DNA of 64,000 nucleotides from Salipiger sp. IMCC34102 (lineage in GTDB: Bacteria; Pseudomonadota; Alphaproteobacteria; Rhodobacterales; Rhodobacteraceae): assembly GCF_004145405.1 (NCBI RefSeq), contig NZ_SELQ01000001.1, positions 558,001 through 622,000 of the forward strand, read 5' to 3'. Numbering within the stretch: the first letter of the stretch is position 1; every line of letters starts with the position of its first letter. A model generated the notes under the pieces. That model had not been told where the DNA came from, did no database searches, and was given only the letters and a program-made list of their open reading frames with translations. Both the position numbers and the translations under genes were made by a program. Below, in pieces: positions 1 to 64,000 of this stretch.

Positions 1-2
1 TC

Positions 3-374
3 GTCGTCTCGGAACTGCGCGAGGCCTGGCTTGCGCGGATGAAGACGCTGATCGCCGCGATCCAGTCGCCCGTCGTGCTGGCCTGGTTCACGATGGAGGA
101 TCTGGACGATACGCCTTGGCAGGACCGGCCCGCGGGACTTCATGCCAATCCGCTCTTCGTGACGGCGTCGATGGTCGACACGCTGCGCCCGTTGGTCCGC
201 GAGGTGGTCGATCTGCAACCCTCGCGCATGGCCATCGCCGCCGGCACCCGGGGCATGACCTTCACGCAACTGCAGCGCGCGGCGGCGGAGGAGATGCTGG
301 GCCCCGCCTGTCACGTCGAAGCCGCCGATCACCTGGCCGAGCGTCTGCGCCGGGTCGCGGATGTCGCGGCCTGA
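3..374 (+). CDS. DUF6473 family protein, C-terminal part (5' truncated by window)
   Basis: The reading frame is already open at the first base and ends with TGA, so only about the last 123 residues are present. The pattern E-L-R-x-A-W-L-x-R-M-K followed by a V-L-A-W-F strand and a late F-V-T-x-x-M block resembles the C-terminal half of DUF6473 proteins, which are common in Rhodobacterales and of unknown function. An internal ATG at 39 is unlikely to be the true start because the family similarity continues upstream of it. The neighbouring etfA gene is convergent. Family assignment is from memory of the pattern, not from a search. Confidence 0.7.
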   Translation, partial: VVSELREAWLARMKTLIAAIQSPVVLAWFTMEDLDDTPWQDRPAGLHANPLFVTASMVDTLRPLVREVVDLQPSRMAIAAGTRGMTFTQLQRAAAEEMLGPACHVEAADHLAERLRRVADVAA

Positions 375-401
375 CGCCCCCGCCCCGCGCCATGCGACAC
401 C

Positions 402-431
402 AAAAGGGCCGCCGCGGTGATGCGACGGCCC
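402..431 (-). terminator. Intrinsic terminator of etfBA
   Basis: Read on the minus strand, GGGCCGTCGC and GCGGCGGCCC form a 10-bp stem (with one G-T wobble) around a 6-nt loop, followed directly by TTTT. It lies 37 bp past the etfA stop, between the convergent DUF6473 and etfA genes. Confidence 0.8.
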
Positions 432-468
432 CGAGGCAAGGCGTGAATGAACGGGCGCACGGGCGCCG

Positions 469-1395
469 TTACAGCTTCTCGGTCAGTTCCGGGACCGCTT
501 CGAAGAGGTCCGCGACAAGGCCGTAGTCGGCGACCTGGAAGATCGGCGCTTCCTCGTCCTTGTTGATCGCGACGATGATCTTGCTGTCCTTCATGCCGGC
601 GAGGTGCTGGATCGCGCCGGAGATGCCGATGGCGACGTAAAGCTCGGGGGCGACGACCTTGCCGGTCTGGCCCACCTGCCAGTCGTTGGGCGCGTAGCCC
701 GAATCGACCGCCGCGCGGCTGGCGCCGACGGCGGCGCCCAGCTTGTCGGCCAGACGCTCGATCATCGCGAAGTCCTCTTCGGAGCCGATGCCGCGCCCGC
801 CCGAGACGACGGTGCCGGCGCTGGTGAGGTCGGGGCGGTCGGATTCGGCGACCTTGTCCTCGATCCATTCCGACAGGCCGGGGTTTCCGGCGGCGTCGAT
901 ATTCTCGACGTCAGCCGAGCCGGTCATCTCCGCCGCGTCGAAGGCGGCGGTCCGGATCGTCATGACCTTGGTCGCGTCCGACGACTTGACCGTCTGGATC
1001 GCGTTGCCTGCGTAGATCGGGCGTTCGAAGGTGTCGGCGTCCACGATGGCGGTGACCTCCGACAGGATCTGGCTGTCGAGCAGGGCCGCGACGCGGGGCA
1101 TCACGTTCTTGGCGTCCGTGGTGCCGGGGGCCGCGATGTGGCTGTAATCCCCCGCGAGCTTCACGATCAGGTCGGCGGTGGGTTCGGCCAGGCGATGACC
1201 CAGGGCCTCGTCCTCGGCGCAGAGCACTTTCGAGACGCCGTCGATCTTGGCGGCCTCGGCCGCGGCTTCGGCGGCGGAGGCGCCGGCGCAGAGCACGGTC
1301 ACGTCGCCCAACGATTTCACGGCGGCGACGGCCTTGCCGGTCGCGTCGACCGACAGCGCGCCGTCGGTCACTTCACCAATCAACAATACGGCCAT
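469..1395 (-). CDS. etfA: Electron transfer flavoprotein alpha subunit
   Basis: The 308-residue protein is the FAD-carrying subunit of the soluble electron carrier that passes electrons from acyl-CoA and other dehydrogenases to ETF:ubiquinone oxidoreductase. The C-terminal FAD domain is clear: S-G-G-R-G at about 198-202, QVGQTGK at 240-246 and GISGAIQH at 257-264. The ATG at 1395 is preferred over an in-frame GTG just before it because GGGAG sits 7 nt upstream. The stop of etfB and this ATG share one base (TGATG), so the two genes are translationally coupled and surely co-transcribed. Length is normal for the family. Confidence 0.96.
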
Positions 1396-2153
1396 CACGC
1401 GACTCCCTTTTCCTTGAGTTTCTCGACCAGCTCGTCCACCGAGCCGACCATGATCCCGGCCGACCGCTGCTCCGGCTCGGAGGTCTTCACGATGCTCAGG
1501 CGCGGGCTGACGTCGACGCCGTAGTCGGCGGGCGTCTTTTCATCGAGCGGCTTCTTCTTCGCCTTCATGATGTTGGGCAGCGAGGCGTAACGCGGCTCGT
1601 TCAGGCGCAGGTCGACGGTGACGATCGTGGGCATCTTGACCTTGATCGTCTGCAGGCCGCCGTCCACTTCGCGGGTGACCGTGGCGTGCTCGCCCTCGAT
1701 CCCCACTTCGGAGGCGAAGGTCGCCTGGGACCAGCCCAGCAGGGCCGCCAGCATCTGGCCGGTGGCGTTCATGTCGTTGTCGATCGCCTGCTTGCCGCAG
1801 ATCACGAGGTCGGGCTTTTCCTCGTCGACGATGGCCTTGAGGATCTTGGCGACGGCGAGCGGTTCGATGTCGGTGTGCACGTCATCGGCGGCCACGACGA
1901 GGATCGCGCGGTCGGCGCCCATGGCGAGCGCGGTGCGCAGGGTTTCCTGGCATTGCTTGACGCCGATGGAGACGGCGACGACTTCCTCGACCTTGCCCGC
2001 TTCGCGCAGGCGGATCGCCTCTTCGACGGCGATCTCGTCGAAGGGGTTCATCGACATTTTCACGTTGGCCAGATCGACACCCGATCCGTCCGCCTTCACA
2101 CGGACCTTCACGTTGTAATCGATGACGCGTTTGACCGGCACCAGTACCTTCAT
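1395..2153 (-). CDS. etfB: Electron transfer flavoprotein beta subunit
   Basis: The 252-residue protein is the AMP-binding partner of EtfA. It opens with [16 protein letters not shown], the standard N-terminus of the family, and carries the [11 protein letters not shown]-x-D-x-x-x-T-G nucleotide-binding segment in the middle, followed by the V-K-M-P-x-I-V-T-V-D strand. The frame is open 21 codons further upstream, but the start at 2153 matches the family and has GGGAG at SD distance. First gene of the etfB-etfA pair. Confidence 0.96.
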
Positions 2154-2329
2154 CGCGCAAATCTCCCTTGGTTTCGTTGCTTGGGCGCAGGCATAGCAAC
2201 CGCCCGACCGTCGCAACAGTGCAAATTCGACGTGGTCCGCCCCGGCTACGTCACGTTTCCCGGGGCGAAGAGGGGGCCGAGGCCCCCGCCGCCACGCGGC
2301 CCCCCGAGGTCATCCGGCCAGATGACGCC

Positions 2330-2902
2330 CTAGCGATTCGCGCCGGGGACCCAGAGCACGTCCGCCCGGCCGTCGTCGTTGGCGATGCGGCTGGCCTGGA
2401 AGAACCAGTCGGACAGCCGGTTGAGATACTTGACCGCGGCGGGGTTCACGTCTTCGGCGGCGGCGAGTTCCACGCAAAGCCGCTCGGCCCGGCGGGTGAC
2501 GGTGCGGCTGAGATGCAGATGGGCGGCGAGCGCCGATCCACCGGGCAAGACGAAGCTGCGCAAGGGCTCGACCGCCTGCGTCATCGCGTCGATCTCCGTC
2601 TCGAGCCGGGTCACCTGGGCGTCGGTCATGCGCAGGGGCGGATACTCTGCCTCCGCGTCTTTCGCCATGTCGGGGCGGCACAGGTCCGCGCCGAGGTCGA
2701 AGAGGTCGTTCTGGATCCGGGCAAGCTGGTCGGCGGCGTCGCCTGTCGCGTGCAGGCGGGCGAGGCCCACGGTCGCGTTGACCTCGTCCACGGTGCCGTA
2801 GGCATTCACCCGGTCGGCGTATTTCTTCACGCGCGCGCCGTTGCCGAGTGCCGTTTCGCCGGTGTCGCCGGTTTTGGTGTAGATCTTGTTGAGCACGACC
2901 AT
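2330..2902 (-). CDS. Cob(I)yrinic acid a,c-diamide adenosyltransferase, PduO type
   Basis: The 190-residue protein transfers the 5'-deoxyadenosyl group of ATP to cob(I)alamin, making coenzyme B12. The ATP-binding N-terminus Y-T-K-T-G-D-T-G-E-T lies at residues 8-17, followed by R-V-x-A-Y-G-T-V-D-E-V-N-A, and the C-terminal active-site helix R-R-A-E-R and N-R-L-S-D-W-x-F are intact. It follows the small twin-TM gene by only 3 bp and is probably translated from the same transcript. Length and motifs are typical of PduO-type enzymes rather than CobA/BtuR. Confidence 0.94.
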   Translation of the reverse strand: MVVLNKIYTKTGDTGETALGNGARVKKYADRVNAYGTVDEVNATVGLARLHATGDAADQLARIQNDLFDLGADLCRPDMAKDAEAEYPPLRMTDAQVTRLETEIDAMTQAVEPLRSFVLPGGSALAAHLHLSRTVTRRAERLCVELAAAEDVNPAAVKYLNRLSDWFFQASRIANDDGRADVLWVPGANR

Positions 2903-2905
2903 GGG

Positions 2906-3109
2906 TCAGGAGCCTCCGCGCAGGAAAACGAACAGAAGGATGAGCAGGACGGCCACGAATTGCAGGCCGATGCGCCAGCGCATGATCTTGTTGGCGTTGC
3001 GGCGGTTGAAGTCGCCCCCCTTGCCGAAGCTGCCGATGCCGAGAATGAGCACGCCCAGCACGATCAGGCAGGCGAGGGCGGCGAGGATGAAGAGCGGGTC
3101 GTTGATCAT
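2906..3109 (-). CDS. Twin transmembrane helix small protein (HIG1-like)
   Basis: A 67-residue protein made of two hydrophobic helices (about 5-26 and 49-65) separated by a short basic linker with N-R-R-N-A-N-K-I-M-R-W-R. This two-helix layout and its place directly before a PduO-type adenosyltransferase are familiar in Rhodobacterales, where it is annotated as a twin-TM or HIG1-domain protein. Its role is unknown; mitochondrial HIG1 relatives associate with respiratory complexes. The start at 3109 was chosen because upstream codons have no coding character and the preceding SDR gene ends at 3168. Confidence 0.8.
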   Translation of the reverse strand: MINDPLFILAALACLIVLGVLILGIGSFGKGGDFNRRNANKIMRWRIGLQFVAVLLILLFVFLRGGS

Positions 3110-3167
3110 GGCGTGTCCTGCTGGTTCGACTGGCACATAGGGGCGCGCGGCGCGAAGGCCAGCGGGA

Positions 3168-3989
3168 TCAACCGCGTCGCAACACCACATCCAGGGCCCG
3201 CGTCGGCAGAAGCCGTCGCAGGGTGCCCGCGAAACGGGTCGGCGTCGTGACGTAGTAGCGCGCCCGGGGCCGGGGGTGTTCGAGCGCGTGGCGCAGCTTC
3301 TGCGTCACCGCGCCGGGCGGAAGTTGAAACCGGTCGCCGCCGCCTTCGTAGAGCCGGGTCTTCAGGCTTTCGTATTGTTCGGCGCGGGCGGAGCCTTCGG
3401 TGTCGATCCAGCGCTCGAAGTGGGGGATCGCGTTCTCGCGGATGCGCGAGGCGATGGGGCCGGGTTCGATCAGGATCACCTTGATCCCGGTGTCCGCCAT
3501 TTCCATCCGCAACACGTCGGTCAGACCTTCCAGCGCGAACTTCGTGGCGACATAGGCGCCGCGCCACTTGATGCCCACCAGCCCCAGCACCGAGGAGCAG
3601 TTCACGATGCGCCCCTGCCCCTGCGCCCGCATCACCGGGATCACGCGGCGGGTCAGGTCGTGCACCCCGAAGAGGTTGGTCTGGAAGATCGATTCCAGAG
3701 CGCCGCGGGGCAGATCCTCGACAGCCCCCGGGCAGGCGAAGGCGCCGTTGTTGTAGAGCGCGTCCAACGTGCCGCCGGTGGCCGCCAGTATCTCGGACAG
3801 GCCCCGCTCGATGCTGCCTTCGTCGGCGTAGTCGATCCGGGGGGCGTCGAATCCTTCCGCCCGCAGGCGGTCGCAGTCGACCTGTTGGCGGCAGGAGGCG
3901 AAGACGCGCCAGCCGGCGGCGCGCAGCCCGTGGGCCGCGTCAAGACCGATGCCCGACGAACAGCCGGTGATGAGGATGCTCTTGCTCAT
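3168..3989 (-). CDS. SDR family NAD(P)-dependent oxidoreductase
   Basis: A 273-residue short-chain dehydrogenase/reductase. The cofactor motif TGCSSGIG is at residues 8-15, NNGA at 80-83 replaces the usual NNAG, the catalytic serine is in CSS at 131-133, and the active-site pair is Tyr146/Lys150 in YVATK. The extra C-terminal stretch after residue 200 and the overall pattern resemble the 'classical' SDRs close to 17-beta-hydroxysteroid dehydrogenases, but the substrate cannot be read from the sequence. Upstream of a two-gene minus-strand group; 58 bp separate its stop from the next start. Confidence 0.9.
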   Translation of the reverse strand: MSKSILITGCSSGIGLDAAHGLRAAGWRVFASCRQQVDCDRLRAEGFDAPRIDYADEGSIERGLSEILAATGGTLDALYNNGAFACPGAVEDLPRGALESIFQTNLFGVHDLTRRVIPVMRAQGQGRIVNCSSVLGLVGIKWRGAYVATKFALEGLTDVLRMEMADTGIKVILIEPGPIASRIRENAIPHFERWIDTEGSARAEQYESLKTRLYEGGGDRFQLPPGAVTQKLRHALEHPRPRARYYVTTPTRFAGTLRRLLPTRALDVVLRRG

Positions 3990-4030
3990 GGCGGGTGACT
4001 GCCCGAGGGGCCGGGCGGACGCAAGCGCGC

Positions 4031-4621
4031 TCAGCCTTCGGTCAGCAGGCGTTCCGCCATCCAGCCGGTCATGCCGGTGCCGGGGATGAAGACGCGGACC
4101 CAGCCGGTGCCGTCAGAGGCCGTGATCTCGGCCTGGGTGCCCTGCGGCAGCGTGTCGATCACGTTGAAATCGGTGCCGGGCCCGTCGCGCATGTTCACCG
4201 CGCGGGCCGAGACCTCGCGGATCGGGTTGGCGGTGAGCGCGGTATCATCCGCACCCGAGAGGGAGGCGAAGACGGGCTCTTCGGTGGTGATGATATCGGT
4301 GGAACTGCCCGCGGTACGCGGGGCCATCGCCGGCGCCTGCTCCGCGGGCTGGGCCGTAGCTTCGGTCAGCACGGCGGTCTCGGGCCCGGTGTCGGTTTCG
4401 GTCGCGGGGGCGGGCTGGTCGAGGGGCGCGGTGTCGGCGCGGGCGAGGACGGCCCTATCCTGCGGCACGGCGGGGGATGCGTCGGTCTGCACCGGTGCCT
4501 GGTCCACCTGCGCGGGGGCGGCGGAGGCCACACGCTCTTCCGGCACGAAATCCGCGCCGCCCGACATGACGTAGAAGGCCCAGCCCAGGATCGCGAAGGT
4601 CCCGATCATGAATTTGTACAT
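4031..4621 (-). CDS. Membrane-anchored SH3 domain protein
   Basis: A 196-residue protein with an N-terminal hydrophobic helix (about 4-18), a long Ala/Pro/Glu/Thr-rich linker of low complexity, and a bacterial SH3 (SH3b) domain in the last 65 residues with the typical V-N-M-R-x-G-P-G-T-D-F and G-W-V-R-V-F pattern. SH3b domains usually bind cell-wall or cell-surface ligands, so an envelope role on the periplasmic side is inferred. The start at 4621 has GGGGA upstream; an ATG 36 bp earlier would add residues without the hydrophobic start. Monocistronic and divergent from parC. Confidence 0.8.
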   Translation of the reverse strand: MYKFMIGTFAILGWAFYVMSGGADFVPEERVASAAPAQVDQAPVQTDASPAVPQDRAVLARADTAPLDQPAPATETDTGPETAVLTEATAQPAEQAPAMAPRTAGSSTDIITTEEPVFASLSGADDTALTANPIREVSARAVNMRDGPGTDFNVIDTLPQGTQAEITASDGTGWVRVFIPGTGMTGWMAERLLTEG

Positions 4622-4722
4622 TGGTATCCCCGAAGCGATGGCAGTCGCATGGCTCAACCTTGTAACGCCTCGCGGGTTCCCGGTCAGTTGATTTCGACCC
4701 CCCGCCCCGGTCTTGCGTGTCC

Positions 4723-4751
4723 TTTACGCAACCGGGCCGCTTCGCTAGATG
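4723..4751 (+). promoter_or_regulatory. Promoter of parC, probably giving a leaderless mRNA
   Basis: TTTACG, a 17-bp spacer and TAGATG (4746-4751) lie so that the -10 box ends exactly 6 nt before the ATG at 4758. Transcription would begin at or next to the start codon. There is no Shine-Dalgarno sequence in front of that ATG. Confidence 0.45.
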
Positions 4752-4757
4752 ATCCCC

Positions 4758-7100
<2,343 letters not shown>

Positions 7101-7134
7101 GGCAAGTCTTCTTCACGCGATGCGCCTGAAACGA

Positions 7135-7164
7135 AAGGGGCCGGCCCGTGAAGGCCGGCCCCTT
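7135..7164. terminator. Bidirectional terminator between parC and phoX
   Basis: AAGGGGCCGGCC and GGCCGGCCCCTT form a perfect 12-bp stem around a 6-nt loop. It lies 34 bp after parC and 50 bp before the end of the convergent phoX gene and has short T/A flanks, so it can serve both. Confidence 0.75.
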
Positions 7165-7214
7165 GGCCTGTCCGATCCGGGGGGAGGTCGGACAGGCCTG
7201 TCTTGACCCGAAGG

Positions 7215-9161
7215 TCAGCCCACGGCGTTGCCGTCGTTGCGCTTGACCGTGACGATGGCCGAGCGCGGCAGCGCGTCTTCACCGTCGGGGAAGGGGGCTG
7301 CGGGGTGCTGGATGCCCACGAACATCGTCCGGCGGTCCGACGACCAGGTCAGGCCCGTTACCTCGGACCCGTTGGGGCCGGTGAGGAAGCGGCGGATCTC
7401 TCCGGTTTCGGGGTCGCCCGCGAGCATCTGGTTGTTGCCCATGCCCTCGAAGTCGCCCTCGTTGCTGTCGTCGCCGTCGGTCTGGATCCAGATCAGGCCG
7501 GTGGTGTCGATCTGCATCCCGTCGGGCGAGTTGAACAGGTTGCCCGCGTTGATGTTGTCGGTCCCGGCGTAGGGCCCGTCGGAGTGCACGTTCGGGTTGC
7601 CCGCCATGACGTAGAGGTCCCACTCGAAGTCGACCGCGCCGTGGTCGCCGTTCTCGGGGCGCCAGCGGACGATCTGGCCGTAGTCGTTGGTCTCGCGCGG
7701 GTTGGGCGCGTTGACCTCCATCACGTCGCCGCCGGCGTTGGTCAGCACTTCGCCGTCGTCGTTGGTCGCACCGCGCCGCGAGTTGTTGGTCAGGCAGCAG
7801 TAGGCTTCCGCGGCGGTCGGGTTGACGGCGATCCACTCGGGGCGGTCCATCGTCGTGGCGCCCACGGCGGAGCCTGCCATGCGGGTGAAGATCGCGATCT
7901 CGGCGGCTTCCATGCCGGTGGCCTCGGGCGTCAGGGCGACCCATTCACCGGTCTGGTTGTCGCTGAAGGTCGCGACGTAGAGCTGGCCTTCGTTCAGCAG
8001 TGTCGAGGTGTCGCCGCCTTCTTCGTAGACGTCACGGCTGACCCACTTGTACATGAACTCGCCGCGCTCGTCGTCGCCCATGTAGACGACCAGGCGGTTG
8101 TCGTTGGCCAGCGCGTAAGCCGCGTTCTCGTGCTTGAAGCGGCCCAGGGCGGTGTGCTTCACGGGCGTCGAGGCGGCATCCGAGGGGTCGATCTCGACGA
8201 TCCAGCCGGCGCGGTGCGGCTCGTTGGGGTTCTCGGTCACGTCGAAGCGCGTGTCGTAGAGGTGGTAGTTGTAGCCGTTGCCCTCTGCCGCGATGCCGTA
8301 GCGCGCGTAGCCTGCCGCGACGGCCTCGTCGGTCGGCATCTCGCCGGTGGCGCCGAAGTAGCCGTTGAAGTTTTCCTCGCAGGTCAGGTAGGTGCCCCAG
8401 GGCGTCCGGCCCGAACCGCAGTTGTTGAAGGTGCCCAGCGATTCCATGCCGGTCGGATCGGCGGCAGTCTGCAGCAGCGCGTGACCCGCGGCGGGACCGT
8501 CAAGGGACATCGGCGTGTTGTGGGTGATGCGGCGGTTCAGCGGGCTGTCGATCACGACGGACCAGCCGTTCTCGCCTTCTTCCAGTTCCATGACCGTCAC
8601 GCCCTGCAGGTTCTGCAGCAGGAGCACGTCCTCGGCGGTGCCGGGGGCGGGGTCGCTGTCCTGCTCGCCCACGTTGTTGGCGGGGCGGCCGGCGAGGTTG
8701 ATCTCGTTGTTGGTGTATTCGGAGTTCACCACCAGCACTTCACGGCCGTCGATGTCAAACAGCTCCATCCCGTCGGTGTTCTCGCCGAAGACCCGGTCGG
8801 AGCCTTCCAACGGCACGCCGGTCTGGGAATCGAACTCGGGCGCGTCGGAGAACAGCGGATCGCCCCAGCGCACCAGCGTCTGCCAGTTGTAGCCCTCGGG
8901 GACGTGGATCGTGCCGTCGGTCTGGGCCGCGATCTGCTCGAACGGGAAGCGGGTAGCACCCTGCGCCATCGCCGTGCTGCCCTTCAGGGCGGCGGTGCCC
9001 ATGACGGCCGCGCCAGACCCGAAGGCCAGCACGCCGCCCAGGAAACCACGGCGCGAGATCGCGCGCTCGACCACGCGGTCGAAGTCCTGCGTCTTGGCGC
9101 GGGGGAAGCGTGCCTCGTCCCAGTCGTCGAAGCTGAGGCCGGTATTGATGTCGTCTTTCAT
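7215..9161 (-). CDS. phoX: PhoX family phosphatase, Tat-exported
   Basis: A 648-residue protein of the PhoX/DUF839 group, calcium- and iron-dependent alkaline phosphatases that release phosphate from organic esters in the periplasm. The N-terminus has a twin-arginine motif S-R-R-G-F-L-G-G (Arg37-Arg38), a hydrophobic stretch and a likely cleavage site after A-M-A near residue 66. The family blocks Y-N-W-Q-T-L-V-R-W-G-D-P, N-N-C-G-x-G-x-T-P-W-G-T-Y-L-T-C-E-E-N and E-H/R-F-K-H-E-N are present. The start is the ATG at 9161, behind a GAGAG element. A Pho-box-like direct repeat lies about 74 bp upstream. Related DUF839 proteins exist whose activity is untested, so phosphatase activity is inferred. 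Confidence 0.88.
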   Translation of the reverse strand: MKDDINTGLSFDDWDEARFPRAKTQDFDRVVERAISRRGFLGGVLAFGSGAAVMGTAALKGSTAMAQGATRFPFEQIAAQTDGTIHVPEGYNWQTLVRWGDPLFSDAPEFDSQTGVPLEGSDRVFGENTDGMELFDIDGREVLVVNSEYTNNEINLAGRPANNVGEQDSDPAPGTAEDVLLLQNLQGVTVMELEEGENGWSVVIDSPLNRRITHNTPMSLDGPAAGHALLQTAADPTGMESLGTFNNCGSGRTPWGTYLTCEENFNGYFGATGEMPTDEAVAAGYARYGIAAEGNGYNYHLYDTRFDVTENPNEPHRAGWIVEIDPSDAASTPVKHTALGRFKHENAAYALANDNRLVVYMGDDERGEFMYKWVSRDVYEEGGDTSTLLNEGQLYVATFSDNQTGEWVALTPEATGMEAAEIAIFTRMAGSAVGATTMDRPEWIAVNPTAAEAYCCLTNNSRRGATNDDGEVLTNAGGDVMEVNAPNPRETNDYGQIVRWRPENGDHGAVDFEWDLYVMAGNPNVHSDGPYAGTDNINAGNLFNSPDGMQIDTTGLIWIQTDGDDSNEGDFEGMGNNQMLAGDPETGEIRRFLTGPNGSEVTGLTWSSDRRTMFVGIQHPAAPFPDGEDALPRSAIVTVKRNDGNAVG

Positions 9162-9234
9162 GTCTCTCACCCTGCTTGGATTGCATCCGCGGCAGGTCAT
9201 GGCCCGCCGTCGCGGCACGCCTTAAGCGCGCAAC

Positions 9235-9252
9235 ATCACGGCTGCATGACGG
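9235..9252 (-). promoter_or_regulatory. Pho-box-like site upstream of phoX
   Basis: On the minus strand CCGTCAT, four bases, CCGTGAT form a direct repeat with the 7-4-7 spacing of the PhoB box; 11 of 14 repeat positions agree with CTGTCAT/CTGTCAT. A TAAGGC hexamer follows about 10 nt downstream, where the -10 box of a PhoB-activated promoter is expected. Confidence 0.5.
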
Positions 9253-9352
9253 TGCGGCAGAATTCGCGCCGTGGGCGCGGGCGCGCCGCGATCCCGGGGC
9301 GTCGGGCAGCGTTTGCGCGCGCGCGCGGACCCCGGGGCCGCGAAGGAGACGC

Positions 9353-9381
9353 TTGATTTCCCGCACGATCCACAATACATC
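9353..9381 (+). promoter_or_regulatory. Probable promoter of the first tuf gene
   Basis: TTGATT (9353-9358), 17-bp spacer, TACATC (9376-9381). The spacing is ideal and the -10 matches moderately. It would give a 5' leader of about 50 nt. Confidence 0.45.
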
Positions 9382-9438
9382 GCCCGCGATGTCAAAATCG
9401 GGTCTGATCAGGCCCCGCAAACCAAAGGGTGGCCCGCC

Positions 9439-10614
<1,176 letters not shown>

Positions 10615-10696
10615 GGGGCGGCTTCGGCAAGACCGAACCGCCACCGGTGGGCAAACGCGGTTCGACCGAACCGCCGGCCCACGCGGGAGAGAACAG

Positions 10697-10728
10697 AAAG
10701 GCCGTCGCAGACATGCGGCGGCCTTTTT
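10697..10728 (+). terminator. Intrinsic terminator after first tuf
   Basis: AAAGGCCGTCGCA and TGCGGCGGCCTTT form a 13-bp stem (one G-T wobble) around GACA, followed by further T residues. The same hairpin follows the second tuf at 34970. Confidence 0.9.
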
Positions 10729-10938
10729 CCTGCGACGGTGCGAAGCGTGCCCGATGACCTGCAGCGTCACGGACGCGCGGTCCGTCCCGACATCTCTCAA
10801 CCCGCGTCGGACCGGCACGGAGAACGCGCCTGCCTTGCGCCTGCGAGGTCATCTGGTAGGGTTGCCGCGAACCCGATGGAGGCTGACATGGACCAGAATC
10901 GCTTCACCCGCTGACCTGATTTCAGACCGGAGCTTTCC

Positions 10939-11591
10939 ATGCCTGCCACGACTTTCCCGCGCCCGACACGCGCCATCCCATCGTCCTGCCCGACGGCAGC
11001 CCGCATCCCGGGTCCGTCTTCCTTGCCCCCGCGCTCGACCATCCGCGCATCGAGGCGGGCGCCTACAGCTACGCCAGCGCGCATCACCCGCCGGAAGATT
11101 GGGGCGCGCGGCTGGCGCCCTACCTCTATCCCTTCTCTCCGGAGCGCCTGGTCATCGGGCGTTTCTGCCAGATCGCGGATGGTGTCACCTTCATCACCGC
11201 CTCGGCCAACCACCGCCATGACGGGATCTCGAGCTTTCCCTTCGCGATCTTCGGCGGCCCGCGCGAGGATCGGGCGTCGATGCCCGGTCCGGGTGCGGAC
11301 ACGGTCGTGGGGCACGACGTCTGGCTGGGGCAGGGGGCCACGGTGCTGCCCGGGGCGCGGATCGGCACCGGTGTGATCGTCGGTGCCCGTGCCGTGGTGG
11401 GCGGCGAGGTGCCAGACTACGCGATCGTCGCGGGCAACCCGGCCCGCGTCGTGCGCATGCGCTTTGCCCCGGATGTCATCGCGGAGCTTCTGGAGCTGGC
11501 GTGGTGGGACTGGCCCATCGATCGCATCCTGGCCGCCGAGGACGCGATCTGCGGCGGGGATATCGCAGCCCTGCGCGCCGCAAGGCCCTGA
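10939..11591 (+). pseudogene. CatB-related O-acetyltransferase with apparent N-terminal frameshift
   Basis: The frame that is open from 10920 to 11591 encodes a left-handed beta-helix (hexapeptide) acetyltransferase: P-D-T-R-H-P-I-V-L-P-D-G near the start, then R-F-C-Q-I-A-D-G-V-x-F-I, a catalytic-type histidine in S-A-N-H, and V-V-G-H-D-V-W-L-G-Q-G-A-T-V-L-P-G. That frame has no ATG, GTG or TTG before 11280, which is in the middle of the domain. An ATG at 10939 with CGGAG 6 nt upstream lies in another frame, and a single missing base in the C-run at 10956-10958 would join MPATTFP to APDTRHP. So either the gene is broken by a 1-bp deletion or the sequence has an error. Such enzymes acetylate sugars or antibiotics; substrate unknown. 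Confidence 0.65.
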
Positions 11592-11598
11592 CACGAAA

Positions 11599-11628
11599 AA
11601 GGGCCGCACGCGCAGGCGTGCGGCCCTT
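11599..11628 (-). terminator. Terminator between acetyltransferase and DUF892 genes
   Basis: AAGGGCCGCACGC and GCGTGCGGCCCTT form a perfect 13-bp stem around a 4-nt loop. An A-run at 11596-11600 becomes a T-run on the minus strand, so it suits the end of the DUF892 gene best, and could also stop the convergent transcript. Confidence 0.8.
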
Positions 11629-11650
11629 CGATTTCCCGGGTTCTACCGGA

Positions 11651-12151
11651 TCAGGAGGCGGCGTCCTTGTTCACGCCGCCCTTCGTGGCGATCTCGGTCA
11701 TGCGACGGTCGCCGTCGTAGGTCTGGTCGAGGCACTTCTTGAGCACCGCCGCATCGCCGTCCAGGCCCAGACGGTTGGCGAAGGCCGCCAGCGTGCCGTA
11801 ACCGGCCAGCGCGTAGTGCACCATGCGCTGGTACTGCGGGATGATCGCGGCGTCGCGGACGTCCGGGTCGGTGATCTCGTCCGACAGCCCGTGAGCGCGG
11901 GCTTCCTTCACGAGGCCCTCCATGCCCTTGCAGTGCTCGGCGTTGGGCTTGATGCCGTGGTCGGAGCACAGCTTCTCGAGCTCGGCGATCCCGTCGGAAA
12001 TGCCGTTGCCGCCGTCGATCAGCGCCTCGGACAGTTCGGTGTCGGATGCGGCGCGGCCCAGTTCGGTCACGACCGGAAGGGATTGGGTGTTGGCGCTCCA
12101 GATGTCCTGAAGCTGGTCGAGGTAGATGTCCTTGAGCGATGTCATGGCCAT
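11651..12151 (-). CDS. DUF892 (YciE/YciF-like) ferritin-like protein
   Basis: A 166-residue helical protein whose start, M-x-L-K-D-I-Y-L-D-Q-L-Q-D-I-W-S-A, and later H-C-K-G-M-E-G-L and M-V-H-Y-A-L-A-G-Y motifs match the DUF892 family. Members fold as ferritin-like four-helix bundles with carboxylate/histidine metal ligands and are linked to stress responses, but no enzymatic reaction is established. AAGGAGAG sits 7 nt before the ATG at 12151, so that start is chosen over the ATG two codons later. Transcribed away from the gene at 12289. Confidence 0.85.
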   Translation of the reverse strand: MAMTSLKDIYLDQLQDIWSANTQSLPVVTELGRAASDTELSEALIDGGNGISDGIAELEKLCSDHGIKPNAEHCKGMEGLVKEARAHGLSDEITDPDVRDAAIIPQYQRMVHYALAGYGTLAAFANRLGLDGDAAVLKKCLDQTYDGDRRMTEIATKGGVNKDAAS

Positions 12152-12288
12152 GTCGGTCTCTCCTTTGTCAAATCGCCGCTCAACGGATGGGCGCGGCGGA
12201 AGGTTCCGGCAATGGCACGGCTTTCGCCTGTATTCCGCCCCAATCCACGGCTAGCCTTGCCGGGCCGCCAGTCCCAGGAGCTTGCCCC

Positions 12289-13254
12289 GTGCCGCATCCC
12301 GCGCAGACCCCCATCGCCGCCGTCTTCATGGTGGAACCGGGCGCCTACGAGTGGCCGGCCGTGCTGCTGGTGGCCTCTCTGAGGGCCTTCGCGCAGGACG
12401 ATCTGCACCTTTACGGCTATTGCCGGGCGGAGCTGATCGACCAGCTGCATCCGCGCACGCTTGCCTTCTTCGAGCGAAACGGCGTCACGCTGCGCCCGAT
12501 CTTGCCCGCGTTCGAGGTGGTCTATCCGCAGGGCAACAAGCTTTACGCCTGCGCCGAGTCCCGGCCGGAGCCCGCGACGATGCTTTTCGACACCGACATG
12601 TTCATGCTGCAATCCGCCCGCCTGTCCGAGACGCTGGTGCCGGGCTGCGTGTCGGGCCGTCCCACGGGCAGCTGGATGTGGGGGACGGGGCCGCGGGACT
12701 GGGCGCCCGCCTACGCCAGCGTCGGGCTGGAATTGCCGCCCGCGCGCATGGCCCGGCCCGATGGAAGCTTCACGGCGCCCTCGATCTCTGCCGGGTTCGT
12801 GGCCTACATGGAGCCCGAGTTCGGCGCGGTCTGGCGCGACACCGCGCTGGTCATCGAAGCCAAGCGCCTGGCACGCGGCATCTACCCGACACTCGACCAG
12901 ATCAGCCTGCCGGTGGCGACCGAACTGGCCGGGCTGCGGCTGAACATGATCGACACGAAGTGGAACCGGGCCGGCAAGATCACGGATCAGGCGCTGCGAC
13001 TGGTCGTGAGCTACCACTACCAGAAGGCCGCGACCTTGAAGTCCTTGCCCGTCAAGTGGCTGGCGGACCGGCTGCTGGTCGAGTTCTCGGATTTCGGGTC
13101 GGTCGAGGATCTGCTGGCTTTCTACGACAAGGAGGCAGCCCGCCCCGATACCGTGGTCCACAACGACGGCTGGAAGGAAGCCGTGGAAAGGACCCAGCGG
13201 GACGCCGACTCCGTCACCCATGCCCAGGCCGTCGGCCTGAACAAATCGAATTGA
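12289..13254 (+). CDS. Putative glycosyltransferase with GT-A-like DxD motif
   Basis: A 321-residue protein I do not recognise by name. Its start resembles GT-A glycosyltransferases: a hydrophobic first strand (I-A-A-V-F-M-V), then K-L-Y-A-C and, at residues 97-103, T-M-L-F-D-T-D, the acidic pair that binds the metal of a nucleotide sugar. The second half is rich in aromatic residues and has no membrane helix. The GTG at 12289 is chosen because AGGAG lies 8 nt upstream and the family-like sequence begins there; the frame is open further upstream without coding character. The tRNA-Trp gene follows 60 bp later. Sugar transfer is inferred from the DxD context only. Confidence 0.6.
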   Translation: MPHPAQTPIAAVFMVEPGAYEWPAVLLVASLRAFAQDDLHLYGYCRAELIDQLHPRTLAFFERNGVTLRPILPAFEVVYPQGNKLYACAESRPEPATMLFDTDMFMLQSARLSETLVPGCVSGRPTGSWMWGTGPRDWAPAYASVGLELPPARMARPDGSFTAPSISAGFVAYMEPEFGAVWRDTALVIEAKRLARGIYPTLDQISLPVATELAGLRLNMIDTKWNRAGKITDQALRLVVSYHYQKAATLKSLPVKWLADRLLVEFSDFGSVEDLLAFYDKEAARPDTVVHNDGWKEAVERTQRDADSVTHAQAVGLNKSN

Positions 13255-13271
13255 CACCACGTCCTTGGCCC

Positions 13272-13300
13272 TTGATCCCGGCGCGCACCTCGGCTACCTC
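13272..13300 (+). promoter_or_regulatory. Promoter of tRNA-Trp
   Basis: TTGATC (13272-13277), 17-bp spacer, TACCTC (13295-13300); the tRNA 5' end lies 14 nt after the -10 box. Confidence 0.5.
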
Positions 13301-13313
13301 GGGCGTCGGACGT

Positions 13314-13389
13314 AGGGGTATAGCTCAGTTGGTAGAGCGACGGTCTCCAAAACCGTAGGTCGCGGGTTCAAGCCCTGCTGCCCCTGCCA
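13314..13389 (+). tRNA. trnW: tRNA-Trp (CCA anticodon)
   Basis: A 76-nt cloverleaf with encoded CCA. The acceptor arms AGGGGTA and TGCCCCT pair over 7 bp, the D-arm has AGCTCAGTTGGTAGAGC, the anticodon stem ACGGT/ACCGT encloses CTCCAAA with the anticodon CCA at 13347-13349, and the T-arm is GCGGG-TTCAAGC-CCTGC. Single tRNA-Trp genes next to secE-nusG are the usual arrangement in Alphaproteobacteria. The next coding region starts 24 nt after the tRNA with no terminator between them. Confidence 0.97.
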
Positions 13390-13413
13390 GTCCACCCATC
13401 GGTGATCCGCACC

Positions 13414-14319
13414 ATGACCCATCCCCAGATCGTCTTCCACATCGGCGCGCACAAGACCGCGACGACGCACCTGCAGCATTCGATCGGCGCGGTGGCCGAC
13501 CTGCTGGCGATGGAGGGGGTCAACTTCTTCGGACCGCAGTCCCTGCGCGGCCCCGGCAAGCGGCTGGAGGCGCGGTTCGATCTGCCGTTCAATCCGCGCA
13601 AGTCACTCGCCGACACCCGCCCCGCGGCGGTGGTCCTCGACGAGATGACCCAGGGCGCCCACCGACTGGTCCTGTCGGAGGAGAACTTTATCGGCATCCT
13701 CTTCGACAAGGACACCGACGGTCCGCTCTATCGCATAGGCGCTCCGCTCTATCCCCAGGCGGGCCCCCGGCTGGACGCGCTCGCGGCCCGGATCGCGCCC
13801 GAGGGGGTCGACATCTGCCTGGGCCTGCGCGCGCCGGCGGGGTTCCTGACCTCCGCCTACGGGCAGGCGCTGCTGGCCGAAGTGGTGGTCTCGGAAGAGC
13901 GGTTCCGCAACCAGAACCCCATGGGCAGCGTCGATTGGGTCGACCTGGTGGCACGCCTGCGGTCCGCGCGCGGGGTCCGGACGATCACCGTATGGCGGCA
14001 GGAAGAGTACCACGCGCTCTTCCCGCGGATCCTGGCCGCGATGCTGGGGCCGGCTTCGCATCACGTGGCGCCGGTCGCGCAACGGGTGAACCCGGGCCTG
14101 TCCCGCGCCGCGGTGGACGTGGTTCTGAAGTTGCACGGCGCCGGGCAGAGGGGCCCGCTTGCCCACCATGCGCGCGATACGCTGCCCATCGGCCCCGATA
14201 CCCCGGCGTTCCAGCTCTTCGGGCCGGAGGATGCGGCACTCTCGGCGGAGTTCTACGCGGCCCAGTGGGACGAGATAGGCGGCATGGAGGGGGTCACGGT
14301 TCTGAAACCCGTGGGTTGA
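13414..14319 (+). CDS. Sulfotransferase-like protein
   Basis: A 301-residue protein. The N-terminus I-V-F-H-I-G-A-H-K-T-A-T-T-H-L-Q (residues 6-21) matches the 5'-phosphosulfate-binding loop of PAPS-dependent sulfotransferases (H-x-G-x-x-K-T-G-T-T). Later L-V-L-S-E-E-N-F resembles the second family block, and a W-R-Q-E-E-Y segment the third. Soluble, no signal peptide. Acceptor unknown; in this phylum such genes often decorate exopolysaccharide. The ATG at 13414 is preferred to a GTG at 13402; neither has a good SD. It probably shares its promoter with tRNA-Trp. Confidence 0.65.
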   Translation: MTHPQIVFHIGAHKTATTHLQHSIGAVADLLAMEGVNFFGPQSLRGPGKRLEARFDLPFNPRKSLADTRPAAVVLDEMTQGAHRLVLSEENFIGILFDKDTDGPLYRIGAPLYPQAGPRLDALAARIAPEGVDICLGLRAPAGFLTSAYGQALLAEVVVSEERFRNQNPMGSVDWVDLVARLRSARGVRTITVWRQEEYHALFPRILAAMLGPASHHVAPVAQRVNPGLSRAAVDVVLKLHGAGQRGPLAHHARDTLPIGPDTPAFQLFGPEDAALSAEFYAAQWDEIGGMEGVTVLKPVG

Positions 14320-14344
14320 TCCGGCGGGCGGGGCGTCGTATGTG
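14316..14344 (+). promoter_or_regulatory. Promoter of secE
   Basis: TTGATC (14316-14321, overlapping the preceding stop codon), 17-bp spacer, TATGTG (14339-14344); 30 nt before the secE ATG. Confidence 0.5.
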
Positions 14345-14374
14345 GCCAAGCGTCCGCTTGTGAAAGATCGCTCC

Positions 14375-14572
14375 ATGGCCACGAACCCCGTCAAGTTCAT
14401 CAACGAGACCCGTGCAGAGATCGCCAAGGTCGTCTGGCCGACCCGGCGCGAGGTCGTGCTCACGACGATCATGGTCTTCATCATGGCGGCGCTGATGGCG
14501 GCGTTCTTCTCGATCGTGGACCTCGGCATCCGCCAGGCGCTGCAGCTGGTGCTGACCTCCTTCGGGAGCTGA
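14375..14572 (+). CDS. secE: Preprotein translocase subunit SecE
   Basis: A 65-residue short-form SecE with a single membrane helix, the clamp subunit of the SecYEG channel. The amphipathic N-terminal part has the conserved E-x-x-K-V-x-W-P-T-R-x-E motif just before the helix (residues 19-29 here). The start at 14375 gives the usual MATNP-type beginning; a GTG at 14342 would add 11 residues without support. Its partner nusG follows after a 225-bp gap that has its own promoter, so the two are not tightly coupled as they are in E. coli. Confidence 0.95.
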   Translation: MATNPVKFINETRAEIAKVVWPTRREVVLTTIMVFIMAALMAAFFSIVDLGIRQALQLVLTSFGS

Positions 14573-14631
14573 TCGGCACGGACCACCCGTCCGGCCAGGC
14601 CGGCGCGCCGCAGGATTGTGCGCCGCGGCTC

Positions 14632-14660
14632 TTGAATAATCCGAATGCGGGCGGTATCAG
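14632..14660 (+). promoter_or_regulatory. Promoter of nusG
   Basis: TTGAAT (14632-14637), 17-bp spacer, TATCAG (14655-14660). It lies in the unusually long secE-nusG gap. Confidence 0.5.
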
Positions 14661-14797
14661 CCGCCAACGACCCGGGATGGCGTGCGGCGATGAGCGTTGC
14701 ACGCCACAATTCATTCTCCGGGCGGGTGACGCGGTCGCCCGATGTATTTTGAACCAGGCGGGCCGTATGGCCTTGCAGGCACGGGGTGGCGAAGAGC

Positions 14798-15331
14798 ATG
14801 GCGAAACGTTGGTATTCGGTTAGCGTTCTGTCGAACTTCGAGAAAAAGATCGCGGAGCAGATTCGCCAGAAGGCGGAAGAGCAGGACCTGACCGACCAGA
14901 TCGACGAGGTTCTGGTGCCCACCGAAGAGGTGATCGAGATCCGCCGCAACAAGAAGGTCACGACCGAGCGGCGCTTCATGCCCGGCTACGTGCTGGTGCA
15001 CATGGAACTCTCGGACGAGGCCTACCACCTTGTGAACTCGATCAACCGCGTGACCGGTTTCCTCGGCCCGCAGGGCCGTCCGATGCCGATGCGCGACGCA
15101 GAGGTGCAGGCGATCCTGGGCCGCGTCCAGGAAGGCGAGGACAGCCCGCGCACGCTGATCCACTTCGACATCGGCGAGAAGGTCAAGGTCAACGAAGGCC
15201 CGTTCGAGGACTTCGACGGCCTGGTCGAGGAAGTGGACGAAGAGAACCAGCGCCTGAAGGTGACGGTCTCGATCTTCGGCCGCGCGACCCCGGTCGAACT
15301 GGAATTCACTCAGGTCTCCAAGCAGGGCTGA
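14798..15331 (+). CDS. nusG: Transcription termination/antitermination factor NusG
   Basis: A 177-residue protein with the NGN domain (start M-A-K-R-W-Y-S-V, central F-M-P-G-Y-V-L-V-H-M) that binds RNA polymerase, and a C-terminal KOW domain (V-x-E-G-P-F-x-D-F-x-G) that contacts Rho or ribosomal protein S10. A GTG 12 bp upstream is in frame but the ATG at 14798 gives the family N-terminus. The last 26 bp overlap, antisense, the end of the glycosyltransferase gene at 15306, and rplK, its usual follower, is 1.5 kb away. Confidence 0.96.
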   Translation: MAKRWYSVSVLSNFEKKIAEQIRQKAEEQDLTDQIDEVLVPTEEVIEIRRNKKVTTERRFMPGYVLVHMELSDEAYHLVNSINRVTGFLGPQGRPMPMRDAEVQAILGRVQEGEDSPRTLIHFDIGEKVKVNEGPFEDFDGLVEEVDEENQRLKVTVSIFGRATPVELEFTQVSKQG

Positions 15332-16535
15332 CGCCACGAGATCGGATCTCGAGCGGGGCTGGATAGCGCTCGATCCAACTGGCTGCGACGACCGGCCAGG
15401 GGAACCGAGACGTTGCGATTGTGTGCGCTGATTTTGAAAGCGCCTCTGCGTGATCGGCATCCCAGGACAAGCGGTCCATGGCGTTTGCAAGGCCGGCCAC
15501 GACCACTCCGGAAGAGGTCGGTGGAATAAGAACTGCGCTGCGAGCGTCCACCAGTCTGGCCGGCCCTCCCCAGTCAAGACAGACGACCGGAACACCCATG
15601 CTCATCATTTCCTGAACCACGATGCCGTTCGCTTCGGCCAATGACGGAAAGATGAAACCTCGGTAAAGGTTAGCTCTCGCGATCAGATCGTCGTGGCTGA
15701 TCCAGCCACGCAGGTGAACCCTGTTTTCCAGCCCAAGGCGCGATACCAGCGCTTTCAGTCGCGGCCCGTCCGGCCCCTCCCCGAAAATGTCGAGCGTGAC
15801 GGGTTTCTGCGCTTTCGCGACTGCCTCGATCGCAAGATCATTGGCTTTCAGATCTATCAGGCGCCCGACCGATAGAAAGCGCAGATTTTCGCCTGAGTGG
15901 CTGACAGGCGCTCGGGCGGCAAAGCCTTCGGTAAGGCCGGAATCAGTTACATCGGCAATCAGATCTGGCGGAACACCAGCCCAGCGAAGGGCGGCTTCCG
16001 TTCGGTCTCCACCCGAGTTCAGCACGACATTTGCCCGCCGCTTGTCGCCGATGAGGCGGCCAACGATTGATTGGATTGGCCGATAAAGGTGTTGCTGGAT
16101 CCGCGCAAATGCCGGCAATCGCGACAGAAAAGCTGGGGGAAAAAACAGGTTCCCGTTTAGCGGCCCGATTACGACCGTGGTGCCTTTGGCGAAAAACCGC
16201 GGTTCCACCGGGGAAATCGGGCACAAAAAATGCCAGAGGGCATTGTCCAGACCGGCAGCAAGAAGTTTTTGCTTGGCTTGAAGGTGAAAGTAGGGATTTA
16301 CGAGACTTCGCAACGGCCGGATTCGCCAGAACGATTTAAAGATCGCGTCATCTTCGATGAAGAGGACACGCCCTACGGGAAAGTGACCTTCGATATCGGA
16401 TCTGCATCGCGCGTGGCAGCAGAGAATCGCATCGTAACCGGTTTCCAGCAGGAACTGGAAGAACTGGTGGGCCTTGATCGCCTCGCCCCCCATGGTCAGG
16501 CTGGCATTCGGCGAAATAACTACAATTTTGGTCAT
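15306..16535 (-). CDS. Glycosyltransferase family 4 protein
   Basis: A 409-residue GT-B fold glycosyltransferase. The C-terminal nucleotide-sugar domain shows S-V-G-R-L-x-x-x-K (Arg225, Lys230), F-G-E-G-P-D at 251-256 and the E-x7-E pair Glu301/Glu309 typical of GT4 retaining enzymes. The N-terminal domain has a G-G-E-A-I-K-A-H acceptor-side loop. The role is probably in exopolysaccharide or lipopolysaccharide assembly, inferred from the family. It is less GC-rich than its neighbours, lies on the opposite strand between nusG and rplK, and its last codons and stop are encoded inside the nusG 3' end, which suggests insertion of a foreign gene. Confidence 0.88.
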
Positions 16536-16572
16536 GATCGACCGTCAAAAATTGCTTTAAATCAATTCGCTT

Positions 16573-16601
16573 TGGTTAGATCGTCCTGCAAAACCTGTCA
16601 A
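16573..16601 (-). promoter_or_regulatory. Promoter of the GT4 gene
   Basis: On the minus strand TTGACA (16596-16601), 17-bp spacer, TAACCA (16573-16578). It gives a leader of about 31 nt. Confidence 0.55.
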
Positions 16602-16664
16602 CGCCGATGGGACGGGGCTGCGAGCGGCAGATCCCTCGGCCTTGGCGGCTCGGTGCGGGCACCC

Positions 16665-16693
16665 TTGCCAAAAGGTATGCTGGCAGGTATGCG
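16665..16693 (+). promoter_or_regulatory. Promoter of rplK-rplA
   Basis: TTGCCA (16665-16670), 17-bp spacer, TATGCG (16688-16693), about 125 nt before rplK and divergent from the GT4 promoter. Confidence 0.5.
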
Positions 16694-16774
16694 GCGCGCT
16701 TGTCGGGATTTGCCCGGCATTCGCCGTGGGAGGCGAGGAGCGCGCGCGCACCGGACCGTACCACAGAACGCAAG

Positions 16775-16798
16775 ACCCCTTGGTCGCGACCAAAGGGT
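16775..16798 (+). promoter_or_regulatory. Leader palindrome before rplK, possible L1 control site
   Basis: A 24-nt near-palindrome (ACCCCTTGGTC paired to GACCAAAGGGT, one mismatch) ends 6 nt before the AAGGAG of rplK. L1 represses the L11 operon by binding leader RNA in E. coli; that this hairpin is the site here is a guess from position. Confidence 0.3.
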
Positions 16799-16817
16799 GT
16801 TCAGAAGGAGAGGCCAG

Positions 16818-17243
16818 ATGGCCAAGAAAGTCGTCGGAACGCTGAAGCTGCAGGTTCCTGCAGGCAGCGCCAAGCCCGCCCCGCCCGTGGGTCCTGCCCT
16901 GGGTCAGCGCGGCATCAACATCATGGAATTCTGCAAGGCGTTCAACGCCAAGACCGCGGACATGGAACAGGGTGCGCCCTGCCCGACCGTGATCACCTAC
17001 TACGCGGACAAGTCCTTCTCGATGGACATCAAGACGCCGCCCGCGTCCTACTACATCAAGAAGGCCGCCAAGCTGCAGTCTGGCTCCAAGACCCCCGGCC
17101 GCGCCAGCGCGGGCTCCATCACCGGCAAGCAGGTCCGCGAGATCGCCGAGGCGAAGATGAAGGATCTGAACGCGACCTCCGTCGAGGGCGCAATGCTGAT
17201 CATCGCGGGCTCCGCCCGCTCCATGGGCATCGAGGTGAAGTAA
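16818..17243 (+). CDS. rplK: 50S ribosomal protein L11
   Basis: A 141-residue protein that binds the GTPase-associated centre of 23S rRNA and is needed for (p)ppGpp synthesis by RelA. The proline-rich N-terminal signature [16 protein letters not shown] and the C-terminal T-S-V-E-G-A-M[11 protein letters not shown] are intact. AAGGAG is 7 nt before the ATG. The frame is open far upstream (to 16230) without coding character, so that extension is not used. Stop and rplA start overlap by one base (TAATG). Confidence 0.98.
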
Positions 17244-17944
17244 TGGCAAAAGTTGGCAAACGCACCGCCGCGGCCCGCGAGCAGGTCAAGGGCAAGCAGG
17301 ACATCTCGGTCGAAGAGGCCGTGTCGCTGATCAAGTCGAACGCCAAGGCGAAATTCGACGAGACCATCGAGATCTCGATGGTGCTGGGCGTCGATCCCCG
17401 TCACGCCGACCAGATGGTCCGTGGCACCGTGACCCTGCCCAACGGCACCGGCAAGACGGTCCGCGTGGCGGTCTTCGCCCGTGGCGACAAGGCCGAGGAA
17501 GCCAAGGCTGCCGGCGCCGATGTCGTCGGTGCCGAGGACCTGATGGAGCAGATCCAGGGCGGCAACATCAACTTCGACCGCTGCATCGCGACGCCCGACA
17601 TGATGGGCATCGTCGGTCGCCTGGGCAAGATCCTGGGCCCGCGCAACCTGATGCCGAACCCCCGCGTCGGCACCGTGACGCCCGACGTCAAGCAGGCCGT
17701 CGAGGACGCCAAGGGCGGTCAGGTCCAGTTCAAGGCCGAGAAGGCCGGTGTGGTCCATGCCGGCATCGGCAAGGCCAGCTTCGACGCCAAGGCGATCGAG
17801 GAGAATGTGAAGGCCTTCGTCGATGCGGTCTCTAAGGCCAAGCCGACCGGCGCCAAGGGCACCTACATGAAGAAGGTCTCGCTGACCTCGACCATGGGTC
17901 CGGGCGTCTCCGTCGACATCGCGGACGCGACCGGCAACGCCTGA
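17243..17944 (+). CDS. rplA: 50S ribosomal protein L1
   Basis: A 233-residue protein of the L1 stalk, which moves deacylated tRNA out of the E site, and the likely translational repressor of its own operon. Conserved blocks include [27 protein letters not shown] and the C-terminal [12 protein letters not shown]. Translationally coupled to rplK. A strong terminator follows 26 bp after the stop. Confidence 0.98.
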
Positions 17945-17969
17945 TCGCATCGATCGAGGCACGATAGAG

Positions 17970-18001
17970 AGGGGCGGTCCTGCGAGGGGCCGCCCCTTTT
18001 T
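17970..18001 (+). terminator. Intrinsic terminator after rplA
   Basis: AGGGGCGGTCC pairs with GGGCCGCCCCT (11 bp with one wobble) around a 6-nt loop, followed by five T residues. It separates rplKA from the marC gene coming from the other side. Confidence 0.9.
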
Positions 18002-18003
18002 CG

Positions 18004-18663
18004 TCAGGGCAGGGCGGAGGCCGGGGCTTCGGGCGCCATGGTGAACAGCCCGAGCGATTCGAGGCCGACCAGCACCGCATCCACCGCGATGGTGGCCAGG
18101 ATGATCCCCATGACGCGGCTGATGACGCTGATCCCCGTGTGGCCGATCAGTCGAAAGATGTAGGTCGCAAGGAACAGGAAGATCAGCGTCAGCAGCAGCA
18201 CGGTGACCAGCAGCCCCGCGGTCACCGCCTGTTCCGCCAGCGTCTGCGTCCGGTTGTCGGTCAGCACCACGATCCCCAGCATCGCCCCGGGAGAGGCGAT
18301 GGAGGGCATCGCCAGCGGAAAGACCGCCCCGGCAAGATGGTCCCGGTGTTTCTCGGCTTCCTCGATCTCGGTGTCGGATTTCGATTCGCCGAAGATCATC
18401 GTCAGCGCGAACAAGAACAACACGATCCCGCCCGCGATCTGGAACGACCCCAGCGCCAGCCCGATGCTTTCCAGCGCGAGCTGTCCCAGCACCAGGAACC
18501 CCAGCAGCACGACCCCGGCGATGCCCGTCGCGCGCAAGGCGAAGCGGCGGTGCAGGTGGCGCGGCACCGACGCGACGGCGAAGAGGAACACCGGGATCGA
18601 CCCGATCGGATCGACCAGCACGAAGAGCGTGACGAATTCGCGGGCAAGGGCGGTCAGGTCCAT
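18004..18663 (-). CDS. MarC family integral membrane protein
   Basis: A 219-residue protein with six predicted membrane helices. The first helix carries F-V-x-L-F-V-L-V-D-P-I-G-S-I-P-V-F, and a second half-repeat contains P-L-A-M-P-S-I-A-S-P-G-A, both hallmarks of MarC/UPF0056 proteins (annotated as NAAT-type transporters, substrate undefined; not in fact linked to multidrug resistance). The start at 18663 puts the conserved N-terminus first; an ATG 30 bp upstream is possible. Inserted on the opposite strand between rplA and rplJ. Confidence 0.88.
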   Translation of the reverse strand: MDLTALAREFVTLFVLVDPIGSIPVFLFAVASVPRHLHRRFALRATGIAGVVLLGFLVLGQLALESIGLALGSFQIAGGIVLFLFALTMIFGESKSDTEIEEAEKHRDHLAGAVFPLAMPSIASPGAMLGIVVLTDNRTQTLAEQAVTAGLLVTVLLLTLIFLFLATYIFRLIGHTGISVISRVMGIILATIAVDAVLVGLESLGLFTMAPEAPASALP

Positions 18664-18992
18664 CGGGCGCTCCGGTTTGGGGGCCCCCGCCATAGGGCCT
18701 CGGGCGGGGGATGTCATCTGCCGGCGCTTCGGGGTTCCCTTCCGGGCGGCCAGGCTTTAAGAGGCGCACTGCATCCCCCCGAAGCGATTCGGGGATCGGT
18801 GCATCGTCCTAGACGGTGGGTTGGCTGCAAGTCGTTAATTCCTGCCCGAGACGGGAAAGACCAGATTTGCCGGGATCTCCCGGTTTCGCTGGCTCCGCCC
18901 GTATCACGGACCGTGACTGACGGGGCGACCTCTTCTCCTCGTCAAAATGAGAGCCGGTGCGGGACCCCTCGCACCACAATTGGAGTGAAACT
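18664..18992 (+). promoter_or_regulatory. Gene-free region upstream of rplJ: promoter and probable L10 leader
   Basis: The 329 bp between marC and rplJ hold no convincing gene. A TAGACG hexamer at 18810-18815 resembles the -10 box before secY, but its -35 is poor. Further down are hairpins at 18870-18883 (CCGGG/CCCGG) and 18955-18974 (GGTGCG/CGCACC). Long structured leaders before rplJ usually bind L10-L12 for autoregulation, and this region would fit; the exact fold was not computed. Confidence 0.35.
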
Positions 18993-19505
18993 GTGGATAG
19001 AGCCCAAAAGGAAAAGCTGGTCGAGGAACTCGGTCAGATCTTTGAAAGCTCTGGCGTCGTCGTAGTGGCACACTACGAAGGCATGACAGTTGCCGAAATG
19101 CAGGACCTGCGCGCGCAAATGCGTGAAGCGGGCGGGTCCGTGCGCGTTGCCAAGAACAAGCTCGCCAAGATCGCCCTCGAAGGTAAGCCCTCGGCGTCCA
19201 TCGCCGATTACCTGACGGGGATGACGGTTCTCGCCTATTCCGAAGACCCCGTCGCCGCGGCGAAGGTGGTCGATGCATACGCCAAGAAGAACGAGAAGCT
19301 CGTTGTTCTGGGTGGTGCCATGGGCGAGACTGCACTGGATCCAGCCGGTGTGAAGGCCGTTGCCGGGATGCCAAGCCGCGAGGAGCTCATCGCTTCCATC
19401 GTGGGTTGCATCGGGGCACCTGCCAGCAACATCGCCGGGGCCATTGGCGCGCCTGCTTCGAACATCGCGAGCATTCTTTCGACCATCGAAGAGAAAGCTG
19501 CTTAA
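18993..19505 (+). CDS. rplJ: 50S ribosomal protein L10
   Basis: A 170-residue protein that anchors the L7/L12 dimers to the ribosome. The N-terminus is M(V)[12 protein letters not shown], and the rRNA-binding core has [14 protein letters not shown] and R-V-A-K-N-K-L-A. The start codon is GTG at 18993, with GGAG 7 nt upstream; no ATG fits the family start. rplL follows after 67 bp in the same transcript. Confidence 0.97.
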
Positions 19506-19572
19506 GGCATCTCGATTGCGCGGGGCGCAAGCCCTGACGTTGGAACACATCAAGTAAACGGAAAGTAGTCAA

Positions 19573-19947
19573 ATGGCTGATCTGAAGAAACTGGCAGAAG
19601 ACATCGTTGGTCTGACCCTGCTGGAAGCACAAGAACTCAAGACGATCCTGAAGGACGAGTACGGCATCGAGCCCGCCGCTGGCGGCGCCGTCATGATGGC
19701 CGGTCCCGCGGGCGACGCCGGCGAAGCCGCCGAAGAGAAGACCGAATTCGACGTCGTTCTCAAGAACGCCGGCGCACAGAAGATCAACGTGATCAAGGAA
19801 GTGCGCGGCATCACCGGTCTGGGCCTGAAGGAAGCCAAGGACCTGGTCGAAGCCGGCGGCAAGGTCAAGGAAGGCGCGTCCAAAGCCGAAGCCGAAGAGA
19901 TCAAGACCAAGCTGGAAGCAGCTGGTGCCGAGGTCGAGCTGGCCTAA
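19573..19947 (+). CDS. rplL: 50S ribosomal protein L7/L12
   Basis: A 124-residue stalk protein that recruits translation factors. The N-terminal dimerisation helix region, an Ala/Gly-rich hinge (about 40-55) and the C-terminal domain with [21 protein letters not shown] are all complete. GGAAAG precedes the ATG. A terminator follows 26 bp downstream. Confidence 0.98.
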
Positions 19948-19973
19948 GCCACTTCTGCCTTCGATCTGGAAGG

Positions 19974-20004
19974 GCCCGGTACGCGCAAACGTGCCGGGCT
20001 TTTT
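19974..20004 (+). terminator. Intrinsic terminator after rplL
   Basis: GCCCGGTACG pairs with CGTGCCGGGC (one wobble) around CGCAAA, followed by TTTTT. In E. coli an incomplete terminator at the same place lowers rpoBC expression relative to rplJL. Confidence 0.88.
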
Positions 20005-20334
20005 CGTGGGCGGAGGGTGCGATCAGGGGTGAGGATCAAACAGCAGGAAACCGTGAACATTCCCTTGAAATCTCGCGCGCCCCTTGCACTTTGGGCGAAT
20101 CCCCTCTAGGTGGGCGATCTGACCCCCGAAGCCCGGCAAAAACCGACATCACAGACCTACACAGACCGCTTATCTCTCAAAGCGCCGATTTGCGCGCGTT
20201 TTGACAGGTAAGTTGATCGTTTCGAGTGAGATGTTTGGGCGCATCTCTGGAATGGAAACGATCCTGCCGCATGGGAAGCGCGCGTTGGTGACCCAGCCAC
20301 CGCGTGTTTCGGCATTAAGAAAGGCCCCTTCCAG
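20005..20334 (+). promoter_or_regulatory. rpoB upstream region with probable promoter
   Basis: The 330 bp after the rplL terminator carry no supported gene. TTGCAC (20084-20089), a 17-bp spacer and TAGGTG (20107-20112) form the best promoter candidate, which would give a leader of about 215 nt. The leader has repeated GATCG/CGATC-type pieces but no fold I can name. The ORF-like frame at 20201 here lacks coding character. Confidence 0.4.
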
Positions 20335-24474
<4,140 letters not shown>

Positions 24475-24565
24475 GAATTTCCGACCCGAAATTCCCGGGG
24501 GGTGAGGGCCGATCGGTCCTCGTCCCCCGCCTCATCCCGACGCACCCCAATTCAAGGAATTGAAG

Positions 24566-28822
<4,257 letters not shown>

Positions 28823-28844
28823 GCGGCGCCGCAGGACATGCGAC

Positions 28845-28874
28845 AGGCCCCCGGATCCGTTCCGGGGGCCTTTT
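28845..28874 (+). terminator. Intrinsic terminator after rpoC
   Basis: AGGCCCCCGGA pairs perfectly with TCCGGGGGCCT around TCCGT, followed by TTTT (the last stem T included). Ends the rpoBC transcript. Confidence 0.93.
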
Positions 28875-28925
28875 GCGTTTGCAGGGCGCGACGCCGGCGT
28901 TAGGCTCGACCCGAGGGAGGGCCGC

Positions 28926-29270
28926 ATGACCGACGATCCGCACCACACGCTCGATTACGTCGAATACACCTCGCCGGACCTGGACCGGACGAAGGACTTC
29001 ATGGCCGCGGCCTTCGGCTGGTCCTTCGTGGACTACGGGCCGGATTACGCCGACATCCAGGGGGCCGGGATCGGTGGCGGCGTCGAACGCGGTGCGGGGC
29101 GTGCGCCCTTGCCCGTCGTGCGTTCCACCGATCTGGATGCCAGCTACGCCGCGGTGAAGGCCGCCGGTGGAGAGATCACGCGCGGGATCTTCAGCTTCCC
29201 CGGTGGCCGCCGGTTCCAGTTCCGCGAGCCCGGCGGCACCGAGATGGCGGTCTGGATCACCGCCGACTGA
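28926..29270 (+). CDS. VOC (glyoxalase/bleomycin resistance) superfamily protein
   Basis: A 114-residue single VOC module with two beta-alpha-beta-beta-beta halves. It begins D-Y-V-E-Y-T-S-P-D-L-D-R-T-K-D-F and ends R-F-Q-F-R-E-P-G-G-T-E-M-A-V-W, as in the lactoylglutathione-lyase-related group. In other VOC proteins a His/Glu set binds metal; here the conserved Glu near the C-terminus is kept but a first-strand His is not obvious. Function unknown. GAGGGAGG precedes the ATG closely. First of two unrelated genes filling the rpoC-rpsL gap. Confidence 0.83.
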   Translation: MTDDPHHTLDYVEYTSPDLDRTKDFMAAAFGWSFVDYGPDYADIQGAGIGGGVERGAGRAPLPVVRSTDLDASYAAVKAAGGEITRGIFSFPGGRRFQFREPGGTEMAVWITAD

Positions 29271-29308
29271 TCTGGCGCCCCGCGACAGGCCCTGATACGG
29301 CTTGGCGC

Positions 29309-30208
29309 ATGGCACTGTCCGACAACATGCGCGGCGCGTTCCTGATGGCGGCCGGGATGACGGCCTTCACGGTCAACGACGCCTTCGTCAAGACGCTGGG
29401 CGGGGACGTTCCGCTGTTCCAGATCCTGTTCCTGCGCGGCATCGGCGTGACGCTGGGCCTGCTGGCGCTTTCGGTCGCGCTCGGCCAGCTTCGGCTCGAG
29501 CAGTCGCGCGCGGACTGGGGCCTAATCGGGGTCCGGTCGCTCGCCGAGGCCTTCGGGGCGTTCTTCTTCGTGACCGCCCTGTTCAACATGCCCATCGCCA
29601 ATGTCAGCGCGATCCTGCAGGCCCTGCCGCTGACCGTGGCGCTCGGCGGCGCGCTGTGGCTGAAGGAGCCCTTGGGCTGGCGGCGGATGACCGCGATCCT
29701 CGTGGGCTTCGCGGGGGTCCTGCTCATCGTCCGCCCCGGCGGCGCGGACTTCAACATCTTCGCCGTCAGCGCGCTGGCGACGGTGCTGTGCGTGACGGTG
29801 CGCGACCTCGTGGTGCGGCGGATGTCCGCGACGGTGCCATCGGTGCTGATCTCGCTCAGCGCCTCGGTCGTGGTGATGACAAGCGCGGGGGCGGCCTCGA
29901 TCTTCGTCGACTGGACGCCGGTCTCGGGTCGGCAGGGGGTGATGCTGGGCGGTGCGACGCTGTCGCTGATCGGCGGCTACATCTTCTCGGTCGCGGCCAT
30001 GCGTGTGGGCGAGATCGGCTTCGTGGCGCCCTTCCGCTACACCAGCCTGCTGGTGGCGCTCCTCATCGGCGTGGTCTTCTTCGACGAGGTCCCCCGTGCG
30101 CTGACCCTGGTCGGGGCGGGAATCGTCGTGGCCACCGGGCTTTTCACCCTGTGGCGCGAACGCCAGATCCGCCTGCGCCGCCGGGTGATCCCCGACCGGA
30201 TCCGCTAG
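29309..30208 (+). CDS. DMT superfamily transporter (EamA domains)
   Basis: A 299-residue protein with ten predicted membrane helices built from two EamA repeats. Recognisable family points are N-D-A-F-V-K in the first helix, F-x-R-G near residue 43, F-N-M-P-I-A-N-V-S-A-I in the third-fourth helix pair and the P-F-R-Y-T-S-L-L-V-A-L-L-I-G signature in the second repeat. Such proteins export metabolites or amino acids; the substrate is not predictable. Last gene before the str operon promoter; no clear terminator follows. Confidence 0.88.
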   Translation: MALSDNMRGAFLMAAGMTAFTVNDAFVKTLGGDVPLFQILFLRGIGVTLGLLALSVALGQLRLEQSRADWGLIGVRSLAEAFGAFFFVTALFNMPIANVSAILQALPLTVALGGALWLKEPLGWRRMTAILVGFAGVLLIVRPGGADFNIFAVSALATVLCVTVRDLVVRRMSATVPSVLISLSASVVVMTSAGAASIFVDWTPVSGRQGVMLGGATLSLIGGYIFSVAAMRVGEIGFVAPFRYTSLLVALLIGVVFFDEVPRALTLVGAGIVVATGLFTLWRERQIRLRRRVIPDRIR

Positions 30209-30244
30209 GCGGGGCAGGGGGTGCGCGGTCCGCCGCGGGCGCTG

Positions 30245-30273
30245 TTGACACCCTATCCCGCGCGGCCTATACG
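30245..30273 (+). promoter_or_regulatory. Promoter of the str operon (rpsL)
   Basis: Perfect TTGACA (30245-30250), 17-bp spacer, TATACG (30268-30273). It is the best sigma-70 promoter in the window, 241 nt before rpsL. Confidence 0.8.
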
Positions 30274-30514
30274 GCGCGCATCCGGGTCCGGGGGGCAGTC
30301 CCCCTTTGTCCGATATCAATGTCGTCGTGGTCAAGAACCGGGCTAATGCTGTCCCCGTTCCTCTGTAACCTCACCGCACCGAACCTCCGGTAAGGGTTCG
30401 ACTGCGGAACTTTCGTGCTTTGCGCACGTGAAATCCATCGCGCCGCAGGCGTGTGAACCAAACCGTGCGGGGCCGGTCCCTGCGTACCAGTGAAAGAATA
30501 GGGAAAACCGCCCC
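30274..30514 (+). promoter_or_regulatory. rpsL leader with early hairpin
   Basis: About 235 nt of untranslated leader. A short hairpin GGGGG-CAGT-CCCCC followed by TTT (30291-30307) starts about 11 nt after the expected transcript start. I see no further named element; frames crossing the leader are not coding. Confidence 0.4.
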
Positions 30515-30886
30515 ATGCCAACGATCCAGCAGCTGATCCGCAAGCCGCGCCAGCCCAAAGTCGCCCGGTCGAAGTCGATGCACCTTGAAGGATGCCCGCA
30601 GAAGCGCGGCGTCTGCACCCGCGTCTACACCACCACCCCGAAGAAGCCGAACTCGGCCATGCGGAAGGTCGCCAAGGTGCGCCTGACCAACGGCTACGAG
30701 GTCATCAGCTACATCCCCGGTGAATCGCACAACCTGCAGGAACACTCGGTCGTGCTGATCCGCGGCGGCCGTGTGAAAGACCTTCCCGGTGTGCGCTACC
30801 ACATCCTGCGCGGCGTGCTCGACACGCAAGGCGTGAAGGACCGCAAGCAGCGTCGCTCGAAGTACGGCGCCAAGCGTCCGAAGTAA
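30515..30886 (+). CDS. rpsL: 30S ribosomal protein S12
   Basis: A 123-residue protein of the decoding centre. It starts [10 protein letters not shown] and carries T-T-P-K-K-P-N-S-A, with the streptomycin-sensitive lysine around position 43, and K-D-L-P-G-V-R-Y-H with the second sensitive lysine. First gene of the str operon; the next gene rpsG is 98 bp on, with two palindromes in the gap. Confidence 0.98.
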
Positions 30887-30898
30887 CGCGCCAGCGTC

Positions 30899-30957
30899 AT
30901 CCCGGCCTGGTGCCGGGATCCCGTTCCCTTCACGTGGCCCCGGATCAGGTCCGGGGC
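30899..30957. repeat. Pair of REP-like palindromes between rpsL and rpsG
   Basis: ATCCCGGC-CTGGT-GCCGGGAT (30899-30919) and GCCCCGGA-TCAGG-TCCGGGGC (30937-30957) are two 8-bp hairpins with 5-nt loops. They resemble the widespread alphaproteobacterial intergenic CCCGG palindromes and have no T-run, so they are not ordinary terminators. Confidence 0.7.
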
Positions 30958-30984
30958 GCCCGCCCGAAAAGAGAGACACACACT

Positions 30985-31455
30985 ATGTCACGCCGCCACG
31001 CCGCCGAAAAACGCGAAGTCCTGCCCGACGCCAAGTTCGGCGATACCGTTCTGACCAAGTTCATGAACAACCTCATGATCGACGGCAAGAAAGCCGTCGC
31101 CGAGCGGATCGTCTACAACGCCTTCGACCGGGTCGAGGACAAGCTCAAGAAATCCCCCGTCGAGGTTTTCCACGAGTGCCTCGACAACATCAAACCCTCG
31201 GTCGAGGTCCGCTCGCGCCGCGTCGGTGGTGCGACCTACCAGGTCCCCGTCGAGGTGCGCCCCGAGCGCCGCGAGGCGCTGGCGATCCGCTGGCTCATCG
31301 CCGCCGCCAAGAAGCGCAACGAGAACACCATGGAAGAGCGCCTCGCCGGCGAGCTTCTGGACGCGGTCAACGGTCGTGGCACGGCCGTGAAGAAGCGCGA
31401 AGACACCCACAAGATGGCCGACGCGAACAAAGCGTTCAGCCACTACCGCTGGTAA
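30985..31455 (+). CDS. rpsG: 30S ribosomal protein S7
   Basis: A 156-residue protein that starts assembly of the 30S head and contacts mRNA in the E site. Start [10 protein letters not shown], then [12 protein letters not shown] and [13 protein letters not shown], ending F-S-H-Y-R-W. The ATG at 30985 is used; the frame is open through the palindromes upstream but that part is not coding. fusA follows 18 bp later. Confidence 0.98.
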
Positions 31456-31473
31456 TTCAGGAGCACCACGAAG

Positions 31474-33597
31474 ATGGCACGCGACTATCCCCTCTCACGG
31501 TACCGCAACTTCGGTATCATGGCGCACATCGACGCGGGCAAGACGACCTGCTCGGAGCGCATTCTTTTCTACACCGGCAAGTCCCACAACATCGGTGAGG
31601 TCCACGACGGCGCCGCCACCATGGACTGGATGGAGCAGGAGCAGGAGCGTGGCATCACGATCACCTCCGCTGCGACCACGACCTTCTGGCAGCGCCAGGA
31701 AGAGCCGACCGCCGATGGCACGTCCGACACCAAGTTCCGGATGAACATCATCGACACCCCCGGCCACGTCGATTTCACCATCGAGGTGGAGCGTTCGCTC
31801 GCCGTTCTCGACGGGGCCGTCTGCGTGCTGGACGCCAACGCCGGTGTCGAGCCCCAGACCGAAACCGTCTGGCGCCAGGCCGACCGCTACAAGGTCCCGC
31901 GCATGGTGTTCGTCAACAAGATGGACAAGATCGGCGCCGACTTCTTCAACTGCGTCCGCATGATCGAGGACCGCACCGGTGCGAAGGCCGTGCCGATCGC
32001 ATTCCCCATCGGCGCCGAGAACGAGCTCGAAGGTCTCGTCGACCTGGTCACCATGGAAGAGTGGGTCTGGGAAGGTGAAGACCTGGGCGCGTCCTGGATC
32101 AAGAAGCCGATCCGCGACAGCCTCAAGGCGCAGGCCGACGAATGGCGCGGCAAGATGATCGAGGCGGCCGTCGAGGAAGACGACGACGCGATGATGGCCT
32201 ACCTCGACGGGGAAGAGCCCGACGTCGACACCCTGCGCAAGCTGCTGCGCAAGGGCACGCTGGCGCTGCACTTCGTCCCGGTCCTGGGTGGCTCGGCCTT
32301 CAAGAACAAGGGCGTCCAGCCCCTGCTCAACGCCGTGATCGACTACCTGCCCAGCCCGATGGACGTGGTCGACTACATGGGCTTCAAGCCCGGCGACGAG
32401 ACCGAAACCCGCAACATCCCGCGCCGCGCGGACGACGACATGCCCTTCGCGGGCCTGGCGTTCAAGATCATGAACGACCCCTTCGTGGGCTCGCTCACGT
32501 TCACCCGCGTCTACTCGGGCGTTCTGGCCAAGGGCGACAATTTGCTCAACTCCACCAAGGGTGGCAAGGAGCGCGTCGGCCGCATGATGATGATGCACTC
32601 CAACAACCGCGAGGAAATCAACGAAGCCTTCGCGGGCGACATCATCGCGCTGGGTGGCCTGAAGAACACCACCACCGGTGACACCCTGTGCGACCCGCAG
32701 GATCCGGTCGTGCTGGAAACGATGACCTTCCCCGATCCCGTGATCGAGATCGCCGTCGAGCCCAAGACCAAGGCCGACCAGGAAAAGATGGGCATTGCCC
32801 TTCAGCGCCTGGCCGCCGAGGATCCGTCCTTCCGGGTGGAAACCGACCTCGAGTCCGGTCAGACCATCATGAAGGGCATGGGCGAATTGCACCTCGACAT
32901 CCTGGTCGACCGCATGAAGCGCGAGTTCAAGGTCGAGGCCAACATCGGTGCCCCTCAGGTCGCCTACCGCGAGACCATCGGTCACGCCGTCGAGCACACC
33001 TACACCCACAAGAAGCAGTCGGGCGGGTCCGGTCAGTTCGGCGAGGTGAAGCTGAACATCCTGCCGACCGAGCCGGGCGAGGGGTACTCGTTCGAGAGCA
33101 AGATCGTCGGTGGTGCGGTTCCGAAGGAATACGTGCCGGGCGTCGAGAAGGGCATCAAGTCGGTCATGGACTCCGGTCCGCTGGCGGGCTTCCCGGTCAT
33201 CGACTTCAAGGTCGAGCTCCTGGACGGCAAGTTCCACGACGTGGACTCCAGCGTGCTGGCCTTCGAGATCGCGGCGCGGATGTGCATGCGCGAAGGCATG
33301 CGCAAGGCCGGGGCCAAGCTGCTGGAACCGATCATGAAGGTCGAGGTCGTGACCCCGGAGGAATACACCGGCGGGATCATCGGCGACCTGACCTCGCGTC
33401 GGGGCATGGTGCAGGGCCAGGACAGCCGCGGCAACGCGAACGTCATCGACGCCATGGTGCCGCTGGCCAACATGTTCGGCTACATCAACACGCTGCGCTC
33501 GATGTCCTCGGGCCGCGCGCAGTTCTCGATGCAGTTCGACCACTACGAGCCGGTGCCGCAGAACATCTCGGAAGAGATCCAGAAGAAGTTCGCGTAA
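31474..33597 (+). CDS. fusA: Elongation factor G
   Basis: A 707-residue translocase GTPase. G1 is AHIDAGKTT at 17-25, with R-G-I-T-I-T-S-A-A switch I, D-T-P-G-H-V-D-F and N-K-M-D-K; domains II to V are complete, with the domain IV tip and C-terminal S[11 protein letters not shown]. One copy is seen in the window. Close spacing to rpsG and a 114-bp gap with palindromes before the second tuf. Confidence 0.98.
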
Positions 33598-33612
33598 TTC
33601 CGCGACACGGAC

Positions 33613-33677
33613 GTCCCGGACCTGGTCCGGGACCTCTGACCCCATTGCGCCCTTGGGTCCCGGACATGCTTCGGGAC
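33613..33677. repeat. Pair of REP-like palindromes between fusA and tuf
   Basis: GTCCCGGAC-CTG-GTCCGGGAC (33613-33633, 9-bp stem) and GTCCCGGA-CATGC-TTCGGGAC (33657-33677, 8-bp stem with one wobble). Same family and same paired layout as in the rpsL-rpsG gap of this operon. Confidence 0.7.
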
Positions 33678-33711
33678 AGGGGGCCGAAAACAAAAATGCA
33701 AGGAGGCCATC

Positions 33712-34887
<1,176 letters not shown>

Positions 34888-34969
34888 GGGGCGGCTTCGG
34901 CAAGACCGAACCGCCACCGGTGGGCAAACGCGGTTCGACCGAACCGCCGGCCCACGCGGGAGAGAACAG

Positions 34970-35001
34970 AAAGGCCGTCGCAGACATGCGGCGGCCTTTT
35001 T
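34970..35001 (+). terminator. Intrinsic terminator of the str operon
   Basis: Same 13-bp hairpin and T-run as at 10697-10728, 83 bp after the tuf stop. Confidence 0.9.
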
Positions 35002-35104
35002 CCTGCGACGGTGCGAAGCGTGCCCGATGACCTGCCGCGTCACGGACGCGCGCCCCTGGCCCCGCGCGTCGTCGGCACATCGCCGCCAGTCCGGTGCCGC
35101 TCGC

Positions 35105-35133
35105 TTGTCCTCGCGCAAGACCGCGACTACGAC
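35105..35133 (+). promoter_or_regulatory. Promoter of the DUF1007-NicO pair, probably leaderless
   Basis: TTGTCC (35105-35110), 17-bp spacer, TACGAC (35128-35133), then 6 nt to the ATG at 35140. Same geometry as at parC and rarA. Confidence 0.4.
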
Positions 35134-35139
35134 TTCGCC

Positions 35140-35784
35140 ATGCGCCGAACCGGATCCTGCCTCTTTCTTTGTGCTGCCTTCCTCGCGACCGAGGCACCGG
35201 CGCATCCTCATGTCTTCGTCGAAGTCGGTATGACCATCGTCTTCGACGGTGAGGACATGACCGAGGTCCGGCTGAATTGGGCCTACGACGATTTCTTCAC
35301 GATGCTGCTGCTGGCCGATCTGGGATTGGATTCGGACGGGGATCTGACCCTCTCGGACGAGGAGCAGGCCACGTTCCGCGAGGCCGTCACCGAATGGCCC
35401 CCGGGCTTCGAAGGCGATCTGGAAGTCGAGAGCGACGGCGCGCGCGCAGCCCTCGCGCCCCGGACGGACCACGAGGCGCACCTCGAAGGAGAGGCGATGG
35501 TCGAGACGTTGACCCGCCCCCTGGACCCGCCCGTCGCGGCCCCCCTGGTGATCCGCCCATACGATCCAAGCTATTACACCGCCTACGACGTCACCGGCCC
35601 GATCCAGTTCGAAGGCCGCGAAGATTGCACCGCGACGGTCGAGAAACCCGACCTCGGCGCCGCGAACGCCTTGGCGGAGGACCTGCTTCTGGGCCGCTCC
35701 CCCGACGAGATCGGGCCGGACGAATTCTTTCCCGAGATCGGGATCGCCTATGCCCAGAGCGTGGTGGTGACATGCGGGTCCTAG
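35140..35784 (+). CDS. DUF1007 family exported protein
   Basis: A 214-residue protein with a signal peptide (R-R-T-G-S-C-L-F-L-C-A-A-F-L-A-T, cleavage near A-P-A-H-P-H). The H-P-H-V-F-V-E start of the mature part, an acidic loop D-S-D-G-D-L-T-L-S-D-E-E resembling an EF-hand-like metal site, and P-Y-D-P-S-Y-Y-T-A-Y are typical of DUF1007. These proteins are nearly always paired with a NicO-type metal transporter and are thought to bind the metal in the periplasm. The gene overlaps the next by 13 bp, so the two are coupled. Confidence 0.85.
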   Translation: MRRTGSCLFLCAAFLATEAPAHPHVFVEVGMTIVFDGEDMTEVRLNWAYDDFFTMLLLADLGLDSDGDLTLSDEEQATFREAVTEWPPGFEGDLEVESDGARAALAPRTDHEAHLEGEAMVETLTRPLDPPVAAPLVIRPYDPSYYTAYDVTGPIQFEGREDCTATVEKPDLGAANALAEDLLLGRSPDEIGPDEFFPEIGIAYAQSVVVTCGS

Positions 35785-36758
35785 GCATCCTCCTTCTTGC
35801 CGCCTTGTCGCTGGTCGCGCTCTGGCTCTGGGGTCTTGGCGGTGCGGAGCGGATCATGCTCTCCGCCGGCGAGGCGCAGCGAAGCGTCCAGAACGCGATG
35901 GCGGCCAGCCTGCGCGCGCTGAAGGCGCAGGAGCCGGGAGCGATCCTCACGCTCTGGTCCCTGTGCTTCGGCTACGGCTTCGTCCATGCCGCGGGGCCGG
36001 GTCACGGGAAACTGGTCATCGGGGGCTACGGTCTGGCCGCGCGGGCGACCGCCCGTCGCCTGGCAGGACTCGCCGTGCTGTCGTCGCTGGCCCAGGCGCT
36101 GACCGCGATCGCGCTGGTCTATGCCGCGGTGACGCTCCTGGGGTGGGGGCGCGCGCAGATGACCTCGCTAGCGGACGGTCTGCTGGCCCCCGTCAGCGCC
36201 GCGATGATCGCCACGGTCGGCGCCTGGCTGATCCTGCGCGGGCTGCGCCAGATCCCCGGGCGCCGCGCCACCCGGCGGGATCACGGGCACGCCCATGATC
36301 ATCACCCGGGCCACGACCATCGCCACCATCACCACGGTCACGATCACCACCACGATCATGGCCATGCCCACGACCACGCGTCGGACGGCATCTGCGCCAC
36401 CTGCGGTCATGCCCATGCCCCCACGCCCCGCCAGGCGGCGGAGGTCCGCTCGGTTCGCGACGCGCTCGTCCTGATCGGCAGCATCGCCGTGCGGCCCTGC
36501 ACCGGCGCGATCTTCCTTCTGATCCTGACCCATGCGCTCGGCCTCGACTGGGCCGGGATCGCGGGGGCGCTGGTGATGGGGCTGGGCACGGCGACCTTCA
36601 CCGCCGTCGTGGCGCTGGCTGCGGCCGGCGTGCGCGAGAGCGTGCTGGCGCAGGCCGTCTCCTCCGATGGGTCCGCGCGGCTTTTCGTGGGCATCCAGAT
36701 CGCGGCGGGATCGCTGGTACTGATCCTCGCCGGGCAGTATCTTCTGCGCAGCCTGTAA
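35772..36758 (+). CDS. NicO/RcnA-like nickel/cobalt (or zinc) transporter
   Basis: A 328-residue membrane protein with about six helices. The signature G-Y-G-F-V-H-A-A-G-P-G-H-G-K (67-80) in the second helix provides the metal-site histidines, and V-R-P-C-T-G-A-I later in the chain is the second conserved block. Between them lies a cytoplasmic-type loop extremely rich in histidine (about 171-202) ending in C-A-T-C-G-H-A-H (208-215), a probable metal buffer or sensor. Paired with DUF1007. Direction of transport and metal (Ni, Co or Zn) cannot be told from sequence. Confidence 0.87.
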   Translation: MRVLGILLLAALSLVALWLWGLGGAERIMLSAGEAQRSVQNAMAASLRALKAQEPGAILTLWSLCFGYGFVHAAGPGHGKLVIGGYGLAARATARRLAGLAVLSSLAQALTAIALVYAAVTLLGWGRAQMTSLADGLLAPVSAAMIATVGAWLILRGLRQIPGRRATRRDHGHAHDHHPGHDHRHHHHGHDHHHDHGHAHDHASDGICATCGHAHAPTPRQAAEVRSVRDALVLIGSIAVRPCTGAIFLLILTHALGLDWAGIAGALVMGLGTATFTAVVALAAAGVRESVLAQAVSSDGSARLFVGIQIAAGSLVLILAGQYLLRSL

Positions 36759-36783
36759 TCGCGCCGCAATCGCGGGCGGCCCC

Positions 36784-36812
36784 TTGTCAGCCCGGACCCC
36801 ATCCCCTATACG
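36784..36812 (+). promoter_or_regulatory. Promoter of the S10 operon (rpsJ)
   Basis: TTGTCA (36784-36789), 17-bp spacer, TATACG (36807-36812). Confidence 0.72.
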
Positions 36813-36826
36813 CCGCACATCCAGCC

Positions 36827-36852
36827 AAGGGCGCGATTCTCCGCGCCCTTTT
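36827..36852 (+). terminator. Attenuator-like hairpin in the S10 leader
   Basis: AAGGGCGCG and CGCGCCCTT form a 9-bp stem around ATTCTC, followed by TT. It begins about 8 nt after the expected transcript start and so could act as an early attenuator of the S10 operon, or end the upstream NicO transcript, 68 bp past its stop. Confidence 0.6.
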
Positions 36853-36936
36853 ACGTTGGACCAAGACGCGACGAGGGTGCCGGATGAGCCGCCATCTTCC
36901 TCTCCGTTAGAGCCCTGTCATAAAGGGTGATGTCAC

Positions 36937-37248
<312 letters not shown>

Positions 37249-37260
37249 GGAGGACACCAG

Positions 37261-38109
37261 ATGCTCCGTACAGGACTTATCGCAAAGAAGGTGGGCATGA
37301 CCCGCCTGTTCATGGAAGACGGCCGCCAGGTGCCCGTCACCGTGTTGAGCCTCGAGAACCTGCAGGTCGTCAGCCAGCGCACCGCCGACAAGCACGGCTA
37401 CACCGCCGTCCAGCTGGGCGCCGGCACCGCCAAGGTCAAGCGCGTCTCCAAGGCGATGCGTGGTGTCTTCTCGGCCGCCAGCGTGGAACCCAAGCGCAAG
37501 GTCGCCGAGTTCCGCGTCTCGGAAGAGAACATGATCAACGTCGGCGAGACACTGATCGCCAACCACTACTTCGAGGGCCAGTACGTCGACGTCTGCGGCA
37601 CCTCGATCGGTAAGGGCTTCGCCGGTGCCATGAAGCGGCACAATTTCGGCGGCCTGCGCGCCACGCACGGCGTGTCGATCAGCCACCGTTCGCACGGCTC
37701 CGTCGGTCAGTGCCAGGACCCGGGCAAGATCTTCAAGGGCAAGAAGATGGCCGGCCACATGGGTGCGGCCCGCGTGACCACGCAGAACCTGCAGGTCGTC
37801 CGCACCGACACCGACCGTGGCCTGATCATGGTCAAGGGCGCCGTTCCCGGCTCCAAGGGTGGCTGGGTCACGATCAAGGACGCGGTGAAGAAGCCGACGC
37901 CCGAAGGCGTGATCTACCCCGCCGGTCTGAAGTCGAAGGCCGAGGAAGCCCAGCGTCTGGCCGATGAAGCCGCCGCCGAAGCCGCTGCCGCCGAAGCCGC
38001 CGCCGCCGAGGCCGCCGCGAAGGAAGAGCAGGCCGCACTCGAGGCCGCCGAGGCCGAGCTGGCTCAAGAGAACAACGCCGAAGAGGGTGGTGACAAAAAT
38101 GAAAGCTGA
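37261..38109 (+). CDS. rplC: 50S ribosomal protein L3 with long Ala/Glu-rich tail
   Basis: A 282-residue L3; the family core ends near residue 223 (E. coli L3 has 209 residues). The core has [13 protein letters not shown] and [15 protein letters not shown] around the region that reaches the peptidyl transferase centre and carries the methylated glutamine. The tail, residues 224-282, is nearly all Ala, Glu, Lys and Gln and should form one long surface helix. AAGGAGG-like sequence precedes the ATG. The end overlaps rplD by 11 bp. Confidence 0.97.
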
Positions 38110-38719
38110 TGCAATCAAACTCGACGGCGCATCGGCCGGGTCCGTGGACCTGGACGACGCCATCTTCGGGCTGGAGCCGCGCCGCGACATCCTGCACCGT
38201 GTGGTCCGCTGGCAGCGCAACAACGCGCAGCAGGGCACCCACTCGACGCTGGGCCGGTCCGAGGTCAGCTACTCGACCAAGAAGATCTATCGCCAGAAGG
38301 GCACCGGCGGCGCACGCCACGGGTCCAAGGGCGCGCCGATCTTCCGTCACGGTGGTGTCTACAAGGGTCCCAAGCCCCGCAGCCACGGCCACGAGCTGAC
38401 CAAGAAGTTCCGCAAGCTGGGCCTGCGCCACGCGCTGTCGGCCAAGCAGGCCGCCGGTGAGCTGGTGGTGCTGGACGCGCTGACGCTGGACAACGCCAAG
38501 ACCTCCATGCTGGCGAAGCACGTGACCGAGCGTGGCTGGAAGCGCGCGCTGATCATCGACGGCGCGTCGGTGAACGAGGACGTCAGCCGCGCCGCGCGCA
38601 ACCTCGCGAACGTGGACCTGCTGCCCAGCCAGGGCGCCAACGTCTACGACATCCTGAAAAGCGATACGCTGGTCATCACGAAGGCCGGGATCGAAGCACT
38701 GGAGGCCCGTTTGAAATGA
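38099..38719 (+). CDS. rplD: 50S ribosomal protein L4
   Basis: A 206-residue protein lining the exit tunnel. The extended loop with [12 protein letters not shown] and the C-terminal domain are complete. Start at the ATG overlapping the end of rplC, behind GAGGG; a GTG three codons earlier is also in frame. In E. coli L4 represses the S10 operon by acting on its leader; no such site was identified here. Overlaps rplW by 4 bp (ATGA). Confidence 0.97.
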
Positions 38720-39012
38720 GCGCCAAGGCAGAACACTACGACGTGATCCGCAAGCCGGTCATCACGGAAAAGGCCACGATGATGTCGGAAGCGAACGGCG
38801 TCGTCTTCGAGGTCGCCATCGACAGCTCCAAGCCGCAGATCAAGGAGGCCGTCGAGGCGCTCTTCGGTGTGAAGGTGAAGGCGGTGAACACCTCCATCAC
38901 CAAGGGCAAGATCAAGCGCTTCCGCGGCGCCCTCGGCACCCGCCGGGACGTCAAGAAGGCCTACGTGACGCTCGAAGAGGGCAACACGATCGACGTGAGC
39001 ACCGGGCTGTAA
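38716..39012 (+). CDS. rplW: 50S ribosomal protein L23
   Basis: A 98-residue protein at the tunnel exit, docking site for trigger factor and SRP. It contains [11 protein letters not shown] and [16 protein letters not shown]. Start codon overlaps the rplD stop. Unusually it is the last gene of its transcript: a terminator follows 28 bp later and the next ribosomal gene, rplB, is 1.38 kb away. Confidence 0.97.
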
Positions 39013-39040
39013 GGCAAAAACGCATTCGATGCGTCATCGG

Positions 39041-39072
39041 ATAGCCTCCTGCGAAAGCAGGGGGCTATTTTC
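39041..39072 (+). terminator. Intrinsic terminator after rplW, inside the S10 cluster
   Basis: ATAGCCTCCTGC and GCAGGGGGCTAT form a 12-bp stem (one wobble) with a GAAA tetraloop, followed by TTT and a further T. Confidence 0.9.
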
Positions 39073-39190
39073 GTATGAAAACAAGAATATCGGCGATCTC
39101 GGCAAAAAGTTTGGTCGCCATTACTTGTCGTATCTGAAGGTAGATCCCACATGACTGGCGTGCAAAACGCACTAATTTAAGGAATCCATT

Positions 39191-39379
39191 ATGAGTAAAA
39201 CACTTAAGCCAGGTCAGAGGGCTCCCGGTTCCGGTCAAGTAAAGATTGTCGGACCGAGAGGGGGAGATACAGGTCAGGAGCGGACCACGACCAAAGGTAA
39301 TCCACTCCCCCCGACGCCAAAACCAGGCCAACGTTACGTTCCAGTAGATGGAACGAAAAATAAGTCTGGTTTCAAGTAA
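39191..39379 (+). CDS. Small YjzC-like protein
   Basis: A 62-residue basic protein with no hydrophobic segment. The layout K-P-G-Q-R-A-P-x-S-G-Q-V, then V-G-P-R-G-G-D-T-G-Q-E and N-P-L-P-P-T-P-K-P-G-Q-R-Y, resembles small proteins annotated as YjzC-like in bacteria; function is unknown. AAGGA lies 8 nt before the ATG. Base composition is far more AT-rich than the ribosomal genes on both sides. An AT-rich promoter-like ATGACT-N16-TAATTT lies at 39151-39178. Confidence 0.6.
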   Translation: MSKTLKPGQRAPGSGQVKIVGPRGGDTGQERTTTKGNPLPPTPKPGQRYVPVDGTKNKSGFK

Positions 39380-39438
39380 AACATTCAGCTTCGCGCAGGC
39401 GGAGCTGATCCCGTTTTGCGTCTTTTAAGGTTGCTTTG

Positions 39439-40062
39439 ATGGACTTTGCAGTAGCGCAGCTTGCGTTGATATTTCTTCCAGGCCTCATTTGGGGAAGTAT
39501 CGATGCAAAATACGGTTCTGGGGCCAAAGCTACTCAAACTGTAATGCTGATAAGGTCGTTTGCTTTTGGTCTAGCGTCATACTCGGTACTGTTTGTTGTC
39601 TACCTCATGTTGGATATTCCTTTCGGGTATGATGAACTTCCAAGGAATATTGCCGAGCTAGATTTAATACAACTCAGAGATGAAATTGCGTTTTCAATAC
39701 CAGTTGCATTCATTCTATCAATCGTTTGGCTGTGGGTGGTCCGCTTAAGGTGGCTAGCAAGATTCTTGAATTGGTGTGGTGCGAGCAGGCGCTATGGCGA
39801 CGAGGATGTTTGGAGTTTTGCGCTTAATTCTAGCATACGTAGCGTCGAATATCTGCATCTCCGTGATTTACAGGGCGGGTTCGTTTATGCTGGTTGGATC
39901 AACGTATTCTCAGAAACTGAGGAGTATAGAGAGTTGCTACTGCGTGATGCGATTGTGTATGATCTTGAGGGCGAAGAAATTTCGAGAGCGCCATTCTTGT
40001 ATTTATCGAGGCCCAAGCAGGATATTTGGATAGAGTTTCCAATAGAGCCAGAAGGAACATGA
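39439..40062 (+). CDS. DUF6338-like membrane protein
   Basis: A 207-residue protein with three predicted membrane helices (about 5-20, 33-55 and 84-106) followed by a soluble cytosolic-type domain of about 100 residues containing G-G-F-V-Y-A-G-W-I-N-V-F-S, Y-R-E-L-L-L-R-D-A and I-W-I-E-F-P. The ordering helix-pair, helix, then V-Y-A-G-W-I-type domain matches my memory of DUF6338 proteins, which have no known function. The ATG at 39439 is behind AAGG. Codon use is AT-rich (about 43% GC by eye in places), unlike the neighbours, so recent transfer is likely. The next small gene begins 3 bp after its stop. Confidence 0.65.
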   Translation: MDFAVAQLALIFLPGLIWGSIDAKYGSGAKATQTVMLIRSFAFGLASYSVLFVVYLMLDIPFGYDELPRNIAELDLIQLRDEIAFSIPVAFILSIVWLWVVRLRWLARFLNWCGASRRYGDEDVWSFALNSSIRSVEYLHLRDLQGGFVYAGWINVFSETEEYRELLLRDAIVYDLEGEEISRAPFLYLSRPKQDIWIEFPIEPEGT

Positions 40063-40065
40063 GCC

Positions 40066-40209
40066 ATGACTGATCGAGAAGGAAAAGATCCCGGTAGGGA
40101 TCATCGCGGGATCGTAAATGACGGCAGTATGAAAAAGGGCGGGCTAAATACCACGCAGCAGGTCAGTGAGCGACCTCCAGCGCCGACGCCAACCAAGCCT
40201 AAGAAATAG
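40066..40209 (+). CDS. Small 47-residue Lys/Pro-rich peptide
   Basis: Begins 3 bp after the DUF6338-like gene with AAGGA 10 nt before the ATG, so it is very probably translated from the same message. The peptide is hydrophilic: an acidic-basic start (M-T-D-R-E-G-K-D-P-G-R-D-H), a middle K-K-G-G-L-N-T-T-Q-Q and a tail P-P-A-P-T-P-T-K-P-K-K. I do not recognise it. It has no helix, signal or cysteine. The P-T-P-x-K-P tail echoes P-P-T-P-K-P in the small protein at 39191. Confidence 0.5.
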   Translation: MTDREGKDPGRDHRGIVNDGSMKKGGLNTTQQVSERPPAPTPTKPKK

Positions 40210-40237
40210 ATTAAATTGTTGAGTAGCGGCTGACCAC

Positions 40238-40266
40238 TTGCCACCCGCCCCCAACCCCCCTATACG
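40238..40266 (+). promoter_or_regulatory. Promoter restarting the S10 cluster at rplB
   Basis: TTGCCA (40238-40243), 17-bp spacer of mostly C, TATACG (40261-40266). The transcript would start near 40273, and a GC hairpin at 40282-40303 (GCCCCGGGA/TTCCGGGGT) follows. Confidence 0.68.
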
Positions 40267-40389
40267 CCCAACACTCACCGCGCCCCGGGATTCGTTCCGG
40301 GGTGCTGTGCTTTGAAAACCGGGCACCTTCGGGGGCCTTCACATCAGGGGCCGCATGCCGGCTCCGCCAAGCAAACGGAAGAAGCTAAC

Positions 40390-41232
40390 ATGGCACTCAA
40401 GTCGTACAAGCCGACGACGCCGGGCCAGCGTGGGCTGGTGCTGATCGACCGTTCGGAGCTTTGGAAAGGACGTCCCGTCAAGTCCCTCACCCAGGGTCTG
40501 ACGAAATCGGGCGGCCGGAACAACACCGGACGGATCACCTCTCGCCGCATCGGCGGGGGCGCGAAGCGGCTCTATCGTATCGTCGATTTCAAGCGCAACA
40601 AGCTGGACATGTCCGCTGTCGTCGCCCGGATCGAATACGACCCCAACCGGACCGCCTTCATCGCCCTGATCCAGTACGAGGACGGCACCCAGACCTACAT
40701 CCTGGCCCCCCAGCGCGTGAGCGTCGGCGACAAGGTGATCGCCTCCGCGCGCGCCGACATCAAGCCGGGCAACGCGATGCCCTTCAGCGGCATGCCGATC
40801 GGCACGATCGTCCACAACATCGAGCTCAAGCCCGGCAAGGGCGGCCAGATCGCACGCGCCGCGGGCACCTACGCCCAGTTCGTCGGTCGCGACGGCGGCT
40901 ACGCCCAGATCCGCCTGAGCTCCGGCGAGCTGCGCCTGGTGCGTCAGGAATGCATGGCCACCATCGGTGCCGTGTCGAACCCCGACAACTCCAACCAGAA
41001 CTTCGGCAAGGCCGGCCGCACGCGTCACCAGGGCAAGCGCCCGAGCGTCCGCGGCGTCGCCATGAACCCGATCGACCACCCGCACGGCGGTGGTGAAGGC
41101 CGGACTTCCGGTGGTCGTCACCCCGTCACGCCCTGGGGCAAACCCACCAAGGGCGCCAAGACGCGCAACCGCAAGAAGGCTTCGAGCAACTTGATCATCC
41201 GCACGCGTCACCAAAAGAAGAAAGGCCGCTAA
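40390..41232 (+). CDS. rplB: 50S ribosomal protein L2
   Basis: A 280-residue protein needed for subunit joining and peptidyl transfer. The core motifs R-N-N-x-G-R-I-T-x-R-R-x-G-G-G and the C-terminal V-R-G-V-A-M-N-P[11 protein letters not shown], including the functionally important histidine, are present. First gene after the insert; rpsS follows after 1 bp. Confidence 0.98.
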
Positions 41233-41233
41233 T

Positions 41234-41512
41234 ATGGCTCGTTCCGTCTGGAAAGGCCCCTTCGTCGACGCTTACGTGCTGAAGAAAGCCGAAGCGGCGC
41301 GCGACAGCGGCCGCAACGAGGTGATCAAGATCTGGTCGCGTCGTTCCACCATCCTGCCTCAGTTCGTTGGCCTGACCTTCGGGGTCTACAACGGCAAGAA
41401 GCACATTCCCGTCAACGTCAGCGAAGACATGATCGGTCAGAAGTTCGGTGAATACTCCCCGACCCGGACCTACTACGGTCACGCCGCCGACAAAAAAGCG
41501 AAGCGGAAGTAA
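41234..41512 (+). CDS. rpsS: 30S ribosomal protein S19
   Basis: A 92-residue 30S-head protein that pairs with S13. Motifs [22 protein letters not shown] and [11 protein letters not shown] are intact. Tightly packed between rplB and rplV (3-bp gap). Confidence 0.97.
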
Positions 41513-41515
41513 GCC

Positions 41516-41896
41516 ATGAGCAAGGACAACAATCCCCGCCGCGTGGCCGACAACGAAGCCCGCGCCAAGCTGCGCATGCTGCGCACCAGCCCGCAGAAGC
41601 TGAACCTGGTGGCGCAACTGATCCGCGGCAAGAAGGTGGACAAGGCCCTCACGGACCTGACCTTCTCGAAGAAGCGGATCGCCGGCGACGTGAAGAAGTG
41701 CCTTCAGTCGGCCATCGCCAACGCCGAGAACAACCACGGTCTGGACGTCGACGAACTGGTCGTCGCCGAGGCCTACGTGGGCAAGAACCTTCTGATGAAG
41801 CGCGGACGCCCCCGGGCGCGCGGCCGCTTCGGCAAGATCGTGAAGCCGTTTTCGGAAATCACCATCCTGGTGCGTCAGAACGAGGAGCAAGCGTAA
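41516..41896 (+). CDS. rplV: 50S ribosomal protein L22
   Basis: A 126-residue exit-tunnel protein. The [17 protein letters not shown] start of the globular domain and the hairpin loop [10 protein letters not shown] are present. Stop and rpsC start share one base (TAATG). Confidence 0.97.
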
Positions 41897-42612
41897 TGGG
41901 TAACAAAGTCAATCCCGTCGGCATGCGTCTTCAGGTGAACCGCACCTGGGACAGCCGTTGGTTTGCGAACACCAAGGACTACGGGGACCTTCTGCTGGAA
42001 GACCTCGCGATCAAGGCGTTCATCCGCAAGGAATGCAAGCAGGCCGGCATCAGCCGCGTGATCATCGAGCGTCCGCACCGCAAGTGCCGCGTCACGATCC
42101 ACGCCGCCCGTCCGGGCGTCATCATCGGCAAGAAGGGCGCGGACATCGAGACGCTGCGCGCCAAGCTGTCGAAGCTGACCAAGTCGGAACTGCACCTCAA
42201 CATCGTCGAGGTCCGCAAGCCCGAACTGGACGCAGCCCTGGTGGCCGAGAACATCGGTCAGCAGCTCGAGCGTCGTGTCTCGTTCCGTCGCGCCATGAAG
42301 CGCGCGGTGCAGAACTCGATGCGCATGGGCGCCCTGGGCATCCGCGTGAACCTCGCCGGCCGTCTTGGCGGCGCCGAGATCGCACGGACCGAGTGGTACC
42401 GCGAAGGCCGCGTGCCTCTGCACACCCTGCGGGCCGACATCGACTACGCGCTTTACGAAGCCATGACCCCCTATGGCATCATCGGGATCAAGGTCTGGAT
42501 CTTCAAAGGCGAGATCATGGAACACGATCCGCAGGCGCGCGATCGCAAACACGCCGAGCTTCAGGAAGGCGCGATCCCGCGCGGTCCTGGTGGCCCGCGT
42601 CGCGACCGGTAA
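41896..42612 (+). CDS. rpsC: 30S ribosomal protein S3
   Basis: A 238-residue protein of the mRNA entry site with helicase activity. It has [11 protein letters not shown], the KH-domain G-x-x-G loop in [11 protein letters not shown], and the C-terminal [17 protein letters not shown] domain. Coupled to rplV. Confidence 0.98.
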
Positions 42613-42624
42613 GGAGTAGAGCAC

Positions 42625-43038
42625 ATGCTGCAACCGAAACGCACCAAATTCCGCAAGATGCACAAGGGCCGCATCAAGGGCGAAGCGAAGGGCGGGTTCG
42701 ACCTGAACTTCGGCACCTTCGGCCTGAAGGCCCTCGAGCCCGAGCGGATCACCGCACGCCAGATCGAAGCCGCCCGCCGGGCCATGACGCGTCACATGAA
42801 GCGTCAGGGTCGCGTCTGGATCCGGATCTTCCCCGATCTGCCCGTCACCTCCAAGCCGGTCGAAGTCCGGATGGGTAAAGGCAAGGGCTCGGTCGATTTC
42901 TGGGCCGCCAAGGTCAAGCCCGGCCGCGTGATGTTCGAGATCGACGGCGTCGGCGAGGACGTGGCCCGCGAGGCTCTGCGTCTGGCCGCGATGAAGCTGC
43001 CGATCAAGACCCGCACCGTGATGCGCGAAGACTGGTAA
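42625..43038 (+). CDS. rplP: 50S ribosomal protein L16
   Basis: A 137-residue protein at the A-site of the large subunit. It has [12 protein letters not shown]-x-W-I-R-I-F-P-D, and R-M-G-K-G-K-G-S-V with the arginine that can be hydroxylated in some bacteria. A terminator follows, so the normal rplP-rpmC coupling is broken. Confidence 0.97.
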
Positions 43039-43062
43039 GCCCGGATCTCGCGTTAAGACTTG

Positions 43063-43094
43063 AAAGGCCCTCGCCCCGCGGCGGGGGCCTTTTG
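43063..43094 (+). terminator. Intrinsic terminator after rplP
   Basis: AAGGCCC and GGGCCTT, extended inward by four further pairs with one wobble, form an 11-bp stem followed by TTTT. Confidence 0.85.
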
Positions 43095-43286
43095 CGTGGG
43101 ATTGCCAGGTGGCAATCGACCGGAAAGTCGTGAGGCGCTCCGCGCTTGCGCGATCTCAATTGCCCCTTAAGGCCACCGCCCGCGGCGTTTACCCTTGCCG
43201 CGCAAGGCGGGGCTTCGGCGTATTTTTCACGACACCTCCCCGGTCACCGCTGGCGCAGGCGGGCGTGTCGGGGATAGGAAGGACCC

Positions 43287-43907
43287 ATGAGCAACATCAG
43301 ATCCCTCTTCGTCACCCGCCTCTACCAGGCGCCGCTTTCGGCCAAGGGCAAACCCGTCGATCCCGACGAGCTTGCGGCCACCTGTCTTTCCATCGCCGAG
43401 GACGACGAGGCGGGGCAGGACTGGTGCGAGCAGAACGATTTCCCCGGCTACACCTCCTATGCCTCGCTCACGGATCTCGCCTGGCGGATGCCGATCTTCA
43501 AGACGGTGAAGAAGGCGCTCGACAAGCACGTGAAAGCCTTCGCCGAGGATCTGGCCTTCGACCTGGACGGCAAGAAGCTGAAGTTGGAAGACCTCTGGAT
43601 CAACATCCTGCCCGAAGGCGGCATCCACACGGCGCATATCCATCCGCACTCGGTGATCTCGGGGACGACCTATGTCGCGATGCCGGAGGGCACCTCTGCC
43701 ATCAAGTTCGAGGACCCGCGCCTGCCGATGATGATGGCCGCCCCCGGACGCCGCAAGGACGCGGCCGAGATGCTGCAGCAGTTCACCTATGTCGCGCCGG
43801 TCGTGGGCGACGTGCTGCTGTGGGAGAGCTGGCTGCGGCACGAGGTGCCGATGAACATGGCCGAGGAAGACCGGATCAGCGTCAGCTTCAACTACAGCTG
43901 GGGCTGA
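43287..43907 (+). CDS. TIGR02466-like putative 2-oxoglutarate/Fe(II) oxygenase
   Basis: A 206-residue protein with the double-stranded beta-helix pattern of TIGR02466: L-E-D-L-W-I-N-I-L-P-E-G-G-I-H-T-A-H-I-H-P-H-S (His114, 117, 119 and 121), then G-D-V-L-L-W-E-S-W-L-R-H-E-V-P (His185) and E-D-R-I-S-V-S-F-N (Arg196). These give the His ligands and the Arg for a 2-oxoglutarate-type oxygenase, but the acidic second ligand is not clear. Substrate unknown. It begins S-N-I-R-S-L-F-V-T-R-L-Y, as in other family members. Lies in the rplP-rpmC insert. Confidence 0.78.
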   Translation: MSNIRSLFVTRLYQAPLSAKGKPVDPDELAATCLSIAEDDEAGQDWCEQNDFPGYTSYASLTDLAWRMPIFKTVKKALDKHVKAFAEDLAFDLDGKKLKLEDLWINILPEGGIHTAHIHPHSVISGTTYVAMPEGTSAIKFEDPRLPMMMAAPGRRKDAAEMLQQFTYVAPVVGDVLLWESWLRHEVPMNMAEEDRISVSFNYSWG

Positions 43908-43910
43908 CGC

Positions 43911-44555
43911 TCACTCCTCGATCGGGACGACATCCAGCCGCACGGTGCCGATGGTCGTGTCGCGCAGGCGCTCACGGTGCTTGAGATCGCCGTTCACGAT
44001 GTAAAGGTCCTCCACCCGGTAGGAGGTGAAGGCGTTGGAGCCGTCGCCTACCTGGATGATCGCCTGACGTTCCAGCGGGGTCGCGGGATCGACGAGCTGG
44101 AAGTAGGCGGGGTCGGCATTGGCCGCGAGACCTTCGAGGATCGTCATGATCTCGTCGTAATCGGTGATCCGCTCGTCCTGGAAGTAGCAGTAGCCCTCGC
44201 TGCCCGCGACGCCCGCGGCGACCACCACGCCGATGGCGATCCCCAGCGGCGTCATCAGGGCGGCCCCGGCGGCGCCGATCCCGGTGCCGGCGCCTGCGAT
44301 GACCTCGGCCGAGGTGGCGGCGGCCCCGCCGGCCCCCAGCAGGTTCGCCCCGGTCACCGCGTTGGTGAGCGTGTAATAGCCCAGGGCCTTGCCCGAGATC
44401 CCCGTCGCGTCGAGTGCTGCCCCGCCCACGTTGGCCACGGCGCGTCCGCCCGAGCCCACGAGCGCGCTCAGGCGGTAGTCGCACATCCCGGCATGGGCGC
44501 CGGTGGCGGCGATCGACAGAAGGCCTGCGGCGAGGCAGGAAGCGCGGAGAATCAT
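43911..44555 (-). CDS. Secreted Gly/Ala-rich protein of unknown function
   Basis: A 214-residue protein I do not recognise. A signal peptide (I-L-R-A-S-C-L-A-A-G-L-L-S-I-A-A, cleavage near A-H-A-G) is followed by a Gly/Ala-rich stretch of about 100 residues with two hydrophobic runs that could insert in a membrane, and a C-terminal 80-residue soluble part. Cysteines at C-D-Y-R and Y-C-Y could pair outside the cell. The ATG at 44555 is chosen because the signal peptide begins there. Convergent with the oxygenase gene; stops are 3 bp apart. Confidence 0.7.
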   Translation of the reverse strand: MILRASCLAAGLLSIAATGAHAGMCDYRLSALVGSGGRAVANVGGAALDATGISGKALGYYTLTNAVTGANLLGAGGAAATSAEVIAGAGTGIGAAGAALMTPLGIAIGVVVAAGVAGSEGYCYFQDERITDYDEIMTILEGLAANADPAYFQLVDPATPLERQAIIQVGDGSNAFTSYRVEDLYIVNGDLKHRERLRDTTIGTVRLDVVPIEE

Positions 44556-44689
44556 CGGGGTGGTCCTGTAAGGCGTTTTACCCGAGTGTGACGCGGGCGG
44601 GGCCGGTGTAAAGCGGCGGACAGGCGCGCCCGGCAGCGCCTTGCCGATACGGGAAGGGTCCCGGGCGCGAGGTGCCAGTGAATATTGGG

Positions 44690-44718
44690 TTGCCAACTGC
44701 GGACAAGCCTCCTATAGG
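44690..44718 (+). promoter_or_regulatory. Promoter of rpmC and the following spc-type genes
   Basis: TTGCCA (44690-44695), 17-bp spacer, TATAGG (44713-44718), 78 nt before rpmC and just after the insert. Confidence 0.65.
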
Positions 44719-44796
44719 GCCCTCTCTACCCCACTCCACCGGATTCTGGGTCACCCCTCGCGGGCCCACCGGTGATGTTGAAAAAGGAGCCGTCCC

Positions 44797-45006
44797 ATGG
44801 ACGCCAAAGAACTGCGTGACAAGACGCCCGACCAGCTTCGGGAAGAGCTTGTGAACCTCAAGAAGCAATCGTTCAACCTGCGCTTCCAGCAGGCCACCGG
44901 CCAGCTTGAGAACACTGCGGCGATTCGCAACGCCCGCCGTGGCGCTGCCCGCGTGAAGACGATTCTCAACCAAAAAGCGGCTGACGCCGCCAAGTCGGAG
45001 GCCTGA
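44797..45006 (+). CDS. rpmC: 50S ribosomal protein L29
   Basis: A 69-residue two-helix protein at the tunnel exit, next to L23. It contains [14 protein letters not shown] and the [12 protein letters not shown] signature. AAGGAG precedes the ATG. rpsQ follows after 4 bp. Confidence 0.95.
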
Positions 45007-45010
45007 GCCC

Positions 45011-45241
45011 ATGCCGAAGCGCATTTTGCAGGGGGTCGTGACCTCCAACCAGAACGAACAGACCGTCACCGTGTCGGTCGAGCGTCGCTTCAAGCACCCG
45101 CTGCTGCACAAGACCGTGCGGAAGTCGAAGAAGTACCGCGCCCACGACGAGAACAACGCGTTCAACGTGGGCGACATGGTGCGCATCCAGGAATGCGCGC
45201 CGAAGTCGAAGACCAAACGCTGGGAGGTGATCGCCAGCTAA
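45011..45241 (+). CDS. rpsQ: 30S ribosomal protein S17
   Basis: A 76-residue OB-fold protein that binds early to 16S rRNA. It has [25 protein letters not shown] and [10 protein letters not shown]. An 81-bp gap without clear promoter follows. Confidence 0.95.
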
Positions 45242-45322
45242 GGCGGTCGCACCCCGATCAACGAAACCCTGGGGCCCCGGTCGGAAATCGGGACTTCCCC
45301 ATAGGTCGAAAAAGGACATCAC

Positions 45323-45691
45323 ATGATCCAGATGCAGACCAACCTGGATGTTGCTGACAACAGCGGCGCACGCCGTGTTCAGTGCATCAAGGTGCTCGGC
45401 GGTTCGCACCGTCGTTACGCATCGGTCGGCGATATCATCGTCGTCTCGGTGAAAGAGGCCATTCCGCGCGGCCGCGTGAAGAAGGGCGACGTGCGCAAGG
45501 CCGTCGTCGTGCGCACCGCCAAGGAAGTCTTCCGCGAGGACGGCACCGCGATCCGCTTCGATCGCAACGCCGCCGTCATCCTCAACAACAACAACGAGCC
45601 CGTCGGCACCCGTATCTTCGGGCCGGTGGTGCGCGAGTTGCGCGGCAAGAACTTCATGAAGATCATCTCGCTCGCTCCGGAGGTGCTGTAA
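45323..45691 (+). CDS. rplN: 50S ribosomal protein L14
   Basis: A 122-residue protein of the intersubunit face, starting [17 protein letters not shown] and ending [18 protein letters not shown] precedes the ATG. rplX starts 2 bp later. Confidence 0.97.
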
Positions 45692-45693
45692 CC

Positions 45694-45999
45694 ATGGCTG
45701 CGAAACTGCGCAAAGGCGACAAGGTCGTCGTGCTCGCCGGCAAGGACAAGGGCCTGACCGGTGAGATCAAGAGCGTCGATCCCAAGGCCGGCAAGGCCGT
45801 GGTCGACGGCGTGAACATGGCCGTGCGCCACCAGAAGCAATCCCAGACGTCCGAAGGCGGTCGCACGCCCAAGGCGATGCCGATCCAGCTGAGCAACCTC
45901 GCGCTGGTCGACGCCAACGGCAAGGCCACCCGCGTGGGCTTCCGCATGGATGGGGACAACAAGGTGCGGTACGCCAAGACCACAGGGGATGCGATCTGA
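45694..45999 (+). CDS. rplX: 50S ribosomal protein L24
   Basis: A 101-residue KOW-domain assembly initiator protein. It has [17 protein letters not shown] and the V-N-M-A-V-R-H-Q-K loop. GGAGG precedes the ATG. Stop and rplE start share a base (TGATG). Confidence 0.97.
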
Positions 46000-46562
46000 T
46001 GCTTGACAACGCGACATACACCCCGCGCCTCGAGAAGCAGTACCGGGACACGATCCGGGCGGCTCTCAAGGAAGAGTTCGGCTACAAGAACGACATGCAG
46101 ATCCCGCGTCTGGACAAGATCGTCCTGAACATCGGCTGCGGTGCCGAAGCCGTCCGTGACAGCAAGAAGGCGAAGACGGCTCAGGAAGACCTGACCACCA
46201 TCGCCGGCCAGAAGGCCATGACCACCCGCGCCAAGAAGTCGATCGCCGGCTTCCGCGTCCGCGAGGACATGCCCCTGGGTGCCAAGGTCACGCTGCGTGC
46301 CGACCGGATGTACGAATTCCTCGACCGCCTGATCAACGTGGCGATGCCGCGGATCCGCGACTTCCGCGGCGTGTCCGGCAAGAGCTTCGACGGCCGTGGC
46401 AACTACGCCACCGGCATCAAGGAGCACCTGGTTTTCCCCGAGATCAACTTCGACAAGATCGACGAGAACTGGGGCATGGACATCGTGATCTGCACCACCG
46501 CTGCAACCGACGCCGAAGCCAAGAGCCTGTTGAAGCACTTCAACATGCCGTTCAACAGCTGA
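45999..46562 (+). CDS. rplE: 50S ribosomal protein L5
   Basis: A 187-residue protein of the central protuberance that binds 5S rRNA. Blocks [16 protein letters not shown]-x-M-P-L-G-x-K-V-T-L-R and P-R-I-R-D-F-R-G-V are complete. Coupled to rplX. Confidence 0.97.
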
Positions 46563-46584
46563 TCGCGTCAGGGAGAATAGAGAT

Positions 46585-46890
46585 ATGGCCAAGAAATCCA
46601 TGATCGAGCGCGAGAAGAAGCGCGAACGCCTGGTGGCGCAGTACGCTGAGAAGCGCGCGGCCCTCAAGGATATCATCAACGACCGTGAAAAGCCCGTGGA
46701 GGAGCGCTTCAAGGCGTCCCTGAAGCTGGCCGAACTGCCCCGCAACTCCAGCAAGGTGCGCCTGCACAACCGCTGCCAGCTGACGGGCCGTCCGCACGCC
46801 TACTACCGCAAACTGAAGATCAGCCGGATCGCGCTGCGGGACCTCGGGTCCAACGGCGAGATCCCCGGCATGGTCAAGTCGAGCTGGTAA
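46585..46890 (+). CDS. rpsN: 30S ribosomal protein S14 (zinc-free type)
   Basis: A 101-residue long-form S14 ([13 protein letters not shown]) without the C-x-x-C zinc motifs of the short form; C-terminal K-I-S-R-I-A-L-R-D. rpsH follows after 12 bp. Confidence 0.97.
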
Positions 46891-46902
46891 GGGAGAGACA
46901 TC

Positions 46903-47301
46903 ATGCCAATGAACGACCCTATCGGCGACATGCTGACCCGGATCCGCAACGGCCAGATGCGCGGCAAGTCGGCGGTGGAAACCCCCGCCTCCAAGCTGCG
47001 CGGCTGGGTGCTGGATGTGATGGCCGATGAAGGCTACATCCGCGGCTACAACAAGAAGGACGGCAAGGACGGTCACCCGGCCTTCTCGATCGAGCTGAAG
47101 TACTACGAAGGCGCTCCTGTCATCCAGGAGGTCAAGCGCGTGTCCAAGCCCGGTCGCCGTGTCTACATGGCCGCCACCGACCTGCCCTCGGTCCGCCAGG
47201 GCCTGGGCGTGTCCATCGTTTCCACCCCGCAGGGCGTCATGTCCGACGCCAAGGCACGGGCCGCCAACGTCGGCGGCGAAGTGCTCTGCACCGTATTCTA
47301 A
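46903..47301 (+). CDS. rpsH: 30S ribosomal protein S8
   Basis: A 132-residue 16S-binding protein, and in E. coli the repressor of the spc operon. It has [13 protein letters not shown] and the C-terminal S-T-x-x-G-V-M-S-D. The first ATG at 46903 is behind GGGAGAG; a second one two codons later is possible. Confidence 0.97.
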
Positions 47302-47311
47302 GGAGGGACCC

Positions 47312-47845
47312 ATGTCTCGTATTGGTAAAAGACCGGTCGAGCTGCCCTCCGGGGTAGAGGCCAAGGTGTCGGGCCAGACCATCGAAGTGAAGGGCCCCAA
47401 GGGCACCCGCAGCTTCCATGCGACCGACGACGTCACGCTGACCGTCGAGGACGGCGCCGTCACGGTGACCCCGCGCGGCAAGTCCAAGCGGGCCCGCCAG
47501 CAGTGGGGCATGAGCCGCTCGCAGGTGGAGAACCTGGTGACCGGCGTGACCACGGGGTTCCGCAAGGAACTCGAGATCAATGGCGTGGGCTACCGGGCGC
47601 AGATGCAGGGCAACACCCTGAAGCTGAGCCTGGGATACAGCCACGACGTGAACTTCGAAGTGCCCGAGGGTGTGACCGTCACGGCGCCGAAGCAGACCGA
47701 GGTCGTCGTCGAGGGCATCGACCAGCAGGTCGTTGGTCAGGTTGCCGCAAACATCCGTGCCTGGCGTGCGCCCGAGCCCTACAAGGGCAAGGGCATCAAG
47801 TACAAGGACGAGTACATCTTCCGCAAGGAAGGGAAGAAGAAGTAA
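47312..47845 (+). CDS. rplF: 50S ribosomal protein L6
   Basis: A 177-residue two-domain protein near the factor-binding site. It starts [11 protein letters not shown] and has N-G-V-G-Y-R-A, and the C-terminal [12 protein letters not shown] strong AAGGAGGG lies before the ATG. rplR begins 1 bp after its stop. Confidence 0.98.
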
Positions 47846-47846
47846 C

Positions 47847-48206
47847 ATGGCAAACTCCAAGAGATCCCTGTTCATCAAGCGCCGCCTGCGCGTCCGCAAC
47901 AAGTTGCGCGCCGTCAACGCGGGCCGCATGCGCCTGAGCGTGCACCGCAGCAACAAGAACATCAGCGCCCAGCTGATCGACGACGTGAACGGCGTGACCG
48001 TGGCCTCCGCCTCCAGCCTCGAGAAGGATCTGGGGCTGGTCGGCAAGAACAACGTCGAGGCGGCCAAGAAGATCGGCGAGACGATCGCCGAGCGCGCCAA
48101 GAAGGCCGGTGTGGAAGAAGCCTACTTCGACCGCGGTGGCTTCCTGTTCCACGGCAAGATCAAGGCCGTCGCCGACGGCGCGCGCGAGGGTGGCCTGAAA
48201 ATTTAA
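47847..48206 (+). CDS. rplR: 50S ribosomal protein L18
   Basis: A 119-residue 5S rRNA-binding protein: a basic N-terminus ([10 protein letters not shown]), [14 protein letters not shown] and [11 protein letters not shown]. Starts 1 bp after rplF. A 161-bp gap with a hairpin follows before rpsE. Confidence 0.97.
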
Positions 48207-48211
48207 GCGAT

Positions 48212-48233
48212 CGGGGCGGGAGCGATCCCGCCC
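48212..48233 (+). other. Hairpin after rplR, weak terminator or RNA processing site
   Basis: GGGCGGGA and TCCCGCCC form an 8-bp stem with a GCGA tetraloop but only TT follows. I see no promoter between it and rpsE, so read-through must occur. Confidence 0.4.
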
Positions 48234-48367
48234 TTCGACATGCGGGGGATGCGATCTTTCGCCTCTCCCGACTGCAGGGCGGATGGATCCGTCCTCGATG
48301 ACCGGGGCCGATGGGCACTGCGGTCGACGCAACAAGGCGAAAGCCGGATTTGAAAGGACAGCCAGAC

Positions 48368-48970
48368 ATGGCAGAACGTGACAACCGCGGGGGCCGTGGC
48401 CGCCGCGAAGAGCAAACACCGGAATTCGCCGACCGTCTGGTCGCGATCAACCGCGTGTCCAAGACCGTCAAGGGCGGTAAGCGCTTCGGCTTCGCAGCCC
48501 TCGTCGTCGTGGGCGACCAGAAGGGCCGCGTGGGCTTCGGCAAGGGCAAGGCCAAGGAGGTCCCCGAGGCCATCCGCAAGGCCACCGAAAGCGCCAAGCG
48601 CAACATGATCCGCGTCGCGCTCAAGGACGCGCGCACGCTGCACCACGACATGAACGGTCGCCACGGCGCGGGCCGCGTCGTGATGCGTCAGGCCCCCGCG
48701 GGGACCGGGATCATCGCCGGTGGTCCGATGCGTGCCGTCTTCGAGATGCTGGGCGTCCAGGACGTCGTCTCGAAGTCGATCGGCAGCCAGAACCCCTACA
48801 ACATGATCCGGGCCACGCTGAACGGTCTGCAGAAAGAGCAGTCCCCGCGCGCCGTCGCCCAGCGTCGTGGCAAGAAGGTCGCCGACATCCTGCCCAAGCG
48901 GGACACGGTCGATGAACAGTCCGACGTGGCGCACAACGCCACCGAGGCCGAAGCCACCGTCGACGCGTAA
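48368..48970 (+). CDS. rpsE: 30S ribosomal protein S5
   Basis: A 200-residue accuracy protein of the mRNA entry. It has a Gly/Arg-rich start, [36 protein letters not shown] and the S-x-N-P-Y-N-M-I-R-A tail. AAAGGA precedes the ATG. rpmD follows after 12 bp. Confidence 0.97.
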
Positions 48971-48982
48971 GGAGAACTGAGC

Positions 48983-49171
48983 ATGGCAAAGACCATCGTC
49001 GTCAAGCAGGTGGGCTCGCCCATCCGCCGCCCCGAGAAGCAGCGCCAGACCCTCATCGGTCTCGGCCTGAACAAGATGAACCGCACACGCGAGCTGGAGG
49101 ATACGCCCTCTGTCCGCGGCATGGTCAACTCGATCCCGCACCTGGTGCAGATCGTGGAGGAGCGGGGCTGA
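48983..49171 (+). CDS. rpmD: 50S ribosomal protein L30
   Basis: A 62-residue protein with [26 protein letters not shown], split here only to note that this signature is complete. AAGGAG precedes the ATG. It is followed by a terminator rather than directly by rplO, its normal partner. Confidence 0.96.
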
Positions 49172-49199
49172 GGCCTGGCTCATCGACCGCGCAAGATTT

Positions 49200-49232
49200 G
49201 ACGCCCGCAGCTTCGCGCTGCGGGCGTCTTTC
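49200..49232 (+). terminator. Intrinsic terminator after rpmD
   Basis: GACGCCCGCAGC and GCTGCGGGCGTC form a perfect 12-bp stem around a 5-nt loop, followed by TTT. Confidence 0.88.
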
Positions 49233-49387
49233 GTCGCGAAGGCCGTCTCTCGCCTTGGGTTGCGCGGATTGCATGGCGGGGTTCCGATCCCGTGCGTTGT
49301 GAAGGCGGCCGGACTTTTCTATCTGCCGGGTACGACGACGAAACGGCTCGCTGAGACTGGCGGGCACCAACCTGCAAGGAGCCTGTT

Positions 49388-49597
49388 ATGGCCATCGCGA
49401 CCTCGACCTCTTCCGTCCGCACCGAGACGTTCCTGGGCCTCAAGACCCAGTTCTCCAACTACATGGCCCGCCGCGCGGCCTACAACCGCACCTACGCCGA
49501 GCTGTCCTCGCTGACCGATCGCGAGCTGTCCGACCTGGGCCTGAGCCGCGGCATGATCCGCGCGGTCGCGCAGGAAGCGGCGCTGACGGCCGTCTGA
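49388..49597 (+). CDS. DUF1127 domain small protein
   Basis: A 69-residue protein whose C-terminal half, R-T-Y-A-E-L-S-S-L-T-D-R-E-L-S-D-L-G-L-S-R, is the DUF1127 motif. Short DUF1127 proteins are arginine-containing helical proteins of Alphaproteobacteria; some affect phosphate or RNA metabolism, but no role can be given for this one. AAGGAG lies 6 nt before the ATG. Own terminator follows, so it is monocistronic. Confidence 0.87.
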   Translation: MAIATSTSSVRTETFLGLKTQFSNYMARRAAYNRTYAELSSLTDRELSDLGLSRGMIRAVAQEAALTAV

Positions 49598-49618
49598 GGC
49601 AATCAACGCGCACCCGTC

Positions 49619-49649
49619 GACGCCCCGCCCGGAACCGGCGGGGCGTCTT
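49619..49649 (+). terminator. Intrinsic terminator after the DUF1127 gene
   Basis: GACGCCCCGCC and GGCGGGGCGTC form a perfect 11-bp stem around 7 nt, followed by TT. Confidence 0.75.
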
Positions 49650-49694
49650 GCGTTTTGGGCCCCCGTTGCCCTGCACCCGGAAGGAGGTCCCCCG

Positions 49695-50450
49695 ATGATC
49701 CCCGAGCGTCTGGAGTTGACCTACCGCGGTCGCACGCTGGTCGGATCGCGCCATGCCGCGGCGGATTCGCGCGGGCTTGCGATCCTGAATCACGGGTTCA
49801 GTGCCAACCGGATCGGGCCGCAGCGATTCTACTTCGAGATCGCGCGGACGCTGGCCGCGGCGGGCATCGACGTCGTGGCCTACGACAGGCTTGGGCAGGG
49901 GGAGAGCTGCGGCACGCTCGACGAGATCACCCTTCCCGACGAGATCGCGCAGATCGAAGCGATGGTCGACGCCCACGGGCAGGGCCGTCCGGTGCACCTG
50001 ATCGGACATTCGCTGGGCGGGATGGAAAGCGCCTGCGTGGCCGCCCGTCTACCAAGGCGTATCGCATCGCTCACGCTCTATGCGCCGGCGGCCTATATCG
50101 CGGACGAGATTACGGGCGGCACGGTGCTTGGCAAACCGGTGGATCCCATCGACGCAGGCGGCGTCGTCGATCACATGGGCCAGCCCGTCGGTCAGCCGCT
50201 GGTGGCCTCCGTGCGCGCGGGGTTCGATCCCTACGCGGGGCTGTCGGCCTATACCGGGCCCGTGCAGATCCACCACGGCTCCCAGGACGAGGTGATCCCC
50301 ATGCGCTACGTCGAGCGCTACGCGCGGATCTGGGGGGCGCGCGCCCGGTTGATCCGGCACGACACCGATCACGGCTTCTCCGCGATCGAGGTGCGCAAGG
50401 CGCTGGCGCGCGACACCCGCGACGGAATCCTTGCGGTCCCGCTTTCTTGA
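49695..50450 (+). CDS. Alpha/beta hydrolase
   Basis: A 251-residue enzyme with the oxyanion-side L-N-H-G-F-S near residue 35, Y-D-R-L-G-Q-G-E-S, the nucleophile elbow G-H-S-L-G-G (serine near 103), an Asp in G-S-Q-D-E-V-I-P and a His in D-T-D-H-G-F. The pattern is of the serine hydrolase/feruloyl-esterase-like group; no lid that would mark a lipase. A very strong AAGGAGG precedes the ATG. It sits alone between DUF1127 and the rplO promoter. Confidence 0.88.
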
Positions 50451-50475
50451 CGCCTTCGTGGTCGGTGGCTATACG
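50447..50475 (+). promoter_or_regulatory. Promoter of rplO
   Basis: TTGACG (50447-50452, overlapping the hydrolase stop codon), 17-bp spacer, TATACG (50470-50475), 95 nt before rplO. Confidence 0.7.
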
Positions 50476-50569
50476 CCGCCAGTCGGCACCATCCGGGCCG
50501 ATTCTGATGCAATGCCGTGTGCCTCGTTCCCGTCGCTGGGTGAGGTCCTCCGGCGAAGGAGAAGCGACA

Positions 50570-51049
50570 ATGTTTAAACTGAACGAACTGTCCGACAACG
50601 AAGGCGCCGCCAAGCGCAAGCAGCGCGTCGGCCGTGGTGCCGGGTCCGGCAAGGGCAAGACCGGTGGCCGTGGTATCAAGGGTCAGAAGTCCCGCTCGGG
50701 TGTGGCCATCAAGGGCTACGAGGGCGGCCAGATGCCGATCTACCAGCGTCTGCCCAAGCGCGGCTTCAACAACATCAACGCCAAGACCTACGCGGTCGTG
50801 AACGTCGGCATGATCCAGAAGTTCATCGACGCGGGCAAGATCGACGCCAAGGCCGAGCTGGACGAAGCCGCGCTGATCGCCTCAGGCCTCGTGCGTCGCG
50901 CGAAGGACGGCATCCGGGTCCTAGCCAAGGGCGAGATCACCAGCGCGGTGACGCTGAACGTGACGGGCGCCTCCAAGGGGGCCGTCGAGGCCATCGAGAA
51001 GGCCGGCGGGTCGGTGACGACCAAGCAGACCGCGGCTGCCGACGCCTGA
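50570..51049 (+). CDS. rplO: 50S ribosomal protein L15
   Basis: A 159-residue late-assembly protein. It has [10 protein letters not shown], the Gly/Lys-rich [15 protein letters not shown], and a C-terminal domain with [21 protein letters not shown] precedes the ATG at 50570. Separated from secY by its own promoter and hairpin. Confidence 0.97.
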
Positions 51050-51052
51050 TGC

Positions 51053-51081
51053 TTGTGGGCGGGGGCATTCCCGCCTAGACA
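51053..51081 (+). promoter_or_regulatory. Probable promoter of secY-adk
   Basis: TTGTGG (51053-51058), 17-bp spacer, TAGACA (51076-51081), immediately after the rplO stop. Confidence 0.45.
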
Positions 51082-51095
51082 GGTTCGAGTTTTCC

Positions 51096-51133
51096 AAACG
51101 CCGCCGGACGGGAAACCGCTTGGCGGCGTTTTT
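51096..51133 (+). terminator. Terminator/attenuator hairpin in front of secY
   Basis: AAACGCCGCC and GGCGGCGTTT form a 10-bp stem around 16 nt and continue into a T-run (51129-51133). It ends 23 nt before the secY ATG and lies downstream of the candidate secY promoter. Confidence 0.8.
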
Positions 51134-51156
51134 CATATCCCAAGAGGCCGTATCAA

Positions 51157-52518
51157 ATGGCATCCGCAGCAGAACAAATGGCAGCGAACATGAGCTGGGG
51201 CGCGCTGGGACGCGCGACCGAGCTGCGCAGCCGCATCTTCTTCACCATCGGTCTTCTGTGCGTCTATCGCCTTGGCACCTACATCCCGGTGCCGGGGATC
51301 GACGGCGTGCAGCTGCGTGCCTTCATGGACGACGCGGCGGCCGGTCTCGGCGGGATCCTGTCGATGTTCACCGGCGGGGCGCTGGCGCGGATGGGGATCT
51401 TCGCGCTGGGGATCATGCCCTATATCTCGGCCTCGATCATCGTGCAGCTTCTGGGGTCCATGTGGGAGCCGCTGAAGCAGCTCAAGAAGGAGGGTGAGCA
51501 GGGGCGTCGCAAGATGAACCAGTACACGCGCTACGGCACCGTGGCGCTGGCGACGGCGCAGGCCTATGGCCTGGCCAAATCGCTGGAGGCGGGGGGGCTT
51601 GCGGCCAACCCCGGGTTCTTCTTCGTGGCGTCCTGCGTCATCACGATCGTCGGCGGCACCATGTTCCTGATGTGGCTGGGCGAGCAGATCACCGCCCGCG
51701 GCATCGGCAACGGCATCTCGCTCATCATCTTCGTGGGCATCATCGCCGAGGTTCCCGCAGCCCTCGCGCAGTTCCTGAGCCAGGGCCGGTCAGGGGCGAT
51801 CAGCCCCTTCGTCATCGTGGGCGTGATCGTCATGGTGATCGCGGTGCTGACCTTCATCGTCTTCATGGAGCGGTCCCTGCGCAAGATCCACATCCAGTAT
51901 CCGCGCCAGCAGCGGGGGATGAAGGTCTACGACGGATCCTCGTCCCACCTGCCGATCAAGGTGAACCCCGCGGGCGTGATCCCCGCGATCTTCGCCAGCG
52001 CCCTGCTGCTGCTGCCGACGACGATCAGCACCTTCTCGGGCGGGACCGCGAACCCGATCATGTCGACCATGCTGGCCTACTTCGGTCCGGGACAGCCGCT
52101 CTACCTGCTGTTCTTCACGATCATGATCGTCTTCTTCACCTACTTCTACACCCGCGAGGTCGCCTTCAAGACGGAGGACGTGGCCGACAACCTCAAGAAC
52201 CAGAACGGCTTCGTGCCCGGCATCCGCCCCGGCAAGCGCACCAAGGAATACCTTGACTACGTGGTGAACCGCATCCTGGTCCTCGGCTCCGGCTACCTGG
52301 CCCTGGTGGCTCTGCTGCCCGAGATCATCCGCAGCCAGTTCGCGATTCCCTTCTACTTCGGCGGCACTTCGATCCTGATCATCGTGTCGGTGGGTATGGA
52401 CACGATCCAGCAAATCCAGTCCCATCTGCTCGCGCATCAGTACGAGGGTCTGATCGAGAAATCGCAGCTGCGCGGCAAGCGCGGTGGAAGCAAGCGGAGG
52501 GGGCCGGCGCGCCGATGA
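51157..52518 (+). CDS. secY: Preprotein translocase subunit SecY
   Basis: A 453-residue ten-helix channel protein. Landmarks are T-Y-I-P-V-P-G-I-D in helix 1, the plug region [16 protein letters not shown] in helix 4-5, and the cytosolic loop F-V-P-G-I-R-P-G that contacts SecA and ribosomes. Its partner secE is at 14375. Overlaps adk by 4 bp (ATGA). Confidence 0.97.
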
Positions 52519-53162
52519 ACATCATACTTTTGGGACCGCCGGGGGCGGGCAAGGGAACCCAGGCGCAGCGCCTGGTGAAGGACCGCAACATGGTCCAGCT
52601 CAGCACCGGCGACATGCTGCGGGCGGCCCGGACCTCCGGCACCGAGATGGGCAAGCGCGTGGCAGACGTCATGGACCGCGGAGAGCTCGTCACCGACGAG
52701 ATCGTCATCGGCCTGATCCGCGAGCGGCTGACCTCCGGCGACGAGGTCGAGGGCTATATCTTCGACGGCTTCCCGCGCACGCTGGCGCAGGCCGACGCGC
52801 TGGGGGATCTGCTGGCCGAGCTTGGCCAGACGCTCGACCGGGTCATCCTGATGGAAGTCGACGACGAGGCGCTGGTCGCGCGGATCACCGCGCGCAGCAC
52901 CTGTGCCAACTGCGGCGCGGTCTACAACGACATCACCAAGCCGATCCCCGCCGACGGTGTCTGCACCAGCTGCGGCGCGAAGGCCGAGTTCACGCGCCGC
53001 GCGGACGACAACGAGGAAAGCCTCAAGACCCGGCTTCTGGCCTATTACAAGCAGACCAGCCCTTTGGTCGGCTACTACCACGCCAAGGACGATCTGGCCC
53101 GGGTGGATGGGCTGCAGTCGATGGACGAGGTCGCGGCCTCGATCGCGAAGGCGCTGTCCTGA
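52515..53162 (+). CDS. adk: Adenylate kinase, zinc-containing LID
   Basis: A 215-residue enzyme that interconverts AMP + ATP and two ADP. P-loop G-P-P-G-A-G-K-G-T at 7-15, D-G-F-P-R-T in the core, and a long LID with C-A-N-C-G and C-T-S-C-G, the four-cysteine zinc site found in many Gram-positive and alphaproteobacterial enzymes. Translationally coupled to secY. No rpmJ follows, unlike in E. coli. Confidence 0.97.
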
Positions 53163-53181
53163 ACACCGGGTAAACCGGGGG

Positions 53182-53210
53182 TTGACGGCATTCGGTCCGC
53201 CCCCTAAAGA
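53182..53210 (+). promoter_or_regulatory. Promoter of rpsM-rpsK-rpoA
   Basis: TTGACG (53182-53187), 17-bp spacer, TAAAGA (53205-53210); leader about 150 nt. Confidence 0.65.
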
Positions 53211-53366
53211 CCCGTATCCCGCAAGGGAATCGCTGCGTTCGGGTCAATATTGCAAGGCACGCGCGTAGATCACCTGATATGACACTGGCCCGCCGGTCCC
53301 CGGTCGGGCCTGCGTTGTGAAAAAAGGGTCTGGCATCACGGACCCGCAACGAAAAGGATTGCTGTT

Positions 53367-53735
53367 TTGGCACGTATTGCTGGGGTCAACATCCCCTCCG
53401 GGAAGCGCGTTCCCATCGCCCTCACCTACATCACCGGTATCGGCAACACCACCGCCCAGAAGATCTGCGAAGCGACCGGCATCGACGCCACGCGCCGCGT
53501 GAACGATCTGTCCGACGCGGAAGTGCTGAAGGTCCGCGAATACATCGACGAGAACCTGACCGTCGAAGGCGACCTGCGCCGCGAGACGCAGATGAACATC
53601 AAGCGCCTGATGGACCTTGGTTCCTACCGTGGCCTGCGTCACCGCCGGAACCTGCCGGTCCGCGGCCAGCGCACCCACACCAACGCACGCACGCGCAAAG
53701 GCCCCGCGAAGGCCATTGCCGGCAAGAAGAAATAA
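53367..53735 (+). CDS. rpsM: 30S ribosomal protein S13 (TTG start)
   Basis: A 122-residue protein that contacts the P-site tRNA and the L5 bridge. The protein [14 protein letters not shown] begins straight after a TTG codon; no ATG or GTG lies nearby in frame, and AAGG lies about 12 nt upstream. The C-terminus [14 protein letters not shown] is complete. rpsK follows after 12 bp. Confidence 0.96.
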
Positions 53736-53747
53736 GGAGACGCACCC

Positions 53748-54140
53748 ATGGCACGTGATACCCGTCGCGCCGGCAAGCGCAAAGTCTCCAAGAACATCGC
53801 CGCAGGTGTGGCGCATGTGAATTCTTCGTTCAACAACACCAAGATCCTGATCTCGGACGTGCAGGGCAACGCGATCTCCTGGTCGTCCGCCGGCACCATG
53901 GGCTTCAAGGGCTCGCGCAAGTCGACGCCCTACGCCGCCCAGATGGCCGCCGAGGATGCGGGCCGGAAGGCCCAGGAACACGGCGTCAAGACGATCGAGG
54001 TCGAAGTGCAGGGCCCCGGTTCGGGCCGTGAGAGCGCGCTGCGCGCCTTGGCCGCCGTCGGCTTCAACATCACCTCGATCCGCGACGTGACCCCGATGGC
54101 CCACAACGGCTGCCGCCCGCCGAAGCGTCGCCGCGTCTGA
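53748..54140 (+). CDS. rpsK: 30S ribosomal protein S11
   Basis: A 130-residue platform protein near the mRNA exit. It has [23 protein letters not shown] and the tail [20 protein letters not shown] precedes the ATG. A hairpin lies between it and rpoA. Confidence 0.97.
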
Positions 54141-54156
54141 GCAAGATCCAGTCAAT

Positions 54157-54183
54157 GGGGCCGTGCATCCGCACGGCCCCCTT
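54157..54183 (+). terminator. Hairpin between rpsK and rpoA, partial terminator
   Basis: GGGGCCGTGC and GCACGGCCCC form a perfect 10-bp stem around ATCC but only TT follows after one C. Likely a partial terminator or an RNase site tuning rpoA against S13/S11. Confidence 0.5.
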
Positions 54184-54249
54184 GCGCCGTTTTGAAACCT
54201 CGAGCGCAGGCTCCTTTGGACATGGGGGCATGCAAGGATGGAGGGACAT

Positions 54250-55266
54250 ATGATCCACAAGAACTGGGCTGAACTGATCAAGCCGTCGCAGCTGGACGTC
54301 AAGCCGGGCAACGATCCCGCGCGTCGCGCCACCGTGACGGCCGAACCGCTGGAGCGGGGCTTCGGCCTTACCCTGGGGAACGCGCTGCGCCGCATCCTGA
54401 TGTCGTCGCTGCAGGGGGCCGCGATCACGGCCGTGCAGATCGACAACGTGCTGCACGAATTCTCTTCCGTGTCGGGGGTCCGCGAGGACGTGACCGACAT
54501 CGTCCTGAACCTCAAGGGTGTCGCGATCCGCATGGATGTCGAGGGCCCCAAGCGCCTGAGCGTCCAGGCGAAGGGTCCGGGCATCGTCACCGCCGGCGAC
54601 ATCTCGGAAACCGCGGGGATCGAGATACTGAACAAGGATCACGTGATCTGTCACCTCGACGATGGTGCGGATCTTTACATGGAACTGACGGTCAACACCG
54701 GCAAAGGCTATGTGGCCGCCGACAAGAACAAGCCCGAGGATGCGCCCATCGGCATGATCGCGATCGACGCGATCTATTCGCCCGTCAAGAAGGTCAGCTA
54801 TGACGTCCAGCCCACCCGCGAGGGGCAGGTGCTGGACTACGACAAGCTGACCATGAAGGTCGAGACCGACGGCTCTCTGACCCCTGACGATGCCGTGGCC
54901 TATGCCGCGCGCATCCTGCAGGACCAGCTTCAGGTCTTCGTCAACTTCGACGAGCCGGAATCGGCCAACGCCGGTGGCGACGACGACGGGCTGGAGTTCA
55001 ACCCGCTGCTGCTCAAGAAAGTCGACGAGCTGGAGCTTTCGGTGCGGTCCGCCAACTGCCTGAAGAACGACAACATCGTCTACATCGGCGATCTGATCCA
55101 GAAGACCGAGGCCGAGATGCTGCGCACGCCGAACTTCGGCCGCAAGTCCCTGAACGAGATCAAGGAAGTGCTGTCGGGTATGGGTCTGCACCTTGGCATG
55201 GACGTCGAGGACTGGCCGCCGGATAACATCGAGGACCTGGCCAAGAAGTACGAAGACCAGTTCTGA
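54250..55266 (+). CDS. rpoA: DNA-directed RNA polymerase subunit alpha
   Basis: A 338-residue subunit, the usual alphaproteobacterial length. The N-terminal assembly domain has E-P-L-E-R-G-F-G-x-T-L-G-N-A-L-R-R and the C-terminal DNA-binding domain E-L[12 protein letters not shown], with the activator-contact Arg/Asn, then [15 protein letters not shown] precedes the ATG at 54250; an ATG at 54238 is also in frame but badly placed. Confidence 0.98.
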
Positions 55267-55271
55267 GTTTT

Positions 55272-55297
55272 GTAGGGCGGGATTCGTCCCGCCCTAC
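55272..55297. repeat. Palindrome after rpoA
   Basis: GTAGGGCGGGA and TCCCGCCCTAC form a perfect 11-bp stem with a TTCG tetraloop directly after the rpoA stop. There is no T-run. It looks like a member of a dispersed REP-type family but only one copy of this sequence was noticed in the window. Confidence 0.55.
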
Positions 55298-55381
55298 CCG
55301 CCGACCCGGGCATGGTGCCCCAAAAACGGAGCTTGCGTCACCGCAGCGTGGGCCCATCATAAAACGAAATGGAGACTTAAT

Positions 55382-55801
55382 ATGCGTCACGCACGTGGAT
55401 ACCGCCGCCTGAACCGCACCCATGAACACCGCAAGGCGCTGTTCGCGAACATGGCCGGCTCGCTCATCGAACATGAGCAGATCAAGACGACCCTGCCCAA
55501 GGCCAAGGAACTCAAGCGCGTCATCGACAAGCTGATCACCCTGGGCAAGCGCGGCGACCTGCACGCCCGCCGGATGGCCAACGCGCAGCTCAAGCAGGAG
55601 ATGCACACCGCCAAGCTTTTCGACGTCCTGGGCCCGCGCTACGCCGAGCGGCAGGGCGGCTACTGCCGCGTCCTGAAGGCCGGCTTCCGGTACGGCGACA
55701 TGGCCCCCATGGCCATCATCGAGCTGGTCGACCGCGACCGCGATGCCAAGGGTGCCGCCGACAAGGCCCGCCTGGCCGAGGAAGACCAAGCCGACGCGTA
55801 A
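55382..55801 (+). CDS. rplQ: 50S ribosomal protein L17
   Basis: A 139-residue protein at the back of the large subunit. It has [17 protein letters not shown] and [13 protein letters not shown], and an alphaproteobacterial acidic C-terminal extension. Last ribosomal gene of the run; a strong terminator follows. Confidence 0.97.
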
Positions 55802-55826
55802 GCGCACCGTCACGAAAAGTTTTTTG

Positions 55827-55862
55827 CGGCCCGCCCTTGTTTTGAGGGCGGGCCGTTTGTTT
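55827..55862 (+). terminator. Intrinsic terminator after rplQ
   Basis: CGGCCCGCCCT and AGGGCGGGCCG form a perfect 11-bp stem around 7 nt, followed by TTTGTTT. Confidence 0.9.
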
Positions 55863-55951
55863 ATCTCGTTATGAGTAAAGTAATTTCCCAGCGCTATCGC
55901 GATCACCGGGACTTTGCGCCTTGGTTGTTCTTGAGGAAGGGTTGGGGCGCG

Positions 55952-56563
55952 ATGTCTGCGCAGAACGAAATCGACGATCTTGCTCGGCAGCTGCATAAGT
56001 ATGCGCCCGCCGGCTTGTTCTATGCCCTTCATTTTCGCTTCGTGCAGCCGTTGACGCATTACTGCAACTTCCCGCGGGAATGGTCGGACCTTTACAGCGA
56101 GGAGGCCTTCGCGCTGCGCGATCCGGTCATCGCCTGGGGTTTCGGGAATACCGGAACGTCGCGGTGGTCCGAAATCGACATTCCCGACCATGCCAATATC
56201 CTTGGCCAGGCCGCGACCTTCGGGCTGCACTACGGTTTCGTCGTGGCGGTCGGGCCGATCAAGTCGCGCACCATCGCCTCGGCGGCGCGGTCCGACCGGG
56301 AATTCACGGACGCGGAAATCGAGCCGTTCGCGGCCATCGTCACGAAGATGCACAAGCTGGCTGAACCGCCCGATTCCCTGACCCACGCGCAGATCGAGGC
56401 GTTGCGCCTCGTCGAGGTGGGCGACCGGCATACGGCGGCGGCGGCCAAGCTGGGAATCTCGGAATCCGCCTTCAAGGCGCGGCTCGCCTCCGCGCGCAAC
56501 AGTCTCAAGGCGCGGACGACGGTCGAGGCGATCCAGCGCGCCCGCAACCTGAAGCTGCTCTAG
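55952..56563 (+). CDS. LuxR-family regulator with autoinducer-binding domain
   Basis: A 203-residue regulator. The N-terminal half keeps the acyl-homoserine-lactone pocket residues of LuxR proteins: W-x3-Y in E-W-S-D-L-Y, Asp-Pro in A-L-R-D-P-V, a Trp in S-R-W-S and a Gly in L-H-Y-G-F. The C-terminal half is a LuxR helix-turn-helix (T-H-A-Q-I-E-A-L-R-L-V, then L-G-I-S-E-S-A-F-K-A-R-L). No luxI-type synthase lies nearby, so it is an orphan ('solo') in this window. I prefer the ATG at 55952, behind GGAAGGG; an in-frame ATG at 55871 would add 27 residues and start right after the rplQ terminator. Confidence 0.85.
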   Translation: MSAQNEIDDLARQLHKYAPAGLFYALHFRFVQPLTHYCNFPREWSDLYSEEAFALRDPVIAWGFGNTGTSRWSEIDIPDHANILGQAATFGLHYGFVVAVGPIKSRTIASAARSDREFTDAEIEPFAAIVTKMHKLAEPPDSLTHAQIEALRLVEVGDRHTAAAAKLGISESAFKARLASARNSLKARTTVEAIQRARNLKLL

Positions 56564-56739
56564 GACGCGGTGGATCGGGGCCTCGAGCGGTGGCGGATTG
56601 CCACGGGTCTTCGTTCCGATCGCCATCTCTGCGACGCCGTCCCTGCCGGGGGTCGTATTGACGGCACGCGGATGAATGCATCGGGATGCGACGGGCCGGC
56701 CAATCCGGGCGGGGCGCCGGGCGAGATGTCACTGACACT

Positions 56740-56768
56740 TTGCCAAGCGGCGGGACCGGGTCTATCTG
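56740..56768 (+). promoter_or_regulatory. Promoter of rarA, probably giving a leaderless mRNA
   Basis: TTGCCA (56740-56745), 17-bp spacer, TATCTG (56763-56768), then 6 nt to the ATG at 56775. No SD sequence precedes that ATG. Confidence 0.5.
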
Positions 56769-56774
56769 GGGCTT

Positions 56775-58106
56775 ATGGCAGACCTCTTCGGCGACGACCC
56801 CGCACCCGAACCCTCCTCCGGCCCGCGTCCCCTGGCGGACCGGTTGCGGCCGCGTGCGCTGTCCGAGGTCATCGGTCAGCGCCAGGTGCTTGGACCCGAG
56901 GCCCCGCTGGGGGCGATGCTGGAGTCGGGCGCGCTCTCCAGCCTGGTGTTCTGGGGGCCGCCGGGGGTGGGCAAGACGACCATCGCGCGGCTGCTCGCGG
57001 ATGAGACCGACCTGCACTTCGTCCAGATCAGCGCGATCTTCACCGGCGTGCCGGAACTGCGCAAGGTCTTCGAGGCCGCGAAGCTGCGCCGCCGCAACGG
57101 GCAGGGGACCTTGTTGTTCGTCGACGAGATCCACCGCTTCAACAAGGCCCAGCAGGACAGCTTCCTGCCGCACATGGAGGACGGCACCATCCTGCTGGTC
57201 GGCGCAACGACGGAGAACCCCAGCTTCGAGCTGAACGCCGCCGTCCTGTCCCGCGCGCAGGTGCTGATCCTGACCCGCCTCGAGGAGGCGGACCTCGAGA
57301 GCCTTGCCAAGCGTGCCGAGCAAGAATTGGGCAGGCCCCTGCCGCTCGACGCCTCCGCCCGGGCGGCGCTCATCAATATGGCCGACGGGGACGGGCGGTC
57401 GCTTCTCAACCTCATCGAGCAGGTGGCGGCCTGGAAGACCGACACCGCCCTGGGGGTCGAGACGCTGACCTCGCGGCTGATGAAGCGGGCCACGAAATAC
57501 GACAAGTCTGGCGACGAGCATTACAACCTGATCTCGGCCCTGCACAAATCGGTGCGCGGCTCCGACCCCGATGCGGCGCTTTACTGGTTGGCGCGGATGC
57601 TGACGGGGGGCGAGGATCCGCGTTACCTCGCCCGGCGGATCGTGCGGATGGCGGTCGAGGATATCGGGCTGGCCGACCCGCAGGCGCAGGCCGTCTGCCT
57701 GCAAGCCTGGGAGACCTACGAGCGGTTGGGCAGCCCCGAGGGCGAGTTGGCGCTGGGGCAGGCGGTGACCTACCTGGCACTCGCGCCCAAATCGAACGCG
57801 GGCTACGCGGCCTTCAAGGCGGCGATGGTGGCGGCCAAGAAGAGCGGGTCCGAACCGCCGCCCGCGCATATCCTCAACGCGCCGACGACGCTGATGAAAG
57901 AGCAAGGATTCGGCGCGGGCTACGCCTACGACCATGATGCCCAGGACGGATTTTCAGGCCAGAACTACTTTCCCGACACGATGAAGCGGGGCAGCTACTA
58001 CCAGCCCGTCGATCGCGGGTTCGAGCGGGATCTGAAGAAGCGGCTGGATTATTTCGCGGGACTGCGGGCCAAGCGGCAAGGTCAGGACAAGGGGCGCTCG
58101 AATTGA
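56775..58106 (+). CDS. rarA: Replication-associated recombination protein RarA (MgsA/WRNIP1 family AAA+ ATPase)
   Basis: A 443-residue clamp-loader-like ATPase that acts at stalled replication forks. Walker A G-P-P-G-V-G-K-T-T at 61-69, Walker B F-V-D-E-I-H-R-F-N-K, sensor G-A-T-T-E-N-P-S-F-E, and the C-terminal tetramerisation domain with H-Y-N-L-I-S-A-L-H-K-S-V-R-G-S-D-P-D-A. Length normal. crcB starts 31 bp later. Confidence 0.95.
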   Translation: MADLFGDDPAPEPSSGPRPLADRLRPRALSEVIGQRQVLGPEAPLGAMLESGALSSLVFWGPPGVGKTTIARLLADETDLHFVQISAIFTGVPELRKVFEAAKLRRRNGQGTLLFVDEIHRFNKAQQDSFLPHMEDGTILLVGATTENPSFELNAAVLSRAQVLILTRLEEADLESLAKRAEQELGRPLPLDASARAALINMADGDGRSLLNLIEQVAAWKTDTALGVETLTSRLMKRATKYDKSGDEHYNLISALHKSVRGSDPDAALYWLARMLTGGEDPRYLARRIVRMAVEDIGLADPQAQAVCLQAWETYERLGSPEGELALGQAVTYLALAPKSNAGYAAFKAAMVAAKKSGSEPPPAHILNAPTTLMKEQGFGAGYAYDHDAQDGFSGQNYFPDTMKRGSYYQPVDRGFERDLKKRLDYFAGLRAKRQGQDKGRSN

Positions 58107-58131
58107 CACGGGGTCCTGCATCGGCCACAGA
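58103..58131 (+). promoter_or_regulatory. Possible promoter of crcB
   Basis: Perfect TTGACA (58103-58108, overlapping the rarA stop), 17-bp spacer, but a poor CACAGA at 58126-58131, again 6 nt before the ATG at 58138. Confidence 0.3.
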
Positions 58132-58137
58132 CGCGCG

Positions 58138-58512
58138 ATGATCTGGACCGGACTTTCCGTGGCCCTGGGCGGCGCGCTGGGGGCCACCCTGCGGTGGCTC
58201 ACCGGGGTCGCCACGCTGCGGCTTTTCGGGCCGGGCTGGCCTTGGGGGACCTTCACGGTGAACGTCCTGGGGTCCTTCGCCATGGGCGTGGTGGTCGTGG
58301 TGCTGGCGGACCGGTCGGGCACACGGGCGGCGCCTTTCTTGATGACGGGGGTGTTGGGCGGGTTCACGACCTTCTCGGCGTTCTCACTGGATACGGTGCG
58401 GATGATCGAAGGCGGGGCCGTGGGGCAGGCCGCGCTCTATACCGGGGCCAGCGTGGTCCTGGGCGTGCTCGCGCTGCTGGCGGGGCTGGTTTTGGCAAGG
58501 ACGATGATATGA
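58138..58512 (+). CDS. crcB: Fluoride efflux channel CrcB/Fluc
   Basis: A 124-residue four-helix protein that lets fluoride leave the cell. It has G-G-A-L-G-A-T-L-R-W near the N-terminus, N-V-L-G-S-F at the centre and G-V-L-G-G-F-T-T-F-S-A-F-S-L-D-T, with the Phe and Thr residues of the pore. Single gene, so it should form a homodimer. No fluoride riboswitch was recognised in the 31-bp gap before it. Overlaps the next gene by 4 bp (ATGA). Confidence 0.93.
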   Translation: MIWTGLSVALGGALGATLRWLTGVATLRLFGPGWPWGTFTVNVLGSFAMGVVVVVLADRSGTRAAPFLMTGVLGGFTTFSAFSLDTVRMIEGGAVGQAALYTGASVVLGVLALLAGLVLARTMI

Positions 58513-59561
58513 GCGGCGTGCAGACCCGGACGATCGGACCCGACGACGGCGACCAGCGGGTCGACCGCTACCTGCGGCGCTTGTTTCCGCATCTGACGCA
58601 GGGCCGGATCGAGAAGATGTGCCGCAAGGGCGAGATCCGCGTCGACGGCGGCCGGGTGAAGACCGCGACCCGGCTTGAGGTCGGTCAGGTGATCCGCATC
58701 CCGCCGCTGCCCAGCGAGGAGCAGGTCGAGGCCGAGCGTTCGATGCTCAAGCAGGGCGTGACCAAGGCCGACGCCAAGCTGATCCAGTCCTGCGTGATCT
58801 ACCGCGACGACCATATCATCGCGATCAACAAGCCCGCTGGGCTGGCGACCCAGGGCGGGTCGAAGACCACGCGCCACGTGGACGGCATGGCCGAGGCGCT
58901 GACCTTCGGCTACGACGAGAAACCGCGCCTCGTGCATCGGCTGGACCGCGATACCTCCGGCGTGTTGCTGCTGGCGCGGACGCGGACCATGGCCAAGGCG
59001 CTGACCGAGAATCTCAAGCACCGCGAGACGCGCAAGATCTACTGGGCGGCGGTCGCGGGCGTGCCGCAGCCGCGGGCGGGCACGATCAAATACGGGCTGG
59101 TGAAGGCAGGCGGCCACGGGCGCGGCGGCGAGGGCGAGCGGATGCACTGCGTCCACCCGCGCGATGTGGACAGCACCGAGGGGGCCAAGCGCGCGACGAC
59201 CGATTACGCGGTGCTCGACAGCCTCGCGACGCGGGCGGCCTGGGTGGCGCTGGTGCCGATCACCGGGCGCACGCACCAGCTGCGCGCCCACATGGCCGAG
59301 ATGGGGCATCCCATCATCGGCGACGGCAAGTACGGTGGATCGAGCCAGGAGAACCTGGGCGACGGATGGGGCGCCGGCATGGGGGCCGAGATCGGGCGCA
59401 AGATGCACCTGCACGCGCGCAGCTTGACGATCCAGCATCCCGAAACGGGCGCCATCCTGCACCTGACGGCGCCGATGCCCGATCACATGAAGCACACCTG
59501 GGACTTCGTGGGCTGGGTCGAATCCCATGCGCCCGTCGATCCCTTCAACATGCCGGACTGA
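58509..59561 (+). CDS. RluA-family pseudouridine synthase (RluC-like)
   Basis: A 350-residue enzyme that converts uridine to pseudouridine in rRNA or tRNA. An N-terminal S4 RNA-binding domain (about 15-75, with R-V-D-R-Y-L-R-R-L-F-P and G-E-I-R-V-D-G-G-R-V) precedes the catalytic domain with H-R-L-D-R-D-T-S-G (catalytic Asp146) and G-R-T-H-Q-L-R-A-H. The S4 domain and length fit RluC/RluD; the target uridines cannot be told apart here. Translationally coupled to crcB. Confidence 0.92.
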   Translation: MSGVQTRTIGPDDGDQRVDRYLRRLFPHLTQGRIEKMCRKGEIRVDGGRVKTATRLEVGQVIRIPPLPSEEQVEAERSMLKQGVTKADAKLIQSCVIYRDDHIIAINKPAGLATQGGSKTTRHVDGMAEALTFGYDEKPRLVHRLDRDTSGVLLLARTRTMAKALTENLKHRETRKIYWAAVAGVPQPRAGTIKYGLVKAGGHGRGGEGERMHCVHPRDVDSTEGAKRATTDYAVLDSLATRAAWVALVPITGRTHQLRAHMAEMGHPIIGDGKYGGSSQENLGDGWGAGMGAEIGRKMHLHARSLTIQHPETGAILHLTAPMPDHMKHTWDFVGWVESHAPVDPFNMPD

Positions 59562-59570
59562 GGAAGACCG

Positions 59571-60284
59571 ATGAACGACTGGGCGCCCAAGCGATTCTGG
59601 ACCAAGGCAGAGGTCGTCGCGCGCGATGGCGGCTTTGCCGTCGACCTCGACGGTCGTGCGGTCAAGACGCCCTACAAGACCCCCCTGATCGTGCCGACAC
59701 GCGCCCTGGCCGAGGCGGTCGCCGCCGAATGGCAGGCCCAGGAAGACCGGATCGACCCCACCACGATGCCCGCCACCCGCGCCGCGAATTCCGCGCTCGA
59801 CAAGGTGACGCCGCAGCGCGCTGCGGTGGCCGAAATGCTGGCGGCCTACGGCGAGAGCGATCTTCTGTGCTACCGCGCGGATACCCCAGAGGCGCTCGTC
59901 ACCCAGCAGGCCGAGGCCTGGGATCCCTGGCTGGAATGGTCGCGGCAGGCGCTGGACGCACCCTTGCGCGTCACCGTGGGCATCATGCCCGTGGACCAGC
60001 CGGAGGCGTCGTTGCGCCAGTTGCACGCGCTGGTCGATGCGCTGGACCCGTGGGAGCTGACGGGGTTCCACGACCTCGTGCAGCTTTCGGGATCTCTCGT
60101 GCTGGCTTTCGCGGTCGAGCGGGGCAAGCTCGATCCCGACGCCGCCTGGACGCTGAGCCGCGTCGACGAGGCGTTCCAGATCAGTCAGTGGGGCCGCGAC
60201 GAGGAGGCCGAGGAGGTGGCGGCCATCAAGCAGCAGGCGTTCCGCGACGCTGCCCGGTTCATCGCACTGTCGCGCACGATCTGA
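59571..60284 (+). CDS. ATP12 family chaperone for F1-ATPase assembly
   Basis: A 237-residue protein homologous to mitochondrial Atp12, which escorts the F1 alpha subunit. It has K-R-F-W-x-K-A-E-V, V-D-L-D-G-R-A-V-K-T-P, E-W-Q-A-Q-E-D-R-I-D-P, and E-L-T-G-F-H-D-L-V. Found in Alphaproteobacteria and mitochondria. Follows the pseudouridine synthase by 9 bp; likely one operon crcB-rlu-atp12. Confidence 0.92.
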   Translation: MNDWAPKRFWTKAEVVARDGGFAVDLDGRAVKTPYKTPLIVPTRALAEAVAAEWQAQEDRIDPTTMPATRAANSALDKVTPQRAAVAEMLAAYGESDLLCYRADTPEALVTQQAEAWDPWLEWSRQALDAPLRVTVGIMPVDQPEASLRQLHALVDALDPWELTGFHDLVQLSGSLVLAFAVERGKLDPDAAWTLSRVDEAFQISQWGRDEEAEEVAAIKQQAFRDAARFIALSRTI

Positions 60285-60490
60285 CGTCACGTTACCGGAC
60301 TGCCTTCAAACCGGGCCAGATGCCTCAAACCCGATCGTGAGGTCTGCCGGGCCCCAAGAACCCTTGACCTCTCGGCAACAAATCGCCCAACCTGTGTCCG
60401 CTGGGGTCATGCCCCGACACCCAACCGGCCCTGCGCCGGGAATAATTGGCCGCCTCCGCAAGAGGGGCGGAAACTCAGGAAGAGGTATCC

Positions 60491-61510
60491 ATGAAAAAGA
60501 CCGTATTTCTTGGCACGCTGACCGCTGCCGGCCTTGTCGCCGCAGCCGCAGGCGCCCAGACGCTCGCCGACGTGCAGTCGCGCGGCAACCTTAACTGCGG
60601 CGTGACCACGGGTCTGACCGGTTTCGCGGCCCCCGACGCCAACGGCGTGTGGGAAGGCTTCGACGTCGATGTCTGCCGTGCCGTCGCCGCCGCGATCTTC
60701 GGTGACAAGAACGCCGTCGAATTCGTCCCCACCACCGGCGAGACCCGCTTCACCGCGCTGTCCTCGGGCGAGATCGACCTGCTGGCCCGCAACACCACCT
60801 GGACGATGTCGCGCGACACCGACCTGGGCTTCGACTTCATCGGCGTGAACTACTACGACGGCCAGGGCTTCATGGTCCCGACCGAACTGGGCGTGACCTC
60901 CGCCAAGGAACTCGACGGGGCCACGGTCTGCATCCAGACCGGCACCACGACCGAGCTGAACCTCGCGGATTACTTCCGCGCCAACAACATCAGCTACGAG
61001 CCGGTTCCGATCCAGACCAACGCCGAAGCGCAGCAGCAGTACCTGGCCGGTGCCTGCGACGTCTACACGACGGACGCCTCGGGCCTTGCCGCCACGCGCG
61101 CCACGTTCGAGAACCCGGGCGATCACGTCCTGCTGCCCGAGATCATCTCGAAGGAGCCGCTGGGCCCGCTGGTCCGTCACGGCGACAACGAGTGGGGCGA
61201 TCTGACGATGTGGGTCCTCAACGCGCTGATCGCGGCCGAAGAGCTGGGCATCACCTCGGCCAACATCTCGGACATGGCGGCAGAGGCCACCAACAACCCC
61301 GAAGTGAACCGCATCCTGGGCACCGAGGGTGAGCTGGGCGCGATGATCGGCCTGGACAACGACTGGGCGGTCAACGCGATCTCCGCCGGCGGCAACTACG
61401 GCGAGATCTTCGAGCGCAACATCGGTGAGAACACGCCGATCGGCCTCGCACGGGGTTTGAACGCCCAGTGGACCGACGGCGGCCTGCTCTACGCGCCCCC
61501 CTTCCGCTAA
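60491..61510 (+). CDS. aapJ: Amino acid ABC transporter substrate-binding protein (AapJ/BztA-like)
   Basis: A 339-residue periplasmic binding protein. A signal peptide (K-K-T-V-F-L-G-T-L-T-A-A-G-L, cleavage after A-G-A near residue 22) precedes L-A-D-V-Q-S-R-G-x-L-N-C-G-V and G-F-D-V-D-V-C-R-A-V-A-A-A-I-F-G-D. The distinctive C-terminal N-R-I-L-G block and length assign it to the AapJ/BztA group, which take up glutamate, aspartate, glutamine and other L-amino acids. AGGAAGAGG precedes the ATG. Its own terminator separates it from the permeases. Confidence 0.93.
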   Translation: MKKTVFLGTLTAAGLVAAAAGAQTLADVQSRGNLNCGVTTGLTGFAAPDANGVWEGFDVDVCRAVAAAIFGDKNAVEFVPTTGETRFTALSSGEIDLLARNTTWTMSRDTDLGFDFIGVNYYDGQGFMVPTELGVTSAKELDGATVCIQTGTTTELNLADYFRANNISYEPVPIQTNAEAQQQYLAGACDVYTTDASGLAATRATFENPGDHVLLPEIISKEPLGPLVRHGDNEWGDLTMWVLNALIAAEELGITSANISDMAAEATNNPEVNRILGTEGELGAMIGLDNDWAVNAISAGGNYGEIFERNIGENTPIGLARGLNAQWTDGGLLYAPPFR

Positions 61511-61520
61511 GAAATGAGGC

Positions 61521-61549
61521 AAAGGCCCGGCGTTGTGCCGGGCCTTTCG
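61521..61549 (+). terminator. Terminator between aapJ and aapQ
   Basis: AAAGGCCCGGC and GCCGGGCCTTT form a perfect 11-bp stem around GTTGT; the T-run is short (TTT then C). Probably leaky, leaving the binding protein in excess over the permeases. Confidence 0.8.
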
Positions 61550-61588
61550 CCTGTTCGCCGCAATTCCTCTTCTCAGTCTGTGCCGATT

Positions 61589-61621
61589 CTTGGACTACGG
61601 GCCACCGGGCCGTAGTCCAAG
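61589..61621. repeat. 12-bp inverted repeat before aapQ
   Basis: CTTGGACTACGG and CCGTAGTCCAAG are separated by 9 nt. It lies between the aapJ terminator and the aapQ start, without a T-run, and could be an mRNA-stabilising hairpin or a protein-binding site. Confidence 0.6.
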
Positions 61622-61649
61622 TGTCAGCACCCGAACCGGAGTCCCGGCC

Positions 61650-62885
61650 ATGACATCCATCACGGACAGCCCGAAGGGCGGTTTCCACCCAAGGCAGCTG
61701 ATCTACGACACCCGCTACCGGTCGCTGACGATCCAGGTCGTCACCTTCGTGCTCGTCGTCGTCGCGATCTGGCAGCTTGGCAGCAACCTGATGGTGAACC
61801 TCGCCAATCTGGGGCAGGAGCCGAACTTCAGCTTCCTGAACCAGCGCGCGGGCTACGACATCGGGTCGGGCTTCGGCACCGCGGTGACGGGCTACACCTC
61901 GGCCAGCAGCCATCTGACGGCCGCCTACGTCGGGATCCTGAACACGCTGCTGGTGGCCTTCATGGGCATCGTGCTGGCGACGATCATCGGCGTCCTGGCC
62001 GGTGTGTTGCGGCTGTCGAAAAACTGGCTGGTGAGCCGCCTGATGGCGGTCTACGTCGAAGGCTTCCGCAACGTGCCGCTCCTGCTGTGGATCGTGCTGA
62101 TCTACGCGGTGATGACCGAAGCCACGCCGACACCGCGCGATTTCCGGGTCGACGACGCGGGCGTGGCACAGGCCTACATGGTCTTCGACGCGGTGGCGAT
62201 CACCAACCGCGGCGTCTACATCCCCGGACCCGTCTGGGGCGCGAACAGCGGTATCCTCGTCGCGATCTTCGTGCTGTCGCTGATCGGGGCCTTCGCCTAC
62301 CGCCGCTACGCCAAGAAGCTTCTGTTCGACACCGGGCGCTTGCTGCCGCTGGTCTGGCCGGCAATCGCCATCGCCTTCGTGCCGGTGATCCTGTTCTATT
62401 TCCTGCTGGGCCGCCCCGTCGGGCTGGACTACCCCGAGCTGGGCGGCTTCAACTTCAGCGGGGGGCTGCAGATCTCGAACCCGCTGGTGGCGCTGTGGCT
62501 GGCGCTGTCGCTCTACACCGGGGCCTTCATCACCGAGATCGTCCGCGCCGGCATCCTCTCCGTCGCCAAGGGGCAAAGCGAGGCCGCGGAGGCGCTGGGC
62601 ATGCGGGCCAACCGCACGATGAGCCTGATCATCCTGCCGCAGGCGATGCGGGTCATCATCCCGCCCCTGACCTCGCAGTACCTGAACCTGACGAAGAACT
62701 CGTCGCTGGCGATCGCCGTGGGATACGCCGACGTGCGCGCGACGCTGGGCGGGATCAGCCTGAACCAGACCGGCCGCGCGCTGGAATGCATGCTGCTGCT
62801 GGGGCTGTTCTACCTGGCGCTCAGCCTGGTGATCTCTTTCGTGATGAACGTCTTCGACAACTCGATGAAGCTGAAGGAGCGTTGA
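61650..62885 (+). CDS. aapQ: Amino acid ABC transporter permease (AapQ/BztB-like)
   Basis: A 411-residue inner-membrane protein with eight or so helices; the large size, with an inserted segment of about 100 residues between the two halves, is typical of AapQ/BztB. The C-terminal EAA loop reads E-A-A-E-A-L-G-M-R-A-N-R-T-M and then I-I-L-P-Q-A, which binds the ATPase. It begins with a short hydrophilic tail. aapM begins 1 bp after the stop. Confidence 0.93.
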   Translation: MTSITDSPKGGFHPRQLIYDTRYRSLTIQVVTFVLVVVAIWQLGSNLMVNLANLGQEPNFSFLNQRAGYDIGSGFGTAVTGYTSASSHLTAAYVGILNTLLVAFMGIVLATIIGVLAGVLRLSKNWLVSRLMAVYVEGFRNVPLLLWIVLIYAVMTEATPTPRDFRVDDAGVAQAYMVFDAVAITNRGVYIPGPVWGANSGILVAIFVLSLIGAFAYRRYAKKLLFDTGRLLPLVWPAIAIAFVPVILFYFLLGRPVGLDYPELGGFNFSGGLQISNPLVALWLALSLYTGAFITEIVRAGILSVAKGQSEAAEALGMRANRTMSLIILPQAMRVIIPPLTSQYLNLTKNSSLAIAVGYADVRATLGGISLNQTGRALECMLLLGLFYLALSLVISFVMNVFDNSMKLKER

Positions 62886-62886
62886 G

Positions 62887-64000
62887 ATGAGCGATACCGA
62901 CAGCGAAGTCACGAACGCCTATTTCCGCGAAGCCATGCTGGAACAGCAGGCCCCGCCCGTGACAGAGACGGGGGCGGTCAAGTGGCTGCGCGAGAACCTG
63001 TTCCCGACGTGGCTCAACGCCATCATGACGGTGGTCGCGCTCTATGTGATCTGGTTCATCCTCAGCCACATCGGGCCGTGGTTCCTCAACGGGATCTGGG
63101 ACGCGGGCTCTTTGTCGGAATGCCGCGCGATCCGGGACGAGACGATGGGGCCCGATGCCTCCGCCGCCTGTTTCGCGGTGATCGCAGACCGTTGGGAGCA
63201 GTTGACCTTCGGGTTCTACCCCCGTTCGGCCTACTGGCGACCGACGCTGGCCTTCGTGATCATGCTGGCGGGGCTGGCGCCGGTCCTCTTCGGGTCGATC
63301 CCGCGGGGCTGGCTGACGTTCTCGGCGGTGTCGCCCTTTATCATTTTCTTCCTGCTGTGGGGCGGGTCGATCTGGGTGCCGGTCTTCATCGCAATGGGCT
63401 TCGTCCTGGGGGCCGTCGCCGCGCGCCTGCTGGGCGGGGTGAACCAGATCGCCGCCGTGGCGGGGGCGATCGTGGTGCCGATCCTCTACTGGGCCTTCGT
63501 CGCGATCCCGCTTGCGGAGGTCGTCCACGACCTGATCCCGATCGGTATCCGCGCGATCCCGTCCAGCGATTTCGGCGGCTTCATGCTGTCGGTCGTGATC
63601 GGCATGGCGGCGATCATCCTGTCGCTTCCCTTAGGCATCGTCCTGGCGCTGGCGCGTGCCTCGGACCTGTTCCTGGTAAACAAGCTGGCCATCACCTTCA
63701 TCGAGATCATCCGGGGCGTACCACTGATCGTCTGGCTGTTCACCGCGTCGCTGCTGCTGAATTACTTCCTGCCGCCGGGGACGAATTTCGACCTGACGCT
63801 GCGGGTGATCATCATGGTGACGCTCTTCTCGGCCGCTTATATCGCCGAGGTCGTGCGCGGTGGCCTCGCCGCCGTGCCGAAGGGGCAATACGAAGGCGCG
63901 GATTCGCTGGGACTGGATTACTGGCAGTCGATGCGGTTGATCGTGCTGCCGCAGGCGCTCAAGATCTCGATCCCGGGCATCGTGAACACCTTCATCGGGC
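62887..64000 (+). CDS. aapM: Amino acid ABC transporter permease (AapM/BztC-like), 3' truncated by window
   Basis: About 371 codons are visible and the frame is open at the window end. AAGGAG precedes the ATG. The protein has several membrane helices, a loop with C-R-A-I-R and A-C-F-A-V typical of the AapM extension, and near the end the EAA-type loop E-G-A-D-S-L-G-L-D-Y-W-Q-S-M followed by I-V-L-P-Q-A. It should heterodimerise with AapQ. The ATPase gene (aapP) is expected just beyond the window. Confidence 0.92.
   Translation, partial: MSDTDSEVTNAYFREAMLEQQAPPVTETGAVKWLRENLFPTWLNAIMTVVALYVIWFILSHIGPWFLNGIWDAGSLSECRAIRDETMGPDASAACFAVIADRWEQLTFGFYPRSAYWRPTLAFVIMLAGLAPVLFGSIPRGWLTFSAVSPFIIFFLLWGGSIWVPVFIAMGFVLGAVAARLLGGVNQIAAVAGAIVVPILYWAFVAIPLAEVVHDLIPIGIRAIPSSDFGGFMLSVVIGMAAIILSLPLGIVLALARASDLFLVNKLAITFIEIIRGVPLIVWLFTASLLLNYFLPPGTNFDLTLRVIIMVTLFSAAYIAEVVRGGLAAVPKGQYEGADSLGLDYWQSMRLIVLPQALKISIPGIVNTFIG

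Follow-up and report, generated by a model that had tools for sequence, protein, structure and literature searches.

The window analyzed here is a 64,000-nt stretch of Salipiger sp. IMCC34102 (contig NZ_SELQ01000001.1, positions 558,001 to 622,000, forward strand), in which the ribosomal protein genes rplW (L23; 38716..39012, + strand; open reading frame [ORF] with homologues in relatives) and rplB (L2; 40390..41232, + strand; ORF with homologues) stand to the left and right of an insertion site. They are separated by 1377 nt of low GC content, in which a strong hairpin comes first after rplW, three AT-rich genes come next, and a promoter followed by an L2 leader leads into rplB. The three genes, all on the + strand, encode a YjzC-like protein (62 aa), a DUF6338-like protein (207 aa, ATG at 39439), and a peptide of 47 aa, with the last two genes 3 nt apart. 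Their GC contents (0.51, 0.45, and 0.54, respectively) compare with 0.62 for rplW and 0.66 for rplB, and 500-nt windows give 0.45-0.57 across the cassette versus about 0.61-0.69 over the flanking 2 kb to the left and right. In ORFs, spacing, and composition shift, this is the AT-rich three-gene cassette that the original prediction, made from the sequence alone, had placed between rplW and rplB.

That prediction also named a terminator after rplW and a promoter restarting rplB. At the first position lies a terminator-like strong hairpin (39039..39070, + strand; −24.3 kcal/mol, fold z −6.5, none of 200 shuffles equally stable), and relatives with filled gaps have, by eye, a similar hairpin after rplW; its U-run, however, has four residues only, and a consensus terminator scan of the window did not list it. 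The promoter (TTGCCA-N17-TATACG; 40238..40266, + strand) is present as proposed and is followed by the L2-Alphaproteobacteria ribosomal protein leader RF03142 of Rfam (40321..40387, + strand; 56.1 bits against a gathering threshold of 37.8, E 6.6e-12). Between promoter and leader is a second hairpin with a GATTCGT loop region (40276..40309, + strand; fold z −4.5), a host part whose GATTCGT recurs upstream of rplB in relatives. A TTGCC-type −35 element with a TAT −10 element was found 149-195 nt 5′ of rplB in all eight genus members for which rplB was found, whatever the cargo upstream. The hairpin after rplW and the promoter are thus host parts of a variable site, and the leader, too, belongs to the host.

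The site was surveyed in 24 genomes of the family, the window's included, by reading rplB with the DNA 5′ of it (L037-L060; longer pieces, L067-L075). The rplW-rplB gap is 27-157 nt in 10 of them and 789-5517 nt in 9, window included, and in the remaining 5 rplW is absent from the stretch read upstream of rplB and is located elsewhere. Cargo is unrelated between the nine filled gaps (no shared blastp match at 1e-6 among their ORFs), the sole matches between cargo ORFs being among three of the five genomes in which rplW and rplB are split. In class outgroups, the gap is 2-31 nt (six fetched out of fifteen with rplB). The comparison of this gap in relatives, which had been suggested as a check, thus shows that the rplW-rplB junction is a variable site in the host family, a defined place for cargo within a ribosomal operon. 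A search of mainly open-access journal literature found no report of insertion in the rplW/rplB operon of Rhodobacteraceae. The five with a break in the S10 cluster between rplW and rplB are L067-L069, L073, and L074 (G294, G291, G292, G304, and G298); in G304, the cluster halves are 139 kb apart on opposite strands, and in the other four rplW is on other contigs of draft assemblies. One filled gap (L043) carries a single ORF of 271 aa with, by eye, the look of an HNH-type nuclease.

The first cassette gene (39191..39379, + strand) encodes the 62-aa YjzC-like protein and behaves as an independent mobile passenger. The protein matches the unnamed family phrog_3202 (E 4e-10), and four plasmid homologues of 60-66% identity are annotated as YjzC family proteins; these agree with its predicted YjzC-like label, although it has no Pfam or NCBIfam match at an E value of ≤1. 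Matches occur on 36 plasmid records, with copies of 60-73% identity on plasmids of Rhodococcus, Arthrobacter, Aminobacter, Klebsiella, E. coli, and Nostoc, among others. The identity to the Rhodococcus plasmid protein (L100) is 72%, across phyla, and on small Klebsiella and E. coli plasmids (L103, L104) the gene adjoins genes for an HTH regulator and for a peptidase of the ImmA/IrrE family on the other strand. A phage origin of the gene was considered and rejected, its weak support being one Brochothrix phage in two records, with no match in viral contigs.

The original prediction had joined all three genes in one functional module, a membrane protein with two small partners, and the cassette offers some grounds for it: the genes are neighbors on one strand, their GC is below that of the ribosomal genes, and both small proteins contain a short PPTP or APTP stretch. 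Against it, the YjzC-like profile matches at 1 of 54 DUF6338 loci, namely the window's own, so the co-occurrence elsewhere that had been proposed as a check failed. The 36 YjzC-like plasmid records do not overlap the 7 DUF6338 plasmid records, and none of 12 YjzC-like loci (seven of them annotated plasmid stretches) has a DUF6338 or peptide match. The profiles of the two small families do not match (hhalign probability 0.2%), and a common origin of the two small proteins was rejected. A three-gene module is thus highly implausible, and we rejected it on the absence of the YjzC-like gene from 53 of 54 DUF6338 loci; the sequences place that gene as a separate mobile gene, independent of the DUF6338 pair. 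The part of the prediction that linked the second and third genes stood: on the comparisons below, they make up one conserved two-gene unit that moves between bacteria and that, in the window, landed in the variable rplW-rplB site beside the unrelated YjzC-like gene.

The second gene (39439..40062, + strand) encodes a DUF6338-family protein of 207 aa with three predicted membrane helices and a predicted Sm-like barrel. The cassette proteins have no Pfam, NCBIfam, or PADLOC match at an E value of ≤1, so the proposed DUF6338 label holds through relatives and not for the window protein itself: a relative 61% identical to it scores 35.7 bits with PF19865 (cut-off, 26.5), four of six relatives tested exceed that cut-off, and 30 of 37 aligned members match the model at an E value of ≤5. 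Plasmid relatives are annotated DUF6338, a family to which Pfam gives no function. Profile-to-profile comparison of the alpha and gamma types aligned 202 columns (E 1.8e-46).

The gene is rare, at about 1-5% of genomes. With the window protein or its alignment as a query, it was found in 6 of 295 family, 4 of 398 phylum, and 3 of 289 class genomes (own genome counted), and with the PF19865 model in 15 of 299 phylum genomes. Within the genus, genome G290 had no match with a query able to find the window gene, and none of four other filled rplW-rplB gaps that were read contains a DUF6338 gene; the eight other genus genomes were searched with PF19865, which misses the window's own gene, so that genus-wide absence is not deducible from them. 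Seven plasmid records carry DUF6338 genes, among them a 4.2-kb plasmid of Oceanimonas, and IMG/VR contributes ten loci. That of a Yersinia phage has relatives in 2 of 5426 E. coli genomes, and the pair on a Citrobacter plasmid had no relatives in E. coli genomes. Sparse occurrence in family and phylum genomes and carriage on plasmids and phages support the horizontal arrival proposed originally; a low GC content by itself argues only weakly for recent transfer, because at 28 of 29 loci the DUF6338 gene exceeds the adjoining DNA in AT content. Broken DUF6338 genes, which may be assembly errors, lie beside intact peptide genes at L017, L020/L021, and L132.

The third gene (40066..40209, + strand; held-out profile E 2.2e-13) encodes the 47-aa partner peptide, with a KGGxN motif and a Pro/Lys-rich tail. 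Alpha-type peptides follow the pattern EG..xKGGxN...RPPPPxPxKP, and several gamma-type peptides end in P-K-[IL]-P-P-x-K; the peptides are about 40-90 residues long and lack predicted structure over most of that length. A short ORF overlaps or abuts the DUF6338 3′ end (start within 28 nt) at all 49 loci with readable downstream DNA, window included (27/27 in L001-L029, 15/15 in L079-L093, and 7/7 in L107 and L111-L116; L012 and L022 were left out because their contigs end too early). These ORFs were recognized partly by eye, the start codons for several peptides were picked by eye, and several loci are near-duplicates.

To avoid circularity, a profile built from half of the loci was used to search the other half (3,498 ORFs of 30-140 codons), with L012 and L022 (contig ends) and L021, L080, L093, L111, and L113 (duplicates or near-duplicates) omitted. 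It matched at an E value of <0.01 in 34 of 44 loci, in halves that are not fully independent, since relatives fall in both. All 34 matches are at the DUF6338 3′ end except a second copy in L085, 594 nt downstream; adjacency was established by script for 28 and by hand for L005, L016, L020, L082, and L087 (earlier start codon or frameshifted DUF6338 end). The ten misses comprise nine gamma-type or divergent loci and L084, and their best, insignificant hit was the adjacent ORF in three and lay elsewhere in seven. Among divergent PF19865 loci, a Pro/Gly-rich ORF follows the gene, by eye, in 12 of 13 (some loci of one genus; L134 and L136, from genomes already counted, and L137, a second piece of L132, were omitted). 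In the divergent locus L135, the DUF6338 frame is open with no peptide, and in L132 it is frameshifted and the following ORF, further on, has only 17% Pro plus Gly.

Searches of whole genomes or records returned the DUF6338 neighbor as the best peptide match in nine of nine; a 321-aa frame gave the only other match, a weak one (E 0.0035). The window peptide was the one match in its own genome at an E value of ≤0.001 (at most 30 candidates scored). Across the family, at least 3 of 218 genomes matched (at most 30 candidates per genome scored), two at DUF6338 loci and the third weakly (E 7e-4), within a frame of 294 aa. Three closely related locus pairs point, by their codon changes, to constraint on the peptide at the protein level: 24 synonymous versus 2 amino-acid changes between L004 and L005, dN 0.048 with dS 0.30 between L009 and L010, and dN 0.047 with dS 0.36 between L111 and L112.

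In Pseudomonas stutzeri ATCC 14405, a DUF6338 gene has been described in a predicted operon with three proline-rich proteins of <50 aa, seen by mass spectrometry (PMC10433244), the one paper on DUF6338 that the literature search found; a DUF6338 gene with small proline-rich partners is also the arrangement found here. The small proteins are given there as without conservation beyond P. stutzeri, and de novo genes are suggested (PMC10433244), whereas the partner peptide described here occurs across phyla; the operon is set beside the window by its description, not by sequence. The resemblance suggests that the operon type of these possible de novo genes is found across phyla. The DUF6338 protein itself was not detected there, which says little, because membrane fractions were outside that analysis (PMC10433244). 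Two peptide copies at single DUF6338 loci (L085, L020, and L021) recall the three P. stutzeri small proteins.

The setting of the pair was read from the neighbors of 28 loci, scanned jointly (105 proteins; PADLOC best 25 of 77 families and Pfam best 25 of 105 families listed), and from nine annotated records, giving 37 loci. A recognized defense system or P2 slot is present at at least 8 of the 37, two of them near-identical, as a raw count. The systems are type IIG restriction-modification (R-M) at L005 and L008; IetAS, ending 13 nt (L023) and 9 nt (L089) before DUF6338; Gabija and type I R-M beside DUF6338 in E. coli ET776; and a caspase with a gene annotated TIR on the Citrobacter plasmid, whose TIR-annotated protein had no PADLOC match. 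DUF6338 also occupies the gpA-gpQ slot of a Yersinia P2-like phage (L093), and L112 was counted by near-identity, the one Phage_GPA match in the neighbor scan being taken as its neighbor; this slot of P2-like phages is reported to be an anti-phage hotspot (PMC9122126). A Vibrio plasmid array with DUF6338 also holds toxin-antitoxin and DUF3265 genes. We take this array to be integron-like. Relatives, whose position near defense or mobile genes had been suggested as a check, do lie on plasmids and phages and, at these loci, close to defense genes; others stand beside housekeeping genes, e.g., purA, PNPase, groEL, and squalene-hopene cyclase, so that gaps of this sort serve the pair as they do other small cargo. 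Taken together, the sequence records describe a rare and mobile pair, carried on plasmids, P2-like phages, and an integron-like array. At two distant loci, IetA, IetS, and the DUF6338 pair run head to tail (L023, 2138-6414; L089, 1175-5387), perhaps as an extended IetAS system. Type IIG models were also matched by a third protein among the neighbors, and mad3 was partially matched at L014; neither is among the eight.

An AF2 model of the DUF6338 protein (37 sequences; pLDDT, 84.4) has three long helices with shorter ones behind them (3-26, 33-57, 76-103, and 105-112), followed by a five-stranded barrel at 138-199, as in the Sm/LSm fold. Foldseek gave no match against the PDB at an E value of ≤0.001 (best, 1.2e-3); in a second structural comparison, the best match was Sm/LSm-type (Z 9.4, 72 of 74 residues, rmsd 2.5), and the best 50 matches listed are all chains of snRNP, spliceosome, or Sm/LSm entries, so that the absence of MscS among them carries no weight as evidence. 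By sequence, neither LSM nor MscS was among the best 25 of 26 Pfam families listed in a profile search of the DUF6338 family. A search for PDB sequence relatives gave six profile hits (best E 0.14), with no Sm or MscS chain among them. The product is predicted to sit in the membrane by three helices, with an Sm/LSm-like barrel after them; its C-terminal domain resembles Sm/LSm proteins in predicted fold and differs from them in being fused to membrane helices. In BFVD, one match had an E value of <0.001, an uncharacterized protein of Siphoviridae sp. ct96x5 (A0A8S5PTE5; against the whole window model E 2e-6, 11% identity, TM 0.46-0.48, rmsd 6.8), which may be a remote relative from a phage.

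That the two genes are almost always adjacent, overlap, and move jointly argues for products that act together. Our leading reading, to which we give somewhat less than an even chance, is that they are a membrane effector and a peptide regulator, toxin-antitoxin-like, acting in conflict with phages or other elements. The two products would form a complex in which the peptide docks by its proline/lysine tail on the DUF6338 protein, holding it inactive or tuned; once a phage or rival element disturbs this hold, the membrane protein, perhaps as a ring, since Sm-like domains form rings, would then act on the membrane, so that the cell is stopped or killed or the invader blocked. In a tethered model, the block of the last 16 peptide residues has pLDDT of 77 and 80, and residues 216-240 are below 50; these values, read by themselves, might fit docking of the tail. 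The broken DUF6338 genes beside intact peptides would fit a protective peptide, if they are not assembly errors. Tight packing, a small partner, mobility, and, at some loci, nearby defense genes liken the pair to type II-like toxin-antitoxin or two-gene abortive infection modules, from which it differs in that the small gene comes second and an Sm-like barrel is part of the putative effector, a membrane protein.

Mechanosensitive channels suggest another role. MscS has three helices and then an Sm-like beta domain, and the helix order of the DUF6338 model and its Sm/LSm-type fold matches could also describe a ring-forming membrane channel or a tension or ligand sensor, a miniature MscS-like protein for which the peptide is a plug or assembly factor and whose business is envelope stress, not phages. 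A miniature MscS with a minimal portion of the Sm-like fold is reported from Trypanosoma cruzi (PMC12334622). The DUF6338 protein, however, shows no sequence match to MscS, which is missing from the six PDB profile hits and the 25 Pfam families listed, has no room for the larger cytosolic cage, and comes with a partner peptide; its rarity and its travel on mobile elements are more in keeping with an accessory conflict gene than with an osmotic valve, and we consider this role rather unlikely. The best fold matches, as chains of RNA-binding Sm/LSm assemblies, would also allow a barrel that binds RNA like Hfq or archaeal Sm proteins, with the pair localizing or controlling RNA at the membrane. 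Sm proteins have a uridine-binding Asn in their motif, at whose place, by eye, the DUF6338 alignment has an invariant acidic residue (E165), and a shared fold shows no function; RNA binding seems improbable. We consider it very unlikely that the peptide is secreted or antimicrobial and that DUF6338 serves as its exporter or immunity protein: the peptides are short and proline-rich, and an antimicrobial role is mentioned as a possibility for the P. stutzeri small proteins (PMC10433244), but by eye the 27 aligned peptides have no hydrophobic leader, and conservation in them falls on the KGGxN motif and the proline stretch.

Returning to the effector-regulator reading, we raise tentatively, as something that may well prove wrong, its broader form: the pair may be a new and widespread membrane immune or conflict device, a membrane-anchored ring of Sm-like barrels, with a tiny, disordered Pro/Gly-rich peptide, often missed by annotations, as the ligand that sets its state; its carriers would be plasmids, integron-like arrays, and P2-like phages. 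A search of mainly open-access journal literature gave two unrelated papers and no work that joins Sm-like/transmembrane proteins, an anti-phage role, and proline-rich small proteins. For DUF6338, a family of no assigned function, the analysis adds a partner that is nearly always there, a predicted fold, and a mobile, partly defense-linked setting, all of which make it directly testable.

Elsewhere in the ribosomal cluster of the window, a TIGR02466 family protein (43287-43907, E 1.6e-84), from a family of the 2OG-Fe oxygenases, is encoded just 3′ of an ORF (42625-43038) that we take to be rplP.
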